Both the position numbers and the translations under genes were made by a program. A stretch of DNA of 59,849 nucleotides from an uncultured Eubacteriales bacterium (lineage in GTDB: Bacteria > Bacillota > Clostridia > Oscillospirales > Acutalibacteraceae): assembly GCA_900315605.1 (NCBI GenBank), contig OMZU01000010.1, positions 1 through 59,849 on the forward strand. Direction: 5' to 3'. Shown here in pieces: positions 1 to 59,849 of this stretch; position 1 is the first letter of the stretch, and each line of letters opens with the position of its first letter. The notes beneath the pieces were generated by a model. It ran no database searches, was not told where the DNA came from, and saw only the letters and a list, made by a program, of their open reading frames with translations.

Positions 1-222
1 CCTATCCTCCATGTTGGTAAAGCAAAAAGCATTATACCATAATTATATTTGTTTTTTACACTCAATTTCAAACTTGTACTTGACATTGGGTACACTCTAT
101 GGTCGGGAAGATAGAATTTATTTAAAAAATACGTCTGCTCCCGACTGTATTAGTATTGCTATAGTTTTATTGTAGGGGCGCACCCACGTGTGCGCCCTCG
201 GAAAGCACGTCGTTAAACTTTT
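1..222. other. Intergenic stretch with two repeat copies
   Basis: I see no gene here. The stretch carries a hairpin element at 102-150 (ends GTCGGGA and TCCCGAC) whose near-copy lies at 25796-25845. It also carries a GC-rich palindrome at 172-208 (core GGGGCGCACCCACGTGTGCG) related to copies near 20822, 27736 and 41488. The second repeat abuts the broken end of the glutathione peroxidase remnant. Confidence 0.6.
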
Positions 223-441
223 TTGGCAGAGCAAAAACCGTTTGAGGGCTTTGGAAAAGGAATAAAGAACGCTGCCCTCAACAAATTTGCTCAAATGAAC
301 AACAAGAGCTTTGGCGACAAAGCCTATATCAAATGGAACTTCACCAAGTTTTTGATTGACCGCGAGGGAAAGGTCATTGCAAGATTTGAGCCCACTGTGG
401 ATATGGAAGAGGTAAGAAAAGCCGTAGAAACGGCGTTATGA
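223..441 (+). pseudogene. Glutathione peroxidase, C-terminal remnant
   Basis: The 72 codons match the C-terminal part of clostridial glutathione peroxidases: EQKPFEGFGKG followed by IKWNFTKFLIDREGKV and RFEPT. Intact family members are about 160-180 residues and carry the catalytic Cys (or Sec), Gln and part of the active site in the N-terminal half, which is absent. The reading frame opens with TTG at 223, without a ribosome binding site, directly after a repeat element, so the 5' half was probably lost by recombination or deletion at the repeat. An intrinsic terminator follows at 493-518. A functional protein is unlikely. Confidence 0.8.
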
Positions 442-492
442 TTTTTGAATTGTTCGGCAAATTTCGGCAAATATTAAATAAACCTAAAAGAG

Positions 493-518
493 CTCTCCTG
501 AATCAGGAGAGTTTTTTT
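493..518 (+). terminator. Intrinsic terminator after the GPx remnant
   Basis: Perfect 8-bp stem CTCTCCTG/CAGGAGAG with a 3-nt loop followed by seven T. It is the natural terminator of the truncated gene. The stretch from 519 to 690 shows nothing recognisable. Confidence 0.8.
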
Positions 519-695
519 ATTCGAGCAGATACGTTTTTTGTAAATCAAACGTCAAATGCCCGACAATGCTTTCATTGGGAAATTAGCTTTTTTAGTTTTA
601 TGGGATCAATCATTGGTAGTTGTGCATAAAAAATCAGACTTTAATTTGTACAATCTAAACAAGGCTCCGATTTAAAAAAATCTTTCAAAAAAGTG

Positions 696-724
696 TTGAC
701 TTTTTTGTATTTACGGTGTATTAT
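696..724 (+). promoter_or_regulatory. Sigma-A-type promoter
   Basis: TTGACT at 696-701 and TATTAT at 719-724 with a 17-bp spacer. It lies about 95 bp upstream of the start codon of the small secreted protein, leaving an A-rich leader. Confidence 0.65.
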
Positions 725-816
725 AGTCACGTACTCAGATGAACAACCGCAAAACGAGTTGAGAGCTGAGTGCAAAAACAAAAAAAACAAAACGAAAATT
801 AAAGGAGAAATCAATC

Positions 817-1251
817 ATGACAAAATCAATCAAAACAAGAATCATCAGCATCGCAACAGCAGCACTTATGACACTTTCTGTAGCAACAGCAACAATGGCT
901 TCTGCTTCCGCAGCAACAGTTGACACCACATCAGTATCAGCAAGCCAGAGCACAACAATCAAGCTCAACCTTTCATCAGAGTGGAAGATGCACAACGCTC
1001 GTTTCGCAGCATACTTCTTCAACAAGGACACAGGCGCAAACACATGGGCAGAGGTAAGCTGCAACGGCTACATGGGCAACTACGCTTCCGCTTACGGCGA
1101 CTACACACACGTAATCTTTGTTCGTCTTAACAACGAAGGCAAAGAGAACAACTTCGTAAAGGGCAACGCTTGGAACAAGACAGCTGACCTCAAGCTCAGC
1201 GACCTCAACGGCGTTTACACAATCAACGGCTGGGAGCTCGAAGTAGAGTAA
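817..1251 (+). CDS. Small secreted protein with starch-binding-like domain
   Basis: 144 residues. Start ATG 817 is preceded by AAAGGAG. Residues 1-33 form a classical signal peptide (basic start, Ala/Thr-rich core, ASA-A cleavage region). The mature part resembles a short beta-sandwich module found in secreted proteins of Ruminococcus and relatives: WKMHNARFAAYFFN, then HVIFVRLNNEG, then YTINGWELEVE. I take it for a stand-alone carbohydrate (possibly starch) binding-type domain; there is no catalytic domain or dockerin. It stands alone with its own promoter (696-724) and terminator (1287-1318). Codon use is strongly biased (AAC, GGC, CTC, TTC), which suggests high expression. The binding function is inferred from resemblance only. 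Confidence 0.6.
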   Translation: MTKSIKTRIISIATAALMTLSVATATMASASAATVDTTSVSASQSTTIKLNLSSEWKMHNARFAAYFFNKDTGANTWAEVSCNGYMGNYASAYGDYTHVIFVRLNNEGKENNFVKGNAWNKTADLKLSDLNGVYTINGWELEVE

Positions 1252-1286
1252 TTTTAACTTGAAATCAATGCAATTCTTATATATCG

Positions 1287-1318
1287 AACCGATCCGCAAG
1301 ACTGCGGGTCGGTTTTTT
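1287..1318 (+). terminator. Intrinsic terminator
   Basis: Stem AACCGATCCGC/GCGGGTCGGTT with one mismatch, followed by a T run. It closes the transcript of the small secreted protein. Confidence 0.8.
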
Positions 1319-1454
1319 GATTTATTTGAAATTGCGTTATTTTGACCCTGCCAATATCAAAATATGTTACAACGTTCCTCTGCTTTAGTTTCAAAATATC
1401 AGCCGACAATTTCAACAAAAAGACAAGCTTAAATTCTATACTTTTTTTTCATAA

Positions 1455-3077
<1,623 letters not shown>

Positions 3078-3085
3078 ATAACATG

Positions 3086-3126
3086 AACGCCGGTCAAACG
3101 TATCATTATGCTTGACCGGCGTTATT
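3086..3126 (+). terminator. Terminator of guaB
   Basis: Eleven-bp stem ACGCCGGTCAA/TTGACCGGCGT followed by TATTAG. The T tract is weak but the stem is strong and placed 9 bp after the stop codon. Confidence 0.7.
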
Positions 3127-3203
3127 AGATAACAGTATTAATCCATTGGGCGGTTTATGGGACACCTTTTTCTTTATAATTAATAATATAAGGAGGAAGG
3201 TAT

Positions 3204-3461
3204 ATGTTAAATTTTTGCATTTATATTTTTATCATCTATGCTGTAAGCAATTCTGCGGCGATAATTCTTTTCGGCAGAAAAAGGCGCAGGCTGCGCCAAA
3301 GGCAAATAGCCGGCGTACCCGCTGCCAAAAGTCGCCGCGCAGCTCACGCCGCAAAAACTGTTCGGCAAAAAAGCTCTGTTCAGCTTCGGGCTACCGCCGC
3401 AAAATCGAACGATTTCAAAAAGAAAAACGCAGGACGACCCCTGCGTTTTTGTTTTGCCTAA
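3204..3461 (+). CDS. Small basic membrane protein, hypothetical
   Basis: 85 residues. ATG 3204 is preceded by a strong AGGAGGAAGG site, the best reason to accept it. One hydrophobic segment occupies about residues 3-22 (ICAIYIFII-type), followed by an Arg/Lys-rich tail (GRKRRRLRQRQ) with many Ala. I do not recognise a family. The last codons overlap a terminator hairpin at 3423-3455, which is unusual for a real gene, so the true translated product may be shorter in effect or the ORF may be spurious. It lies alone between guaB and the convergent restriction gene. Confidence 0.4.
   Translation: MLNFCIYIFIIYAVSNSAAIILFGRKRRRLRQRQIAGVPAAKSRRAAHAAKTVRQKSSVQLRATAAKSNDFKKKNAGRPLRFCFA
3423..3455. 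terminator. Bidirectional terminator
   Basis: Stem AAAAACGCAGG with CCTGCGTTTTT and a 6-nt loop, with A and T tracts on both sides, so it can end transcripts from both directions: the small ORF on + and the restriction-modification operon on -. Confidence 0.7.
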
Positions 3462-4270
3462 ATTATTTCTTGTTTATTAAATCCTGAATATGTTCCAAAG
3501 CCAAGCATATAAATTGCCATTGCGATAGCCATATCTTCAGAATCTATGTTTTGTTCAGATGACAGATTTTTTATTTCATCAAAAACCGTATCATTTGGAA
3601 CTATACTTTCCTGTAATTCATCAACCGCTTTTTTTATTACTGAAGGAAGCGTCATACACATTTGATAAAAAGCATCGTCTTGTCCTGTAACTAATGCATA
3701 AAAGCGGTCAATACTAACCCTGCGGATAAGTTTATGACCCACCTTCTTTTTGTCTACTGTAGTTTCCCATTTGATGTTTTGCGATTGTTGAGCAATCGTT
3801 TCAACCAAAAAGCAGGCACAGTCATCATCATTCAAGAGTTGATTTTGCATTTTTATAAAGGTTTTACCTGCGGATGCCGAGTTCATTGTATTATGCTTGT
3901 TTTTCATTTCAACATATACTGTGTGAACCAAGCTTTTGTCGGGTAATTCGATTCCGTCCGAGTTTTGATAAATTACATCCCACCCATTATCCGGAACAAT
4001 GCAGTTTTTTATATAACTGAAAATTCGCTGATGAAAATACCCGATATCATTATTGTTTGATTTATCTCTTTGGCGAAAAATTTCATTATCAACAATTTGT
4101 TTCCATGTGTATCTGTAAACAGTTTTGTCAAAGATCAGCTTTATTGGATCTATTGTATTTTTATTGAATCTTTTCAAATCATATGAAGCAAGCTTATCCC
4201 CATATTTTTTTATTGTTGATTTTACATGATTATAAAAGTCGGCTTCAGAAATATAACTCAGCTTCCACAT
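3458..4270 (-). CDS. Type II restriction endonuclease, Eco47II family
   Basis: 270 residues. It resembles Eco47II/Sau96I-type nucleases: KRFNKNTIDPIKLIFD near the N-terminus, DKSNNNDIGYFHQRIFSYI, then the PD-(D/E)xK-like core WDVIYQNSDGIEL and VYVEMKNKHNTMNSASAG, in which D and ExK are candidate metal ligands. Members that I know of cut GGNCC; specificity here is inferred. The start codon overlaps the stop of the upstream methylase (TAATG), so the two are translationally coupled. The pair is clearly richer in A+T than guaB and metF on either side and is probably acquired horizontally. Confidence 0.85.
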   Translation of the reverse strand: MWKLSYISEADFYNHVKSTIKKYGDKLASYDLKRFNKNTIDPIKLIFDKTVYRYTWKQIVDNEIFRQRDKSNNNDIGYFHQRIFSYIKNCIVPDNGWDVIYQNSDGIELPDKSLVHTVYVEMKNKHNTMNSASAGKTFIKMQNQLLNDDDCACFLVETIAQQSQNIKWETTVDKKKVGHKLIRRVSIDRFYALVTGQDDAFYQMCMTLPSVIKKAVDELQESIVPNDTVFDEIKNLSSEQNIDSEDMAIAMAIYMLGFGTYSGFNKQEII

Positions 4271-5490
4271 TATAGTTCCTCCAAGGAATTTTTTATTTCT
4301 TGTGCTATTTCATATGCAAGTCTTACAGGCACAGCATTGCCAATTTGCTTGTATTGTGAACATATGCTTCCTTTAAATATCCATTCATCCGGAAAACTTT
4401 GACAACGTGCGTTTTCTCTTATTGTAAAAGGTCTGGCTTCCAGAGGGTGACAACGATCGGTTTGTTTTTGACTTGGTGAAGTAAGTACAGTCAAAGACGG
4501 CTCGTCAAGACTTAGTCGGCGAAGTATTCCGGTTCTTCCACCTTCCATATTCCAGCAGCTTTTCATATATTCTTTTGCGATTTTTTCCGGAATATCACGC
4601 CAATAGCCACCCGGCGGAACAAGCTCAAATATCTTTCTTTTGTATTCGGAATACAGCGTTCCTGCGCTTTTGGGGCAGTCCAGTAATATATCCTTTAAAA
4701 CAGGCTTGTAATCATGGGGAACAGGAAATGAAAAATTTATCTTTTTTTCAATATCTTTTCGTATTCCAATTGTGATCAATCGTTCTCTTTTTTGCGCTAC
4801 TCCGTAATCCCATGCGTTTAACACTTTTTTCTGAATTGAATAACCTGTGCTTTCAAATATACCTGCTATAGTTTTGTATGTTCGCCCTCTATCGTGTGTG
4901 AGCAAGCCTCGGACATTTTCAAATAAAAACATTTTTGGCTGAAGCTGATCCAAAAATTTAGCATAGTGATAAAATAAGGTTCCGCGTGCATCTTCAAGTC
5001 CCAGACGTTTGCCGGCATAAGAAAAGCTTTGACACGGTGCACCACCTGACAACAAATCAAGCTCGCCTTTTTTTATTCCGAAAAATGATTCTAAGTCCAA
5101 AGAGGAAATATTAGCGATATCATCGTTTATTACGCGCCATTCAGGTCGATTTGATCTTAATGTATCGGAAGCGTCCTTGTCCAATTCAATCAACCCTATT
5201 GTATCAAATCCTGCTTGCTCTATTCCAAGCGCAAGCCCTCCGGCTCCTGCAAAAAGCTCTATAGTTTTTGGTTTTATCTTTACTTTGTTAGGATTTATAA
5301 ATTCAATAACATCGCTAATGTCGCAATCTAAAACCGAACATATTTTTTCAATGCTTTCAAATGAAACAGCTTCATTTTTGCCCATTCGAGCAATAACGTT
5401 AAAGCTTATATCGGCAGCATTTTTTAAATCTGTTTTATTCATATTTTTATCAATCAAGGTTTTCCACAAATTATTATAACAAACTGCCAT
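4270..5490 (-). CDS. DNA (cytosine-5) methyltransferase with N-terminal HTH
   Basis: 406 residues. All key C5-methylase motifs are visible: I FAGAGGLALGIEQAG, IV GGAPCQSFS with the catalytic Cys, VI ENVRG, VIII QKRERL, and X QIGNAVP. Residues 1-70 are an extra helix-turn-helix of the small XRE/YozG type (LKNAADISFNVIARMGKNEA, then ICSVLDCDISDVIEF). HTH-methylase fusions such as M.SsoII and M.EcoRII-type enzymes repress their own promoter, so autoregulation is likely. GGAGG precedes ATG 5490. Its promoter is at 5519-5547, with an 18-bp palindrome just beyond the -35 box. It protects the host from the coupled nuclease. Confidence 0.92.
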   Translation of the reverse strand: MAVCYNNLWKTLIDKNMNKTDLKNAADISFNVIARMGKNEAVSFESIEKICSVLDCDISDVIEFINPNKVKIKPKTIELFAGAGGLALGIEQAGFDTIGLIELDKDASDTLRSNRPEWRVINDDIANISSLDLESFFGIKKGELDLLSGGAPCQSFSYAGKRLGLEDARGTLFYHYAKFLDQLQPKMFLFENVRGLLTHDRGRTYKTIAGIFESTGYSIQKKVLNAWDYGVAQKRERLITIGIRKDIEKKINFSFPVPHDYKPVLKDILLDCPKSAGTLYSEYKRKIFELVPPGGYWRDIPEKIAKEYMKSCWNMEGGRTGILRRLSLDEPSLTVLTSPSQKQTDRCHPLEARPFTIRENARCQSFPDEWIFKGSICSQYKQIGNAVPVRLAYEIAQEIKNSLEEL

Positions 5491-5518
5491 AACAAACCTC
5501 CGAAAATGGTTTTTTTAA

Positions 5519-5547
5519 ATTATACCATTATTTTCATATATTTTCAA
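5519..5547 (-). promoter_or_regulatory. Promoter of the methylase-nuclease operon
   Basis: On the minus strand TTGAAA (5542-5547), 17 bp, TATAAT (5519-5524), about 28 bp upstream of the methylase start codon. Confidence 0.7.
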
Positions 5548-5552
5548 GTGAA

Positions 5553-5570
5553 TCTCATGATTTCGTGAGA
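5553..5570. promoter_or_regulatory. Candidate operator for the HTH-methylase
   Basis: TCTCATGATTTCGTGAGA is an 18-bp near-perfect inverted repeat (one mismatch pair) that ends 5 bp upstream of the -35 box of the restriction-modification promoter. Its position suits binding by the methylase's own HTH domain or by another regulator. This is inference. Confidence 0.45.
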
Positions 5571-5702
5571 TATGCTCCTTGTTATATATGCCACCTTCCA
5601 TAAAAACATCTCAGACTGCTCCACATACTATTTTCTTATAAATCATCTTAATAGATTTTAATGTGTATTTTAATGTGTGTTTGCCCTCCGAGAATTGAAT
5701 TG

Positions 5703-5731
5703 TTGCAAGAAAAATATTATTGTGTTATAAT
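5703..5731 (+). promoter_or_regulatory. Promoter of the metF operon
   Basis: TTGCAA (5703-5708), 17 bp, TATAAT (5726-5731). The transcript would start inside or right at the palindromic repeat at 5732-5786. Confidence 0.6.
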
Positions 5732-5786
5732 TAAGGTAAAACCGCACAATTCAAGGCGCGCACCTTGAATTATGCGGTATTGCCTT
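5732..5786. repeat. GGCAATACCGC-family palindrome, metF leader copy
   Basis: The arms AAGGTAAAACCGCACAATTC and GAATTATGCGGTATTGCC pair through most of their length. It occupies nearly the whole 5' UTR of metF. I see no S-box or cobalamin riboswitch in this leader. Confidence 0.7.
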
Positions 5787-5810
5787 GAAAAATATAAGAG
5801 GTGAAAATTC

Positions 5811-6674
5811 ATGAAAATCACAGAGCTTTTTCAAAATCCCGGCAAGACCGTATTTTCTTTTGAGGTTTTTCCGCCGAAAAAAACCTCGCCAATCGAAAGC
5901 GTATACGACAAGCTGGGCGAGATCTGCGCGCTTGACCCCGATTTTGTGAGCGTTACCTACGGCGCAGGCGGAACCTCAAAGGACAGCCGCACGCGCGAGA
6001 TCGCCGCAAAAATAAAATATGATTTTAAGATCGAATCCGTTGCTCATCTCACCTGCGTGAACAGCACAAAAGCAGAGATCGACGAGACCCTTGACGACCT
6101 TGAAGCTCACGGGATCGAGAATATCCTCGCACTCAGGGGAGATCGTGTTGAAAATGTTGAGCCTAAAAAGGATTTTGTCTATGCCTCCGACCTTTGCGCC
6201 TATATCAAAAAGCGCGGCGGCTTTGATATTGCCGGAGCCTGCTACCCCGAGGTCCACATGGAAGCGGAGAGCGAGATCGCCGATATCCTGAACCTGAAAA
6301 AGAAGGTCGAAGCCGGCGCGACCCACCTTATCAGCCAGCTTTTCTTTGACAATTTGGCGTTCTACTCATTTGCGGAAAAAGCCAAAATCGCCTCTATCAA
6401 TGTTCCTATAGAAGCCGGTATCATGCCGGTCACAAACAAAAGCCAGATCGAGCGAATGGTTTCGCTTTGCGGCGCAAGCCTGCCGGCAAAATTTTCACGC
6501 ACTATGCAAAAATACGAAAACCGTCCCGAGGCTCTGCGAGACGCAGGCATCGCATATGCTGTTGAGCAGATAGTTGATTTGATCTCAAACGGCGTTGACG
6601 GTATTCATCTTTATACAATGAACAATCCCTATGTTGCACGAAAAATCACAGAGGCGGTGTCAAGTTTGCTGTGA
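5811..6674 (+). CDS. metF: 5,10-methylenetetrahydrofolate reductase
   Basis: 287 residues, the usual length of bacterial MetF. It reduces methylene-THF to methyl-THF, the methyl donor for methionine synthase; a FAD-containing TIM barrel. Visible motifs: FSFEVFPPKK with the catalytic Glu, SVTYGAGG, HLTCVN, ILALRGD, ACYPEVHMEA, and LISQLFFDN. GAGGTG lies upstream of ATG 5811. Its stop overlaps the GTG start of the next gene (GTGA), forming an operon with the B12-reactivation protein and MetH, so three consecutive steps of the methyl branch are co-expressed. Confidence 0.97.
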   Translation: MKITELFQNPGKTVFSFEVFPPKKTSPIESVYDKLGEICALDPDFVSVTYGAGGTSKDSRTREIAAKIKYDFKIESVAHLTCVNSTKAEIDETLDDLEAHGIENILALRGDRVENVEPKKDFVYASDLCAYIKKRGGFDIAGACYPEVHMEAESEIADILNLKKKVEAGATHLISQLFFDNLAFYSFAEKAKIASINVPIEAGIMPVTNKSQIERMVSLCGASLPAKFSRTMQKYENRPEALRDAGIAYAVEQIVDLISNGVDGIHLYTMNNPYVARKITEAVSSLL

Positions 6675-7315
6675 TAAAGCTCGAATCTCTTGACCGCGCC
6701 GAAGCCCTGCGGTATTTGGGCGGCGCAAAAACCGAGCCGGACGAAAAAATGACAAGCCTGCTCAACGATTGTGAGGCTCGGCTTCTTTCTGCTGCAAATC
6801 CCGGATATCTTTACAAAATAATCAGCCTGCCCTGCGAGTGGCTGCTCGTCGGAGAAGATATAAAAAATCACCTTGTCGGCTGCCGTTCCGCCGCGCTGAT
6901 ATGCGCCACCCTTGGCGCGGAGGTTGACAAATTGATAAGGGTCAGCCAAATCACCGATATGCCGCGCGCGGTCGTTATCAACAGCCTTGCGGCGGTCGCG
7001 ATCGAGCAGGTTTGCGACAAAATCGAAGAAAAGCTTTTCGCGATTTTTCCCGAAAGCTATTTTACCTTTCGCTACAGTCCGGGCTACGGAGATTTTCCGA
7101 TCGAGCTGCAAAAAAGCTTTTTGAGCGAGCTTGACGCTCCGCGAAAAATCGGACTCAGCGCAAATTCAAGCCATATCCTCACGCCGTCCAAGTCGGTGAC
7201 GGCGGTAATCGGGATCTCATCTCAACCCATTGAAGCAAAAAAACGCGGCTGTGCGGTCTGCAATCTGCGCAAGACCTGCCGCTACAGACGAAACGGAGAA
7301 CACTGTGGATTTTAA
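6671..7315 (+). CDS. Methionine synthase activation-domain protein
   Basis: 214 residues. It corresponds to the reactivation domain of cobalamin-dependent methionine synthase as a separate protein: RYSPGYGDFPIELQ and LTPSKSVTAVIGIS are the characteristic SAM-binding and cobalamin-contacting motifs. It presumably remethylates oxidised cob(II)alamin on the adjacent MetH, which lacks this domain. Thermotoga also splits MetH this way. The C-terminus adds a four-Cys cluster (C-x2-C-x5-C-x8-C in the region CAVCNLRKTC and EHC) not present in E. coli MetH, possibly metal-binding. Start GTG overlaps the metF stop. It overlaps the start of metH by 11 bp. Confidence 0.88.
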   Translation: MIKLESLDRAEALRYLGGAKTEPDEKMTSLLNDCEARLLSAANPGYLYKIISLPCEWLLVGEDIKNHLVGCRSAALICATLGAEVDKLIRVSQITDMPRAVVINSLAAVAIEQVCDKIEEKLFAIFPESYFTFRYSPGYGDFPIELQKSFLSELDAPRKIGLSANSSHILTPSKSVTAVIGISSQPIEAKKRGCAVCNLRKTCRYRRNGEHCGF

Positions 7316-9689
7316 AGCCTTTTTAAATAAAAAGCCCTTTATTCTGCTTGACGGAGCCATGGGCACCCTGATACAAAAAAGCGGAGCAAAATATGAGCAT
7401 GTGCCCGAAACGCTCAACATAACCTCGCCGGAGCTGATAACATCCTTTCACAAGGCTTATATCGCTGCCGGAGCGGATATCGTTTACTCAAACACCTTTG
7501 GCGCAAACGCCTACAAGCTTGCCGACTGCGGCTATTCGGTCAACGAGATAATCCGCGCCGGAGTTGCCAACGCCAAAAAAGCCTGCGAGGGCACCTCTGC
7601 GCTTGCCGCGCTGGATATCGGTCCTATAGGTATGCTCCTTGAGCCTGCCGGCTCGCTTAGATTTGAGGAGGCATACGATTATTTTAAGGAACAGATAATC
7701 GCCGGAGCCGAGGCTGATCTGATCGTGCTCGAAACGATGACCGACCTCTATGAGCTCAAGGCGGCTGTGCTTGCCGCAAGAGAAAACAGCGACAAGCCGA
7801 TCGTTGCCACAATGACCTTTGAGAGAAACGGAAGGACCTTTACCGGGGTTTCTCCCTCGGCGGCTGCGATCACCCTGACCGCTCTCGGAGTTGACGCGAT
7901 CGGCGTAAACTGCTCGCTGGGTCCCGACGAGCTTGAACCGGTCGTAAGCGAAATGTCGGGCGCGACCGCGCTTCCGCTGGTTGTAAAGGCAAACGCCGGA
8001 CTGCCCGACCCCAACAGCAACGAATACAATATTTTGCCCGACCGCTTTGCCGAATGTGTTCGCGCTCTGCTCAAATACGGCGTAAAGCTCATCGGCGGCT
8101 GCTGCGGCACAAATCCCGAATATATAGAAAAGCTCAGGCTCGCGCTTGAAACAGAGGCTTATCAGCCGCAAAGCGAGCCGGACGAGGTTATGATTTGCAG
8201 CCCGAGCAAGACCGTGGCTGTCAACGGCCCCAGGATAATCGGCGAGAGGATCAATCCCACAGGCAAAAAGCTGTTCAAGCAGGCTCTTGTCGATAACAAT
8301 ATTGACTACATTCTGACCCAGGCGATCTCACAGGTGAACGCCGGCGCGGAAATCCTTGACGTCAACGTAGGTCATCCGGAAATTGACGAAAAGGCGATGA
8401 TGACGCGCGTTATCAAGGCTATCCAGAGCGTTTGCGACGCTCCGCTGCAAATAGACAGCACAAAGCCCGAGGTTTTGGAGGCCGGGCTGCGCTGCTACAA
8501 CGGAAAGCCTATCGTAAACTCGGTGAACGGCGAAGAAAAAAGCCTTTCTACAGTTTTGCCTCTCGTAAAAAAATACGGTGCTTCTGTTGTCGGACTTACC
8601 CTTGACGAGGGAGGCATCCCCAAAACCGCCGAGGGCAGATTCGAGATCGCAAAGCGCATTGTTGAACGCGCTGAGGCGGTCGGGATCAGCAGAAAGGATG
8701 TTTTTATCGACTGTTTGACCCTGACGGTTTCCGCCGAGCAGGACGCCTGCCGCGAAACCCTGAGTGCCTTGCACAGAGTCAAAACCGAGCTGGGCTGCAA
8801 AACCTGTCTCGGCGTGTCGAACATTTCATTCGGACTGCCCAACCGCGAGCTTGTGAACAGCACATTTCTCACCATGGCTCTTGAAGAAGGGCTCGACCTT
8901 CCTATCATCAATCCCAACGCTCAGGCAATGTCGGGAGCGGTTCGCGCATTCAGGGTGCTTGCGGGCATCGACAAAAATTCCGTTGAATTTATCAGCGCGT
9001 ACAACGACGCCCCTGCCGCGCCAAAGCCTGCTCAGGCAGCAAAAGCCGACCTGCCGTCCGCGGTTTACGGCGGCTTAAAAAATGAAGCCGCAGCCGCAGT
9101 TGACGGACTGCTCAAGGACGGCGTTGACCCAATGAAGATCGTCAACGAAATGCTTGTTCCGGCTCTTGACAGGGTGGGAGAGGATTTTGAGAAAAACAAA
9201 ATCTTTCTGCCCCAGCTTATCCAAAGCGCGAACGCCGCCCAGGAGGGCTTTGAGATAATCAAAAAACACATTTCTGCCGCCGGAGACGCTCCCGTTAGCA
9301 AGGGCAAGATCATTCTTGCCACCGTCAAGGGAGACATTCACGATATCGGCAAAAATATCGTCAAGGTGCTGCTCGACAACTACGGCTACGATGTTGTTGA
9401 CCTTGGGCGCGACGTTGACCCTCAGCTCATTGTCGATACCGCCGCGGAGCAGGATATAAAAATGGTTGGGCTATCCGCACTTATGACAACTACGCTTCCC
9501 AGCATGGAGGAAACCATCCGCCTTATCCGAGCCGACGGCAGGCTGCAAAACCCGGACGGAAGCAGCAAGTGCGTTGTGTTTGTTGGCGGCGCGGTGCTCA
9601 CGCCCGAGTATTCCGAAAAAATCGGCGCGGACTATTACTGCCGCGACGCCAAGGAAAGCGTTGATACCGCCAAAAAGGTCTTGGGATAA
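7305..9689 (+). CDS. metH: Cobalamin-dependent methionine synthase, short form
   Basis: 794 residues. It transfers methyl from methyl-THF to homocysteine through cobalamin. Domains: homocysteine-binding barrel (about 1-295; LLDGAMGTLIQK, VNCSLGP and GGCCGTNP with the zinc Cys residues), pterin-binding barrel (about 315-590; GERINPTGKK, ILDVNVG, DSTKPEVLEAG), four-helix cap and B12-binding domain (about 605-794; DIHDIGKNIV with the cobalt-ligand His). The activation domain of full-length MetH is missing and is encoded by the preceding gene. The frame is open from 7230, but GTG 7305 has GGAG upstream and gives the family's N-terminus. A bidirectional terminator follows. Confidence 0.95.
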   Translation: MDFKAFLNKKPFILLDGAMGTLIQKSGAKYEHVPETLNITSPELITSFHKAYIAAGADIVYSNTFGANAYKLADCGYSVNEIIRAGVANAKKACEGTSALAALDIGPIGMLLEPAGSLRFEEAYDYFKEQIIAGAEADLIVLETMTDLYELKAAVLAARENSDKPIVATMTFERNGRTFTGVSPSAAAITLTALGVDAIGVNCSLGPDELEPVVSEMSGATALPLVVKANAGLPDPNSNEYNILPDRFAECVRALLKYGVKLIGGCCGTNPEYIEKLRLALETEAYQPQSEPDEVMICSPSKTVAVNGPRIIGERINPTGKKLFKQALVDNNIDYILTQAISQVNAGAEILDVNVGHPEIDEKAMMTRVIKAIQSVCDAPLQIDSTKPEVLEAGLRCYNGKPIVNSVNGEEKSLSTVLPLVKKYGASVVGLTLDEGGIPKTAEGRFEIAKRIVERAEAVGISRKDVFIDCLTLTVSAEQDACRETLSALHRVKTELGCKTCLGVSNISFGLPNRELVNSTFLTMALEEGLDLPIINPNAQAMSGAVRAFRVLAGIDKNSVEFISAYNDAPAAPKPAQAAKADLPSAVYGGLKNEAAAAVDGLLKDGVDPMKIVNEMLVPALDRVGEDFEKNKIFLPQLIQSANAAQEGFEIIKKHISAAGDAPVSKGKIILATVKGDIHDIGKNIVKVLLDNYGYDVVDLGRDVDPQLIVDTAAEQDIKMVGLSALMTTTLPSMEETIRLIRADGRLQNPDGSSKCVVFVGGAVLTPEYSEKIGADYYCRDAKESVDTAKKVLG

Positions 9690-9703
9690 ACAATACATAT
9701 TAA

Positions 9704-9738
9704 AACCGACCCTTGCCGTCATAGCAAGGGTCGGTTGT
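9704..9738. terminator. Bidirectional terminator
   Basis: Thirteen-bp stem AACCGACCCTTGC/GCAAGGGTCGGTT between the convergent metH and the dockerin pseudogene. Confidence 0.85.
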
Positions 9739-9759
9739 TATTGATCTGCGTTTTTACAC

Positions 9760-11133
9760 TCAAGGATCTGTAATTATATATGATACAGAGTATTTTATTT
9801 CGCAGATATTACGTCCCTCTTCGTCTTTTTGATCGGTAATATCTACATAATAGGTCTTGTATTCATATTGACCGAATCTTACAGGATCACGTTCAGGCAC
9901 CTGAGACGGATCAACAGGAGTGGAGTATTCGCCGTTTCCGTTACTGAAAATCAATTTCACGGCATTTTTCGGAATATCAGTATAATGATGATTTTTATTA
10001 TAAGTCTCCGTTTTGGTCAACAAATACCCGGGGGAATCGCCGCAAATCGGATTGTCATCGGCGTCTAACGCATAAAGATAAATCTTGTCCCAGCCGCAAT
10101 TGTTATTTATACAGAAATAATCATGCACACCGTAGTTTTCTGCTCTGCGGTATTCCCGTCCGGTTCTTTCGCTTCCGCTCAGCGAGGCAAGATAATACTG
10201 TATTGCCGTAGCGTCCGAGATCGTAACAGCTCCGTCGCCGTCGGTGTCGGCAACCCCGGAATTCAGCGTTGACATAGGCTCTCTCAAAGCAGCGAGCACG
10301 CTCTGGATTTTGGTGACGTCATTAATGCTGATTTCGGAGTCCAGATCTGCGTCGCCGTATTGGTATTTTGTAAACCACGCGTTGTTAATATTATACAGAT
10401 AATTGCCAACGATCGCCTCATAAAAACCTCCGTTATCTATATCTTCAAGAAGAGTGTAATCGAATCTTTGATAGCTATACCATGCACTTGCTCCAAGAGA
10501 TTCGCTTCCGTTGGTTATGATAAAGCTCCTGAAATCTGCCGGGAGAGTCAGCATATAATACCTGCTGTCGTCGGTATATCTGTATGTTTGATACGAGGTG
10601 ATATCAAGGGGTGAATCAAAAAGGGGATTGCGATCCTTATCCTTAGGAGTAATAAACGTTTAATCCCATCCGTCATGCTTTTTGAGCCATATGGTTTTCC
10701 CCTCGCCGTAATCCTCATCAAGCATACACTCGCAATATTCTTGTCCGTCTTTTTGAGAAAGGATTTTGAACAATCCGTTTTTGAAATCAGTGATAACATC
10801 TGTTCGGTTGGAACCGCCGTCGTTGAAATAGATCTCGGTCACTTCCTCGGGGATCACCGCAATGTAAACTTTTCTTCCGATTCGATCAAAGAACATTTCC
10901 TTGACCTCTATTCCGGGAAAAACTCCCGACAATTCATCTCCGTCGGCGTTGACGGCGTGCATATAGATTTTGCTCCAGCCCGCGCTGTTAAGAAGCTGCA
11001 TGGTCGTATAGCCGCCTATATAATTTGCTTTGGTGGTTTGCGTCGCAGAAACCGGGAATGCAAAGCTTGATACAGCCAAGATCAGAACCAAGAGCAGAGC
11101 TGTGATTTTTTTGAAATGCTTTCGAGTTTTTAT
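9760..11133 (-). pseudogene. Dockerin/CBM26-like secreted protein, broken
   Basis: Reading from 11133 gives 457 codons, nearly the length of the intact paralogue at 12269-13651 (460). Order: signal peptide (KKITALLLVLILAVSSFAFP), CBM26-like module (GWSKIYMHAVNADG, GVFPG), a middle region, type I dockerin (GDADLDSEISINDVTKI and DTDGDGAVTISDATAI), second CBM-like module (CGWDKIYLYALDADDNP). Two lesions are visible. The codon 7 nt after a perfect AAAGGAGG site is ATA (11131-11133) where ATG is expected. An in-frame TAA at 10660-10662 interrupts the ORF where the paralogue has Lys (D-stop-TF against GKKTLF). The frame is otherwise open across both, and the promoter is intact, so inactivation is recent or one of the lesions is an assembly error. 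Confidence 0.85.
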
Positions 11134-11210
11134 GGTTTTGCCTCCTTTGAAATAATTATTATATTTAACAAGCCTATCCGAACGGCTTGTTAACTATTCT
11201 TATATGAAAT

Positions 11211-11239
11211 ATTATAACATATTGTAAAAATATTTTCAA
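11211..11239 (-). promoter_or_regulatory. Promoter of the broken dockerin gene
   Basis: Minus strand TTGAAA (11234-11239), 17 bp, TATAAT (11211-11216). A leader hairpin, AACAAGCC with GGCTTGTT, follows at 11168-11190. Confidence 0.65.
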
Positions 11240-11295
11240 CATAATTCGCGAAATAGCATTAATATTCATATAATTTGTGTTATTATATGTAAAAG

Positions 11296-11331
11296 TACCG
11301 GCGGGCACTCTTGTCCGCCTATCCGAACTGT
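11296..11331 (+). repeat. Solo copy of the first hairpin of the 99-bp repeat
   Basis: CCGGCGGGCACTCTTGTCCGCCTATCC closely resembles the start of each unit of the tandem array at 33258-33740 (CCGGTGGGCACTTTCGCCCGCCTATCC). It lies just upstream of the alpha/beta hydrolase gene. Confidence 0.6.
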
Positions 11332-11398
11332 AAATTTCATTCCGCCTGAGGAACATTGTTTGATCGCACAAAAGCTTTGAAATAAGGGTAACGGTCTT

Positions 11399-12145
11399 AT
11401 GAACTACAAAGAATTTGGCAGCAAAGGCTCAAAAACTATTATTTTTCTCCACGGAGGCGGCTTGTCGTGGTGGAATTATCGTGAAGAAGCCGAAATGCTG
11501 AAAAACGAATACCATATAATCGTGCCGATATTAGACGGTCACGCCGGAAGCGACAGGCATTTTTCTACGATTGAAAGCAACGCACAGGATATAGCTTTGT
11601 TCATAAACGAAAATCTGGGCGGCTCTGTTTTTATGCTTTGCGGTCTGTCTCTCGGAGGACAGATTTTGCTGGAAATGCTTTCGCAGCAGGGCGACATTTG
11701 CGACCATGCTATTATAGAAAGCGCGCCGGCTATCCCTTCAAGGCTCACAAACGCATTGATCCGTCCGGTTTTCGGTTGCAGCTATCCGCTGATAAAGCAA
11801 AAATGGTTTGCAAAAATGCAGTTTAGTCAGTTAAAAATAAAATCAGAGCTTTTTGATGATTATTACCGCGACACCTGCGCTGTTCAAAAAAAGGACATGC
11901 TTGCGTTTCTCAAAGCAAACACATCCTATCGGCTCAAGGATTCAATAAAAAACTGCGCTGCCAAGGTCAATGTATTTTACGGAGAAAAGGAAAGCCCTAA
12001 GATAAAAAAATCCGCAAAACTGATCTGCGACGCGATCCCTCTCAGCACCCTGACCGAGCTGCCCGGTATGCACCACGGAGATTTTTCGATAAACCATTCG
12101 CTTGCCTACGTCAGGACGATCAAGGCTGTTAGTCAAAAAATTTAG
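11399..12145 (+). CDS. Alpha/beta hydrolase
   Basis: 248 residues. Oxyanion-hole motif HGGG near residue 19, nucleophile elbow GLSLGG (Ser at about 82) and a C-terminal catalytic-His region GMHHGDF. The acid residue is probably an Asp or Glu near VFYGEKE. No signal peptide, so it is cytoplasmic; the substrate cannot be told. Start ATG 11399 has only a modest AAGGG upstream. It stands alone between two dockerin genes of opposite orientation. A GGCAATACCGC-family hairpin followed by six T ends it at 12144-12186. Confidence 0.8.
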   Translation: MNYKEFGSKGSKTIIFLHGGGLSWWNYREEAEMLKNEYHIIVPILDGHAGSDRHFSTIESNAQDIALFINENLGGSVFMLCGLSLGGQILLEMLSQQGDICDHAIIESAPAIPSRLTNALIRPVFGCSYPLIKQKWFAKMQFSQLKIKSELFDDYYRDTCAVQKKDMLAFLKANTSYRLKDSIKNCAAKVNVFYGEKESPKIKKSAKLICDAIPLSTLTELPGMHHGDFSINHSLAYVRTIKAVSQKI

Positions 12146-12186
12146 GCAATATCGCACACCTTGAATGTACGATATTGCCTTTTTTC
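12144..12186 (+). terminator. Terminator formed by a GGCAATACCGC-family element
   Basis: Arms AGGCAATATCG and CGATATTGCCT pair perfectly and are followed by TTTTTTC. Here a copy of the repeat family serves as the hydrolase terminator. A half copy (AAGGTGTGCGGTGTTGCCT) follows at 12251-12270. The remaining bases before 12269 show nothing else. Confidence 0.75.
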
Positions 12187-12268
12187 TTGGGCAAAGCCCG
12201 GTTTTAATTTAGAGGTGACCTCAACTTACGATTCAAGAGGACGTGCGCCGCAAGGTGTGCGGTGTTGC

Positions 12269-13651
12269 CTATGTAAGCATTAATTCGGTCAGCTTTATTT
12301 CATGAGCCGCATTTCCGTTCTCGTCCTTTTCTCCCGTCAGGAACAGACCGTATTTCGCGATATGGAATTCGTTGACAATGTCATCCGGGATATTCCGAGG
12401 ATTGATTTCGGCTGTTTTTTCGCCCTTTGAGTTGCTGAGAACCATTTTGACCGCTTTTTTTGGTAAATAAATCTCGTATAGTACGCATTCTGAAGACGGA
12501 TATCTATCAACAGCCGCATATCCGGGCGAATTTCCGCACAGCAAATTGCCGTCGGCATCCCACGCGCTGACAAACATTTTATCCCACAGATTTGTATCAT
12601 AAACTTTGATACATTTCATTTCTTCGTTTTCTGCACGGATATAGTTTTCTCCCGTTTGTGCGTATCCGTAAAAATAATCTGCGATGTAATACTGGATAGC
12701 GGTTGCATCGCCGATAGTCAGCCTGCCGTCTCGGGTCACGTCGGAAACCTCTTTGTTGAGCTGAGTCATCGGAGTGCCTATTTCGGCAAGCTCATATTGG
12801 ATCCTGGTAACGTCTCCTATGGTTATTCTTCTGTCAAGGTTTGAGTCGCCGTATTGGAATCTTGTGAAATAACCATCGGTAAGGCAGGTTATGCACAAAT
12901 CGTTTAATTCGTATATTTCATCGCCCATAATTTCATAATATTCAATAACAAATTTATGACTTCCTCTTTTCGAGCTGCATGACGCGGTATAGATATCGCG
13001 GTAATAGCCGGTTCCCACAGTCAATTTTAAGCTTTTGAAATCCTCCGGTACCTGAACCATATAAAAGCTATCATATAAAGATTCTTCAGAAAACCTATAT
13101 TTTGGATATGAAGTGATATCGATTCCCGGCTCGTCATAATAAGGTTGGTCGTTTATGTTTTTCGGGTAAAAAAGCGTTTTTTTCCCGAATTCATCTGCGA
13201 TCCAGATTACATTATCTTCGCCGTAATCCTCTTCAAGCGTGTATTTATACTGCTGCTGCGAGTTTTGCTCTTCGGTGATCCTGTACAGACCGTTTGTAAG
13301 ATACCTGATATTTTCGGTGCGTTCTGTGCCGCCGTCGCTGAAAAAGACGCTTTCTATGCCGTCAGGTAAAACAGCAAGAAGGATCTCCCTGTTGTCGCTG
13401 TCGTAGATCTTCTCCTTTAGCTCAACACCGGGAAATCTTCCGCAGACCTCCTCGCCGTTTTCGTCAAGGGCATATATATATGTTTTGTCCCAGCTCAAAT
13501 CGTTGAGCAACAGCATGGTCGTGTAGTCTTGCGGAAGATCATTCGCTCCAACGGACTGTGCAGCCGAGGCTCCGAATGTGAAGCAAGCGACCGCCATGGT
13601 GAGCGTCAGAAGCAGAGCGATGATTTTTTTTAACAATTTTGGTTTTTTCAT
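12269..13651 (-). CDS. Secreted dockerin protein with CBM26-like modules
   Basis: 460 residues. ATG 13649-13651 has GAAAGGAG upstream and gives a good signal peptide (MKKPKLLKKIIALLLTLTMA, cleavage after GASA). About residues 45-140: CBM26-like module (LSWDKTYIYALDENGEE, GRFPGVE, VFFSDGG). About 275-335: type I dockerin with two Ca-binding repeats, GDSNLDRRITIGDVTRIQYE and RDGRLTIGDATAIQYYI. About 355-445: a second CBM-like module (NLWDKMFVSAWDADGNLLCG, NSPGYA). The dockerin should plug it into a cohesin scaffold, and the modules suggest binding of starch-like glucans; no catalytic domain is apparent. It is a paralogue of the pseudogene at 9760-11133, probably by local duplication. Confidence 0.8.
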   Translation of the reverse strand: MKKPKLLKKIIALLLTLTMAVACFTFGASAAQSVGANDLPQDYTTMLLLNDLSWDKTYIYALDENGEEVCGRFPGVELKEKIYDSDNREILLAVLPDGIESVFFSDGGTERTENIRYLTNGLYRITEEQNSQQQYKYTLEEDYGEDNVIWIADEFGKKTLFYPKNINDQPYYDEPGIDITSYPKYRFSEESLYDSFYMVQVPEDFKSLKLTVGTGYYRDIYTASCSSKRGSHKFVIEYYEIMGDEIYELNDLCITCLTDGYFTRFQYGDSNLDRRITIGDVTRIQYELAEIGTPMTQLNKEVSDVTRDGRLTIGDATAIQYYIADYFYGYAQTGENYIRAENEEMKCIKVYDTNLWDKMFVSAWDADGNLLCGNSPGYAAVDRYPSSECVLYEIYLPKKAVKMVLSNSKGEKTAEINPRNIPDDIVNEFHIAKYGLFLTGEKDENGNAAHEIKLTELMLT

Positions 13652-13695
13652 GTTTTTCTCCTTTCGAATCATTAAAAATACATTTTAATAGCTCT

Positions 13696-13724
13696 ATTAT
13701 AACACAATTATGCTAAATATACAA
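13696..13724 (-). promoter_or_regulatory. Probable promoter of the dockerin gene
   Basis: Minus strand TTGTAT (13719-13724), 17 bp, TATAAT (13696-13701), 45 bp upstream of the start codon. Confidence 0.45.
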
Positions 13725-13806
13725 TAATTTCAAACAGAAAACGGATAAAACATTAAAAATATGTGCCATTTTATACTTATACTATATAAGATGTAAAATA
13801 TTGCGA

Positions 13807-13835
13807 TTGACATTGATTAGCAAATGTAATATAAT
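13807..13835 (+). promoter_or_regulatory. Consensus promoter of capD-glmS
   Basis: TTGACA (13807-13812), 17 bp, TATAAT (13830-13835), a full sigma-A consensus about 90 bp upstream of the CapD-like gene. Strong constitutive expression is expected. Confidence 0.75.
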
Positions 13836-13924
13836 GTATACTGGTTTTATATGAACTGGATTAAAATTGCTAATCAGTATTATTTTTTTCGTACACAAAA
13901 TCGGTCAGTGAGGGGTTATTGCCG

Positions 13925-15793
13925 ATGAAAAATTTTAACTACCGCAAGCTTGTTTTGATGCTTGCCGACATTTTTATAATAGTAGTAAGCGCGATTCTTT
14001 TGAACTTTATTTTATCAGTCACCAAGGTTATAGGTCCGGAATCCAACCGGTATCTGCTTTCGTATATCGTTATTTACCTTGTGACCTGCGTAATGATGAT
14101 GCTCGCCTTTGGCTCGTACTCGCGAATGTGGCGGTACTTTAACGTCAACGATTACATATTAACGATACTGGCTATGACGCTGGGCTTCGCGACCGGCTAT
14201 GCTATTTTGAAGATCCTCGGAGTTCCCACAAGGCTTGTTTTCACCGGACTGTATTATATTTGTGCCACCTTAGGCGTGGTGCTGTTTAGATTTTTCTTTA
14301 AGCAAACCTTTTTGGTTATCGCCAAGGCGACGGTGAGCGAAAATTATGACCGCACCCTGATCGTCGGCGCAGGTCAGGCAGGCAGAATGATACTCAAGGA
14401 GATTGAGAACGCAAGATTTGACCCCAACAATCCCTCAAGCAATATCCTTCCGATTTGCTTTGTTGACGACGACCAAACAAAGCTTCACAATGTTATCAAA
14501 GGCGTTGAAATCATCGGCGTGACCGCTGATATCCCCAAAATTTGCAAGGAGCAGGGAATCGATTCCATAATCGTTGCCGTTCCGTCCTGCGAGGAAGAAG
14601 AAAAACGTAAGATCCTTGAATACTGCTCAGCAACAGACTGCAAGATCAAGATAGTTCCCTATCTCGGCGAGCTTCTCTTTGACGAAAAGCACACCCAGCT
14701 TATCACCCAGGCTCAGGAAATCAAAATCGAGGATCTGCTCGGCAGAAAGCCGATACAGTTCAACAGCAAACAGATCCAAAAATTTATCAAGGACAAGGTT
14801 TGTATGGTCACAGGCGGCGGCGGCTCTATCGGAAGCGAGCTTGTGCGCCAGATCGCCAAATATGAACCTAAACAGATCATTATTGTTGATATCTACGAGA
14901 ACAACGCATATGATATACAGCAGGAGCTTTTGCTCACATACGGCTCCGAGCTGAATCTTGTCACCCTCATTTCTTCCGTCAGAGATTACGACAAGATGGA
15001 TAAGATATTTAACGAATTTCGTCCGCAGATCGTTTTTCATGCCGCAGCTCACAAGCATGTTCCGCTTATGGAAACTGTGCCTGAGGAGGCGGTCAAGAAC
15101 AACGTGTTCGGAACTTTGAACGTTGCCACGCTTTCGGAAAAATACGGCGTTGACAAGTTTGTTATGATATCCACCGACAAGGCGGTGAATCCCACAAATG
15201 TTATGGGCGCAACAAAACGCGCCTGCGAGATGATTATTCAAAACAAAGCGCAGAACAGCTCTCACACCGAGTTTGTCACCACTCGCTTTGGAAACGTGCT
15301 CGGCTCAAACGGCTCGGTTATCCCGCTGTTCAGACGTCAGATCGAAAGCGGCTCGCCGGTTACCGTTACCCATCCGGACATTATCAGATACTTTATGACG
15401 ATACCCGAGGCGGTTTCGCTGGTGCTCGAAGCCGGCGCAATGGCAAAGGGCGGCGAGATATTTGTGCTTGACATGGGCGCGCCCGTCAAGATCACAACGC
15501 TTGCCGAGAACCTTATTAGAATGTATGGAAAAGTCCCCTACAAGGACGTTGAGATAAAGTTTACGGGACTTCGCCCGGGCGAAAAGCTCTTTGAAGAGCT
15601 GCTCATGGACGAGGAAGGACTCAAATCTACCGCAAACAAAAAGATCTTTATCGGCAACCAAATCCAGGTGAATACCGACGAGCTCAACGGCTCACTCGGC
15701 AAGCTGAAGGACGCCGCAGAAGAAAACGACAGCGACAAAACTGTGGAAGTTCTCTGCGAGCTGGTGCCGACCTTTAACCATAATACTAATTGA
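13925..15793 (+). CDS. Membrane nucleotide-sugar 4,6-dehydratase (CapD/PglF-like)
   Basis: 622 residues. Four N-terminal membrane helices (about 1-130), a first Rossmann region (LIVGAGQAGRMILKEI, about 140), and a C-terminal extended SDR domain: VTGGGGSIGSELVRQI for cofactor, AAHKHVPLME, and STDKAVNPTNVMGATKRACE with the catalytic Lys and the family's Met in place of Tyr. Such enzymes act on UDP-GlcNAc to start synthesis of modified sugars for capsule or protein glycosylation at the inner membrane face. ATG 13925 fits the AGGGG site better than the in-frame TTG at 13919. It lies 30 bp before glmS, which feeds the same UDP-GlcNAc pool. Confidence 0.9.
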   Translation: MKNFNYRKLVLMLADIFIIVVSAILLNFILSVTKVIGPESNRYLLSYIVIYLVTCVMMMLAFGSYSRMWRYFNVNDYILTILAMTLGFATGYAILKILGVPTRLVFTGLYYICATLGVVLFRFFFKQTFLVIAKATVSENYDRTLIVGAGQAGRMILKEIENARFDPNNPSSNILPICFVDDDQTKLHNVIKGVEIIGVTADIPKICKEQGIDSIIVAVPSCEEEEKRKILEYCSATDCKIKIVPYLGELLFDEKHTQLITQAQEIKIEDLLGRKPIQFNSKQIQKFIKDKVCMVTGGGGSIGSELVRQIAKYEPKQIIIVDIYENNAYDIQQELLLTYGSELNLVTLISSVRDYDKMDKIFNEFRPQIVFHAAAHKHVPLMETVPEEAVKNNVFGTLNVATLSEKYGVDKFVMISTDKAVNPTNVMGATKRACEMIIQNKAQNSSHTEFVTTRFGNVLGSNGSVIPLFRRQIESGSPVTVTHPDIIRYFMTIPEAVSLVLEAGAMAKGGEIFVLDMGAPVKITTLAENLIRMYGKVPYKDVEIKFTGLRPGEKLFEELLMDEEGLKSTANKKIFIGNQIQVNTDELNGSLGKLKDAAEENDSDKTVEVLCELVPTFNHNTN

Positions 15794-15823
15794 TTTACAG
15801 ATTTATAAAGGAGTAAAAGCAGA

Positions 15824-17653
15824 ATGTGTGGAATAGTAGGATATGTTGGTGCAAAGGACTGCAGCGAGGTCTTGGTAAACGCACTGACAAAGCTTGAATA
15901 CAGAGGCTACGATTCGGCAGGAATCGCGGTTTTTGACGACGGTGAGATCAGGACCGTAAAAACCAAGGGAAAGCTTGATGATTTGAGAGAAAAGCTCAAA
16001 GAAGTCGGAAAGCCGAGCGGACATGTTGGAATCGGTCACACACGCTGGGCTACCCACGGAGAGCCGTCGGACATCAACTCTCACCCACACAGCGGCGCGA
16101 GAGTTACGATAGTTCACAACGGAATCATCGAGAACTACATAGAATTAAAGGAATTTTTGATCTCAAAGGGCAGAGTTTTCCTCAGCGAGACCGACACCGA
16201 GGTCGTGGCGCAGCTTCTTGACTACGAATACGACGGAAAGCCGCTGGAGACCATCGACAAGGTCATGGCTGAGCTAAAGGGCTCGTTTGCTCTGGGAATC
16301 ATGTTCAAGGACTTCCCCGACAGGGTGTTTGCCGTGAGAAGAGAAAGTCCGCTGATCGTCGGCGTTGCCGAGGGCGAGTGCTTTATCGCCTCCGACGTTC
16401 CTGCGATTTTGCAGTATACGCGCGACTATTATTTGCTTGAGCACGACGAGATCGCAACACTTACCAAGGACGGCGTAAGCTTTGTTGACGAGCGTTTGCA
16501 GCCTATTCAAAAGGAGCTCAAAACCGCCGACTGGGATATGGAGGCTGCCGAAAAGGGCGGCTATCCGCACTTTATGATAAAGGAGATCCACGAGCAGCCC
16601 GAGGCTATCAGGACAACTATCCTTCCGAGAATCAAGGACGGACTTCCCTGTCTTGACGAATGCGGTATCACGCTTGACGGTCTCAAGGAAATTAAAAACA
16701 TCACGATCGTTGCCTGCGGAACCGCAATGCACGCCGGCATGGTCGGAAAATATGTTATCGAAGATCTGGCGAGAGTTCCGGTAAATGTTGACATCGCCTC
16801 GGAATTTCGCTACAGAAACCCGATCGTGGGCAGAGATGATCTTGTAATCATCATCTCTCAGTCGGGCGAAACCGCCGACAGCCTTGCCGCACTCAGACTT
16901 GCCAAGAGCAAGGGCGCGACTACCCTTGCGATCGTAAACGCAAAGGGCAGCTCGATCGCGCGCGAGGCGGATATGCTGATCTATACACTCGCGGGTCCCG
17001 AAATCGCGGTCGCATCCACCAAGGCGTATATCACCCAGCTTTCGGTGATGTATCTCTTTGCCTTTGAGCTTGCGCTCGCCAAGGAAACCCTGAGCGTTGC
17101 GGAGTGCAAAAGACTTATCTCGGCATTGCAAAAAATGCCCGACGCTGTTCAGTACGTTATTGAAAACTGTGAAGAAAAATGCAAATATATTGCTACCAAG
17201 CTTGTTTCAGCCGAGAGCCTGCTCTATATCGGCAGAGGTCTTGACTACGCGCTTTCTATGGAAGGCTCGCTCAAGCTCAAGGAGGTAAGCTATATCCACT
17301 CGGAGAGCTACGCAGCCGGCGAGCTCAAGCACGGCACGATCTCGCTTATTAATGATGAAATGCCGGTTATCTCGGTTGCGACCCAGACCGACGTTATTCC
17401 CAAGACGATCAGCAATATCGTTGAGGTAAAGTCAAGAGGCGCGGAGATCATTTTGGTATGCACCGACGCCTGCGCGCGCGGACTGAAGGACGGTATCGCG
17501 GATTATGTGGTAGAGATCCCACATTCCGAGGAGCTTTTGATGCCGATCACCGCAGTAGTGCCGCTCCAAATCTTGGCGTACTACACCGCAATCAACCGCG
17601 GCAACGACCCGGATAAGCCGAGAAACCTTGCAAAGTCCGTTACGGTTGAATAA
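15824..17653 (+). CDS. glmS: Glutamine-fructose-6-phosphate aminotransferase
   Basis: 609 residues, family length. It makes glucosamine-6-phosphate from fructose-6-phosphate and glutamine. N-terminal class II amidotransferase with catalytic Cys2 (MCGIVGYVGA), EYRGYDSAGIA, HTRWATHG and HNGIIENY. Two SIS domains follow: ACGTAMHAG, ISQSGETADSLAALR, and the C-terminal GRGLDYALSMEGSLKLKEVSYIHSE, ending PRNLAKSVTVE. GGAG precedes ATG 15824. The usual glmS ribozyme of Firmicutes cannot fit in the 30-bp gap, so control by that route is absent here; expression probably comes from the promoter at 13807. Confidence 0.97.
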   Translation: MCGIVGYVGAKDCSEVLVNALTKLEYRGYDSAGIAVFDDGEIRTVKTKGKLDDLREKLKEVGKPSGHVGIGHTRWATHGEPSDINSHPHSGARVTIVHNGIIENYIELKEFLISKGRVFLSETDTEVVAQLLDYEYDGKPLETIDKVMAELKGSFALGIMFKDFPDRVFAVRRESPLIVGVAEGECFIASDVPAILQYTRDYYLLEHDEIATLTKDGVSFVDERLQPIQKELKTADWDMEAAEKGGYPHFMIKEIHEQPEAIRTTILPRIKDGLPCLDECGITLDGLKEIKNITIVACGTAMHAGMVGKYVIEDLARVPVNVDIASEFRYRNPIVGRDDLVIIISQSGETADSLAALRLAKSKGATTLAIVNAKGSSIAREADMLIYTLAGPEIAVASTKAYITQLSVMYLFAFELALAKETLSVAECKRLISALQKMPDAVQYVIENCEEKCKYIATKLVSAESLLYIGRGLDYALSMEGSLKLKEVSYIHSESYAAGELKHGTISLINDEMPVISVATQTDVIPKTISNIVEVKSRGAEIILVCTDACARGLKDGIADYVVEIPHSEELLMPITAVVPLQILAYYTAINRGNDPDKPRNLAKSVTVE

Positions 17654-17710
17654 GTGCCGGTGGAATACGCAAATTCCTATAAAATAAAAAACGTTTCCTA
17701 AAAACGTGAT

Positions 17711-17922
17711 TTCCAGATATCGGCATTGCCGGGCAACCGAGACTTAGCTTTCCGCCGATTTTTCTGCTCGACGTAAAAAATTTTCAGATGTCGGCATTGC
17801 CGGGCAACCGAAGCTTAGCTTTCTGCCGATTTTTCTGCTCGACGTAAAAATTTTCCAGATGTCGGCATTGCCGGGCAACCGAAGCTTAGCTTTCCGCCGA
17901 CTTTTCTGCTCGACTTAAAAAC
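17711..17922 (+). repeat. Three tandem 71-bp hairpin repeats
   Basis: Three near-identical units start at about 17711, 17782 and 17853; CGGCATTGCC recurs at 17721, 17792 and 17863. In each, TCGGC pairs with GCCGA and is followed by a TTTTTCTG tract, so each unit looks like an intrinsic terminator. Relatives of the element (AACGT, then GCATTTTCGGGCAACCG) occur near 27838, 45545 and 46111. No gene lies in 17654-17974. Confidence 0.75.
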
Positions 17923-17960
17923 CCCGAAAACCAAAGCTGCGGTTTTCGGGGTTTGTTTTG
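17917..17960. terminator. Strong bidirectional terminator
   Basis: Stem AAAACCCCGAAAACC with GGTTTTCGGGGTTT, flanked by A and T tracts. It separates glmS from the convergent HTH gene. Confidence 0.85.
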
Positions 17961-17974
17961 TTATTTAGTAAGCA

Positions 17975-18187
17975 CTATGCGTCCTCTGCGTATTCGAGCA
18001 AATCGCCCGGCTGACAATCGAGAGCACTGCACAAGGCGGTCAGGGTCGAAAACCTTATTGCGCTTACGTGCCCGTTTTTTAACTTTGAAAGGTTTACGGT
18101 TGTAACTCCGACCTTTTCCGACAACTCATTCAGGCTTATTTTTCGGTCAGCCATCATGCGGTCGAGTCTTACGATTATTTGTCCCAT
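17975..18187 (-). CDS. Small XRE/YozG-type helix-turn-helix regulator
   Basis: 70 residues from ATG 18187. The whole protein is one HTH: MMADRKISLNELSEKVGVTT, then VNLSKLKNGHVSAIRF and ALDCQPGDLLEY. The GAGGCG site 5' of ATG 18187 favours this start over an ORF start at 18214 that would overlap the upstream gene. It lies 10 bp after the DUF2975-like membrane gene. This pairing is common in Firmicutes, where the HTH partner presumably controls the operon; the signal is unknown. Confidence 0.85.
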   Translation of the reverse strand: MGQIIVRLDRMMADRKISLNELSEKVGVTTVNLSKLKNGHVSAIRFSTLTALCSALDCQPGDLLEYAEDA

Positions 18188-18197
18188 AGCCAACGCC

Positions 18198-18887
18198 TCA
18201 CACGGTTTCGTCATGCTCTTTTTGGAGCTGCGCGCCGTAGCGGAAAATCGCGGTCAGCACAAATACGACCACAACAAAGGCGACCGGAAGCATATCTATA
18301 CTTATTGATGTGTCTCCGATAAACGCATAGCTGAAAACATTGCCGATCATGTTTTTTGCGATCATAGATACAGCCAGGGTGGGGATCAGCGCGATCGCAA
18401 AAGTGCGCATTTTTTTGATGATTTCGTCCTCAAAGGGAGTTTCGCACTTTTCAAAGCGTTTCATCAGAGCGCGGAAAAAGTAAAGCGCGACTATCACGGC
18501 GGCTACGGATATTATGGCGCAAATAAATATCATCATAATATCGGAAAGGTCAAAATGACAGTCGCTGAAATCGGCATTGACCAAAAGACTGCCGTTGTCT
18601 GCTTTTACTTTGACCTTGTCGCTGACAAAGCTGCCGAGAGAGAGCTTTCCGTCCCCGATCACAGCCGAAAACTTGCCGTTGTCGATGTCAAAGTAGCTGT
18701 TATTGATTTTTACATCTACCCCGGCGGAAACGTCCACAACTACCGCGTCCTTGGGAAAAGCAGCCGAAAGCACTGTTCCGAGGAGCAAAAAGCCCTCGAT
18801 CACATACAGACAAACGATAAAAACTGTGGTAATGATACGGAACACCTTGCCGAAGGTATTGATTTTGGTTTTAACTGAGTTTTCCAT
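18198..18887 (-). CDS. DUF2975-like membrane protein
   Basis: 229 residues from ATG 18887, which has AAAGGAG upstream; the open frame extends further 5' but reads AT-rich intergenic DNA. Membrane segments: about 15-40 (IITTVFIVCLYVIEGFLLLG), about 115-140 (IMMIFICAIISVAAVIVALYF), about 165-190 and about 200-220. An extracytoplasmic domain lies between the first two. The pairing with a YozG-type HTH and the end ILTAIFRYGAQLQKEHDETV are typical of the DUF2975 family. The function is unknown; membrane-coupled regulation is a guess. Confidence 0.75.
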   Translation of the reverse strand: MENSVKTKINTFGKVFRIITTVFIVCLYVIEGFLLLGTVLSAAFPKDAVVVDVSAGVDVKINNSYFDIDNGKFSAVIGDGKLSLGSFVSDKVKVKADNGSLLVNADFSDCHFDLSDIMMIFICAIISVAAVIVALYFFRALMKRFEKCETPFEDEIIKKMRTFAIALIPTLAVSMIAKNMIGNVFSYAFIGDTSISIDMLPVAFVVVVFVLTAIFRYGAQLQKEHDETV

Positions 18888-19042
18888 AATGATCTCCTTT
18901 GAAAAGATTAAATTTTTAATGTTTTTCGTTAAATTTATAATAATATAAATTATTTCGTTTGTCAATAGTTTTTTTATTTGTTCTACGGAGGTGTTAAACA
19001 GCTTCCTAAAAAAAACGTGCAAGCATATTTGCTCACACGTCC

Positions 19043-19085
19043 TTAAGGCAACACCGCATAATTCAGGTGTGCGGTATTGCCTTAA
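19043..19085. repeat. GGCAATACCGC-family palindrome in the MerR gene end
   Basis: Near-perfect copy with arms TTAAGGCAACACCGC and GCGGTATTGCCTTAA. Its right half lies within the 3' end of the minus-strand MerR gene and encodes that protein's last residues and stop codon. Confidence 0.8.
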
Positions 19086-19794
19086 AATAATTTTTGATAC
19101 AAGCCGAAACAAACTCCGCTGTGCCCTCGCCGTGCCGGTCGATGTTTTTAAGGAAACGCTCGTCGGCGACATACATCTGTCCCAAGCCTTTGAGAATTTC
19201 ATCTGTGCAGGTATAGAAGTTGTCTGTGATACACTGCTGTAATTTTTCTGCCATGATTTTTGCCGGTTCGCTTTCGGGTGAAGCCCCGGCTCGGTTCAGT
19301 TCGGCAAATTCTTCAAAAACCGCGTCGAGCAAGGGAGCCGACTTGCTAAAATCTGTGTTGCGGCTCTCACTCTCTTTGTATGCGTCGGTATTGCCCCAAC
19401 GCTGTTTGGCTTCCTCTGCGTATTGATTTTTAAGAGCTTCGTATTCGTTTTTCGTTTTCATAAAACCCATTCCTTCCCCCACACTGTCGAGCGTCGCGAT
19501 CAACTGCTCCAGCCGTTCTTTTTTCGCAAGCAGCAGCTTTCGCTGACGTGACAGTGCCTGTTGTTTGTCGTAGTCGGGTGAGGATAAGATCTCCGCGATC
19601 GTTTTTAGCGAAAAATCCAGTTCACGGTAAAACAAAATCTCCTGCATACGCTCAAATGCATTCTCGTCATAAAAGCGGTAGCCTGTCTGCGCGTCTACCT
19701 CTGACGGTTTCAGCAAACCGATCTCGTCATAGTAGTGGAGCGTGCGCACGCTCACGCCTGTCAGCTGAGCAAATTCTTTGATCTGCATTTTCAT
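19063..19794 (-). CDS. MerR family regulator with TipAS-like domain
   Basis: 243 residues. Residues 1-70 are a MerR winged helix (IKEFAQLTGVSVRTLHYYDE, IGLLKPSEVDAQTGYRFYDE). A long coiled coil follows (about 75-115), then a C-terminal TipAS-like drug-recognition domain with AEEAKQRWGNTDAYKES. Such proteins activate multidrug-efflux or self genes on binding thiopeptides or similar ligands. The start at 19794 is chosen for GAGGTG eight bases upstream. The last residues, KAIPHT, and the stop are encoded by a palindromic repeat element (19043-19085), so the ancestral C-terminus was probably longer or different. The divergent promoter at 19881 serves the opposite strand. Confidence 0.88.
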   Translation of the reverse strand: MKMQIKEFAQLTGVSVRTLHYYDEIGLLKPSEVDAQTGYRFYDENAFERMQEILFYRELDFSLKTIAEILSSPDYDKQQALSRQRKLLLAKKERLEQLIATLDSVGEGMGFMKTKNEYEALKNQYAEEAKQRWGNTDAYKESESRNTDFSKSAPLLDAVFEEFAELNRAGASPESEPAKIMAEKLQQCITDNFYTCTDEILKGLGQMYVADERFLKNIDRHGEGTAEFVSACIKNYFKAIPHT

Positions 19795-19880
19795 TTTTCT
19801 CACCTCGGCTCTATGATAACCTATGACGCAACGTCAAGGTCAAGTGTTTTCCAAAAATATTTTATAACAAATCTCCGGTG

Positions 19881-19909
19881 TTGACAAGTGCCGCCGACAG
19901 CGTTATAAT
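19881..19909 (+). promoter_or_regulatory. Consensus promoter of the riboswitch transcript
   Basis: TTGACA (19881-19886), 17 bp, TATAAT (19904-19909), a perfect consensus. Transcription would start near 19916, the 5' edge of the aptamer. Confidence 0.8.
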
Positions 19910-19916
19910 AGAACCA

Positions 19917-20001
19917 ACCTATAAAGAGTGCGCGAGAGACAAGCTCGTTGACCGCACACCAACCTGCCGCGCGGTAAGGTGGTAATGCTTGAATGATGGG
20001 T
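19917..20001 (+). promoter_or_regulatory. SAM-clan (S-box / SAM-I-IV-like) riboswitch aptamer
   Basis: An 85-nt fold can be read by eye. P1: ACCTAT (19917-19922) with ATGGGT (19996-20001). AAAGAG junction. P2: GTGCG and CGAG pairing with CTCG and CGCAC, with a GTTGAC internal loop as in the S-box kink-turn arm. P3: CCaACC with GGTGG, which keeps the bulged A of the S-box GCaACC/GGTGC helix but with swapped base pairs. Then TAAT. Pseudoknot: P2 loop CAAG with CTTG at about 19988. GGGTGT (19998-20003) can instead pair with ACGCCC of the terminator, an antiterminator. Low SAM should therefore permit expression of the 89-aa gene downstream. Identity rests on motif order, not on a covariance search. 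Confidence 0.75.
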
Positions 20002-20018
20002 GTGCATAAATGTTTTTG

Positions 20019-20046
20019 ACGCCCGTCTGACGATGGGCGTTTTTCT
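20019..20046 (+). terminator. Regulated terminator of the riboswitch
   Basis: ACGCCC (20019-20024) pairs with GGGCGT (20035-20040), followed by TTTTTCTTTT. It lies between the aptamer and the gene, so it can only be an attenuator. Confidence 0.85.
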
Positions 20047-20085
20047 TTTGTCCTCTTTAGGGTAATAATTTTCGGAGGAATGAAA

Positions 20086-20355
20086 ATGAAAACGATCGAA
20101 AGTCTTATCAACGCAAACAAAAAGGTCTATGTACGCATGAGCAGCGAGGAGATCTGCCGGCGGTTTTACGCGCAGGCAGAACGCGAGGGATTCACCTTTG
20201 GAGGTAAAAAACCGACCGAAAAGCACCCCTCGGATCTGATCGCCGTACTGCCTGACAAAGCACTGTGCTATGTTGGCACTTTCGGCAGGATCGCCTCGCA
20301 GTCGGGAGCGGGGAATGTGGTCGTGGTGGATGGAGAGGAGCTGTTTGAACCGTAA
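20086..20355 (+). CDS. 89-aa protein of unknown function, riboswitch-controlled
   Basis: 89 residues from ATG 20086; CGGAGGA is six bases upstream, while the in-frame ATG at 20080 touches the site. Sequence features: TIESLINANKKVYVRMSS, a predicted helix EEICRRFYAQAEREGFTFGG, then KKPTEKHPSDLIAVLPD, ALCYVGTFGRIASQSGAGN and VVVVDGEELF. It looks like a small soluble alpha/beta protein of a kind seen as conserved hypotheticals in Firmicutes; I know no assigned role. It is the only gene on a transcript that starts with a SAM-clan riboswitch and terminator, which suggests a link to methionine, SAM or methylation. It is convergent with spoVAE. Confidence 0.75.
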   Translation: MKTIESLINANKKVYVRMSSEEICRRFYAQAEREGFTFGGKKPTEKHPSDLIAVLPDKALCYVGTFGRIASQSGAGNVVVVDGEELFEP

Positions 20356-20412
20356 CGCGGCTATTCCAAGTCAAAAGCTGCGCGGTGATTTATTTTCAAA
20401 GCAATGCACAGC

Positions 20413-20766
20413 TCATTTATCCGACGAACGGAAAATCAGCCCGGCAAGCAAGCCGAAGAATATTGCCGCTGCAATTCCTGCGGCTGCCGCGCCCACTCCT
20501 CCGGTCAGGATCCCAAGCGCGCCGTCGGTGCTCAGGGCGTGCCTTACTCCCTCGCTCATAAGATATCCAAAGCCGCTTATCGGCACAGCCGCGCCCTCTC
20601 CGGCAAAATCTGCGAGCGGCTTGTATAGTCCCAGCGCGCCCAAGACCACTCCTGCAACCACAAAGCCGGTCAGTATCCTTGCCGGAGTCAGCTTGGTTTT
20701 GTCGATCAAAAGCTGACCGATCACACAAATCAGACCGCCTACCCAAAAAGCATTAAAAAATTCCAT
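20413..20766 (-). CDS. spoVAE: Stage V sporulation protein AE
   Basis: 117 residues from ATG 20766, which has GAGGTGAGC upstream. It matches SpoVAE (SpoVAEb): MEFFNAFWVGGLICVIGQLL, DKTKLTPARILTGFVVAGV, LGALGLYKPLADFAGEGA and VPISGFGY, with four hydrophobic segments. SpoVA proteins form the dipicolinic acid channel of the spore inner membrane. SpoVAC and SpoVAD, its usual operon partners, are not next to it in this window, so the locus is split or only this subunit is kept here. It suggests that the organism sporulates or recently did. Confidence 0.9.
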   Translation of the reverse strand: MEFFNAFWVGGLICVIGQLLIDKTKLTPARILTGFVVAGVVLGALGLYKPLADFAGEGAAVPISGFGYLMSEGVRHALSTDGALGILTGGVGAAAAGIAAAIFFGLLAGLIFRSSDK

Positions 20767-20821
20767 AAGCTCACCTTTGATACCTTTTTCTGATACTTTC
20801 AAATCGTTAAGAAACCTTTGC

Positions 20822-20896
20822 TGTAGGGTCGCACACATGGGTGCGACCTCGGAACACAATGGCTTTTAGGTCGCACACACGGGTGCGACCCTACGA
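20822..20896. repeat. Inverted pair of GTAGGGTCGCAC palindromes
   Basis: Two palindromic elements face each other: GTAGGGTCGCACACATGGGT with TCGGAAC, then GGTCGCACACACGGGTGCGA ending CCCTACG. Relatives are at 172-208, 27736-27797 and 41488-41520. No gene occupies 20767-21063. A TATAAT at 21023-21028 may be the -10 box of the following operon. Confidence 0.65.
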
Positions 20897-21063
20897 TACT
20901 TAGATCAGCACATTTCACAAATATTGTTTTCTTTTTTTGACGAATAATTCAAATCAAAAATTTTTTGTGTGAAAATCAACTGAAATTTTCTGAATTTACT
21001 ATCCAAAATCCAAATTTTATTGTATAATTAGTCTTGTGTAATTTTAGTAAAGGAGTGAAGCTC

Positions 21064-22017
21064 ATGGTAGAAGTCAAAAACCTTACAAAATGCTATGGCG
21101 ACATCAAAGCGGTAGACGACATAAGCTTCACCGTTGAGACCGGAGAGATACTAGGCTTTCTCGGTCCGAACGGCGCAGGAAAATCTACCACCATGAATAT
21201 GATAACGGGCTATATCTCGTCAACCTCGGGAACGGTGACGATCGACGGAAGCGAGATACTTGAAAACCCAAAGGAAACAAAAAGCAAGATCGGATATCTT
21301 CCCGAGATACCGCCGCTTTACGTTGACATGACAGTGAGAAAATATCTTGAGTTCATGTACGACCTCAAGCGCGTTAAGCTGCCCAAAAAGGAGCACATCG
21401 CCGAGGTGATGAGGCTGGTGCGCATTGACGACCATTCCGAGAGGATAATCAAGCATCTTTCAAAGGGCTACCGCCAGCGCGTGGGCTTTGCTCAGGCGTT
21501 GCTCGGCAATCCTCCGGTGCTTATCCTTGACGAGCCGACCGTCGGACTTGACCCCAAACAGATAATTGAGATCCGCAAGCTGATAAAGAGTCTCGGCAAA
21601 AAGCACACGATAATCTTTTCTTCTCATGTGCTCAGCGAGATCTCGGCGACCTGCGACAGGATACTGGTTATCTCCGAGGGCAAGATCGTTGCCGACGCAA
21701 AGTCGGGCGAGCTTTCGGGCGAGGTCTACGGCAAGCAAACGCTTTCGCTTGTTATTGACGGTGCTTCGTCTGCGATCGTTGCCGAGATCAACAAGATCCC
21801 CGACGTTATCCGCGCAGAAAAGCTTCGCGACAACGGCGACGGCACGGCGGCTTATTCGGTTGAGCACGCCACAGGCTCGGACATCCGCCGCGACGTGTTC
21901 AACGCGATGGCGAGGATAGGCTGTCCGATACTCGATATGCAGTCGGGCAACGAAAAGCTGGAGGATATGTTCCTCAAGCTGACCTCGGGCAGCGGCAGAA
22001 ACGGAGGCAAGATCTAA
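21064..22017 (+). CDS. ABC transporter ATP-binding protein (GldA-like)
   Basis: 317 residues. ATP-hydrolysing subunit of an ABC-2 type exporter: Walker A GPNGAGKSTT, signature LSKGYRQRVG, Walker B VLILDEPTVGLD and switch His in SSHVLSE. The C-terminal 80 residues form the variable domain seen in GldA/DrrA-like subunits. ATG 21064 has AAAGGAG upstream; the ORF opens slightly earlier. It overlaps the permease gene by one base (TAATG), and the four genes to 25766 form one operon. Confidence 0.93.
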   Translation: MVEVKNLTKCYGDIKAVDDISFTVETGEILGFLGPNGAGKSTTMNMITGYISSTSGTVTIDGSEILENPKETKSKIGYLPEIPPLYVDMTVRKYLEFMYDLKRVKLPKKEHIAEVMRLVRIDDHSERIIKHLSKGYRQRVGFAQALLGNPPVLILDEPTVGLDPKQIIEIRKLIKSLGKKHTIIFSSHVLSEISATCDRILVISEGKIVADAKSGELSGEVYGKQTLSLVIDGASSAIVAEINKIPDVIRAEKLRDNGDGTAAYSVEHATGSDIRRDVFNAMARIGCPILDMQSGNEKLEDMFLKLTSGSGRNGGKI

Positions 22018-22721
22018 TGACTGCGATACTAAAGCGTGAGCTTTACGCTCATTTTAATTCAGCCACCGCCTATGTGGTGCTGGCGGTATACTTTTTCTTT
22101 TCGGGCATATTCTTCAACACCTATTGCGTGAGCTACAATACCGCGAGCCTTGCCGGTGTTTTCGGAAATATGTTCTATATCATCATGTTTGTTATCCCTA
22201 TCATAACTATGAAAACCTTTGCCGAGGAAAAAAAGCAAAAAACCGACCAGGCACTTTTGACCTCGCCTGCCGGACTTGGCGAGATTGTTTTCGGAAAATT
22301 CTTGGGCTCCTTTGTGCTCTACGCGCTTTGCTGCTGCATTTTTTTGGTTTACGCGCTTGTTATCGCGTTCTTTACCACCCCGGACTGGGCGGTGATACTT
22401 TGCACCTTCCTGGGGATCTTGCTGCTCGGCGCGTCGCTTATCGCAATAAACGTGTTTATCTCGTCGCTCACCGAGAGCATGGTCGTTGCCGCTGTTATCG
22501 GCATGGGCGCGGGTCTGGTCATAAGCATGACCGGCTATTTTGCGACGATCATCCAGGTTGAGTGGATCTCCTCTGCGATCAAGAAAATCAGCTTTATGGA
22601 CTATTATCAAAACTTTACATATGGTATTCTCAATATTGTCGATGTGGTGTTCTTCCTCAGCGTGACTGTGCTGTTCCTTTTCTTTACGGCGCGCGTGCTC
22701 GAAAGACGCCGCTGGAGCTGA
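22017..22721 (+). CDS. ABC-2 permease (GldF-like)
   Basis: 234 residues with six hydrophobic segments, starting ILKRELYAHFNSATAYVVLAVY and containing MKTFAEEKKQKTDQALLTSP, typical of ABC-2 membrane subunits of the GldF/NosY type. It forms the membrane path for the ATPase encoded just upstream. Translationally coupled to it, and followed 13 bp later by the GldG-like gene. Confidence 0.9.
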   Translation: MTAILKRELYAHFNSATAYVVLAVYFFFSGIFFNTYCVSYNTASLAGVFGNMFYIIMFVIPIITMKTFAEEKKQKTDQALLTSPAGLGEIVFGKFLGSFVLYALCCCIFLVYALVIAFFTTPDWAVILCTFLGILLLGASLIAINVFISSLTESMVVAAVIGMGAGLVISMTGYFATIIQVEWISSAIKKISFMDYYQNFTYGILNIVDVVFFLSVTVLFLFFTARVLERRRWS

Positions 22722-22734
22722 GGAGGTGCGCGAG

Positions 22735-24243
22735 TTGAAAGAGAAAAAAACAAACAAGCCCAAACGCGAAAAGGGCAGGATCAGAGCGTTTTTGAAGTCG
22801 CGCAAGGCAAAGCACGGAGTTATTTCGGTGGCGATCACCGCGGTTTTTGTTGCGGCTGTGATCGTTGTAAATATCATCTGCGGACTGCTTGTTGACCGAT
22901 TCCCGGAAATCAAGCTTGACTTTACCTCCAACAAGGCGTTTGCTATCCAGGAGGATACCGCTGAATATATGAACCATCTTGACAACGACGTTACCGTGAA
23001 CGTGCTTATGAGCGAGAGCACCTTTGAGGCACAGAGCTCGTATTTTGTTCAGGCAAAGAATTTGCTCGAAAAAATGGAGAGCAGCTCAAACGGAAAGCTC
23101 ACCGTAAAATATGTTGACGTTTCCTCAAATCCGTCGTTCGCGTCAAAATATCCCGACGTTGATTGGTCGTCGGGCGCGTCAAACCTGGTTATTGTTGAGA
23201 GCGGAGACCAGTACCGCGCTCTGGGGCTTGACGACTGCTTTGAATACGACGCAGAGGCTGCGGCAAACTACGGCTACTATAACTATACCGGCACAAAGAT
23301 CGAGCAGGCTGTTGTTACCGCGGTGCTCAACGTTACCACGACTGACAAGGCTAAGGCTTGCTTTATCACCGGAAACCAGGAGCAGGATTATTCCGGCGTA
23401 AAAACCCTGCTCGAAAACAACGCATACGAGGTCAGCGAGGTTTCGCTTGCCACAGGCGACCTTGACGCCGACGCGGTAATCACCTTCCTGTTCTCACCGG
23501 CAGTTGACCTTGACGAAAGCGCGACCGAAAAGCTTTCTGCTTGGCTCAACAACGACGGAAAGCAGGGCAAGACTTTGATTTATATTCCCTGTGCCGACAA
23601 GGTTGAAACGCCAAACCTTGACGACTTCCTAAAGGAATGGGGTATGCAGGTAAACGAGGGCTATGTTTTTGAAACCAGCCCGAACATGCTTGTGAGCAAT
23701 TCTTCACCCTATGCCTTTGTGACCCAATACACCGACTACTATACCGACGGGCTCAAAAACAGCTCTATCCCGGTCGTGACCTCGGATTCTCACGATATCA
23801 TCATAAACGATACCGCGACCGCGCACGCGCTTCTCACGACCACCAACGCCGCAGGAGTTTATCCTCTTGACGCAGACGAGAGCTGGAACTACAACGACGC
23901 GATCACCGGAGAGCCGCTGAATATTGCCGCCGAGGGCGTAAAGGACGGCGGCGAAACAGGATCCTCGCGCGTTATCGTGTTCGGCTCATACATGATGTTC
24001 ACCAAGGATGTTTTAAAGGTGAACAGCTTTAACAATTCAGCCTATCTTATGAATATTGTCAATACGGTTTCCGACAAGCAGGATTCCGGAATCACGATCG
24101 AAAGCAAGTCGCTTGACAACAAGGAGCTGGGTGTGACGGACATTACCACCTCCAACCTTTTGACGATCATCTTTATTGTGGTTGTTCCGGCGATCGTGCT
24201 GATAATCGGGATCATTGTTTGGATCCGCAGGAGGAACAAGTGA
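22735..24243 (+). CDS. GldG-like ABC accessory protein
   Basis: 502 residues. TTG 22735 lies 8 bp after AGGAGG, so it is preferred to GTG 22726 inside that site. One N-terminal membrane helix (about 35-60, VISVAITAVFVAAVIVVNII), a large extracytoplasmic part with the GldG/ABC-type uncharacterised transport domain (FTSNKAFAIQEDTAEYMNHL, then YVDVSSNPSFA, ACFITGNQEQDY and IYIPC), and a C-terminal helix (LTIIFIVVVPAIVLIIGIIVW). In Bacteroidetes the homologue takes part in gliding/secretion; in clostridia the substrate is unknown. Its stop overlaps the DUF4340 start. Confidence 0.85.
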   Translation: MKEKKTNKPKREKGRIRAFLKSRKAKHGVISVAITAVFVAAVIVVNIICGLLVDRFPEIKLDFTSNKAFAIQEDTAEYMNHLDNDVTVNVLMSESTFEAQSSYFVQAKNLLEKMESSSNGKLTVKYVDVSSNPSFASKYPDVDWSSGASNLVIVESGDQYRALGLDDCFEYDAEAAANYGYYNYTGTKIEQAVVTAVLNVTTTDKAKACFITGNQEQDYSGVKTLLENNAYEVSEVSLATGDLDADAVITFLFSPAVDLDESATEKLSAWLNNDGKQGKTLIYIPCADKVETPNLDDFLKEWGMQVNEGYVFETSPNMLVSNSSPYAFVTQYTDYYTDGLKNSSIPVVTSDSHDIIINDTATAHALLTTTNAAGVYPLDADESWNYNDAITGEPLNIAAEGVKDGGETGSSRVIVFGSYMMFTKDVLKVNSFNNSAYLMNIVNTVSDKQDSGITIESKSLDNKELGVTDITTSNLLTIIFIVVVPAIVLIIGIIVWIRRRNK

Positions 24244-25766
24244 TGAAAAACAACAAAAAGCTACTGATGATCTGTATTGCGGCAGCGGTCGTTTTGGTCG
24301 GCGTAATGCTGCTGCTGATATTCCTGCCAAAGGGCGGAGAAGGCGGCTCTAACGGAGAGGCTACCGTGGACGAGGGCGCAAAAGTTGAGATCGTGACCGA
24401 CAGCAACGGCGTTTTGCAGGCTCAAATAGCCACAAAGCCCAACGGAGAGATCGACGTTGCCGACATTGAAAAAAGCTACGGCAAGCTTATGGAGCACGTT
24501 CCTGCGGACATAATCAGGGTACACGTTGAAAACGACCACGGTACCCTTGACGTTGCGGCTCATACTCCCGAGGGAGAGGCGACCGAATACAAGCTGCTGG
24601 GCTATGAGGGCTTTGACTTGCAGGCAGGTATCCCCGACGAGATCGCCAACGCCGCTTCTTCTATTTCGTTTACAAAGATCGCAAGCCAGCATCCGGATAA
24701 TATAAAAGAATATGGGCTTGACAAGCCGCGCTCGGTGGTTGAGGTCACTTATACCGACAACACGACCTCGCGCATATATGTGGGCGACGACGCTCCCCAG
24801 GGTGCCGGAACCTATGTGCGCTTTGGCAGCGGCGAGGAGGTTTATCTTGTTCCAACAGACGCGGTGGCTCCCTTTGACTACGACGTTACAAAGCTTATCA
24901 GCCTTGCGGTGAATGATTCCGCGACCGACGTTGAAAAGGGTCAGGCAAGCTCGATCCGCATAAAGGGCGAGGCGATTGACGGAGAGCTTGAGCTTGTTCC
25001 CAACAAGGGCGGCAAGGCTTCTGCTTCGTATATCCTTGCAAAGCCCTCGGGCGGCTATGCCAACGAGAGCGAGTCAAGCCTGATAGAGGGCGCGATAAGA
25101 GGTCTTTACGCCGACAGCGTGGTCTATGTTAAGCCAAGCGAGGATCAGCTCGAAAAGGTCGGACTGCTAAAGCCCCACACCGAGCTTGAAGCCGACTATC
25201 CCGACCTAAAGGTTTCGCTCGTCAGCTCAAAGCCGGTAGGCGGCAAGGTTTACTTTATGGAAAAGGACGGCGACGTTGTTTACGAGATCAGCTCCGACAA
25301 GCTTCCGTGGGCAGAAACGAGCTACGAAAAGCTGGTGAGCGAATATGTGCTCAACGCCAAGCTTGACGCGCTTTCGGCACTTTCGGTCAGCGTTGACGGC
25401 AAGACCTATGATTTTGAGCTTGAATCCCACGACGAGACAACCACCGACGACGAGGGCAACGAGAGCACGACCACCGTTACCACCGTTAAATATGACGGCA
25501 AGGAGATCGAGACCGACAAATTCACCGAGTTCTACAACGAGCTTGCAAAAATTGAGCGCGCCGATATTGAAAGCGGCGACACAAGCGGCTCGGCGGCGAT
25601 CTCCGCAAAATTCACCTATTACTCCGACGGCGAGAGCGATTCCGTAGGCTACTACAAGAGCGACTCAAGCCGATATGCGGTTGAGCTCAACGGCGACAAA
25701 GCCGGTCACGCCTACGGCGCAGGAGTTGTTAGGGCGATCGAAGCGTTGAAAGGGTTGGTCAATTGA
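24243..25766 (+). CDS. DUF4340 domain protein of the exporter operon
   Basis: 507 residues from ATG 24243 (TGATG overlap with the GldG-like gene). One N-terminal membrane anchor (LLMICIAAAVVLVGVMLLLI), then repeated DUF4340-type units: TKIASQHPDNIKEYGLDKPR, VVEVTYTDNTTSRIYVGDD, and VGLLKPHTELEADY. The fixed neighbourhood with GldA/F/G-like genes is known from clostridia and cyanobacteria. It probably forms the outer part of the complex. The product is Ser/Asp/Glu-rich and lacks enzymatic motifs. No clear terminator follows; a short direct repeat with TTGACAATGGACAA units begins at 25759. Confidence 0.8.
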   Translation: MKNNKKLLMICIAAAVVLVGVMLLLIFLPKGGEGGSNGEATVDEGAKVEIVTDSNGVLQAQIATKPNGEIDVADIEKSYGKLMEHVPADIIRVHVENDHGTLDVAAHTPEGEATEYKLLGYEGFDLQAGIPDEIANAASSISFTKIASQHPDNIKEYGLDKPRSVVEVTYTDNTTSRIYVGDDAPQGAGTYVRFGSGEEVYLVPTDAVAPFDYDVTKLISLAVNDSATDVEKGQASSIRIKGEAIDGELELVPNKGGKASASYILAKPSGGYANESESSLIEGAIRGLYADSVVYVKPSEDQLEKVGLLKPHTELEADYPDLKVSLVSSKPVGGKVYFMEKDGDVVYEISSDKLPWAETSYEKLVSEYVLNAKLDALSALSVSVDGKTYDFELESHDETTTDDEGNESTTTVTTVKYDGKEIETDKFTEFYNELAKIERADIESGDTSGSAAISAKFTYYSDGESDSVGYYKSDSSRYAVELNGDKAGHAYGAGVVRAIEALKGLVN

Positions 25767-25845
25767 CAATGGACAATTGACAATGGACAATTTTGGTCGG
25801 GAAGATAGAATTTATCTATAAAAAGCGTTTGTTCCCGACTGTATA
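25759..25845. repeat. Direct repeat plus GTCGGGA hairpin element
   Basis: CAATTGACAATGGA occurs twice in tandem (25760-25787). It is followed by the hairpin element GTCGGGAAGATAGAATTTAT ... TTCCCGACTGTAT at 25796-25845, whose near-identical copy lies at 102-150. A TATAAT at 25856-25861 may be the -10 box of leuC. Confidence 0.65.
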
Positions 25846-25891
25846 AATATTTGTTTATAATCTACATTAAATACAGAAAGAGGATAGAATT

Positions 25892-27160
25892 ATGGGAATG
25901 ACAATGTCACAAAAAATCCTTGCGGCTCATGCAGGGCTCAGCGAAGTAAAGGCAGGGCAGCTGATCGAGGCAAAGCTTGACATGGTGCTGGGCAACGACG
26001 TTACCTCGCCTGTGGCTATAAACGTTTTTGAGGAAAACGGCGCGACCGCGGTTTTTGACAACACCAAAATCGCAATGATAATGGATCACTTTACCCCGAA
26101 CAAGGACATCAAGGCGGCGACCCTTGTTAAGCAGACAAGGCAGTTCGCGAACAAATACGACATCAAAAACTTTATGGACGTCGGCATGATGGGCATTGAG
26201 CACGCGCTTTTGCCCGAAAAAGGACTTGTGGGTCCGGGCTGTCTGTGCATAGGCGCGGATTCTCACACCTGCACCTACGGCGCGCTCGGCGCGTTCTCAA
26301 CCGGCGTTGGCTCAACCGACATGGCGGCAGGAATGATAAGCGGCAAGGCGTGGTTCAAGGTTCCCTCCGCGATCAAGTTCAACCTTGTGGGCAAACCTGC
26401 GGACTATATCAGCGGCAAGGACGTGATTTTGCATATTATCGGCAAAATCGGCGTTGACGGCGCGCTCTACAAGTCTATGGAATTTGCCGGAGAGGGCTTG
26501 AAGTACCTTAATATCGACGACAGGCTTTGCATTGCAAATATGGCGATCGAGGCAGGCGCGAAGAACGGTATCTTCCCGGTTGACGACATCACGCGCGAAT
26601 ACTGCAACGGCAGATATCAGGGAACTCCGGTTGAATACAGTGCCGACGAGGACGCGGAATACGACGAGGAATACACGATCGACCTTTCAACGCTTCGTCC
26701 CACGGTTTCTTTCCCCCACCTTCCCGAAAACACCAAGACCGTTGACGAGATCGCCGAGGGCGAGGTCAAGATCGACCAGTGCGTGATCGGCTCCTGCACC
26801 AACGGAAGGATCTCCGACCTGAGGGCGGCGGCTGAGATCATGAAGGGCAAAAAGCTTGCCAAGGGCGTGCGCTGTATCGTGATCCCCGGAACTCAGCAGA
26901 TTTGGCTCCAGGCAATGCACGAGGGCTTGTTCGACATTTTTGTAGAAGCAGGCGCGGTTGTTTCGACCCCCACCTGCGGACCCTGCCTGGGCGGTCACAT
27001 GGGAATTTTGGCGGCAGGCGAAAGAGCTGTTTCGACAACCAACCGCAACTTTGTGGGCAGAATGGGTCACGTTGACAGCGAGGTTTACCTTGCAAGCCCG
27101 GCGGTTGCGGCGGCAAGCGCGATCGCAGGCTACATCACAGATCCCGGAAAAATTCAGTAA
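25892..27160 (+). CDS. leuC: 3-isopropylmalate dehydratase large subunit
   Basis: 422 residues, the length of the prokaryotic/archaeal-type LeuC (HacA-like group). It isomerises 2- to 3-isopropylmalate in leucine synthesis using a 4Fe-4S cluster. Motifs: [32 protein letters not shown] and [13 protein letters not shown], containing the three cluster Cys. GAGG upstream of ATG 25892. The small subunit follows 18 bp downstream. leuA and leuB are not in the window. Confidence 0.96.
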
Positions 27161-27178
27161 AAGGCTAGGTGAAATAAA

Positions 27179-27661
27179 ATGAACGCAAAAGGCAGAGTAC
27201 ATAAATTCGGCGACAACGTTGACACAGACGTTATTATCCCGGCAAGATACCTCAACACCGCTTCTCACAAGGAGCTTGCGGCTCACTGCATGGAGGATAT
27301 CGACGCTCAGTTTGTAAACAAGGTTCAAGACGGCGATATCATGGTTGCCGAGAAAAACTTTGGCTGCGGCTCGTCAAGAGAGCACGCGCCGATCGCTATA
27401 AAGGCAAGCGGGATCTCCTGCGTGATCGCTTCGACCTTTGCAAGGATCTTCTACCGCAACTCGATCAATATCGGACTTCCGATTTTGGAATGTGACGAGG
27501 CGGCAAAGGAAATCAAGGACGGCGACACGGTTTCGGTTGACTTTAATACCGGAGTGATCACCGACGAAACCACAGGCAAGACCTATCAGGCTGAGCCGTT
27601 CCCGGAGTTTATCCAAAATATAATCCAAAAGGGCGGCTTGATCAAGTCGATTACCGAATAA
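27179..27661 (+). CDS. leuD: 3-isopropylmalate dehydratase small subunit
   Basis: 160 residues. Typical swivelling domain of short Leu[32 protein letters not shown] with the substrate-binding loop, and [18 protein letters not shown]. It pairs with LeuC encoded directly upstream. A terminator follows at 27666-27712. Confidence 0.96.
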
Positions 27662-27665
27662 ATAC

Positions 27666-27712
27666 AAAAAGCAGGCAGAGTGCAATAATACATTCTGTCT
27701 GCTTTTATTTTT
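27666..27712 (+). terminator. Terminator of leuCD
   Basis: AAAAAGCAGGCAGA pairs with TCTGTCTGCTTTT and is followed by ATTTTTT. Confidence 0.85.
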
Positions 27713-27735
27713 TGTTATACGTTATTGTTACATGT

Positions 27736-27900
27736 CGTAGGGTCGCACCAATGTGTGCGACCTAAAAGCCACGGTGTTCCGAGGGCGCACACTTTCAAAA
27801 TATCGAGCTAACGTTTTTGAGAAATATATAAATGAACGTTTCCAAAAAACGTGATTTCCCGATGTCGGCATTTTCGGGCAACCGTTTTTTTTCGGCAAAA
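27736..27900. repeat. Mixed repeat-element stretch
   Basis: It holds a GTAGGGTCGCAC-family copy (27738-27797, with TCGCACCAATGTGTGCGACC) and a relative of the 71-bp element (27838-27890, AACGT, GATGTCGGCATTTTCGGGCA). No gene is present between leuD and the transporter. Confidence 0.6.
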
Positions 27901-27908
27901 CCGACCTT

Positions 27909-29273
27909 TCATCTCGGAGAAAAAAGACCGTAGATGAATATGAAGAGGATCAGGAACGGCAGGACGTATTTCATGTATCCGAGAAGCTTTGCCGAAAGCT
28001 TTATGCCCTTGCCGGCATTTGCCTCGGCAAGATAGTTTTCAAAGCCCCAGCCAAAGCGTTGCGTGCAGAACAACACAAAAATTATTGCGCCAACCGGCAA
28101 GATCAGATTGCTGACCAGCAAATCTTCAAAATCCATGATGCTTAATCTGCCGAAAACGCGAATGTTCTGCCACAGATTGAAGCCGAGCAAGCACGGCAGA
28201 CTTGCCGCAGAAATTATGACGGCATTGATAAGCGTTGACTTTTTGCGCGACCAGCCAAAATTGTCTATGCCGCTTGAAATCAGGTTTTCAAATACTGCCG
28301 TAACGGTTGAAAAGCTTGCAAAGCTCATAAAAACAAAGAACAGCGTGCCCCAGATCCTTCCTCCGGGCATGTTTACAAAAATATTCGGCAGAGCAACAAA
28401 AATCAGCGAGGGTCCCGAGCTCGGCTCCACGTCAAAGCTAAAGCACGCAGGAAAGATTATAAGTCCGCTGGCAATTGCCACAAAGGTGTCGAGCGCGGTT
28501 ATTCTGACCGCCTCGCCTGCGAGCGTGTTGTCGCGGCTCATATAGCTGCCGAAAATCTCCATTGAAGCCATGCCCAGGCTGAGCGTGAAGAACGCCTGGT
28601 TCATTGCGTTGCTGATAACGTTTATCCAGCCTGCCTTGTGGACTCTTTCGAGGTTGGGAACAAGATAAAACCCGAGCCCCTCGCCTGCTCCCTTTAGGGT
28701 CATGCTGTTGACAGCCAGCACGATTATGAGCCCCAAAAGCGCGAGCATCATAAACTTTGTTACGCGCTCGATACCGTTTTTCAGTCCAATGCTGCAAACC
28801 AAAAAGCCGCCGATGACCATTATTCCGGTGAACAAAAGCATTTCGAGCGGATTTGAAAGCATATTATTGTAGACGCCTTCGATCGCCGCCGGTTCGGAAA
28901 TTTGCGCAAACTGACCCGAGGCAAACTTCCAGCCGTAATTGACCATCCACCCCGACACGATGGTGTAATACATCATCAGCAGATAGCAGCCGGCGATGCA
29001 GATCCAGCCGTGAAGATGCCACTTGCTGCCCTTTGGCTCCAGCTTTTTGTATGCGCCCACAATGCTTTTTCTTCCGGCTCTGCCGATAGCGATCTCCATT
29101 GTGAGCACGGGGATTCCCATAATCAGCAGAAAAAACAAATAGAGCAGCACAAAAACTCCGCCGCCGTTTTGTCCGGCAACATAGGGGAATTTCCATACAT
29201 TTCCGATTCCTATCGCGCAGCCCGCGCTAACCAAAATAAAGCCCAGCCGCGACTTAAAGCCCTCTCGTTCCAT
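27909..29273 (-). CDS. Sodium-dependent transporter, NSS/SNF family
   Basis: 454 residues with eleven to twelve membrane segments. The N-terminus carries the LeuT-family signature RLGFILVSAGCAIGIGNVWK, then FPYVAGQNGGGVFVL (Na+ and substrate sites in TM1), with PVLTMEIAIGRAGRKS next. Likely an amino-acid:Na+ symporter; the substrate is unknown. Many bacterial members have 11-12 helices, as here. ATG 29273 has GGGGAG upstream and is preferred to 29285. Monocistronic. The region 29274-29766 beyond it is AT-rich, without a gene. Confidence 0.92.
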   Translation of the reverse strand: MEREGFKSRLGFILVSAGCAIGIGNVWKFPYVAGQNGGGVFVLLYLFFLLIMGIPVLTMEIAIGRAGRKSIVGAYKKLEPKGSKWHLHGWICIAGCYLLMMYYTIVSGWMVNYGWKFASGQFAQISEPAAIEGVYNNMLSNPLEMLLFTGIMVIGGFLVCSIGLKNGIERVTKFMMLALLGLIIVLAVNSMTLKGAGEGLGFYLVPNLERVHKAGWINVISNAMNQAFFTLSLGMASMEIFGSYMSRDNTLAGEAVRITALDTFVAIASGLIIFPACFSFDVEPSSGPSLIFVALPNIFVNMPGGRIWGTLFFVFMSFASFSTVTAVFENLISSGIDNFGWSRKKSTLINAVIISAASLPCLLGFNLWQNIRVFGRLSIMDFEDLLVSNLILPVGAIIFVLFCTQRFGWGFENYLAEANAGKGIKLSAKLLGYMKYVLPFLILFIFIYGLFSPR

Positions 29274-29766
29274 TGTTCTCCCCATTTCCTTTTTTATTTA
29301 TTATACTATTTTCGGCTTCTTATTGCAACAGCTTTGGGGTCGGTTCTGTTTTTTCACTCTTAAAAACCTAATCGTATGCTTTTAAAAGTCAAATAAAAAA
29401 CAAAATGTTGCAATTTTGATGTAAAACACAAAATAACGTTTAGGACATTTTGATATGTACCTTTTTTTAACATTTTTATTCTTTTATCTATATAAATGCA
29501 CAAAATGTTAATTTAAACCTCAATTTTTCAAAAAATTCACAAGTATTTTCTAATTACTTGCTATTTGGGATATTTTTTCTAATTATACAGCGACAAAAAA
29601 TCAATAATATGATACCATTATAAATCAGGAAATGTTTTATTCTTTTTCCAAAGTCAGTAATCAGCTTTGGAAAGTTTTGATATGAGTAATTTTTATGGCA
29701 TTGCCGCACATCCCAAGTTTTGCGGTATTATCTTATGGACAAGCACATTAATCAGCAGGAACGGAA
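29274..29766. other. AT-rich intergenic region
   Basis: No ORF of quality. It must contain the divergent promoters of the transporter and the AraC regulator. A degenerate GGCAATACCGC-family palindrome lies at 29695-29734 (GGCATTGCCGC and GCGGTATTATC), 33 bp before the AraC start. Confidence 0.6.
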
Positions 29767-30768
29767 GTGACAATCTTGAATAATTGGGTGAAAAAAAGAT
29801 TCAGCCGGTTTCCTAATCTAACCATGGAATCAGACGAAAAATCGCATACGGGCAGTTTAATTCTCAAGGATGACGACGGCTCGGAAAAAGCAAAAATGGA
29901 GTATTTTTGCGTTGGCGACGGAATGTTGTTCCAAAGCTTTTCGATCAACGCCGACAGCATACCGGTTGACGCTCTTCAATGCTTTGCGGAAAAGCCGCAC
30001 ATCAGAATCAACTATTGCATCAAGGGCAAATGCGACGTTGAGTTTAACGACCACGAAAAAACCTATATTTCCGGCGGAGATATGACCCTTAACTGCGGTC
30101 AAAAGGTAAGGTCTCTGAGTTTTCCCGAAAACTCATACCACGGCATTGAGATATACATTTTTGTCTATTCAAACTGGGCAAACCGAACGCGCGATTTTGA
30201 GAGCAGCAAATCTACCCCTGAGCTTTTGTATGAGAAATACAAAAACAACGATCACTCAACCATCTTTGAGCCCTCGCCCGAGGTTGACGAGGTCATGCAG
30301 GAGCTTATCAAATGTTTTTCAAACCCAAGAAGCCACAGGCTTTTGTCGATCAAGGTCATGGAGCTTTTGCTGCTTTTGACCGAGGACGGCATGAAGCTTA
30401 TGGATTCCGACAGAAAGTATTTTACCAACGCGCAAATCGAGATCGCCAAGCAGGTAAACAAAATCGTGAGCGAGGATCTGAGCCGCCGCTACTCTGCCAA
30501 GGAGCTTGCCCAGCGGTTTGGTGTGAGCGAGACAAGTTTGAAAAACTACTTTAGGGGCGTGTACGGCTACGGCTACCACGAATTTCAGAACACCCTGAGA
30601 ATGGAGACCGCAGCAGAATTGCTTGAAACCACCAGCATGAAGGTTGTTGAGATATCCATGAGGGTCGGCTTTAAGAGCCAGACCAAGTTCAGCAATTCGT
30701 TCAAGCAGTATTTTGAAATGAGTCCGCTTGAATACCGCCGCAAAACAAGGCTTAGGAACATTCAATGA
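29767..30768 (+). CDS. AraC family transcriptional regulator
   Basis: 333 residues. The C-terminal 100 residues are a double HTH of the AraC type: YSAKELAQRFGVSETSLKNY, then ELLETTSMKVVEISMRVGFK, SQTKFSNSFKQYFEMSPLEY. The N-terminal domain (IRINYCIKGKCDVEFNDHEK) suggests a cupin-like sensory part. The start GTG 29767 follows AGGAACGGAA and is only fairly supported; TTG 29776 is possible. It is divergent from the sodium symporter and may control it. Ends at a bidirectional terminator at 30853-30893. Confidence 0.88.
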   Translation: MTILNNWVKKRFSRFPNLTMESDEKSHTGSLILKDDDGSEKAKMEYFCVGDGMLFQSFSINADSIPVDALQCFAEKPHIRINYCIKGKCDVEFNDHEKTYISGGDMTLNCGQKVRSLSFPENSYHGIEIYIFVYSNWANRTRDFESSKSTPELLYEKYKNNDHSTIFEPSPEVDEVMQELIKCFSNPRSHRLLSIKVMELLLLLTEDGMKLMDSDRKYFTNAQIEIAKQVNKIVSEDLSRRYSAKELAQRFGVSETSLKNYFRGVYGYGYHEFQNTLRMETAAELLETTSMKVVEISMRVGFKSQTKFSNSFKQYFEMSPLEYRRKTRLRNIQ

Positions 30769-30852
30769 TTTGCCAACGAGAAGCGGTCGGTGCATTTTGT
30801 TATGCCCAATGCTCTCCCATAAAATGACATTTTTCAGAAAACAATAAAGCAC

Positions 30853-30893
30853 AAAAACCTCCCGGCAGCTTTTGACTTGCCGGGAGGTTTTTA
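30853..30893. terminator. Bidirectional terminator
   Basis: AAAACCTCCCGGCA pairs with TGCCGGGAGGTTTT, with a 12-nt loop and T runs on both sides, between the convergent AraC gene and the histidine kinase gene. Confidence 0.85.
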
Positions 30894-30924
30894 TAAATCA
30901 GGATCGGGTCACAGGGATTTTGCA

Positions 30925-32442
30925 CTAGCAGGCAGCGATCTCAAACCAGAAGGTGCTGCCCTTGCCGAGCGTGCTCTTTACTCCGTAGCGCGCGTTGTGG
31001 CTGTCCAGGATTCCCTTTACGATCGAAAGTCCCAATCCGGTGCCGATAACTCCGCGCTTGTGCTCCTTGTCAACCTTGTAATATCTGTCCCAGATATACG
31101 GCAGCTTGTCGGGCGGAATACCCTCGCCGTGGTCTGTTACCTCAAGCCGCACGACGCCGTTTTCCAGCAGCTTTTGGGTAACTATTACAGTTTTGTCGTC
31201 GCCGCAGTGGTTGACGGCATTGTTCACCAGGTTATAGATCACCTGAGATATCCTCAGCTCGTCCGCCATTACATAGACGTTCTCGGTGTATTCAAAGGTG
31301 ATGTTGTAGCCGTCCTGCTCCCTGAGCTTTGAATAGCGCGTAAAAATATCCTTTACGCTGTCGGTCAGGCAGAAACGAGTCATTTTCATCTCTGTTGCCC
31401 CCGACTGCAATTTTGACAGATCGAGCAGGTCGTTTACAAGCGTTGAAAGCCTTGCCGCCTCGTCAATGATGATCTGGATATTTTCCGGGGTGTTCTCACC
31501 CGGCAGGTCGCGCATGACCTCGCCGTAGCCGGTTATCATAGTCAGCGGCGTGCGCAGATCGTGAGATATATTTGCGATCAATTCACGCTGTAGCTTTTCG
31601 GTTGCGGCAAGCTCGGATTTTGCGTAGTTCAGGGTTTCGTTCAGCTCCTCGACCTCAAGATAGCCCACCGCATTGAAATCAACGTCGTAGTTCTTCTTTG
31701 CAAGCTCCTTTGCCGCGGTGTTGGTGCGCGAAATAGGCTTTGCGATCCTGCGGCTGGCATAGATCGAGAACAAAATCGACAGCAGCACAAATACCATTGA
31801 AACTATTATAAGCTGGCTTTTGATGATATCAACTGTGTTTGTCAGAGGAGTGATCGACGAGGTGATTATCAAAAAATACTCGCTTTCGTCGGGCGATTTG
31901 ATGATATCGGCGTAGACCATGTTTTGGGTGCGGTTTTTCTCTTTGTCAACCTTAAAGCGAATGTCGTTTTGCGCGCTGTCGGGCGAAGAGATCTGGTTGA
32001 TAAGCTTGGTGATTTTTTGCCGCGCAACATCCTCCTCGCTGTTCGAGGTCACGCACATATAGGTTCCGCCGTTCGCCTGCGCCTCATAGTAATAGGAATA
32101 AACGTCGTGATATTCAAGGTTGAGGGCAGTTGCCGGGTTGTCGTATTCGCACGAATAGATCCCGTCCAAAAGCGAGCCCGAGGACAAGTAAATATATACC
32201 GACAGACCGTTGGATGAAGCAACGTCCTGAATGGTGGTTTTTATGTTTTTGTTCTCCTGGATCGAGCGTGAAATTATTCTTGCTTTGCGCTCAACCTGAG
32301 CGGACTTTGACATAGTGTAGAACGATTCAAGAAAAAAGGACTGGAATGCCCACAAAACGACCAGAATGATTGCTCCGAAAAACAAAAAGTACCAAAGCAG
32401 CTTGAATTTCAGCGGAATATAGTTTCGGTTAAAGCGTTTCAA
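30925..32442 (-). CDS. Sensor histidine kinase
   Basis: 505 residues from TTG 32442, which overlaps the end of the regulator gene by 14 bp; no ATG or GTG is available nearby in this frame. TM1 (about 10-35, KLLWYFLFFGAIILVVLWAF), an extracellular sensor (about 40-195), TM2 (about 200-220), HAMP, HisKA with ELIANISHDLRTPLTMITGY (phospho-His), and HATPase with N box NLVNNAVNHC, G1 DHGEGIPPDK and G2 GTGLGLSIVKG. It forms a pair with the OmpR-type regulator upstream. The signal is unknown. Confidence 0.92.
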   Translation of the reverse strand: MKRFNRNYIPLKFKLLWYFLFFGAIILVVLWAFQSFFLESFYTMSKSAQVERKARIISRSIQENKNIKTTIQDVASSNGLSVYIYLSSGSLLDGIYSCEYDNPATALNLEYHDVYSYYYEAQANGGTYMCVTSNSEEDVARQKITKLINQISSPDSAQNDIRFKVDKEKNRTQNMVYADIIKSPDESEYFLIITSSITPLTNTVDIIKSQLIIVSMVFVLLSILFSIYASRRIAKPISRTNTAAKELAKKNYDVDFNAVGYLEVEELNETLNYAKSELAATEKLQRELIANISHDLRTPLTMITGYGEVMRDLPGENTPENIQIIIDEAARLSTLVNDLLDLSKLQSGATEMKMTRFCLTDSVKDIFTRYSKLREQDGYNITFEYTENVYVMADELRISQVIYNLVNNAVNHCGDDKTVIVTQKLLENGVVRLEVTDHGEGIPPDKLPYIWDRYYKVDKEHKRGVIGTGLGLSIVKGILDSHNARYGVKSTLGKGSTFWFEIAAC

Positions 32443-33109
32443 AGCGGTAGCCCACCCCTCGCAGAGTAACAATGCATCTGCTGTATTCTCCAAGGCTGCG
32501 TCTGAGCAGCTTTATATGAGTGTCAAGCGTTCTTTCGTCGCCGAAAAAGTCGTAGCCCCACACCTCGCTGATAAGGCTCTCTCTGGTCAGTGCGAGTCCG
32601 CGGTTCTTGACCATGTAGAAAAACAAATCGTATTCCTTTGGAGTCATCTCAATACGCTCGCCGTCGATCGTGACGATCCTCGCCGAGAAATCGACCTCAA
32701 GCCCCTGATATTTGAACACTTCTTTTTTGGTTTCGTTTTCGGAGGAGCTGCCGGTGCGCTTGATGACCGCATTGACGCGCATCATCAGTTCCTTTGGAGA
32801 AAACGGTTTTACAACATAGTCGTCGCTTCCAAGCTCAAAGCCGTGGATCTTGTCATATTCCTCGCCCCTTGCCGAGAGCATGATGATCGGGGTATCGCAG
32901 AACTTGCGGATCTCGCGGCAAGCCGAAAAGCCGTCCAGCTCCGGCATCATAACGTCCATGATTATCAAATCAAAGCTGTTTTTTCTGCAAACCTCAATAG
33001 CCTGCATACCGTCAACGGCTTCTTCGACCTCGTATCCTTCAAATTCGGCGTATTTTCTGATGATTTGGCGAATCCTGAATTCATCGTCAACAACAAGTAT
33101 TTTGCTCAT
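32429..33109 (-). CDS. OmpR/PhoB family response regulator
   Basis: 226 residues from ATG 33109 (GGGGAG upstream). Receiver domain with acidic ILVVDDE, phospho-acceptor Asp in LIIMDVMMPELDG, and conserved Lys in VVKPFSPKEL. The C-terminal winged helix has MTPKEYDLFFYMVKNRGLAL, then TLDTHIKLLRRSLG and VTLRGVGYRFE. Co-transcribed with the histidine kinase. Target genes are not evident in the neighbourhood. Confidence 0.94.
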   Translation of the reverse strand: MSKILVVDDEFRIRQIIRKYAEFEGYEVEEAVDGMQAIEVCRKNSFDLIIMDVMMPELDGFSACREIRKFCDTPIIMLSARGEEYDKIHGFELGSDDYVVKPFSPKELMMRVNAVIKRTGSSSENETKKEVFKYQGLEVDFSARIVTIDGERIEMTPKEYDLFFYMVKNRGLALTRESLISEVWGYDFFGDERTLDTHIKLLRRSLGEYSRCIVTLRGVGYRFETL

Positions 33110-33257
33110 TTCGGTTCTCCCCTTTTTTGGTAGTATCATTACGGTCTGTATTATACAACAGGATTGTGACGGATTTTTGACTGTATTATAAAAATTATAT
33201 CACAAAACATTTGATATTGAAATACCATAAAAAAAGTTTTATAATATATGTGCCGGT

Positions 33258-33740
33258 GCCGGTGGGCACTTTCGCCCGCCTATCCTAACCGCGCCGACAT
33301 CAACAAGCTTGTTCAACGGCGGGATCGTACAATTTTCTGTTTAGTGACAAATAATTGCCGGTGGGCACTTTCGCCCGCCTATCCTAACCGCGCCGACATC
33401 AACAAGCTTGTTCAACAGCGGGATCGAACAATTTCCTGTTTAGTGAACAATAATTGCCGGTGGGCACTTTCGCCCGCCTATCCAAACCGCACCGACATCA
33501 ACAAGCTTGTTCAACGGCGGGATCGTACAATTTTCTGTTTAGTGACAAATAATTGCCGGTGGGCACTCTCGCCCGCCTATCCTAACCGCGCCGACATCAA
33601 CTAGCTTCTTCAACGGCGGGATCGTACAATTTCCTGTTTAGTGAACATTAATTGCCGGTGGGCACTTTCGCCCGCCTATCCTAACCGCGCCGACATCAAC
33701 AAGCTTGTTCAACGGCGGGATCGTACAATTTTCTGTTTAG
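33258..33740 (+). repeat. Five tandem 99-bp hairpin-containing repeats
   Basis: Units start at 33258, 33357, 33456, 33555 and 33654, a spacing of exactly 99 bp each time. Each unit has GGTGGGC-ACTTTC-GCCCGCC (hairpin with one G-T pair), then GCCG-ACATC with an AACAAGCTTGTT palindrome and CGGCGGG (second hairpin), then an AT-rich spacer ending TGTTTAGTG. Unit 4 is the most diverged (AACTAGCTTCTT). An open frame runs through four units only because 99 is a multiple of three. A solo relative lies at 11296-11331. The array fills most of 33110-33762 between the regulator and fumarase genes. Confidence 0.9.
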
Positions 33741-33762
33741 TTTAAAAAATCCGGAGGGAAAA

Positions 33763-34614
33763 ATGAAAATACGAGAAATCGCAGCGTCTGAAATCACCAA
33801 AACCGTCAGGCAGCTGTTTATGGACTGCAACTATTTTATCGGCAACGATATTATGACCGCGCTTGAAAACGCCAAAAAAACCGAGGTCTCGCCTGTTGGA
33901 AAATCGGTGCTTGACCAAATCATTGAGAACGACAAAATAGCCGCGCGCGAGGAGCTTCCGCTTTGTCAGGACACGGGTATGGCGGTGCTGTTCGTTGAAT
34001 ACGGAGACAAGGTCGTTATCTCCGACGGCAGCTTTGACGAGGCGGTAAACGAAGGCGTTCGTCTTGCCTACACCGAGGGTTATCTGAGAAAAAGCGTTGT
34101 GCGCGACCCGGTTTTTGACCGAACAAACACCAAGGACAACACCCCTGCCATTATCCACACCAAGATAGTGAACGGAGACAAAATCAAATTTACGGTTGGC
34201 GGCAAGGGCTTTGGCAGCGAAAATATGTCGGCAATAAAAATGCTGACCCCATCCTACGGCGTTGAGGGAGTCAAAAAGTTTATTCTTGATACCGTAAGAG
34301 CCGCAGGCCCCAATCCCTGTCCGCCGATAGTTGTGGGCGTGGGAATAGGAGGAACGTTTGAGCGTGCCGCTCAGCTCGCCAAAAAAGCGACCTTCCGCCC
34401 CATTGACCAAAGGAATCCCGATGAACGCTACGCCGCGCTTGAAGCAGAGCTGCTTGAAAAAATCAACAAAATGGGCTTTGGCCCCGCAGGTCTGGGAGGA
34501 AGCACAACTGCGCTCGGGCTGAATATCGAGACCTCACCGACGCATATCGCCGGTATGCCGGTGGCGGTGAACATCTGCTGTCACGCGGCAAGACACGCTT
34601 CGGCGGAAATATAA
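33763..34614 (+). CDS. Fumarate hydratase class I, alpha subunit
   Basis: 283 residues. Fe-S fumarase (or L-tartrate dehydratase-like) N-terminal chain. Motifs: [19 protein letters not shown] with a cluster Cys, [43 protein letters not shown] with a second cluster Cys, and [19 protein letters not shown]. Interconverts fumarate and malate. GGAGGG precedes ATG 33763. The beta subunit follows after 13 bp, as usual in anaerobes. The tandem repeat array ends 22 bp upstream. Confidence 0.94.
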
Positions 34615-34627
34615 GGGAGGAAAAAGC

Positions 34628-35176
34628 ATGACCAAAAAAGTTACGCTTCCGATCACGGACGAGCAAATAGAAAATCTTCAGGCAGGCGACAGCGTGCTGC
34701 TTAGAGGTTCGGTGCTGACAGGCAGAGACGCCGCGCACAAGCGGCTGTACGACCTGATTTGCGAGGGCAAGCCGCTTCCGGTCGAGCTAAAAGGAGAGCT
34801 GATATATTATGTGGGTCCGGCTCCTGCAAAGCCGGGATATGTTGTGGGACCGGCAGGCCCCACCTCAAGCTACCGCATGGACAAATACGCGCCGTCGCTC
34901 ATGGAGCTGGGGCTAAAGGGAATGATAGGCAAGGGCGCAAGAAGCCCCGAGGTCATTGATTCCATTGTCAAAAATCACTGCGTATACTTTGCCGCTATCG
35001 GCGGAGCTGCCGCGCTGATCGCCAAGAGCATAAAGGGCGAGGAGATACTCTGCTACGAGGACTTGGGCACAGAGGCAGTCAGAAGATATGAGATCGAAGA
35101 TTTTCCGTGCATAGTTGCAATTGACTGCCACGGAAACGACGTGTATGCTGCTGCCGAAAAGTACGCAAAAGAATAA
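34628..35176 (+). CDS. Fumarate hydratase class I, beta subunit
   Basis: 182 residues. C-terminal chain of the split class I fumarase: LRGSVLTGRDAAHKRLYDLI, YYVGPAPAKPGYVVGPAGPT, MIGKGARSP and EAVRRYEIEDFPCIVAIDCHG. GGAGG upstream of ATG 34628. It works only with the alpha chain encoded just before. A bidirectional terminator at 35188-35222 follows. Confidence 0.94.
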   Translation: MTKKVTLPITDEQIENLQAGDSVLLRGSVLTGRDAAHKRLYDLICEGKPLPVELKGELIYYVGPAPAKPGYVVGPAGPTSSYRMDKYAPSLMELGLKGMIGKGARSPEVIDSIVKNHCVYFAAIGGAAALIAKSIKGEEILCYEDLGTEAVRRYEIEDFPCIVAIDCHGNDVYAAAEKYAKE

Positions 35177-35187
35177 TCATAAATCAC

Positions 35188-35222
35188 AAAAGCTGTCGCA
35201 AAACAAACTGCGGCAGCTTTTA
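35188..35222. terminator. Bidirectional terminator
   Basis: AAAGCTGTCGC pairs with GCGGCAGCTTT (one G-T type pair), with T and A tracts, between the convergent fumarase and spoIIID genes. Confidence 0.8.
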
Positions 35223-35236
35223 TGATTTTTGAAATC

Positions 35237-35503
35237 TCAATAATTATTAAGTTTTTTTCGCAGCAAATATTTGTTTTTTGTCGCCATTCCGCCGCGAATA
35301 TGTCTTTCGCTTTTGTTTGCGTCGAGCACCCTACGCACCTGTGCATACAAAGCCGGGTTCAAAGCTCTCAGTCGTTGGCTAACGTCCTTGTGAACCGTGC
35401 TTTTGCTGATCCCGAATTTCTGCGCCGCTCCTCTGACCGTGGCTTTGTGCTCGATTATGTACTCGCCCAGTTTTTCGGCGCGGTTTTCTATTTCATAGTT
35501 CAT
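35237..35503 (-). CDS. spoIIID: Sporulation transcription regulator SpoIIID
   Basis: 88 residues, family length. ENRAEKLGEYIIEHKATVRG, AAQKFGISKSTVHKDVSQRL is the DeoR-like HTH of SpoIIID, followed by the basic tail NKSERHIRGGMATKNKYLLR typical of the family. It switches mother-cell gene expression between the sigma-E and sigma-K programmes. GGAGGG precedes the start. It stands alone, as in Bacillus and many clostridia. Confidence 0.94.
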   Translation of the reverse strand: MNYEIENRAEKLGEYIIEHKATVRGAAQKFGISKSTVHKDVSQRLRALNPALYAQVRRVLDANKSERHIRGGMATKNKYLLRKKLNNY

Positions 35504-35648
35504 GATCCGCCCTCCTCTTTACAATACATAATATGATATTGCCGACGGTATTATTCGCTTGCTTTATTCAGGGTGTCTTTATTAAAATCGCACAGTGAAA
35601 TAGTGAATGTTGACAAAAAATATAACAAATGCTTGTTAATTAATATGA

Positions 35649-35676
35649 TTGAAATTTTTGGAAATAATGATATAAT
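35649..35676 (+). promoter_or_regulatory. Probable promoter of the first transglutaminase gene
   Basis: TTGAAA (35649-35654), 16 bp, TATAAT (35671-35676), 24 bp upstream of ATG 35700. Confidence 0.55.
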
Positions 35677-35699
35677 TAAATCAAAAGGTGGTGTTTTCT

Positions 35700-37487
35700 A
35701 TGAAAAACAATCATAAGGTCAACAAAGTTTTATCAATTGTAACTATTTTAGCATTACTTTCTTTCTCGATTCCGCTCAATTTTGCGTTTTCTGCTTCTGC
35801 AACGGAAAAGAAAGGCACGATAACCAACATCAAATCCGTCAATGCCAATCAGGAAGCAGTGGAGGAAATAGCGCAGGCCGCTCAGCAGGGACTTGATTAC
35901 GTCAGCGTACACAAGCTGCGCCTTGTTCCTGAGGATATGAAGCCGATTTTTGACGCGCTTCACTATTGCCACCCTGAGCTTTTCTATATGGGTCTTTCAA
36001 TGCGCTTCAGCTATGACGGTACCTATGTTTGCGACGTGGAGCTGAATTATTCAATGCCGAAGGAGGAGATCCCGCAGGCAACAGAGGCTTTTAATGCCGA
36101 AGTGGAAGAACTAATGTCAAAAATCGACGATTCAATGACAGATTTGGAAAAGGCTCTGATCCTTCATGATGAAATCATTGTAAGAGCAACCTATAACCTG
36201 AAAAAGCTGACCGCCTATGATTTGCTGATCAACGGCTGCGGCCGCTGTACCGCATACTCAAACACTTACGCGTATCTGCTCTCGCTCGCCGGGATCGACA
36301 GCGAGATCGTTGAATCCGAAACGATGAATCACGAATGGAACAAGGTTTGCATCGACGGAGTGTATTATAACGTTGACGTAACCTACGACGACCCATATGT
36401 TTCGGCAACGCTGGGGGACGACGGCGAATATACATTTATAGATACTCCGGGGCACGCCGACCATAACTACTTTATGAGAAGCGATTATGATTTCCAGTAC
36501 GATGAGAGCCTTTTGGAGCGACACGTCAACTATACATACATTAATGAATCGCCCGGAACATATGATAAGCGCGCGTTCCGCAAGATCGACACAAAGCTCT
36601 GCTACGAAAACGGATATTTCTATTATATCGACAATTCAACCACGGAAGAAGAGCTTTTCAGATACGACATGGCTACCGACAAGGCGACCCGTGTAAAGAA
36701 ATTCAATTTCGTGTGGAAGGCGACTCCTACGAAGAGCTTTATTAACGGATTTATGGGCATTGATTCCCTTGCCGGGGTGCTTTACTACTGTTCGGCAAGT
36801 GAGGTTTACGCACTGGATTTGGAAACAGGCTTTGAAACCACGTTCTCAAATGATGAGGCGATCAGCGGTAAATGCTACGGAGTAAGGATCATTAATGGAG
36901 AGGTTTACGCAGTTACAAAGACCTCGCTGTACCGCGAAGCTGAGCTTGTAAACCTCGGAAAGGTTATTAAAGAGCCGCCTAAGCCGACCGAACCGCCAAC
37001 AACGGTTGCGCCGACGACAATTGCACCAACTACAATTCCTCCAACTACAATCCCACCAACTACAATTCCACCAACGACAATTCCACCAACTACAATCCCA
37101 CTAACTACAATCCCACCAACTACAATTCCACCAACGACAATTCCACCAACAACGATTGCTCCAACAACGGTTGCACCAACGACGATTGCTCCAACAACGG
37201 TTGCACCGACGACAATAACACCAACTACAATTTCTCCGACAACCGAACCGCTGACAACGGAACCGGAAGAACAGCGTCTGCTCGGTGATATTGACGGAGA
37301 CGGCAGACTTTCTATCAACGACGCTACAATGATACAGTTTATACTTGCGAATTTAATGGAGTTTGACGAGAGGCTTATGCCGATTGCGGATCTTGACGGA
37401 GACGGCAGACTTTCAATCAACGACGCAACCATAATGCAGTTCAGAATAGCGGAGCTTATCAAAAAATTCCCGGTTGAGGAAAACTAA
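35700..37487 (+). CDS. Secreted transglutaminase-like protein with dockerin
   Basis: 595 residues from ATG 35700 (GGTGGTG upstream). Signal peptide about 1-33. Transglutaminase-like core with the Cys-His-Asp triad visible: GCGRCTAYSNTYAYLLSLAG, MNHEWNKVCIDGVYYNVD and VTYDD (about residues 178-232). A beta-rich region follows (to about 425), then a low-complexity PTTIPPTTI linker (about 433-520), then a type I dockerin with two identical Ca loops, DIDGDGRLSINDATMIQF and DLDGDGRLSINDATIMQF. It is likely a cell-surface or scaffold-attached cysteine protease or crosslinking enzyme. The next gene is a paralogue. Linker DNA is internally repetitive and prone to length change. Confidence 0.88.
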   Translation: MKNNHKVNKVLSIVTILALLSFSIPLNFAFSASATEKKGTITNIKSVNANQEAVEEIAQAAQQGLDYVSVHKLRLVPEDMKPIFDALHYCHPELFYMGLSMRFSYDGTYVCDVELNYSMPKEEIPQATEAFNAEVEELMSKIDDSMTDLEKALILHDEIIVRATYNLKKLTAYDLLINGCGRCTAYSNTYAYLLSLAGIDSEIVESETMNHEWNKVCIDGVYYNVDVTYDDPYVSATLGDDGEYTFIDTPGHADHNYFMRSDYDFQYDESLLERHVNYTYINESPGTYDKRAFRKIDTKLCYENGYFYYIDNSTTEEELFRYDMATDKATRVKKFNFVWKATPTKSFINGFMGIDSLAGVLYYCSASEVYALDLETGFETTFSNDEAISGKCYGVRIINGEVYAVTKTSLYREAELVNLGKVIKEPPKPTEPPTTVAPTTIAPTTIPPTTIPPTTIPPTTIPPTTIPLTTIPPTTIPPTTIPPTTIAPTTVAPTTIAPTTVAPTTITPTTISPTTEPLTTEPEEQRLLGDIDGDGRLSINDATMIQFILANLMEFDERLMPIADLDGDGRLSINDATIMQFRIAELIKKFPVEEN

Positions 37488-37557
37488 TACTAAACTGTAT
37501 TATTGTTCCTAAATGATCCAACGGAAAAAATGTTGCAAATTTCCAAGGAATATAAAT

Positions 37558-37603
37558 AAGGCAACACCGCACGATCCGTACACCCGAATTATGCGGTATT
37601 GCC
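37558..37603. repeat. GGCAATACCGC-family palindrome
   Basis: Arms AAGGCAACACCGCAC and ATGCGGTATTGCC, between the two transglutaminase genes, 38 bp upstream of the second start codon. Confidence 0.7.
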
Positions 37604-37640
37604 TATAATAACAAATGAAAAACCGAAGGGAGAGAACAGT

Positions 37641-39302
37641 ATGTTAATGAAAAAAGGCAAATCAACCAGATTTATCTCAGCCGCTCTTGCAGCGATAATA
37701 GCTTCGTTTTCGGCTATGTCTGCGTTTAGTGTAGCTTCCGCGCAGGAAAATCAGGTCGGAACCATCCATTGCATTGACGAGCAATATGTTGATCCGGCAC
37801 TTGTGGAAGCGGTTGCTGACTGCGTTGAAAATTGCGAAACAATGGCGGACGTATCTGACCTAAACGTGCAGACAAACCAATTGAGCTATCTTATCAATGT
37901 GCTCAAGAACAACCATCCTCAGCTGTTTTACTTCTCGGGGTTTTCTTTTATGACCAGCGGCGGCAGGATCGTTGCGATCAAGCCGCAATACCTGTACAGC
38001 ACTTCGGAGATCCAGTCGAGAAGGCAGCTTTTTGACGCTGCGGTCAACGCTTGTCTTGCAAAGGTTTCCGCCGGCATGAGCGACTTTGAAAAAGCTCTCA
38101 TACTTCACGACGAAATCGCCGTTCTCGGCAAATACGCCTACAGAACCACAGCCGATTATATTATGATCGAGGGCTTGGGTCAGTGCAGCTCGTATGCCGG
38201 AGCTTATTCCTACCTGCTCTCGCTTGCGGGGATCGACTCGGAGATCGTTGAGTCAGAGTCAATCAATCACGCCTGGAACAAGGTTTGTATCGGCGGCTCC
38301 TACTATAACGTTGACCTGACCTGGGATGATTCCGTATCATATTGGATAGATGATGAAAACGGCGAAAGAACTTACTATGATAACCTTGGTCACGCTTTTC
38401 ACAACTATTTCCTAAAAAGCGATTATGTTTTCCAAAATGATGATCTTCTAAGAAAACATACAGGCTACACCTCGCTTTTCTCATCACCGACAACCTATGA
38501 CAATCTTGTCTTTTCAACTTCAAGCTCAAAATTCTGCTATGAAAACGGAGAGCTGTACTATATTGACAACGAAAGCAGTCAGCACACGGCTCTGAAAAAA
38601 TACAACGCCGCGACCAACACCTCACAAACAGTCAAGACGCTTTCGGGTGCCTGGAGCGCAGGTAACAATATGTATTATGTAAAGAGCTACGCAACCCTTG
38701 CCTCCGAAAACGGTATCTTGTACTACAACGACCAAAACTCGGTTTATGCCTATAATATCCTCAGCGGAGAAGAAACTTTGTACTCAAACAACAGCGCACT
38801 CCAAGACAAGTGCTACGGAGTAAAGGTTGAAAACGGAGGAGTTTATGCGGCTGTAAGCGACGGTCCTCAAAGCGTGGGAAGCTGGCTGTATTTGGGCGAT
38901 ACGATCCATGTTGAACCGCCCACAACAGAGGCTCCGACAACTGTTGAACCCACTACTATTGAAGCTGCGACGACAGAGCCGACTACAGATGTACCCACTA
39001 CTATTGAAACTACAACAACAGAGCCGACTACAGTTGAAACAACGACAACACCGGTGCCCACCCCACCGGCAACAGCTCCGCAGATAACCACCGAGCCAAA
39101 GCAGTTTGCTCTGGGAGATGTGAATTTGGACGAATATCTCAGTATCCATGATGTTACAAGTATTCAAAAGCACCTTGCCGGATTGACGGAGCTGAGCAGC
39201 GAAGCGTTGGCAGTGTCTGACGTAGATCACGACGAAACACTTACCATCAACGACGCAACACGGTTGCAGCTGTATTTAGCGTTTTTGATAGACGTTCTTT
39301 AA
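37641..39302 (+). CDS. Secreted transglutaminase-like protein with dockerin, paralogue
   Basis: 553 residues from ATG 37641 (GGGAGA upstream); the frame opens upstream inside the palindrome. Signal peptide about 1-35. Triad regions GLGQCSSYAGAYSYLLSLAG (Cys), INHAWNKVCIGGSYYNVD (His) and LTWDD (Asp). A Thr/Pro/Glu linker (TTEPTTVETTTTP, about 425-487) is shorter and different from that of the first copy. The dockerin at about 490-553 is more diverged: DVNLDEYLSIHDVTSIQKHL and DVDHDETLTINDATRLQLYL. The catalytic domains are clearly homologous between the two genes, so a tandem duplication followed by linker and dockerin divergence is likely. A hairpin at 39347-39383 follows. Confidence 0.88.
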   Translation: MLMKKGKSTRFISAALAAIIASFSAMSAFSVASAQENQVGTIHCIDEQYVDPALVEAVADCVENCETMADVSDLNVQTNQLSYLINVLKNNHPQLFYFSGFSFMTSGGRIVAIKPQYLYSTSEIQSRRQLFDAAVNACLAKVSAGMSDFEKALILHDEIAVLGKYAYRTTADYIMIEGLGQCSSYAGAYSYLLSLAGIDSEIVESESINHAWNKVCIGGSYYNVDLTWDDSVSYWIDDENGERTYYDNLGHAFHNYFLKSDYVFQNDDLLRKHTGYTSLFSSPTTYDNLVFSTSSSKFCYENGELYYIDNESSQHTALKKYNAATNTSQTVKTLSGAWSAGNNMYYVKSYATLASENGILYYNDQNSVYAYNILSGEETLYSNNSALQDKCYGVKVENGGVYAAVSDGPQSVGSWLYLGDTIHVEPPTTEAPTTVEPTTIEAATTEPTTDVPTTIETTTTEPTTVETTTTPVPTPPATAPQITTEPKQFALGDVNLDEYLSIHDVTSIQKHLAGLTELSSEALAVSDVDHDETLTINDATRLQLYLAFLIDVL

Positions 39303-39346
39303 AATGATAATTTGCTTTTATCGCTTTCATTAAATCATCTTGTCAA

Positions 39347-39383
39347 CGACGCCGCGGACGGAAAGCTTCCTCCGCGGCGTCGC
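39347..39383 (+). terminator. Long palindrome, possible terminator
   Basis: CGACGCCGCGGACGGAAAGC and its partner TTCCTCCGCGGCGTCG form a nearly perfect stem. Only a weak T tract follows (TTGATTTTTT, 6 bp later). Confidence 0.55.
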
Positions 39384-39451
39384 CACTTGATTTTTTGTGA
39401 ATATATTGTATAATATAGTTGATAAATATAAAAACAATCAGGAGAACTAAT

Positions 39452-40135
39452 ATGAGCGGATTAATAAAAAAATATCTTCCCTACGCGCTTATAATTTTTG
39501 CGGTATTCTTAATTGTCCCGATCTTTTTTGCCAACAAAACGATGGAAAACTTTTTCGGGATCGCGCTGTATTTTATTTTTCTTGTAACGACCGTGGCGTG
39601 CTCGGCGATTTATTGCTCAAAGCACGGACTTGATTTTCTTTTCGCGCTGATCGCGCCCATTGCGTTTTTGTTCACAATGATAATCTACTGCGGCGGCTTT
39701 TCAAACATAACCAATATCATCCTTTTGGGAGTATATCTGGTTGCAGGGATTTTTGGGCTGTTTTTGGGCGACTTGGCTTTTGGAGACGAAAGGCACAAAA
39801 AGGAACAGCAAGAAAGACGAGAAGCCGAGGAAATTTTGCTTGAGGCAAAGCGTCGCGACGAACACGAAAGAGAGCGCATAGCTGACGAAACAAAGTCGCA
39901 GCGCAGCGAACGCAAGCCTCGCGCAAACCAAAGAACGCCGCAGAAGCGCGCTCAGCAGACCGCGAATCGCCAACGCCATAACCAGCGCGCAAGCCAAAAC
40001 CACAGCACAAAAAAACAATCACCGCCGCGCCCTAGGGACGACGATGATTTTGATTACGATAAATATCTTGCCGACATTGACCGCCGGAGTCAACTGGACG
40101 AAGAGATCGACGATATTTTAAAAAACCGTGAATAA
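39452..40135 (+). CDS. Four-helix membrane protein with charged tail
   Basis: 227 residues from ATG 39452 (AGGAGAAC upstream). Four hydrophobic segments in the first 105 residues (YALIIFAVFLIVPIFFA, then IALYFIFLVTTVACSAIYC, LIAPIAFLFTMIIYC and IILLGVYLVAGIFGLFLGDL). A highly charged, probably coiled-coil tail follows (EERKK-type, residues about 112-155), an Arg/Gln-rich basic part (about 155-195) and an acidic end (DDDDFDYDKYLADIDRR). I do not recognise the family. It could be a membrane-tethered scaffold or nucleic-acid-contacting protein given the basic tail; this is speculation. Confidence 0.65.
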   Translation: MSGLIKKYLPYALIIFAVFLIVPIFFANKTMENFFGIALYFIFLVTTVACSAIYCSKHGLDFLFALIAPIAFLFTMIIYCGGFSNITNIILLGVYLVAGIFGLFLGDLAFGDERHKKEQQERREAEEILLEAKRRDEHERERIADETKSQRSERKPRANQRTPQKRAQQTANRQRHNQRASQNHSTKKQSPPRPRDDDDFDYDKYLADIDRRSQLDEEIDDILKNRE

Positions 40136-40210
40136 AGCTCTGCGCGACCGGGCTTTTGAGCAGCCTTCGCCGAAAAAGCCCGCGGGCGTTGCCAAATACC
40201 AAATATAATA

Positions 40211-41269
40211 TCACACGCAATAAAGATTCGTGTCCCACGCAGGGATATACGGATGGTGTCTGAGATAAATTTTGTATTCGGGATTGATGCTTTTTATCAA
40301 AAGCGGAAGCCTGAAAATATCCTCAAATCTGTGGTACGCTGAGAAGTTTAGCTTTGGCTTAAAGCTTTTCAGCGTATTTTTCATGCCCAAAATCGTTTCG
40401 AGATCCGCTCCCTCAACATCCGCCTTGACGTAGCTTGCCGCCGCGCCGCAGAGAAGCGTATCGACCGCCGCGACCTGAGTTTTTACGCCGCTTTCGCTGA
40501 TCGCGCTGTTTCGTCCGGCTTTATTGTTAAAGGTCAGGATCGTGTTTTTGCTCCACGCGCCAAGCTGCCAAAGCTCAACGCGCTCCATGTCGGCGCAGTG
40601 AAGCTTTAGCTTCTCAAAATTTTTTCCGTTCGGCTCAAGAGCGACGATTTTTCGGTAGCTGCCGCCGGAGTGAGCGAGAAATTCATCTATTGTGTCGCCG
40701 TTGTACGCTCCCAGATCAACATAAAGCTCGTTGCCGCCAAGCCTGAGTATGTTTTCAAACGCCTCGTTTTTTTCAGTCGTTATATCATCAAGCAGCCCCA
40801 ACTCGCCCGTGTAGTAAAATCTGAGCACATTATCATAGACCCGCCTTGACTGCTCGTCGGCAAGCAGCTCGCGCGCCGGACGCATATCGTTGATGTATTC
40901 TGCGATAAAATCATCATCAAACAATTTGCTGCCGAACACAGGAACGCTTGGTACAAGGGTTTTGTGCCGTGAGGAAACCGCGCGGATCGCTTGCATAACC
41001 TCGGGAAGCTGAGAAGCAAAGCAAAGAGCAATAACAAAATCGCCGAGCTCGCTTTCGATTTCAGAGAGCTTTTTGACCCGAAAGCCGTGAAAGCTCTGAC
41101 CCCGAACAAAAGCGTCGCTTGCCATAACGCCGCTTGCCTCTATATCAAAGTGCTCAAAGGCGGCAAGGACCTTGTCGGCTCCGTCGCCCATGCCGTAGAG
41201 CACCACAGGCTTATTTGAGTTTTTCAGCGCACCCCAAACTGAGGTGAGACCATCAAAAAAGTTATACAT
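40211..41269 (-). CDS. FkbM family methyltransferase
   Basis: 352 residues from ATG 41269. The N-terminal part (LYGMGDGADKVLAAFEHFDI) is a small Rossmann-like domain as in PglD/FkbM fusions. The methyltransferase core starts at about residue 165 with LYVDLGAYNGDTIDEF (SAM motif I), then VAAVDTL and YVKADVEGADLETILGMKNT, and ends in the FkbM C-terminal pattern KPKLNFSAYHRFEDIF. Likely O-methylation of a surface glycan sugar. The open frame continues upstream through the 5S remnant, but that is not coding. Only 11 bp separate ATG from the T tract of the 5S terminator, so its ribosome site (GGTG) is weak and the promoter is unclear. Confidence 0.85.
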   Translation of the reverse strand: MYNFFDGLTSVWGALKNSNKPVVLYGMGDGADKVLAAFEHFDIEASGVMASDAFVRGQSFHGFRVKKLSEIESELGDFVIALCFASQLPEVMQAIRAVSSRHKTLVPSVPVFGSKLFDDDFIAEYINDMRPARELLADEQSRRVYDNVLRFYYTGELGLLDDITTEKNEAFENILRLGGNELYVDLGAYNGDTIDEFLAHSGGSYRKIVALEPNGKNFEKLKLHCADMERVELWQLGAWSKNTILTFNNKAGRNSAISESGVKTQVAAVDTLLCGAAASYVKADVEGADLETILGMKNTLKSFKPKLNFSAYHRFEDIFRLPLLIKSINPEYKIYLRHHPYIPAWDTNLYCV

Positions 41270-41280
41270 ATTTATCACCA

Positions 41281-41309
41281 AAAATAAAAACGCCCACCCT
41301 ACTGGGTGG
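41281..41309 (-). terminator. Intrinsic terminator after the 5S remnant
   Basis: Minus strand CCACCC-AGTA-GGGTGG followed by GCGTTTTTATTTTT. It lies 9 bp after the predicted 3' end of the 5S-like sequence and immediately upstream of the FkbM gene. Confidence 0.8.
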
Positions 41310-41317
41310 ACACTTTT

Positions 41318-41438
41318 GTGTGTTGGCATCTCCCTATTTTCACACCCCGTCGCCAGAGCACTATTTTCGGCACCACTGAGCTTAACTTCTGTGTTCGGTA
41401 TGGGAACAGGTGGACCCTTTATCACATAAATCTGCATT
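41318..41438 (-). rRNA. Orphan 5S rRNA, probably 5'-degenerate
   Basis: The minus strand reads GGGTCCACCTGTTCCCATAC, CGAACACAGAAGTTAAGCTC, GGTGCCGAAAATAGTGCTC and GGCGACGGGGTGTGAAAATA, the conserved core of a Firmicutes 5S rRNA (loop B/C CCGAACACAGAAGUUAAG and the helix IV-V region). The 3' strand of helix I is TGCCAACACA, but the expected 5' partner (TGTGTTGGCA) is not present; the sequence there is AAATGCAGAT. So helix I cannot close and this may be a pseudogene or a 5'-replaced copy. No 16S or 23S gene is nearby. A terminator follows. Confidence 0.75.
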
Positions 41439-41487
41439 TGTCAATAGTTTTTTTAAAATTGATCGGTTCATCAAGCAATATTCCGGG

Positions 41488-41577
41488 TTCGCGCCCATGT
41501 GTGCGAACATTAAAGCACGAAGTTATATCTGACAATTCGGGCAGAAGCGTTTTTTACAAAATGCTTCTGCCCGAAAT
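41488..41577. repeat. Palindromic repeats between 5S remnant and MITE
   Basis: A decayed relative of the GGGTCGCAC family (TTCGCGCCCATGTGTGCGAA, 41489-41509) and a hairpin CGGGCAGAAGC with GCTTCTGCCCG (41539-41575). Confidence 0.55.
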
Positions 41578-41592
41578 CATTTGAATCTTTTA

Positions 41593-41723
41593 TACTAATC
41601 TCAGATAAAAAGTGGACAAAGATTTGCGAGGATATTTTTCGCAAGACGAGGCGAAGGACGCCGCAAGGCTGTCGCCTTGCAAGGACGCAAAGATTGTCTA
41701 TTTTTTATTTGAGTTTAGTATTA
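41593..41723. mobile_element. MITE-like element with inverted ends
   Basis: About 130 bp. The left end TACTAATCTCAGATAAAAAG is matched by the complement of the right end, TACTAAACTCAAATAAAAAA; the match continues inward to GACAA and TTTGCG. The GC-rich middle holds the hairpin GCAAGGC-TGTC-GCCTTGC. There is no coding capacity, so if mobile it depends on a transposase elsewhere. It lies just downstream of the lipoprotein gene. Confidence 0.65.
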
Positions 41724-41725
41724 GC

Positions 41726-42508
41726 TCACTTTAGTTCGCTTGCCGCTATGCGACTGTATTCCATGCCGTTCAGCGTAAGCTTGTCGGGTGTGAGGCTGTA
41801 TTTGTAGCTGTCGGTCTCCTTATCCTGCGCAGTGTATTCGGCGGTGATCTCGCCGTCCTCGACAGAATAGGTCATGAAGGTGAACTGAGAATCAAAGGAA
41901 TTGTTGTACATGATCCCGTACTTGTCAAAATAGTAGGAATCTCCGTTTTCCGACATCCATGCGCCGTAAAGCTGCGGGTCAAGCTGCGGATCGTCGGGGT
42001 AATCGGGAATAAAGTTGTAGTCCTCAACTCTTTCGAGCACCGATTCGTCGTCGGTTTTGGTGTTGGTAAGGGTGACTGACGACTTGTCCTGTGAGAACTT
42101 GTAGTTATATACGCCCTCAAGCCCGTAGTAAAAATGCGTTTCAAAGGTCGGCTTGCCGTTCTCGTCTGTTCCAAGCTTATAGTTGCTCATAAAGCCCATG
42201 TTACCCAGCACCATGCTCGACTTGTTGTGGCCGTCAAGCAAAAACACAAAGCTTTCAAGCTGAGAGCCGCTTCCCCCGGTTATCTTCCACACACCGGCAA
42301 ATTCGTCGCCGTTTTCGGCGTCAAAGGTATGCAGAGCGGCAAGGTTGGTCTCCTTGTCCTCTTCGGGATTTACGGTCGTGGGTTCGGCGGTTGTTGCGTT
42401 GATGTCGGCAGTGGTTTCCTGAGAGTCTGAGCCGCCGTTGTCACAGCCGGACAAAACGGTTGCAGAGAACACCGCTGCAAGCAACAGTGATATTATTGCG
42501 CGTTTCAT
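41726..42508 (-). CDS. Putative lipoprotein
   Basis: 260 residues. Signal peptide with lipobox LSGC at residue 18-21 (SATVLSGCDNGGSDSQ), so it is anchored to the outer face of the membrane. A Thr/Ser/Glu linker (TTADINATTAEPTTVNPEED) follows. The body contains two similar halves beginning GVWKITGGSGSQLESFVFLL and GAWMSENGDSYYFDKYG, each of a lipocalin- or DUF-like beta type. The second ends ITAEYTAQDKETDSYKYSLT. No enzymatic motif. It lies 18 bp downstream of the YfhO gene in the same direction, so it is co-transcribed. Confidence 0.75.
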   Translation of the reverse strand: MKRAIISLLLAAVFSATVLSGCDNGGSDSQETTADINATTAEPTTVNPEEDKETNLAALHTFDAENGDEFAGVWKITGGSGSQLESFVFLLDGHNKSSMVLGNMGFMSNYKLGTDENGKPTFETHFYYGLEGVYNYKFSQDKSSVTLTNTKTDDESVLERVEDYNFIPDYPDDPQLDPQLYGAWMSENGDSYYFDKYGIMYNNSFDSQFTFMTYSVEDGEITAEYTAQDKETDSYKYSLTPDKLTLNGMEYSRIAASELK

Positions 42509-42526
42509 TGCGTCATCTCTTTTCTG

Positions 42527-45298
42527 TTATTCGTCGGTAGTCTTTTCAGCTTCAGCTGACGCGGTGGCTTTTTTCTTCTTTTTGATAACGCAGAAGAATA
42601 CGCACGCCGCTATGAACGCAGCCAAAGCAACTATGCTTACAGCCAGACCGATCCAGAAGCCCTGGGGATAGTATACAAGCTTGATCGTGTGTTCGCCGGG
42701 CTGCAAGGGGAACGCAAGCAGTGAGCCGCCGATAGGAGTGATCTTGGTTTCTTCGCCGTCAACGGTAGCTGTCCAGCCCTCCTCGTAGGGGATGGAGGTG
42801 TAGAACATACCCTCTTCGCTGACAGTGATGTTGCCCTCAACAGAGTTGCCCGAATAGCTTGTTGTGGTCATAACGTCCTTGCTGATTTTTTCTAAGCCCT
42901 GCTCAAAAATGTCGGTTTTCAGTCTGTTTACATAAACCTTTGCCGAGCCGGACTTGCCTGCCTCAAGGTCGGCGTATACCGAAATCTTGTCGCCCTTTGA
43001 AAAATGACCGATCGCCGCAATATAGGAACGACCCATGCCGTATTTTTTGGTTTGAGCCACATCATTTTGCATAACGGTCACATCATCGCCGTTTGCAATG
43101 TCGGCATACATAAAGTATTCTCCGTCCTGAGGAGCGGTGTAGTTCCACTTTACATGGTTGGCGGTCGTCTGGTCAACACAGTTCACATAGTAGTCGCCGT
43201 AGCCGTTTTTGGTAACGGTGATCTGGTTTGCTTCGCTGTGGCCCTGAGAAACTACCTCAAGCGGTTCGTAAACGTCATCATTGATCGCAGTTGCGTATCT
43301 GAAAAACTCGTTCTGCTTGTCAAACGGGTTGAACTGATCCTCGTTGTCGTTTTCCTCCCACATAGAGATCCATCTGTCGATCATAAAGCCCATTGGGATA
43401 TAGTGCTTGTTTTTGAGAAGCTTTACGCCGTTGACGGTATAAGTCTCGTCAAAGTCGTAGGAGTTCATAAAGGTGTTGTCGCGCGAGATAAGATATTTGA
43501 GGTTCATAAAGGTGTTGGTAACAGGCGAGCCCTCAGCGTAGGTGTAGCGGTTTCCGCCCTTCCAGCCCATCATGCCAAAGTTCTCGCAGAAGCGCGACAT
43601 GTCAACGTTTGCCATTGAGTTAAACGCCGAGATACCTCTGTAGTGATTGAGCGCACCGTCGTTGAGGGTCTGGGTAGAGGTCATTTCGGCTCTCCAAAGC
43701 TCGGGTGAGTTCTCCTCAAGCCTGTCCATTTCCTCGATAACAGCAACAGTGTTGCCCTCGCCGCGCGGATAGTCATAGGTTCCGGTAACGGTGGTTACGG
43801 TAACTCCGTAGAACGCGGACATTCCGCTTTGAGCAAGCACAATAACGACGAGCACAGCCGACATTGCGCGCTTGGATATGATCCGCTTTGAGAACAGCGC
43901 AACCATTGCCGCAACAAGGAAGAGCATGATCGCCGAGCCGATGATCGTGGGTGTCATCCAGTCGAGGTGATCCTTAAAGGTGATGTCATAGCCCTTGTCG
44001 CCGATCGCCATTGTCAGCACAAGCGCGCTGAGAAGCGAGGCGGAAATAACATTGAGAAGCGATATTGAATCGATGACCATATACGCCCTGAACGCCATTA
44101 TGATTATTACAAAGCTGATAAGGTAGCTAAAGCGGTACGGGATCATGTTGGTAAAGTGGAAGCCGTGCCACATGTAGTCAAGCCACCTGATGATGCAGCT
44201 CAGGAACATGAAAAGCAAAAGACCGAAATCCACAAGCTTTTCTTTGAGGCTGATTTTTTTGGTGGTAAAGAACAGCAGACCAAAGAATACCGAAATAGCT
44301 CCGCAGGCGATATTCGGAATAGCGTCGGCTGCCTTGGTTGCGGCGCAGGAGAAATTGACAAGGTTTGCAACAATGTATTTCAAAGCCCTGAGCACGCCGA
44401 TAAGATCGTTGGAGCCGCCCATGTTGATCGCAAAATCCGACGGGAAGCTGCTTCCCGAGGAGTTGGTGTTTTGAAGTCCAAAGTAAGCGGGCAGCAGGAA
44501 AAACGCCGTCATGCCTATTGCGATCAAGGTGAAGCCGCCGATCCTGATAAGGTTAAAGAAGAGCTTCTTGATGCCTTCCCAGCGAATGATATGATATACA
44601 ATAAATATGAGCAACACAAAAATGCAGGTGAAAAATCCGATATAATAGTTTGCAAGGAGCGACAGGGTCAGAGTGACCGTGTACAGCCTGAAATTGCCGT
44701 CCTTGAGCAGGGAATACACTCCCAGCGCAACAAGCGGCGTTATGCAAACGGTGTCAAGCCAAATGGTGTTCCAGTAATAGCCCATAAAAAACGCGCAGAA
44801 CGAAAAGCTGACGCCAAAGAGCAAAAGCGAAATATCGTTGCGGTTGTAGACCTTGCGAAGAAAATAAGCAGTAAAGGTGCCGCCGAGCGAGATTTTGAGC
44901 ACAACCGAGAACATCAAAAATTCTCTCAGCCATTCGGGAGGCAAAAATACAGTCAAAAAGTTGAGCGGACTTGCAAGGTAGTAGGACATAAGCGCAAAAT
45001 TGTTTACGCCTGCGCCCACCGACCAGTTCCAAAACAGCGATTCGCCGTGCTGGAGCTTGTACTGAAAGTCAGCCAAAAACGGATAGTACTGGTGCCAGTT
45101 GTCAACAACCATGATCTGCTTGTCCGCGGTTCCGAACGGAGAAACGTTCATCAAACCGAACGCCAGCGTCATAAGGAAGAACGAAGCCACAAAGGTGCAG
45201 ATCACATAAATGTGATCAAGTAGGAACGCCGTAAATTTGTTGTTGCTGCGGCTTTGCAGCTTTGGCGCGTCCGATTTCAAAATATTGGTTTTGGACAT
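42527..45298 (-). CDS. YfhO family membrane protein
   Basis: 923 residues. A polytopic membrane protein with about 12-13 helices in residues 30-520 and at the C-terminus, resembling GT-C fold glycosyltransferases. YfhO hallmarks: a first loop DNWHQYYPFLADFQYKLQHG, FWNWSVGAGVNNFALMSYYL and the C-terminal YSGNSVEGNITVSEEGMFYT, SIPYEEGWTATVDG, PLQPGEHTIKLVYYP. In Bacillus and Listeria YfhO homologues take part in glycosylation of lipoteichoic acid or other polymers. GGAGG precedes ATG 45298. The polyprenyl-sugar genes GT2 and GtrA at 46209-47623 may belong to the same pathway. Confidence 0.92.
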   Translation of the reverse strand: MSKTNILKSDAPKLQSRSNNKFTAFLLDHIYVICTFVASFFLMTLAFGLMNVSPFGTADKQIMVVDNWHQYYPFLADFQYKLQHGESLFWNWSVGAGVNNFALMSYYLASPLNFLTVFLPPEWLREFLMFSVVLKISLGGTFTAYFLRKVYNRNDISLLLFGVSFSFCAFFMGYYWNTIWLDTVCITPLVALGVYSLLKDGNFRLYTVTLTLSLLANYYIGFFTCIFVLLIFIVYHIIRWEGIKKLFFNLIRIGGFTLIAIGMTAFFLLPAYFGLQNTNSSGSSFPSDFAINMGGSNDLIGVLRALKYIVANLVNFSCAATKAADAIPNIACGAISVFFGLLFFTTKKISLKEKLVDFGLLLFMFLSCIIRWLDYMWHGFHFTNMIPYRFSYLISFVIIIMAFRAYMVIDSISLLNVISASLLSALVLTMAIGDKGYDITFKDHLDWMTPTIIGSAIMLFLVAAMVALFSKRIISKRAMSAVLVVIVLAQSGMSAFYGVTVTTVTGTYDYPRGEGNTVAVIEEMDRLEENSPELWRAEMTSTQTLNDGALNHYRGISAFNSMANVDMSRFCENFGMMGWKGGNRYTYAEGSPVTNTFMNLKYLISRDNTFMNSYDFDETYTVNGVKLLKNKHYIPMGFMIDRWISMWEENDNEDQFNPFDKQNEFFRYATAINDDVYEPLEVVSQGHSEANQITVTKNGYGDYYVNCVDQTTANHVKWNYTAPQDGEYFMYADIANGDDVTVMQNDVAQTKKYGMGRSYIAAIGHFSKGDKISVYADLEAGKSGSAKVYVNRLKTDIFEQGLEKISKDVMTTTSYSGNSVEGNITVSEEGMFYTSIPYEEGWTATVDGEETKITPIGGSLLAFPLQPGEHTIKLVYYPQGFWIGLAVSIVALAAFIAACVFFCVIKKKKKATASAEAEKTTDE

Positions 45299-45720
45299 AC
45301 TTGTTTAACCTCCAATTGTGCCTTATACCGGTCGGAAAACCAAGGCTTGTCAGCCGCGAACCGGTACCAATTTGCAATCAGGCAGAATTTTACTTTTATA
45401 TTCTACCACGAAATTACGTTTTGGTAAATAAATTCTGCGAAATTTCTTAAAAAAAATAGACTTTTTTTCTCAGGTTTGATATAATACTTTTAATCCAAGT
45501 TTTTAATCCGAGTTTTTAATCCGAGAATATAACTCGGCTCAAAACAAAACGTCGGTTGCCCGAAAATGACTGATTCTTATAATAACGTTTTTGGAAACGT
45601 TCATATTTTGTCGGTTTTTGTTTGTTTAGCTGTACGGGCGGCCTGTTCGGATAAATATTGCTAGGCTTTAATATTTTATTATCGTAAATTCCGTAAAAAA
45701 TACTTGTTCTCATTCTTTTC
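45299..45720. other. Intergenic region with repeat fragment
   Basis: No gene seen. A relative of the 71-bp element in reverse lies at 45550-45605 (CGGTTGCCCGAAAATG and AACGTTTTTGGAAACGTT). The rest is AT-rich, with three near-direct repeats of TTTTTAATCC at 45487-45520. Confidence 0.5.
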
Positions 45721-45749
45721 TTGCGTTTTGTATATAATTATGCTATAAT
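45721..45749 (+). promoter_or_regulatory. Promoter of the antitoxin gene
   Basis: TTGCGT (45721-45726), 17 bp, TATAAT (45744-45749), 27 bp upstream of the start codon. Confidence 0.5.
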
Positions 45750-45775
45750 AATGTGCAGAAAAGGAGGCGGATAAT

Positions 45776-46039
45776 ATGCCGCAAATCAGACCTATTACCG
45801 ACTTGCGCAATACAACCGAAATTTCCGAGCTTTGCCATGCGAAAAAGGAGCCTGTTTTTATTACAAAAAACGGTTACGGCGATCTTGTTGTACTCAGCAT
45901 TGAAGCATATGAGGAGCTTATGGAAGCTCTGCACACCGACGCATCTATCAGGGAAGCTGAACAGGAGCTTGCCGACGGAGAACAGCTTTTAGACGCTCGT
46001 AAAGCTTTGTTGTCGCTCCGAAAAAAGTATAAACTATGA
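45776..46039 (+). CDS. Phd/YefM-family antitoxin
   Basis: 87 residues. N-terminal DNA-binding/dimer domain typical of Phd/YefM: QIRPITDLRNTTEISELCHA, KKEPVFITKNGYGDLVVLSI EAYE, followed by a C-terminal helix that in intact pairs wraps the toxin. AAGGAGG precedes ATG 45776. Its stop overlaps the start of a 19-codon toxin stub (ATGA). The antitoxin is intact and its promoter present, but the partner toxin is cut, so it is now an orphan. It may still autoregulate or neutralise a related toxin elsewhere. Confidence 0.88.
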   Translation: MPQIRPITDLRNTTEISELCHAKKEPVFITKNGYGDLVVLSIEAYEELMEALHTDASIREAEQELADGEQLLDARKALLSLRKKYKL

Positions 46040-46095
46040 AATACAATGTAAAATTATATCCGCGCGCATACCGAGACAAGGTTATATTTGAATAA
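46036..46095 (+). pseudogene. RelE/ParE-type toxin, 19-codon stub
   Basis: MKYNVKLYPRAYRD matches the N-terminus of RelE/ParE toxins, which normally continue for about 90-100 residues. After RD the frame reads KVIFE and stops. A relative of the 71-bp repeat element starts about 15 bp later (46111-46160), a probable cause or mark of the deletion. The ATG overlaps the antitoxin stop by 4 bp, the normal layout of such pairs. Confidence 0.75.
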
Positions 46096-46208
46096 TAAAA
46101 GCATATTCCGGTTTCCCAAAAACGTAATTTTCAAACGAAAGCATTTTCGGGCGACCGGGGTATTGTTTACCGCCAACACACCTTCTTAACTTAAAAAGGA
46201 TGAATATT

Positions 46209-47162
46209 ATGAAAACTATAGATTTGGTTGTTCCCTGCTATAACGAGGAAGAGGGGCTTGAGCATTTTGTGACCGAAACCAACAAGGTCATTGCTTCAAT
46301 GCCCGACTACAGCTTCCGCTATATCCTCGTGAACGACGGCAGCCGCGACAAAACTTATTTGATTATGAAAAAACTTGCGAAGAAGTTCGACAACATAAAG
46401 TACATTTCTTTTTCGCGCAATTTCGGCAAGGAAGCCGCAATGTACGCAGGCTTGCAGCACACAACCGCAGATTATGTGGTGGTTATGGACGCAGATTTGC
46501 AGCACCCGCCCGAAATTTTCCCTCAGATGACAGATGCACTTGAAAACGGCTACGATTGCTGCGCAACAAAGCGCGACGAGCGCGAGGGCGAAAGCTTCTT
46601 CCGCGGAATGTTTTCAAAGCTGTTTTTCCGCCTTTCAAATCGTCTTACCGACGTCAAAAATCCCTACGGCGCAATGGACTACCGCATGATGACGCGCCAG
46701 ATGGTGGACTCCATTTTGGAGCTGAGCGAGGTGCAAAGATTCTCAAAGGGCATCTTCTCGTGGGTCGGCTTCAACACAAAGTGGATCTCGTTCAAGACGG
46801 TTGACCGTCAGCTCGGCACGACCACATGGAAGTTTTCGAGTTTGTTCAAATATGCGATTGACGGGATCACCTGTTTTTCGGTCGCACCCCTGCGGTTTAC
46901 GGCGGTCATGGGTGCCGTGATATTCACGATTTCGCTGATCTACATAATCATAACCTTGATTCAAACGCTGTTTTTCGGCGTGACCACCCCGGGCTATGTC
47001 ACGACCCTGTGCGCGGTGCTGTTTTTGGGCGGACTCACCGAGATGTCGATCGGCGTTTTGGGCGAATACATCGGCAGGATATATATGGAAACCAAGGACA
47101 GACCTATTTATATTACAAAGTTTTCAAATTTTGAAGAAGAAAACAACGAGGAACAGGAGTAA
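46209..47162 (+). CDS. Polyprenyl-phosphate glycosyltransferase, GT2 (GtrB/DPM-like)
   Basis: 317 residues from ATG 46209 (AAAAGGATG upstream). GT-A domain: IDLVVPCYNEEEG, VNDGSRDKTYLIMKKL, FSRNFGKEAAMYAGL, VVMDADLQHPPEI (DxD) and KNPYGAMDYRMMTRQ. Two C-terminal membrane helices (about 230-290). Such enzymes charge undecaprenyl phosphate with a hexose at the inner face of the membrane. It is followed after 2 bp by a GtrA-type flippase gene, so they form the usual gtrAB-like pair that supplies lipid-linked sugars, possibly to the YfhO protein. Confidence 0.93.
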   Translation: MKTIDLVVPCYNEEEGLEHFVTETNKVIASMPDYSFRYILVNDGSRDKTYLIMKKLAKKFDNIKYISFSRNFGKEAAMYAGLQHTTADYVVVMDADLQHPPEIFPQMTDALENGYDCCATKRDEREGESFFRGMFSKLFFRLSNRLTDVKNPYGAMDYRMMTRQMVDSILELSEVQRFSKGIFSWVGFNTKWISFKTVDRQLGTTTWKFSSLFKYAIDGITCFSVAPLRFTAVMGAVIFTISLIYIIITLIQTLFFGVTTPGYVTTLCAVLFLGGLTEMSIGVLGEYIGRIYMETKDRPIYITKFSNFEEENNEEQE

Positions 47163-47164
47163 AC

Positions 47165-47623
47165 ATGGGAGAGTTTTTAAAGAAGTTTTTTGACATAAAA
47201 TTTTGGAAGTTCATTTTGGTGGGCATTCTGAACACGCTCGTCGGCGAAGGAGTGATTTTGATTTTGCTCAACCTTGTGGGCTGGAAGCAGTTCACCTGGG
47301 GCGCAGGTGCGGCGGCGTTCGTTGGCACAGTTGTCGGCAGCATCGTTAGCTATTTTCTTAACAAATACTTCACCTTTAAGAGCACCGAAAAGGGCTGGAA
47401 GCCTGTTGTAAAATTCACGGTGAACATCGCCGCCTGTCTGCTTGTCAGGGTAATCGTTGCAACGGCTGTCAGCGAAATGAGCAAGGCGTTCGGCTGGACA
47501 ATGTTCGGCATGGATGTGAACACCTTTGCAGCAAACCTGAGCTGGGCAATCGGCGCGTGCGTATTCGTAGGCTGCAACTATATCGGACAACGCTTCTTTA
47601 CTTTTAAAGATACAAACGAATAA
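47165..47623 (+). CDS. GtrA family membrane protein
   Basis: 152 residues with four membrane helices. GtrA/DPMS-like signature: FWKFILVGILNTLVGEGVIL, NKYFTFKSTEKGWKPVVKF and the end NYIGQRFFTFKDT. It is thought to flip polyprenyl-linked sugars made by the adjacent GT2. Start ATG 47165 lies 3 bp after the GT2 stop with AGGAG inside the end of that gene. A strong hairpin terminator at 47652-47693 follows. Confidence 0.9.
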   Translation: MGEFLKKFFDIKFWKFILVGILNTLVGEGVILILLNLVGWKQFTWGAGAAAFVGTVVGSIVSYFLNKYFTFKSTEKGWKPVVKFTVNIAACLLVRVIVATAVSEMSKAFGWTMFGMDVNTFAANLSWAIGACVFVGCNYIGQRFFTFKDTNE

Positions 47624-47651
47624 TAAGCAAATAATACTAATACCAAATATA

Positions 47652-47693
47652 GTCGGGAATAAAGGTTTTTAACGCCTTTATTCCCGATTTATT
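47652..47693. terminator. Bidirectional terminator
   Basis: GTCGGGAATAAAGG pairs with CCTTTATTCCCGAT and is followed by TTATTATT. It separates gtrA from the convergent apbE gene. Confidence 0.8.
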
Positions 47694-48717
47694 ATTGTAC
47701 AACGTTTATTTTTATATCGTCAAAGCCTTCTGCAAGCCTAAAGCTGTCTGAAATTCCTTTTGTTATAAAAAGTGAATTGTTGTCGGTCAGGATAATATAG
47801 TCAAAGGCTTTGCCGTCCCTTTCCCGGATCTTTTCTGCCTCTTGCGCTCCGGCAACAAAAAGCGCGGTCGAAAGCGCGTCGCTTTTGATCCCGCTTTCGG
47901 AAATCGCCGTCACGGAGACCGTTCCGTTTTTGACAGGTCTGCCGCTTTTGGGGTCTATGATGTGAATATATGTCTCGCCGTCGTCGCCGACAAAATACCT
48001 TTCATATCCGCCCGAGGTCGCGGCGATTTTGTCGCTCAGATCAAGAAATCCAAAGTATGACGAGCTGTTTTCGGGGTCGGCAACACCGATTTTCCATTCC
48101 TCGCCGCCGGGCTTTTTTCCTCGCGCTGCAATGGTTCCTCCCAAATTGAGCAGAGCGGAGGAGACGTTGCTTTCATCTAATATTTCGATCGCGCGGTCTG
48201 CAAGATACCCCTTTGCCGTCGCACCCAGGTCGATTTGAGCGTTGTTTTTCAAATTAATCTCTGATCCTTCAAGGCAGATGTTCTCTGTTCCAACGCTCTC
48301 CAAAAGCCTGTCAAGCTCCGCTTGTGACGGTATCCTATAGCTTTGGGTCGTAAAGCCCCACGCTTTCAGCACGGGATAAGCGGTTATGTCCAGCTTGTTG
48401 TCGGTAAATTTGCAAAGCTCAGCCGACTGCTCTATTATTTGATATGTGTCCCCGGACGGAGAAAGCGTTTCTCCGCTGTTCAGGGCGTAGACCTCGCTGT
48501 TTTCGTTTGTCACCGACAACAGCGCGTCAAGCTTCTTTGCCTTTGCGTTTATTTCATCAAGAGCTGCTTGGGCGTTGCTGCCAAACGCCTTGTTGGTCAT
48601 AATCGTTTCCATTGCAAAAAATTGATCGTTCGCCTCGCTTTCCGCAGGAGCGCAGCTGCAAAGTGCGCAGCTCAGGCAAAGCGTCGGGATAATCAGGGCG
48701 GATAATGCTTTTTTCAT
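47692..48717 (-). CDS. apbE: FAD:protein FMN transferase lipoprotein
   Basis: 341 residues from ATG 48717. Signal peptide with lipobox-like CALCSC at about residue 17-22. ApbE fold: FFAMETIMTNKAFG, INLKNNAQIDLGATAKGYLA, SALLNLGGTIAARGKKPGGE, HIIDPKSGRPVKNGTVSVTA and KSDALSTALFV with the metal-binding Asp/Ser. It attaches FMN to Thr of flavoproteins such as Rnf or extracellular reductase subunits. None of those are next to it. The ribosome site before 48717 is poor; the transcript would start after the trkH terminator hairpin, whose sequence overlaps the upstream in-frame ATG. Confidence 0.9.
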   Translation of the reverse strand: MKKALSALIIPTLCLSCALCSCAPAESEANDQFFAMETIMTNKAFGSNAQAALDEINAKAKKLDALLSVTNENSEVYALNSGETLSPSGDTYQIIEQSAELCKFTDNKLDITAYPVLKAWGFTTQSYRIPSQAELDRLLESVGTENICLEGSEINLKNNAQIDLGATAKGYLADRAIEILDESNVSSALLNLGGTIAARGKKPGGEEWKIGVADPENSSSYFGFLDLSDKIAATSGGYERYFVGDDGETYIHIIDPKSGRPVKNGTVSVTAISESGIKSDALSTALFVAGAQEAEKIRERDGKAFDYIILTDNNSLFITKGISDSFRLAEGFDDIKINVVQ

Positions 48718-48734
48718 ACTAACCAAACCAATCA

Positions 48735-48760
48735 AAAGGGCAGCCATTTTATGACTGCCC
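48735..48760 (-). terminator. Terminator of the trk operon
   Basis: Minus strand GGGCAG-TCATAAAATG-GCTGCCC followed by TTTTG. It lies between trkH and apbE. Confidence 0.65.
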
Positions 48761-48810
48761 ATATTTTTATTAAACCGGATATTTTTTGACCCCGTTGAGC
48801 ACAGATGCTG

Positions 48811-50259
48811 TTATGCTTTTTTCCACGCCTTGGGCGAGAACAAAAGCAGCATAGGCAGGAATTCGAGTCTGCCGGCAAGCATATCAAAAATCAACACACA
48901 TTTTGAGAAAATAGTAAAATGAGCGTAGTTGCCGACCGGACCAACCTCGCCCAAGCCGGGGCCTGTGTTGTTCATACACGCCGCAACGCAGGTAAAGCTC
49001 GTCAGAAAATCCTTGCCCTCGATTGAAATAAGCACAAAGCTTCCCACAAAAATCCCCATGTAAATCACAAGATACATAGAGGTTGAGCGCATGATGTTGT
49101 GGTCAACGGTCTTGCCGTCAAGCTTGACCGCCTTGATGTTGCGCGGATGCACCAGAAGGGCAAATTCCTTTTTGACCTCTTTAAACAGGATGATGACCCT
49201 GGAAACCTTGAAGCCGCCGCCTGTGCTGCCTGCCATCGCACCCAAAAACGTCAGCACAAGAATGATCGCCTTTGAAAGCTCAGGCCAGCGGTTTGCGTCG
49301 TCGATGCCAAAGCCGGCGGTACTGATTATTGACGTTACATAGAAAAAGCTGTTGTGGATCGAATCATGGACCGTGGGATAAAGATGGTTGATATTAAAGG
49401 TTATGATAACTGTGGAAACGACGATCACGCCGAGATATACCCACAGCTCCTCCATCATAAACGCCTGCTTGAATTTTCGCGCGATAAGCAGAATATAAAC
49501 GCTGAAATTCAAACCGAAAAGCACCAAAAAGCTTGCGATAACACCCTGCAAATAGTAGGTGTCATAAGCAGCCATGTTTTCGTTTCTGATACCGAAGCCG
49601 CCCGTTCCGGCGGTTGCAAAGCAAGTGTTGATTGCGTCAAAAAATCCAAGTCCGCCGCACAGCAAAAGGATAAGCTCCAGCACGGTGAGACCGATATAAA
49701 TTCCGTAGAGCATTGCGGCATAGTTTCTCATTCGCGGAACAGCCTTGCCGACGATCGGTCCCGGGCTTTCGGCGCGCATGAGATAAATGTTTTGCTGACC
49801 GCCCAGCTTTGGGATAAGGGCGAGCAGGAATACGATTACGCCCATACCGCCCAGCCAGTTTGAAAAGCTTCGCCAAATCAGCATTGTGTGACTAAGGTGT
49901 TCAACCTCGGTGAGGATCGTTGCACCTGTGGTTGAGAAGCCGGAGGACATCTCAAAAAATGCGTCAACATACGATGGGATCTCGCCGCTTATACACAGCG
50001 GCAAAGCTCCGACAAGAGCTAGCAAGATCCAACTCAGTGCGGTTGCGGCAAAGCCTGCCTTTTGATAAAGCACCATGTTTTTGGGCTTTTTTACCTTAAC
50101 GGCAATGGTGCCCAAGCCTGCGCTGATAGCTCCGGTAATAAGAAAGTACAGTCCCTCGTGCTCGTGATAAATCAGCGAGGTTATCGTTGCAATTTGCATC
50201 GTGATGCCCTCGACGATCAGCACCCAGCCGAGAATATATATAATTACACGCTTGTTCAT
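48811..50259 (-). CDS. trkH: Trk potassium uptake protein TrkH
   Basis: 482 residues with ten or more helices. The four pore-loop repeats are visible: SSGFSTTGATIL, TAGTGGFGIRN, STAGFGIDD and NNTGPGLGEVG, with the conserved Gly residues of the K+ filter. It also has WLGGMGVIVFLLALIPKLGG and AGSTGGGFKVSRV. GAGGG lies upstream of ATG 50259. The gene follows trkA by 10 bp, so channel and regulatory subunit are made together. Confidence 0.95.
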   Translation of the reverse strand: MNKRVIIYILGWVLIVEGITMQIATITSLIYHEHEGLYFLITGAISAGLGTIAVKVKKPKNMVLYQKAGFAATALSWILLALVGALPLCISGEIPSYVDAFFEMSSGFSTTGATILTEVEHLSHTMLIWRSFSNWLGGMGVIVFLLALIPKLGGQQNIYLMRAESPGPIVGKAVPRMRNYAAMLYGIYIGLTVLELILLLCGGLGFFDAINTCFATAGTGGFGIRNENMAAYDTYYLQGVIASFLVLFGLNFSVYILLIARKFKQAFMMEELWVYLGVIVVSTVIITFNINHLYPTVHDSIHNSFFYVTSIISTAGFGIDDANRWPELSKAIILVLTFLGAMAGSTGGGFKVSRVIILFKEVKKEFALLVHPRNIKAVKLDGKTVDHNIMRSTSMYLVIYMGIFVGSFVLISIEGKDFLTSFTCVAACMNNTGPGLGEVGPVGNYAHFTIFSKCVLIFDMLAGRLEFLPMLLLFSPKAWKKA

Positions 50260-50269
50260 AAGTCAGCCC

Positions 50270-51628
50270 TCAACGTTTGCTCATAATATCGTCAAGGTCG
50301 CTCAGACCCTTGTGCTTTGTGATAACAACTACCAAATCATCGGGCATAATAGCGTCCTTGCCTGTGGGCAGAATGATCTTGCCCTTGCGGAAAATGCTGA
50401 TGATTTGCAAATTATCCTTCAGGTTCAGCTTCTCGATAGGAACTGCGATCAGCTTTGAGCTGTTTTTGGCTCTGAACTCAAGAGCTTCTATGCGGTTCTC
50501 GTTGAGGCGATACAGAGTTTCAACATTGCTTCCGAGTGAATTCTGCATTGCCCTGATATAGCGCGCGATATATTCACCGGTGAGCTTTTTTGGATTGATA
50601 ACGCAATCAAGACCCAGCTTGTCTGTTATCGAATCAAAATACTGATTGTTGACCTTTGTGATAATATTCGCCTTTGAAACGCCCTTGATATACAGCGAAA
50701 TGAGGATGTTTTCCTCGTCGTAGTCCATAAGAGCAGCAACACCGTCAACGTGGGTTATTCCCTCGCTGAGCAGCAATGCCTGATCCATACAGTCTCCGTG
50801 AATTATCATCGCGTCGGGAAGCTTTTGCGAAAGCTCCTCGCACCTTTGAGCGTTTTGTTCTATGATTTTTACGTTCGCGCCTGTTTTAATTAGCCGCTGG
50901 GCAAGATAATAAGATATTTTACCACCGCCGAGGATCATAACATCCTTGCTCTTGCCGATATTTATATTCATCTTTTTGAAGAACTTTATTGCGGTTTCAG
51001 GCTTTGTGACAACCGTGACCCGGTCTCCCTGCAAAATAGTAAAGTCTCCGTTCGGAATATAAACCTCGTCTCCGCGTTCAACAGTCGCAATGCGAACCTT
51101 TCCCTTGAGAACGTCGATATCGCTGAGCTTGCGGTTACATGCCGACGAGCCCTCGGGGATCTCAACCTTGATGAGCTCGATCGCGCCCTTTGAAAAGGCG
51201 TCAATTTCTATCGCGCCCGAAAACCTGAGCAGCCTGCTGATTTCAACCGCGGCTGTAAGCTCCGGATTGATAGACATTGAAAGCCCGAGCAGATCCTTGA
51301 CCCTGAACAGATCGTCTGTGTATTCGGGGCTTCTGACCCTTGCGATAGTATGCTTTGCACCCGAAGCCTTTGCCATAAGGCAGGTGTAAAGATTAACTTC
51401 GTCACGTGCGGTTGCTGCAACAACCAAATCTGCGTCGCTGACTCCGGCTTCCGAGAGCACCTCGTAGGTTGCTCCGTTGCCCTCAACGCCCATTGCGTCG
51501 ATTGAATCGGCAAGTCTTGAAACTGCTGATCCATTGGTGTCAACAACAACTATATCATGTCCTGCCGAATTGAGCTCAACGGCGATCGACGCGCCGACTT
51601 TTCCGCAGCCGACAATTACAATATCCAT
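50270..51628 (-). CDS. trkA: Trk potassium uptake regulatory protein TrkA
   Basis: 452 residues with two tandem RCK units. Each has an N-terminal Rossmann NAD/ATP-binding domain (IVIVGCGKVGASIAVELNSA and VMILGGGKISYYLAQRLIKT, with downstream acidic residues VVDTNG and IIEQNA) and a C-terminal TrkA-C domain. It gates the TrkH channel according to nucleotide state. AGAGGG lies upstream of ATG 51628. It is the first gene of the trkA-trkH operon. Confidence 0.95.
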   Translation of the reverse strand: MDIVIVGCGKVGASIAVELNSAGHDIVVVDTNGSAVSRLADSIDAMGVEGNGATYEVLSEAGVSDADLVVAATARDEVNLYTCLMAKASGAKHTIARVRSPEYTDDLFRVKDLLGLSMSINPELTAAVEISRLLRFSGAIEIDAFSKGAIELIKVEIPEGSSACNRKLSDIDVLKGKVRIATVERGDEVYIPNGDFTILQGDRVTVVTKPETAIKFFKKMNINIGKSKDVMILGGGKISYYLAQRLIKTGANVKIIEQNAQRCEELSQKLPDAMIIHGDCMDQALLLSEGITHVDGVAALMDYDEENILISLYIKGVSKANIITKVNNQYFDSITDKLGLDCVINPKKLTGEYIARYIRAMQNSLGSNVETLYRLNENRIEALEFRAKNSSKLIAVPIEKLNLKDNLQIISIFRKGKIILPTGKDAIMPDDLVVVITKHKGLSDLDDIMSKR

Positions 51629-51810
51629 AATACCCTCTCGATGATACCGCCCAGGCTTTGTGAATCAAAGCATGTACGGCTGATTTTATAGTCATAATAC
51701 ACCTTTTTATCCTAAAAATCAATAGGAATTTACAACTTTATTTTTTTATTATATTTACAATATATGTAATATTTGATAAAATGATATTAAGTTAAATCGA
51801 GGTGATCGCA

Positions 51811-52164
51811 ATGTTAATTTTTATAGAATATCCCAAGTGTACAACCTGCAAAAGTGCAAAAGCTTGGCTTGATGAAGCCGGCATTGAATACACTGACCGC
51901 AATATCAAGGATGAAAACCCGACGATCGACGAGCTTAGGGAATGGTACGCAAAAAGCGGACTTCCGCTGAAAAGGTTTTTTAACACAAGCGGAATGCTTT
52001 ACAAGCAAATGTCGCTCAAGGATAAGCTCCCCCAAATGAGTGAGGAGGAACAGCTTGAGCTGCTTTCTACGGACGGGATGTTGGTCAAAAGACCGATTAT
52101 AATAAATGATGATACAATTTTAGTTGGCTTCCGGCAAGAAGAATGGAAGCAAAAATTACTTTAA
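51811..52164 (+). CDS. ArsC/Spx-family thioredoxin-fold protein
   Basis: 117 residues from ATG 51811 (GAGGTG upstream). Starts LIFIEYPKCTTCKSAKAWLD with a CTTC pair at the N-terminus of helix 1, as in Spx/YffB rather than a single-Cys ArsC. Then ITDRNIKDENPT-type helix, LKRFFNTSGMLYK, and LVKRPIIINDDTILVGFRQEEW with the cis-Pro region. Known as arsenate reductase-related protein or Spx/MgsR-like regulator. No ars genes are nearby, so the regulator or a generic redox role is more likely than arsenate reduction. Confidence 0.85.
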   Translation: MLIFIEYPKCTTCKSAKAWLDEAGIEYTDRNIKDENPTIDELREWYAKSGLPLKRFFNTSGMLYKQMSLKDKLPQMSEEEQLELLSTDGMLVKRPIIINDDTILVGFRQEEWKQKLL

Positions 52165-52344
52165 GGAGCCTTAGCGCGTTTCGTGCCGCACGTTTACCTG
52201 TTTATTATTTCGTCAGAGTTCCAAAATATCAGTATACACGCTGATTATCTTATATTCTGACAAAATATCTTATTGAACAGTGCGCACAGCGAATTACGCG
52301 CCAATGCCTTAATTACCTAGTTTTAATACTTTTGGAGTGATAAT

Positions 52345-52827
52345 ATGAAGCGAGACGATTATATTTCGTGGGACGAATACTTTATGGGAGTGTCGCTGCT
52401 TGCAGCAAAACGCAGCAAAGACCCCAACACACAGGTGGGAGCCTGTATTGTTGACGCGAACAATATTATTCTTTCAACCGGCTACAACGGATTTCCCTAC
52501 GGTTGCTCAGACGACATTTACCCGTGGGAAAGAGACGGTGAGGATACAAAATATAACTATGTTGTTCATGCCGAGCTGAACGCTATTTTAAATGCCAGAG
52601 GAAAAAATCTGAAAGGCTCAAAGCTGTATGTTGATCTTTTCCCCTGCAACGAATGTGCCAAGGCTATCATACAATCCGGTATTTCCGAGGTCGTTTATCT
52701 GTATGATAAATACGCCGACGCTCCCTCCACAATTGCGTCAAAAAAAATGCTCTCTTCTGCCGGGATCAAGCTGACAAAGTTTAATTCCGCAAAAAAGACC
52801 ATAGTTCTTGATTTTGATTTAAAATGA
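52345..52827 (+). CDS. Deoxycytidylate (dCMP) deaminase
   Basis: 160 residues. Zinc deaminase motifs: VVHAELNAILNA (His and catalytic Glu) and DLFPCNECAKAII (PCxxC). N-terminal ISWDEYFMGVSLLAAKRSKD, PNTQVGACIVD and GYNGFPYGCSDDIYPW are typical of ComEB/dCMP deaminases. It makes dUMP from dCMP for thymidylate synthesis; family members are regulated by dCTP/dTTP. The GGAG near 52331 precedes ATG 52345. Monocistronic, with a strong terminator at 52847-52880. Confidence 0.95.
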   Translation: MKRDDYISWDEYFMGVSLLAAKRSKDPNTQVGACIVDANNIILSTGYNGFPYGCSDDIYPWERDGEDTKYNYVVHAELNAILNARGKNLKGSKLYVDLFPCNECAKAIIQSGISEVVYLYDKYADAPSTIASKKMLSSAGIKLTKFNSAKKTIVLDFDLK

Positions 52828-52846
52828 TATAATATTATTACCATAC

Positions 52847-52880
52847 AAAAGTCCCCCGACATAGTCGGGGGACTTCTGTT
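52847..52880 (+). terminator. Terminator of the dCMP deaminase gene
   Basis: AAAAGTCCCCCGAC pairs with GTCGGGGGACTT around a 3-nt loop, followed by CTGTTTC. It may also end the peptide gene transcript from the other side. Confidence 0.85.
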
Positions 52881-52906
52881 TCAAATTCCATTAAGTTGAA
52901 TATTAA

Positions 52907-53038
52907 TTATTCATCCGGTGGAAGTTCGATTGGCTGCTGACCCTGTGATGAAGACGGAGCTGGCTCACTTGTTCTGATAACATCCTCAGCTGTGAATGCG
53001 CTGATAGCTACTGTAGCCTTTGTGTACATCTCTTTCAT
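52907..53038 (-). CDS. 43-aa peptide, possible small secreted or modified product
   Basis: 43 residues: MKEMYTKATVAISAFTAEDV, then IRTSEPAPSSSQGQQPIELP, then PDE. A good GAGGTGATAACA site precedes ATG 53038. The pattern A-x-F-x-AEDVI-x-TS resembles a group of short peptides seen in many Ruminococcus and Clostridium genomes (KP...F..EDVI.TS then Gly/Pro-rich tails), whose role I do not know. There is no leader GG motif, Cys or transporter gene adjacent. It lies 139 bp downstream of the frameshifted surface protein, in the same direction. Confidence 0.55.
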   Translation of the reverse strand: MKEMYTKATVAISAFTAEDVIRTSEPAPSSSQGQQPIELPPDE

Positions 53039-53177
53039 TGTTATCACCTCGTTTTCTTTTTAAATTTATATAATCCCTACTAATTTGATAGGTGAGGATT
53101 ATTATATTTAAACTACCATTTTACCGGTAATCTAAAACAATTTAGAATGCATTTGCTAATACTGTACAGCGTACAAT

Positions 53178-54969
53178 TTATTGAGCATTTGCGAAGGTTT
53201 CTGCAGCTTGTCCGTAGAGCATGAGCTCTGTGAGGAGAGGTCCTACACCCAGATCAGTGTGGAATTTGCTTGCATAATATGCTGCGCTGTATGTCATAGT
53301 GTCACTGATTGGTGTATGGTCTGTACCTTCACATACCGTGAACCTAACTGTATCATGAAGCTGGTTAGCATAGAGCGAATATGTGAATGTTGCCTTATCC
53401 TGAGCATTTGCCGGTGCAAGGTCTTCTGCCTCAAAGTACTTTGACTCACCGTTAAAGTCAACTCTTATTGACTTGTCTGTGATATCATTTGCAGTGAAAG
53501 TAACCTTGATTCCTACAGTGTTGCCAAGTACAAGTGTTGCTGTAGTAAACTCAGACTTTACTGTACCCGGGCATTCAACTGCGTTAAAGTCCTTAACATC
53601 TACAAGATCTGTAAGGATAGACTTAGCAAAACGTCTTGCTTCTGTGTTAATGTAGTCTGAAGCAAGGTTGTCCTCCTTGTAGTGTACAAACTTCTGTGCT
53701 TCAGCGGCATATTTGAGAAGGTTTACAAGAAGTCCCTTGAGTGAGTGGGAGTTTCCTTCCTTAGCCTGGTTGCTGATAGCATATTCCAAAACAGACTTTG
53801 TATAAGGAGCACCATAAGTATTCCTGGTCGCCCTTGAAGCCGTGGAGAACTGATGAAGCGTCATCAATTACAGTCTGAGGATAAACCTTGTCAAACTGGA
53901 ATACGAGCGTGCCGTCAGCAAGAGTCTCGTAATCGTTGATTACAGTCTCTTCGTTGTTCATTGTTACTACGAGATAAGGATCTGTGTAACCGAGAACTGT
54001 TTCGGGCTTAACTCTAAAGTTTATAGCAATGCTGTCCTTAAGTGAGATTGAATAAGAAGAAGCACTGAAGTTATCAACATAAATCGGAGCGTTTGTTTCT
54101 TCGGTTGTAGCCTCAACTGTTGTTTCTTCAATTGTTGATTCTTCAACTGTTGTCTCTTCAACTGTCGGTTCCTCTATTGTGGTTTCTTCAACTGTTGTTA
54201 CTTCAACTGTTGTCGGAACATCATGTACGGGAGCCCAAGTTTTGCAAATCCATTTTCCGAGGGCTTCCTGGGAATCCGGATAGTAGCCTGTATTGTCGGC
54301 AGGAACAAGATCCACTGTCTGTGCTCCGCCGTTGTTTGAGAATACTACACCAACTGCTCCTGCGGGAACAACTATTTTGAATACATCCTGATTGAAGGTA
54401 TTTTTATAATCAAAGGTCATTGCTGTTCCGAGCCATGTTCCGAGGAGAGCATTGTTTGCTGAATCCCAAGCATAAGCAGTTACGTTCCAGTTTTTATCGT
54501 TTGTAAAATAAATCGTCTTATAACTGCCGGTATCGGTCGGAGAGGTCGTATTTGATTCCTCGGGAGTGTAATCCCATGTCTCAACGTTCCAATGACCGTT
54601 GTTCGCATCCTGATCTGTCATATACCAGCCTATTGACTGGCCGTTAAAGCTGTGTATATCAACTGTCTGCTGGCTGCCGCCATCGTTGAATACTATACCG
54701 GTTACATTTGCAGGAATCTCTGCATGATATACAGTTTCACCATAATTATTTACAGTGGTACTGGTTACCGGTGTTCCCGGCCATGCGCCTGTGCAATTAT
54801 TAAAGTTTGCGTCCCAAGTGTAAACGTTCACTGCTCCCCAGTTCTTGTTGTTAGTGAAAGCAACCTTTACGGTGTTGACAGCATTTGTTCCGACAACAAC
54901 ACAAGATAAAACCATCATAACAGCAATAACGATGCAGGTAAACTTCTTTACGCTTTTGAATTTTTGCAT
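53178..54969 (-). pseudogene. CBM26-like surface protein, frameshifted
   Basis: Two frames cover one gene. Frame 1 from ATG 54969: signal peptide (FTCIVIAVMMVLSCVVVGTN), two CBM26-like modules (VKVAFTNNKNWGAVNVYTWD and KTIYFTNDKNWNVTAYAWDS), a Thr/Val/Glu linker (about 252-293), then a beta module (SASSYSISLKDSIAINFRVK). It ends out of frame at 53761. Frame 2 takes up at YGAPYTKSVLEYAISNQAKE and runs to 53178. The switch is near 53816-53821: GACCAGGAATAC-T-TATGGTGCT, so one extra base joins ...GDQEY to YGAPY. Intact, it would be about 597 residues, without a dockerin. A sequencing error is possible. Confidence 0.8.
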
Positions 54970-55336
54970 ATGTCTTCCTGCTTATTAAAGAAATTTATTC
55001 TATTCTAAAAACCCCCGCACGTGCAACGCACTTCTCTTTAGAATACAAATATGATATCACTTTTTTTTGCAATTTTCAATCTGCTAATTGCACAATAATG
55101 GAAGCTATTCTTTGTTGATATTTCATTATTCAATAGTCAAAACGACGATTTTTAACATAATTCAACATGATTTCTTTAATAATTTGAAAGAATCTATACG
55201 TTTACATTAAATTGTCATCTTTCAAACTTTGTTTAATAGGATATCACATTTTTTCCCGTTTGTCAATATAAATAATTGAATTATGCAAATTTTTGCTTTT
55301 TTTGACATTTAAGCTGTTTTAAAAAACCATGTATAT
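54970..55336. other. AT-rich intergenic region
   Basis: No gene. It should contain the promoter of the frameshifted surface gene, which I cannot place with confidence. No hyd operon terminator of classic form is clear after hydF. Confidence 0.5.
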
Positions 55337-56530
55337 TTATTTAATAATCGACAGAATATCCGGAAAAACCTCAAGGGTCCTCTCCAAGATACCGTTCATA
55401 TAGGCAATTGCCGTCCCGTAGTTTGTAATTGGGATCTTGTTGTCCTTGGCATGGTTTCTGCGATAATTCATTTCTCTTTCGTTGAGCATACAGCCGCCGC
55501 AATGGATTATCAGCGAGAATCCCGAAAGATCCTCGGGAAAATCCTTGCCAGATGAAAACTTGATTTTCAGTTCCTTGCCGGTAAAGCTCCTGAGCCAGCG
55601 CGGCAGCTTTACCGTGCCAATGTCCTCGCACTGTCTGTGGTGGGTGCAGCCCTCGGCAATAAGCACCGCGTCGCCGTCCTCAAGCGAGCCGATCGCCGCC
55701 GCTCCCCTTACGGCACTTTCCAAAAAGCCCTTGTATCTTGCCATGAGTATCGAAAACGAGGTCAGCGGTATGTCGGCAGGGACTGTTTTTGAAACCTTTG
55801 CAAACGCCTGGCTGTCGGTTATTACCAGTGATGGTTTTTTTCCGAGGTCACAGAGCGTTTGAGAAAGCTCGGTTTCGCGGCAAATCACCGCTGTTGCTCC
55901 AAAATCCAAAATATCGCGGATCGTTTGCTGCTGAGGCAAAATAAGCCTGCCCTTGGGCGCGGCGCTGTCGATCGGGACAACCAGCACAGCCAGATCTCCG
56001 GGATCGATTATATCGGCGCAGATCCTTCTTTCGCTGCCGCTTGGCTTTAGCGCAGCGATTTGCTCCTTGAGCTGATTTATATTTTCGCCGGTTGTCGCGC
56101 TGACGCAAACGCCGTCGGAGTATTTTTTCGCGTCAAAAAGGTCGCACTTATTGTATACTACTATATATGGTATACCCTTTTCATTATATATACTAATTAG
56201 CTCGTCGTCTGCGGCAGTCTTTCCGCACGTTCCGTCAACGACCAAAACCGCGATATCGACCCGATTGAGCGTCTGGCGGGTGCGCTTTACCCTAAGCTCA
56301 CCAAGGCTGCCCTCGTCGTCAAAGCCGGGAGTGTCGATTATTACAACGGGACCCAGCGGAAGCAGCTCCATTGTCTTTGTGACCGGGTCTGTAGTTGTTC
56401 CTGCATAATCGGAGACCACGGAAACCTGTTGATTTGTAACGGCGTTGACCACGCTCGATTTGCCGGCGTTTCGTCTGCCGAAAAATCCGATATGCGTTCT
56501 TTCCGCCACGGGAGTTGAATTCAGGCTCAA
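55337..56530 (-). CDS. hydF: [FeFe]-hydrogenase maturation GTPase
   Basis: 397 residues from TTG 56530, preceded by GAGGTG; the open frame upstream is not family-like. N-terminal GTPase: P-loop GFFGRRNAGKSSVVNAV, G3 DTPGFDD, G4 NKCD. A dimerisation region follows, then the C-terminal FeS-binding domain with GCTHHRQCEDIG and HCGGCMLNEREMNYR, whose Cys residues hold the 4Fe-4S cluster. HydF is the scaffold on which the 2Fe subcluster is assembled before transfer to the hydrogenase. Last gene of the operon. Confidence 0.94.
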   Translation of the reverse strand: MSLNSTPVAERTHIGFFGRRNAGKSSVVNAVTNQQVSVVSDYAGTTTDPVTKTMELLPLGPVVIIDTPGFDDEGSLGELRVKRTRQTLNRVDIAVLVVDGTCGKTAADDELISIYNEKGIPYIVVYNKCDLFDAKKYSDGVCVSATTGENINQLKEQIAALKPSGSERRICADIIDPGDLAVLVVPIDSAAPKGRLILPQQQTIRDILDFGATAVICRETELSQTLCDLGKKPSLVITDSQAFAKVSKTVPADIPLTSFSILMARYKGFLESAVRGAAAIGSLEDGDAVLIAEGCTHHRQCEDIGTVKLPRWLRSFTGKELKIKFSSGKDFPEDLSGFSLIIHCGGCMLNEREMNYRRNHAKDNKIPITNYGTAIAYMNGILERTLEVFPDILSIIK

Positions 56531-56564
56531 AATATCACCTCGTTTTTCTTGACAGCTTTGAAAA

Positions 56565-57992
56565 TCAAAATCTAAAATCACGTTTTCCGTCGTTTTTGAT
56601 TTCCTCAATATATTCGGCTGCGATTTTTCTGACCTTTTCCTTTGGAATGTTCAAAAGCTCGCGAGCTATCATCTTTTCGCCGATTTCGCGCGTTTCGGGA
56701 GAAGCATAATCCATGAGATACTCCTGCAAGGTCATAAGCGCGTTGGGGTGGCAGCAGTTTTGGATCTGACCGCTTTTGCACAGCGACATAAAGCGGTCGC
56801 CGGTTCTTCCCTCGCGGTAGCAGGCTGTGCAGAAGGACGGGATATAGCCCAGTTCCATCAACCATTTTACCACCTCGTCAAGGGTTCTTTGGTCGGAAAC
56901 ATCAAACTGTGCGGAGCTTTCGTCCTCGTCCTCAGGCTCAACGTAACCGCCCACGCTGGTGCGCGAGCCGCCGCTGATTTGCGAGATACCGAGGCGCAAC
57001 GCCTTTTCACGAACGCTTTTGCCCTCGCGCGTAGAAATGATCATTCCGGTGTAGGGCACAGCGATACGGATTATCGCGATTATCTTTGCAAAGGTTTCGT
57101 CGTCGATACCGTTGTCAAAGGTGTCGGGGTCAATGTCGTCGGCGCGCTTGATTCGCGGCACGCTGATCGTATGGGGTCCTACGCCGTGGACAGCCTCAAG
57201 ATGCTCGGCGTGCATTAGCAAGCCGGCAAGCTCGTAGCGGTAGAGCTCAAGACCGAAAAGCACTCCGAGTCCAACGTCGTCTATGCCGCCCTCCATTGCT
57301 CTGTCCATAGCCTCGGTGTGATAGTCGTAGTTGTGCTTGGGTCCGGTCGGGTGAAGCTGTTCGTAGCTTTTTTTGTGATAGGTCTCCTGAAAAAGAATAT
57401 ATGTGCCGATCCCGGCGTCGTGAAGCTTGCGGTAGTTTTCAACGGTCGTTGCGGCGATATTGACGTTCACCCTGCGGATCGCGCCGTTTTTGTGCTTGAT
57501 CGAGTAAATGGTATCAATACATTCCAAAATGTACTCGATCGGATTGTTGACCGGATCCTCGCCGGCTTCGATCGCCAAACGCTTGTGACCCATGTCCTGC
57601 AAAGCGATGACCTCTGCCTTTACCTCTTCCTGAGTCAGCTTTTTTCGGCAGATATGCTTATTTTGAGCGTGATAGGGACAGTAAACGCAGCCGTTCACGC
57701 AGTAATTTGACAGATAAAGCGGCGCGAACATAACTATTCTGTCACCGTAAAAATCCTTTTTGATTTGCTCGGCAAGGGCATATATCTCCTTTAGCTTGCC
57801 CTCGTCCTCACAAGCGAGAAGCACGCTTGCTTCTCTGTGGTCAAGACCCTTGCGCAGCTTTGCCTTTTCGATTATGCTGTCGATAAGCTCAAAGTTATCC
57901 TTGTTTTCGTCGGCGTATTTTAGGGTTTCGTTGATCTCTGAGTCGTTGATAAATTCCTCTGCTTTTAGTGATTTTGGATCGTATTTAATCAT
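56565..57992 (-). CDS. hydG: [FeFe]-hydrogenase maturase, tyrosine lyase
   Basis: 475 residues. Radical SAM enzyme that cleaves tyrosine to give the CO and CN ligands of the H-cluster. N-terminal SAM cluster motif in LSNYCVNGCVYCPYHAQN (CxxxCxxC), ThiH-like barrel with EDPVNNPIEYILECI and ILFQETYHKKSYEQLHPTGP, and the C-terminal auxiliary cluster region FCTACYREGRTGDRFM with NCCHPNAL. AGGAG precedes ATG 57992. It lies between hydE and hydF with gaps of 32 and 34 bp. Confidence 0.95.
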   Translation of the reverse strand: MIKYDPKSLKAEEFINDSEINETLKYADENKDNFELIDSIIEKAKLRKGLDHREASVLLACEDEGKLKEIYALAEQIKKDFYGDRIVMFAPLYLSNYCVNGCVYCPYHAQNKHICRKKLTQEEVKAEVIALQDMGHKRLAIEAGEDPVNNPIEYILECIDTIYSIKHKNGAIRRVNVNIAATTVENYRKLHDAGIGTYILFQETYHKKSYEQLHPTGPKHNYDYHTEAMDRAMEGGIDDVGLGVLFGLELYRYELAGLLMHAEHLEAVHGVGPHTISVPRIKRADDIDPDTFDNGIDDETFAKIIAIIRIAVPYTGMIISTREGKSVREKALRLGISQISGGSRTSVGGYVEPEDEDESSAQFDVSDQRTLDEVVKWLMELGYIPSFCTACYREGRTGDRFMSLCKSGQIQNCCHPNALMTLQEYLMDYASPETREIGEKMIARELLNIPKEKVRKIAAEYIEEIKNDGKRDFRF

Positions 57993-58024
57993 TTTTTACT
58001 CCTGTTATACCAATTTGTTCAAAT

Positions 58025-59065
58025 CTATTTATAGTCGCCGCGTTCGGTGACGATTTCATAGCCTATGTTTTTCATTCTGTTCGACAGGCAGCGTATACAT
58101 TCAGCCGCTTCGTCGCCTGTGCAGATTTTGTTGTCGTAAAGCGAATAATCCTTTCTGTGCTCGGCAGGCGAAAGGTTGGGCATGACCACGTTGGCTCCGT
58201 GCAGGATCCCTTCTTCTCTTCCGCGCGGACTGATCGTTCCGAGCGCGGTGGTTGAGGGAAGCAAAATTTTCGGATGCATGAGTCGGATAACCGAAAGCAG
58301 GGTCAAGGTGAGCTCCAAACCGCCGGCAGGTTTGTCCGCAAACGGCGTATCGCAGTGCGGAATGAAAGGACCGATGCCGCACATCTGCGGTTCCAGCTCC
58401 TTCAAAAACATCAAGTCCTCGGCAAGCGTCTCAAAGGTTTGTCCCGGAGAACCGACCATGAAGCCTGCGCCGGTCTGATACCCCAGTTTTTTGAGCGCGA
58501 AAAGCGATTCCTTGCGGTTTTTCAGCGACATTTCGGGAGGGTGAAGCAGCGCGTAGTGTGCTTCGTCGGCGGTTTCGTGGCGCAAAAGATATCTGTCCGC
58601 CCCGGCTTCCTTCAGCCTCCGAAAGCTTTCTTCACCTCGTTCGCCCAGCGAAAGCGTAACCGCGCATTCTGGGTAGGTGGCTTTGATCTCGCGGACGATT
58701 TCACACATCAGATCATCATTATAAAATCCGTCCTCGCCGCCCTGGAGCACAAAGGTGCGAAAGCCGAGTGAATATCCTGTTTTGCAGCAGCTCAAAATCT
58801 GCTCACGGCTGAGACGGTAACGCACAGCCTTTGCGTTGGAACGGCGGATACCGCAGTAGTAGCAATCGTTTTTGCAAATATTTGTGAGTTCGATCAAGCC
58901 GCGAATATAGATTTTGTTCCCAAAGCTTTGCCGCGCTGCCGATTGCGCCGCAGCTCTGAGAAGCTCACGCTCACCGGGAGTGATATTTTTGAGCAAAAAA
59001 ATCAGTTCTTCTCTCTCGGCGCAGGTCGTTTCGGCAAGCTTGTTTATGATTTCCTTAACCTTCAT
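58025..59065 (-). CDS. hydE: [FeFe]-hydrogenase maturase HydE
   Basis: 346 residues. Radical SAM protein: ELTNICKNDCYYCGIRRSN (CxxxCxxC), then FRTFVLQGGEDGFYNDD, LRHETADEAHYALLHPPEMS and MVGSPGQTFETLAEDLMF, ending in the BATS-like region LLPSTTALGTISPRGREEGI. It helps build the dithiomethylamine part of the H-cluster. It starts 3 bp after the regulator's stop, so the two are coupled. Confidence 0.94.
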   Translation of the reverse strand: MKVKEIINKLAETTCAEREELIFLLKNITPGERELLRAAAQSAARQSFGNKIYIRGLIELTNICKNDCYYCGIRRSNAKAVRYRLSREQILSCCKTGYSLGFRTFVLQGGEDGFYNDDLMCEIVREIKATYPECAVTLSLGERGEESFRRLKEAGADRYLLRHETADEAHYALLHPPEMSLKNRKESLFALKKLGYQTGAGFMVGSPGQTFETLAEDLMFLKELEPQMCGIGPFIPHCDTPFADKPAGGLELTLTLLSVIRLMHPKILLPSTTALGTISPRGREEGILHGANVVMPNLSPAEHRKDYSLYDNKICTGDEAAECIRCLSNRMKNIGYEIVTERGDYK

Positions 59066-59068
59066 ATC

Positions 59069-59329
59069 TTAACTCTTTGAATACGCAGTCTTTACGGTCA
59101 CGCCGGAAAGTCTGCCCAATTTGCCCGAAACGGAATTTATGATCTCCATCGGGGCGTCGATCACAATGCTTATTATGCTGATATTTTTCTCACGATAGGG
59201 GATCCCCATTCGTCCTATTATAAAATCGGACGACGAATGTAAAATATCGTTGATTTCCGAAACGCGCTCGGATTCTTCAACGATTATGCTGATGACCGCA
59301 ACGCGGTTTGAAGTCGTTTCACCTTCCAT
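59069..59329 (-). CDS. TM1266-family hydrogenase system regulator
   Basis: 86 residues from ATG 59329 (GGAGG upstream). Matches the small TM1266-type iron-only hydrogenase system putative regulators: VISIIVEESERVSEINDILH, GRMGIPYREKNISIISIVID and APMEIINSVSGKLGRLSGVT, a ferredoxin-like (ACT/NikR-C-like) fold. The role is assumed from constant linkage with hyd genes. First gene of the operon, behind the leader RNA at 59408-59504. The catalytic hydrogenase hydA is not in the window. Confidence 0.88.
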   Translation of the reverse strand: MEGETTSNRVAVISIIVEESERVSEINDILHSSSDFIIGRMGIPYREKNISIISIVIDAPMEIINSVSGKLGRLSGVTVKTAYSKS

Positions 59330-59371
59330 ATTCAAGCCTCCGGTTTTTTCGTTAGTGCTTTTTATACAAAA

Positions 59372-59403
59372 CAAAAAAGCTGCATGGCGGCTACCATACA
59401 GCT
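59372..59403 (-). terminator. Attenuator-type terminator in the hyd leader
   Basis: Minus strand AGCTGTATGG (59394-59403) pairs with CCATGCAGCT (59378-59387), followed by TTTTTTG. It lies between promoter and first gene, so it can only control read-through. Confidence 0.8.
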
Positions 59404-59407
59404 AAAA

Positions 59408-59504
59408 AACAGTCCGATTCAGACGGAACCAAAACAATCCCGTCATAATCTGTCAGCTTTCGCGTCAATAGAATTTCCGCGTCAGGTAACCTTATAATAC
59501 TGTC
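59408..59504 (-). promoter_or_regulatory. Structured leader RNA of the hyd operon, candidate riboswitch
   Basis: About 97 nt between promoter and terminator. Closing stem: GACAGT (59499-59504) with ACTGTT (59408-59413). Internal stem: GACGGGA with TTCCGTC, extended by GATT with AATC. A repeated TGACGCG occurs twice in the 5' half. GGTTACC (59485-59491) can pair with GGTAGCC (59389-59395), which includes part of the terminator stem, so it could act as an antiterminator. It does not match S-box, TPP, cobalamin, Moco or c-di-GMP core motifs that I know. The ligand is unknown. Confidence 0.55.
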
Positions 59505-59507
59505 TAT

Positions 59508-59536
59508 ATTGTAATTAATTATGAGTATAATGTCAA
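59508..59536 (-). promoter_or_regulatory. Promoter of the hyd operon
   Basis: Minus strand TTGACA (59531-59536), 17 bp, TACAAT (59508-59513). Transcription would begin near 59501. Confidence 0.7.
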
Positions 59537-59564
59537 TACCTATTTTGCTTATTTTTACAACAGC

Positions 59565-59759
59565 TTATTCGTTTTGAGATTCAGTATTATTTATTATTCT
59601 TGCCATTTCAAGTAATGCGTCACATTTTTTATCCTTGCCATCATCTTGAAACCACATCATTTTGTTTTTTGAGCCCAGTATTCCTCCCAAGCTTGTATCT
59701 ATCTTGTCATCAATTATTTTACTATCTTTGATTTCATAGCAATAAGATGTAGGTAACCT
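59565..59759 (-). pseudogene. 3' fragment of an unknown gene
   Basis: 64 codons with protein-like composition (EIKDSKIIDDKIDTSLGGIL, KNKMMWFQDDGKDKKCDALL, EMARIINNTESQNE) end at TAA 59565. There is no usable start codon, and an in-frame TAG lies immediately upstream at 59760-59762, so it looks like the tail of a lost gene. I do not recognise the family. The remaining 90 bp to the window end hold nothing I can name. Confidence 0.35.
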
Positions 59760-59849
59760 CTAAAAATTGATAATTTTTATTTACCTATCACACATAATTC
59801 CAATTAAGAATAATATCCGCCTAATAGCGGACAATCTATAACATTATAG

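Follow-up and report, generated by a model that had tools for sequence, protein, structure and literature searches.

Control of methionine and SAM genes is the textbook role of SAM-I riboswitches, and the locus described here raises the question of what such a switch may be doing in front of a small orphan gene. The locus lies in a 59,849-nucleotide stretch of DNA from an uncultured Eubacteriales bacterium (OMZU01000010.1), which was analyzed whole and which we call the window. On its plus strand, a leader and a gene for an 89-aa protein sit between a divergent MerR/TipAS regulator (19063-19803, minus strand; Pfam MerR_1 and TipAS) and a minus-strand SpoVAC/SpoVAEB gene (Pfam). The perfect TTGACA-17-TATAAT promoter reported in an earlier note on this DNA is there in the letters (19881-19909, with TTGACA at 19881-19886 and TATAAT at 19904-19909), and in an alignment of nine leaders GTTGACA was invariant and the -10 element was TATAAT or TATACT. 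The gene (20086-20355) starts at ATG 20086, 89 codons ahead of a stop at 20353-20355, and is preceded by a Shine-Dalgarno sequence, GGAGG, at 20074-20078. The ORF caller begins the gene two codons upstream; we preferred ATG 20086 because the earlier start is too near the Shine-Dalgarno. From TATAAT to ATG there are 176 nt, 87 of which form the aptamer, and the earlier figure of an 85-nt leader has to be corrected accordingly. The family of the 89-aa protein is referred to as F1, a label introduced in this analysis. Past the gene, at 20826-20895, reading of the letters revealed repeated units resembling GTCGCACCCATGTGTGCGACC.

When the whole window was scanned on both strands, the Rfam SAM-I model (RF00162) matched 19916-20002 with 51.9 bits against a gathering score of 44.4 (E 4.5e-9), and the only other match above gathering score was 5S rRNA. 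This significant match bears out the SAM-clan switch in S-box arrangement that had been read from the letters. A permissive scan of 801 bases displayed RF00162 as the sole clan member, one weaker overlapping clan match not being displayed. The aptamer retains P1 (19917-19922/19996-20001), P2 with its kink-turn (P2a 19928-19932/19953-19957; P2b 19936-19938/19944-19946), P3 (19958-19968/19973-19983), the P2-loop pseudoknot (19940-19943/19988-19991) and the pocket letters, with all stem and pseudoknot coordinates verified against the sequence. The P2 arm has kink-turn spacing, and the CAAG in its loop is paired to CTTG in J3/4; this pseudoknot and a compensatory change in P3, both claimed before, are present. 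The earlier description of the switch core therefore stands, and what it omits is the loss of P4, a strand at 20051-20062, the link to phages and the other gene families behind the same leader. P4 is the usual peripheral element of SAM-I, and the assignment to RF00162 is based on the curated score and the core. Here, the P1 3' strand starts just four bases (19992-19995) after the pseudoknot strand, and so there is no space for P4.

To judge the conservation of this architecture, we used an alignment (A7) of 55 distinct P4-less aptamers, namely that of the window and 54 of 58 distinct sequences, with L006, L011, L012 and L093 excluded. The spacing between the pseudoknot and the P1 3' strand is also short in the remaining rows. 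Pair cells were standard in 95.4%, and double changes occurred in 14 of 28 pairs against at most three in slid controls, a comparison in which related sequences are counted repeatedly, so that the shuffles do not amount to probabilities. All four pseudoknot pairs co-vary, with 100% of cells paired, and P1, P2a/P2b and P3 are 86.4 to 100% paired, with at least one double-change pair in each helix; checked for loss of pairing, the orthologous leaders were thus found to keep P1, P3 and the pseudoknot, with co-variation. A chance match is ruled out by the E value together with these conserved, co-varying leaders. Long RF00162 matches (119-124 nt) in L014, L020 and L025 had suggested a P4, but they borrow the GATGGG or GATAGG of the terminator as P1 3' strand, and these leaders fit like the others when read P4-less.

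Other members of the clan resemble the leader in part. In the available portion of PMC6890682, SAM-IV is described as lacking P4 and keeping PK-1, and the present leader shares both features. However, SAM-IV has PK-2, a hairpin P5 and a four-nucleotide turn, whereas the present leaders keep the SAM-I kink-turn spacing, and their P3 loop varies in sequence and length (A7); on reading the leaders we noticed no partner for a PK-2. In SAM-I/IV, as described in the same portion of PMC6890682, P2 is undivided, PK-1 is absent and P4 is present; this riboswitch shares the common core of the clan and is otherwise the opposite of the present leader, with its kink-turned P2, PK-1 and missing P4. Identity with SAM-IV or SAM-I/IV was rejected, as RF00162 scores best and the kink-turn and PK-1 are both present. 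With SAM-I, the leader has in common P1, the kink-turned P2, P3, the P2-loop pseudoknot, the pocket letters, the terminator/antiterminator and a score above cut-off. By curated score and core it is thus classed as a SAM-I riboswitch, an unusual one that differs from other SAM-I members in the loss of P4, in its predicted second platform after the terminator and in its targets, which are mostly small orphan (often phage) genes and not met genes.

How might this leader control the gene? An intrinsic terminator, conserved in the alignment of nine leaders, occupies 20019-20044, with a stem at 20019-20027/20032-20040 and a U-tract (local fold -15.2 kcal/mol). Its 5' arm, ACGCCCGTC (20019-20027), can pair instead with GATGGGTGT (19995-20003), which includes the P1 3' strand, in an antiterminator spanning 19995-20027 (local fold -14.5 kcal/mol); an alternative pairing between P1 and terminator had also been noticed before. 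After the terminator, most leaders carry CTCTTTATAGG or a variant, represented in the window by TCCTCTTTAGGG at 20051-20062. Segments of this type match the P1 5' strand together with J1/2 by complementarity, and with their 5' half they match the Shine-Dalgarno as well; in the window, GAGGA (20075-20079) is able to pair with TCCTC (20051-20055). We consider it probable that this P4-less SAM-I riboswitch turns off its monocistronic small gene at high SAM by two means, termination and masking of the Shine-Dalgarno. With SAM bound, P1 would hold, the terminator would form and most transcription would stop, and in any read-through mRNA the Shine-Dalgarno would be masked by the 20051-20062 strand. 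Without SAM, the P1 3' strand would pair with the 5' arm of the terminator, allowing transcription to continue, and the freed P1 5' strand would pair with the 20051-20062 strand, leaving the Shine-Dalgarno unmasked. Sequence comparison establishes the aptamer, the terminator and the antiterminator, as well as the two alternative pairings and the fact that these co-vary; we infer SAM as ligand, the OFF logic and the two-tier action.

The pairings of the post-terminator strand were assessed by duplex and permutation tests in 56 of 59 leaders, three without a clear segment being dropped and seven segments being placed by hand. The P1 5' strand and the segment paired with a mean of -9.92 kcal/mol, compared with -4.50 (sd 0.22) for dinucleotide-shuffled sequences (n=56) and -8.57 (sd 0.19) for permuted partners, and the segment and the Shine-Dalgarno region with -11.84 kcal/mol, compared with -8.29 (sd 0.33) for permuted partners (56 leaders). 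In both tests 0 of 5000 permutations reached the value of the true partners, counts that overstate independence because the sequences are related. An ordinary single-tier SAM-I attenuator could also produce complementarity of this kind, as a by-product of a conserved purine-rich Shine-Dalgarno facing an equally conserved AAAGAG: since the Shine-Dalgarno and J1/2 are both purine-rich, one pyrimidine strand fits both, and permuted partners already reach -8.57 and -8.29 kcal/mol. We regard this explanation as unlikely. Not only do the leaders' own partners beat permuted ones in both tests, but variant P1 strands are matched downstream, ACCAT by ATGG (L098, L099, L103 and L106) and CTATC by GATAG or similar (L094, L101 and L019, with L024 as an exception). 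Moreover, classical metK leaders show no such pairing as a group (-4.33 versus -3.79 kcal/mol shuffled in the 26 assessable of 30, near the shuffled level), with three of the 26 at -9 or lower (L072, L083 and L064).

Eight small-gene leaders obtained after the idea had formed gave a mean of -9.6 kcal/mol compared with -4.8 for shuffled sequences; in six of them fewer than 2.5% of shuffles reached the value, and L113, where the segment is probably misplaced, and L124 failed. Anti-P1 pairing was weak (-5.2 or weaker) in L059, L023, L017, L024 and L061. In a folding model that ignores ligand, pseudoknot and co-transcription, forcing P1 reduced the unpaired probability of the Shine-Dalgarno in 44 of 56 leaders, the mean falling from 0.48 to 0.15 and the window value from 0.82 when free to 0.04. 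Access was not reduced in the other 12, among them L017, L059, L061, L097, one of L098 and the metK leader L103 (0.56 to 0.63), whose lack of Shine-Dalgarno masking favors the single-tier alternative. Of two other metK leaders, L126 has strong anti-P1 pairing and L129 does not. Riboswitches with a ribosome-binding site inside the terminator are described as dual transcription/translation attenuation in the accessible part of PMC2258182; here, in contrast, terminator and Shine-Dalgarno hairpin are separate and would be coupled via the P1 5' strand. A post-terminator strand complementary to both the P1 5' arm and the Shine-Dalgarno, with both predicted pairings co-varying, is the new element of the present leader.

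We then considered the ligand. Of the three SAM-I sites in the host genome, one retains P4 and precedes metK (TIGR01034), and the other two, both P4-less, precede F1 paralogues. P4-less aptamers of very similar sequence precede metK in three genomes, G744 (TIGR01034, 577.9 bits), G163 and G112 (both by phmmer with the host's MetK). P4-less relatives this close in front of metK make SAM the likely ligand of the P4-less aptamer. A pocket that was kept while its ligand drifted to a SAM relative, such as SAH or another adenosyl compound, would suit a phage signal, and the loss of P4, the mostly non-methionine targets and a G-C to C-G flip of the P3 pair next to the pocket, which 11 of the 55 aptamers show, that of the window included, could be taken in its favor. 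We find such drift highly improbable given the metK relatives, and the flip itself is compensatory, with adjoining letters invariant or nearly so (A7). With SAM as ligand, the arrangement suggests that F1-type genes are switched on when the cell is short of this methyl donor. Short metK leaders from other families of the order (L130, L131 and L133-L138) also look P4-less, and their sequence differs from the phage type. As stated before, the methionine genes of the window have no such switch: no SAM-clan match above threshold was found for metF (TIGR00676) or for the ORF after it (5811-9689), which we take to be metH. Just before metF, on the minus strand, lies a DNA cytosine-5 methyltransferase (3458-5490; TIGR00675), adjoined by an ORF of 270 aa that is perhaps its restriction partner.

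The F1 protein resisted naming by sequence or fold. In agreement with the view of the target as an orphan, F1 had no Pfam or NCBIfam match at E up to 1 and one unconvincing PHROG match, to a family of unknown function (E 0.11); of the members, only L059 showed similarity to a Pfam domain, with an E of 0.006 that falls short of the cut-off. Nothing was found in PADLOC (E up to 0.1), nor by the F1 profile among PDB sequences. AlphaFold2 with 31 sequences gave a prediction with pLDDT 88.6 (71.6 to 88.6 over five models) and pTM 0.78, for which the best PDB match was not convincing (E 0.26) and the best BFVD matches were uncharacterized phage proteins (best E 0.0023, TM up to 0.65); neither set names a function. 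Aligned members are about 86-114 aa long, a form in G736 has 170 aa, and L7, Y15, F27, A31, E34, G35, G64, G67 and D82 (window numbering) are invariant or nearly so.

The same leader does precede homologues of the protein, as the earlier note had led one to ask: an over-threshold SAM-I match lies upstream at 19 of 21 F1 loci, with a weak one at another locus and none at the last. A scan of genome contigs found seven relatives, all seven with RF00162 above threshold upstream. Using tblastn, we found nine matches in eight of 295 genomes of the order, eight with leaders above threshold and one (L016) at 30.1 bits. A profile search of 391 genomes of the class gave seven matches in six genomes; four were new, L023-L025 with leaders above threshold and L026, a partial weak protein match (E 7e-4), with no leader match. 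The two genome collections used may share genomes. F1 was not found in the plasmids searched, and a search of 50,697 phage records found a homologue (39% identity) in just one, Ruminococcus phage NatCom_28274, where the switch scores 59.9 bits.

Searches that started from the leader widened this picture. A leader pattern, biased toward F1 loci because it was built from F1 leaders, matched 34 viral contigs, 26 of which have F1 next (17 distinct proteins; 22 and a further three by HMM, and L057, a repeat of L055). Most of the others have an unrelated small orphan after the leader: 130 aa in L029, 106 aa in L033, 150 aa in L037, 56 aa in L061, and one other family, F2, in L045 and L054. L060 has a 246-aa ORF farther from the leader, and no ORF was seen in L056. 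In the host family, RF00162 matched in 95 of 120 genomes, with high and lower score bands. Among the best 30 places, 29 matched metK by tblastn and L077 did not. We examined 24 low-band or outlying sites; four were not P4-less and precede metK, and the 20 P4-less ones are followed by F1 (12, two sharing one gene), F2 (three), metK (one), no ORF (one) and three other proteins, of 116 aa, of 155 aa and an N-formylglutamate amidohydrolase (PF05013). The last (L093:2913-3680, minus strand) is the sole named enzyme besides MetK seen behind a P4-less leader. Two P4-less leaders stand in tandem about 600 bp apart in L094 (3117-3208 and 3711-3802, minus strand), with one F1 gene behind the second, and that at L098:3409-3502 (minus strand) has nothing behind it but a very short reading frame, its neighboring leader having F1. 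A model trained on A7 (R2) matched 111 of the 295 order genomes at E 1e-7 or better. Of 30 R2 loci examined, 28 had a recognizable, correctly placed core, followed by metK (14), F1 (six, all known from the earlier searches), F2 (two) and others or none (six). One genome, G151, has three such leaders by R2, and L119 and L121 have another small-protein family (83-104 aa) behind the same leader type. Carried by phages and prophages, this leader type is used by several small-protein families that are unrelated to one another.

The two F1 copies of the host genome lie in different settings. That of the window is, by synteny, a fixed chromosomal copy, because the window and L006-L012 share the same MerR/TipAS gene, oriented divergently to F1; in L013 a 57% homologue of that gene lies near F1, on the other side. 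The second copy (contig C69) has terminase and portal genes at a distance of about 17 kb and is surrounded by HsdM and two further methylases, and viral contig L047 carries an identical F1 plus HsdM. From this terminase/portal neighborhood and the viral counterpart, the C69 copy is placed in a prophage. The fixed site beside the MerR/TipAS gene and the concentration of differences at third codon positions (12/9/34 by codon position, window versus L007) would suit a protein that serves the host's methionine or SAM supply as a housekeeping function and that phages merely acquired. We think this rather improbable, as F1 is thinly spread (8 of the 295 order genomes and 6 of the 391 class genomes) and lies behind the leader in 26 viral contigs, and the same leader also serves unrelated small proteins.

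Methylases recur near these leaders. With five methyltransferase queries drawn from the same leader loci, the raw counts were 21 of 58 loci with a match, 19 of them within 700 bp; the match at L043, at a contig end, spans only 28 residues. Since 18 of the 19 near matches, all at viral or phage loci, share one kind of C5 methylase within 700 bp of F1, this adjacency looks like the mark of one phage lineage. A different C5 methylase lies near F2 in L045, and the five queries found no methyltransferase at L006-L012, the loci syntenic with the window. In G755 (contig 11; L106, L142 and L143), a P4-less switch and a 155-aa orphan come directly after brxL, at the end of a BREX run of brxC, a methylase, pglZ and brxL. 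Phage SAM lyases are known to defeat BREX and type I restriction. Phage carriage, the methylases of one lineage and the BREX-end member together suggest a conflict over DNA methylation. From this context and the SAM lyases, we tentatively raise the possibility of a SAM-depletion alarm borne by clostridial mobile elements, in which phages, prophages and a single BREX operon may have put unrelated small proteins under a P4-less two-tier SAM-I switch, to be expressed only when SAM collapses, for instance exhausted or destroyed by methylation-based defense or anti-defense, and to act in restriction, BREX or their inhibition.

Riboswitches have precedents in phages and prophages, including a glutamine riboswitch in phage Melnitz (available text of PMC9004378) and c-di-GMP-I riboswitches in C. 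difficile prophages (available text of PMC11477304); the present case differs in its ligand and in that a single leader type stands before genes for several small proteins unrelated to one another. In C. difficile, the same portion of PMC11477304 places SAM-I upstream of genes for methionine and SAM only. Among the matches listed in the open-license literature, there was no SAM-I family carried by phages in front of small orphans, nor is the present system described in the available portions of PMC6890682, PMC8545432, PMC9004378, PMC2258182, PMC8190616 and PMC11477304. A P4-less SAM-I riboswitch that travels with phages, governs small proteins of no known role and uses the P1 5' strand to link termination with masking of the ribosome site would widen the known uses of this class, and its P4-less form would give structural biology a minimal SAM-I architecture. 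It would also offer a way into what orphan phage proteins do, as proteins wanted at low SAM.
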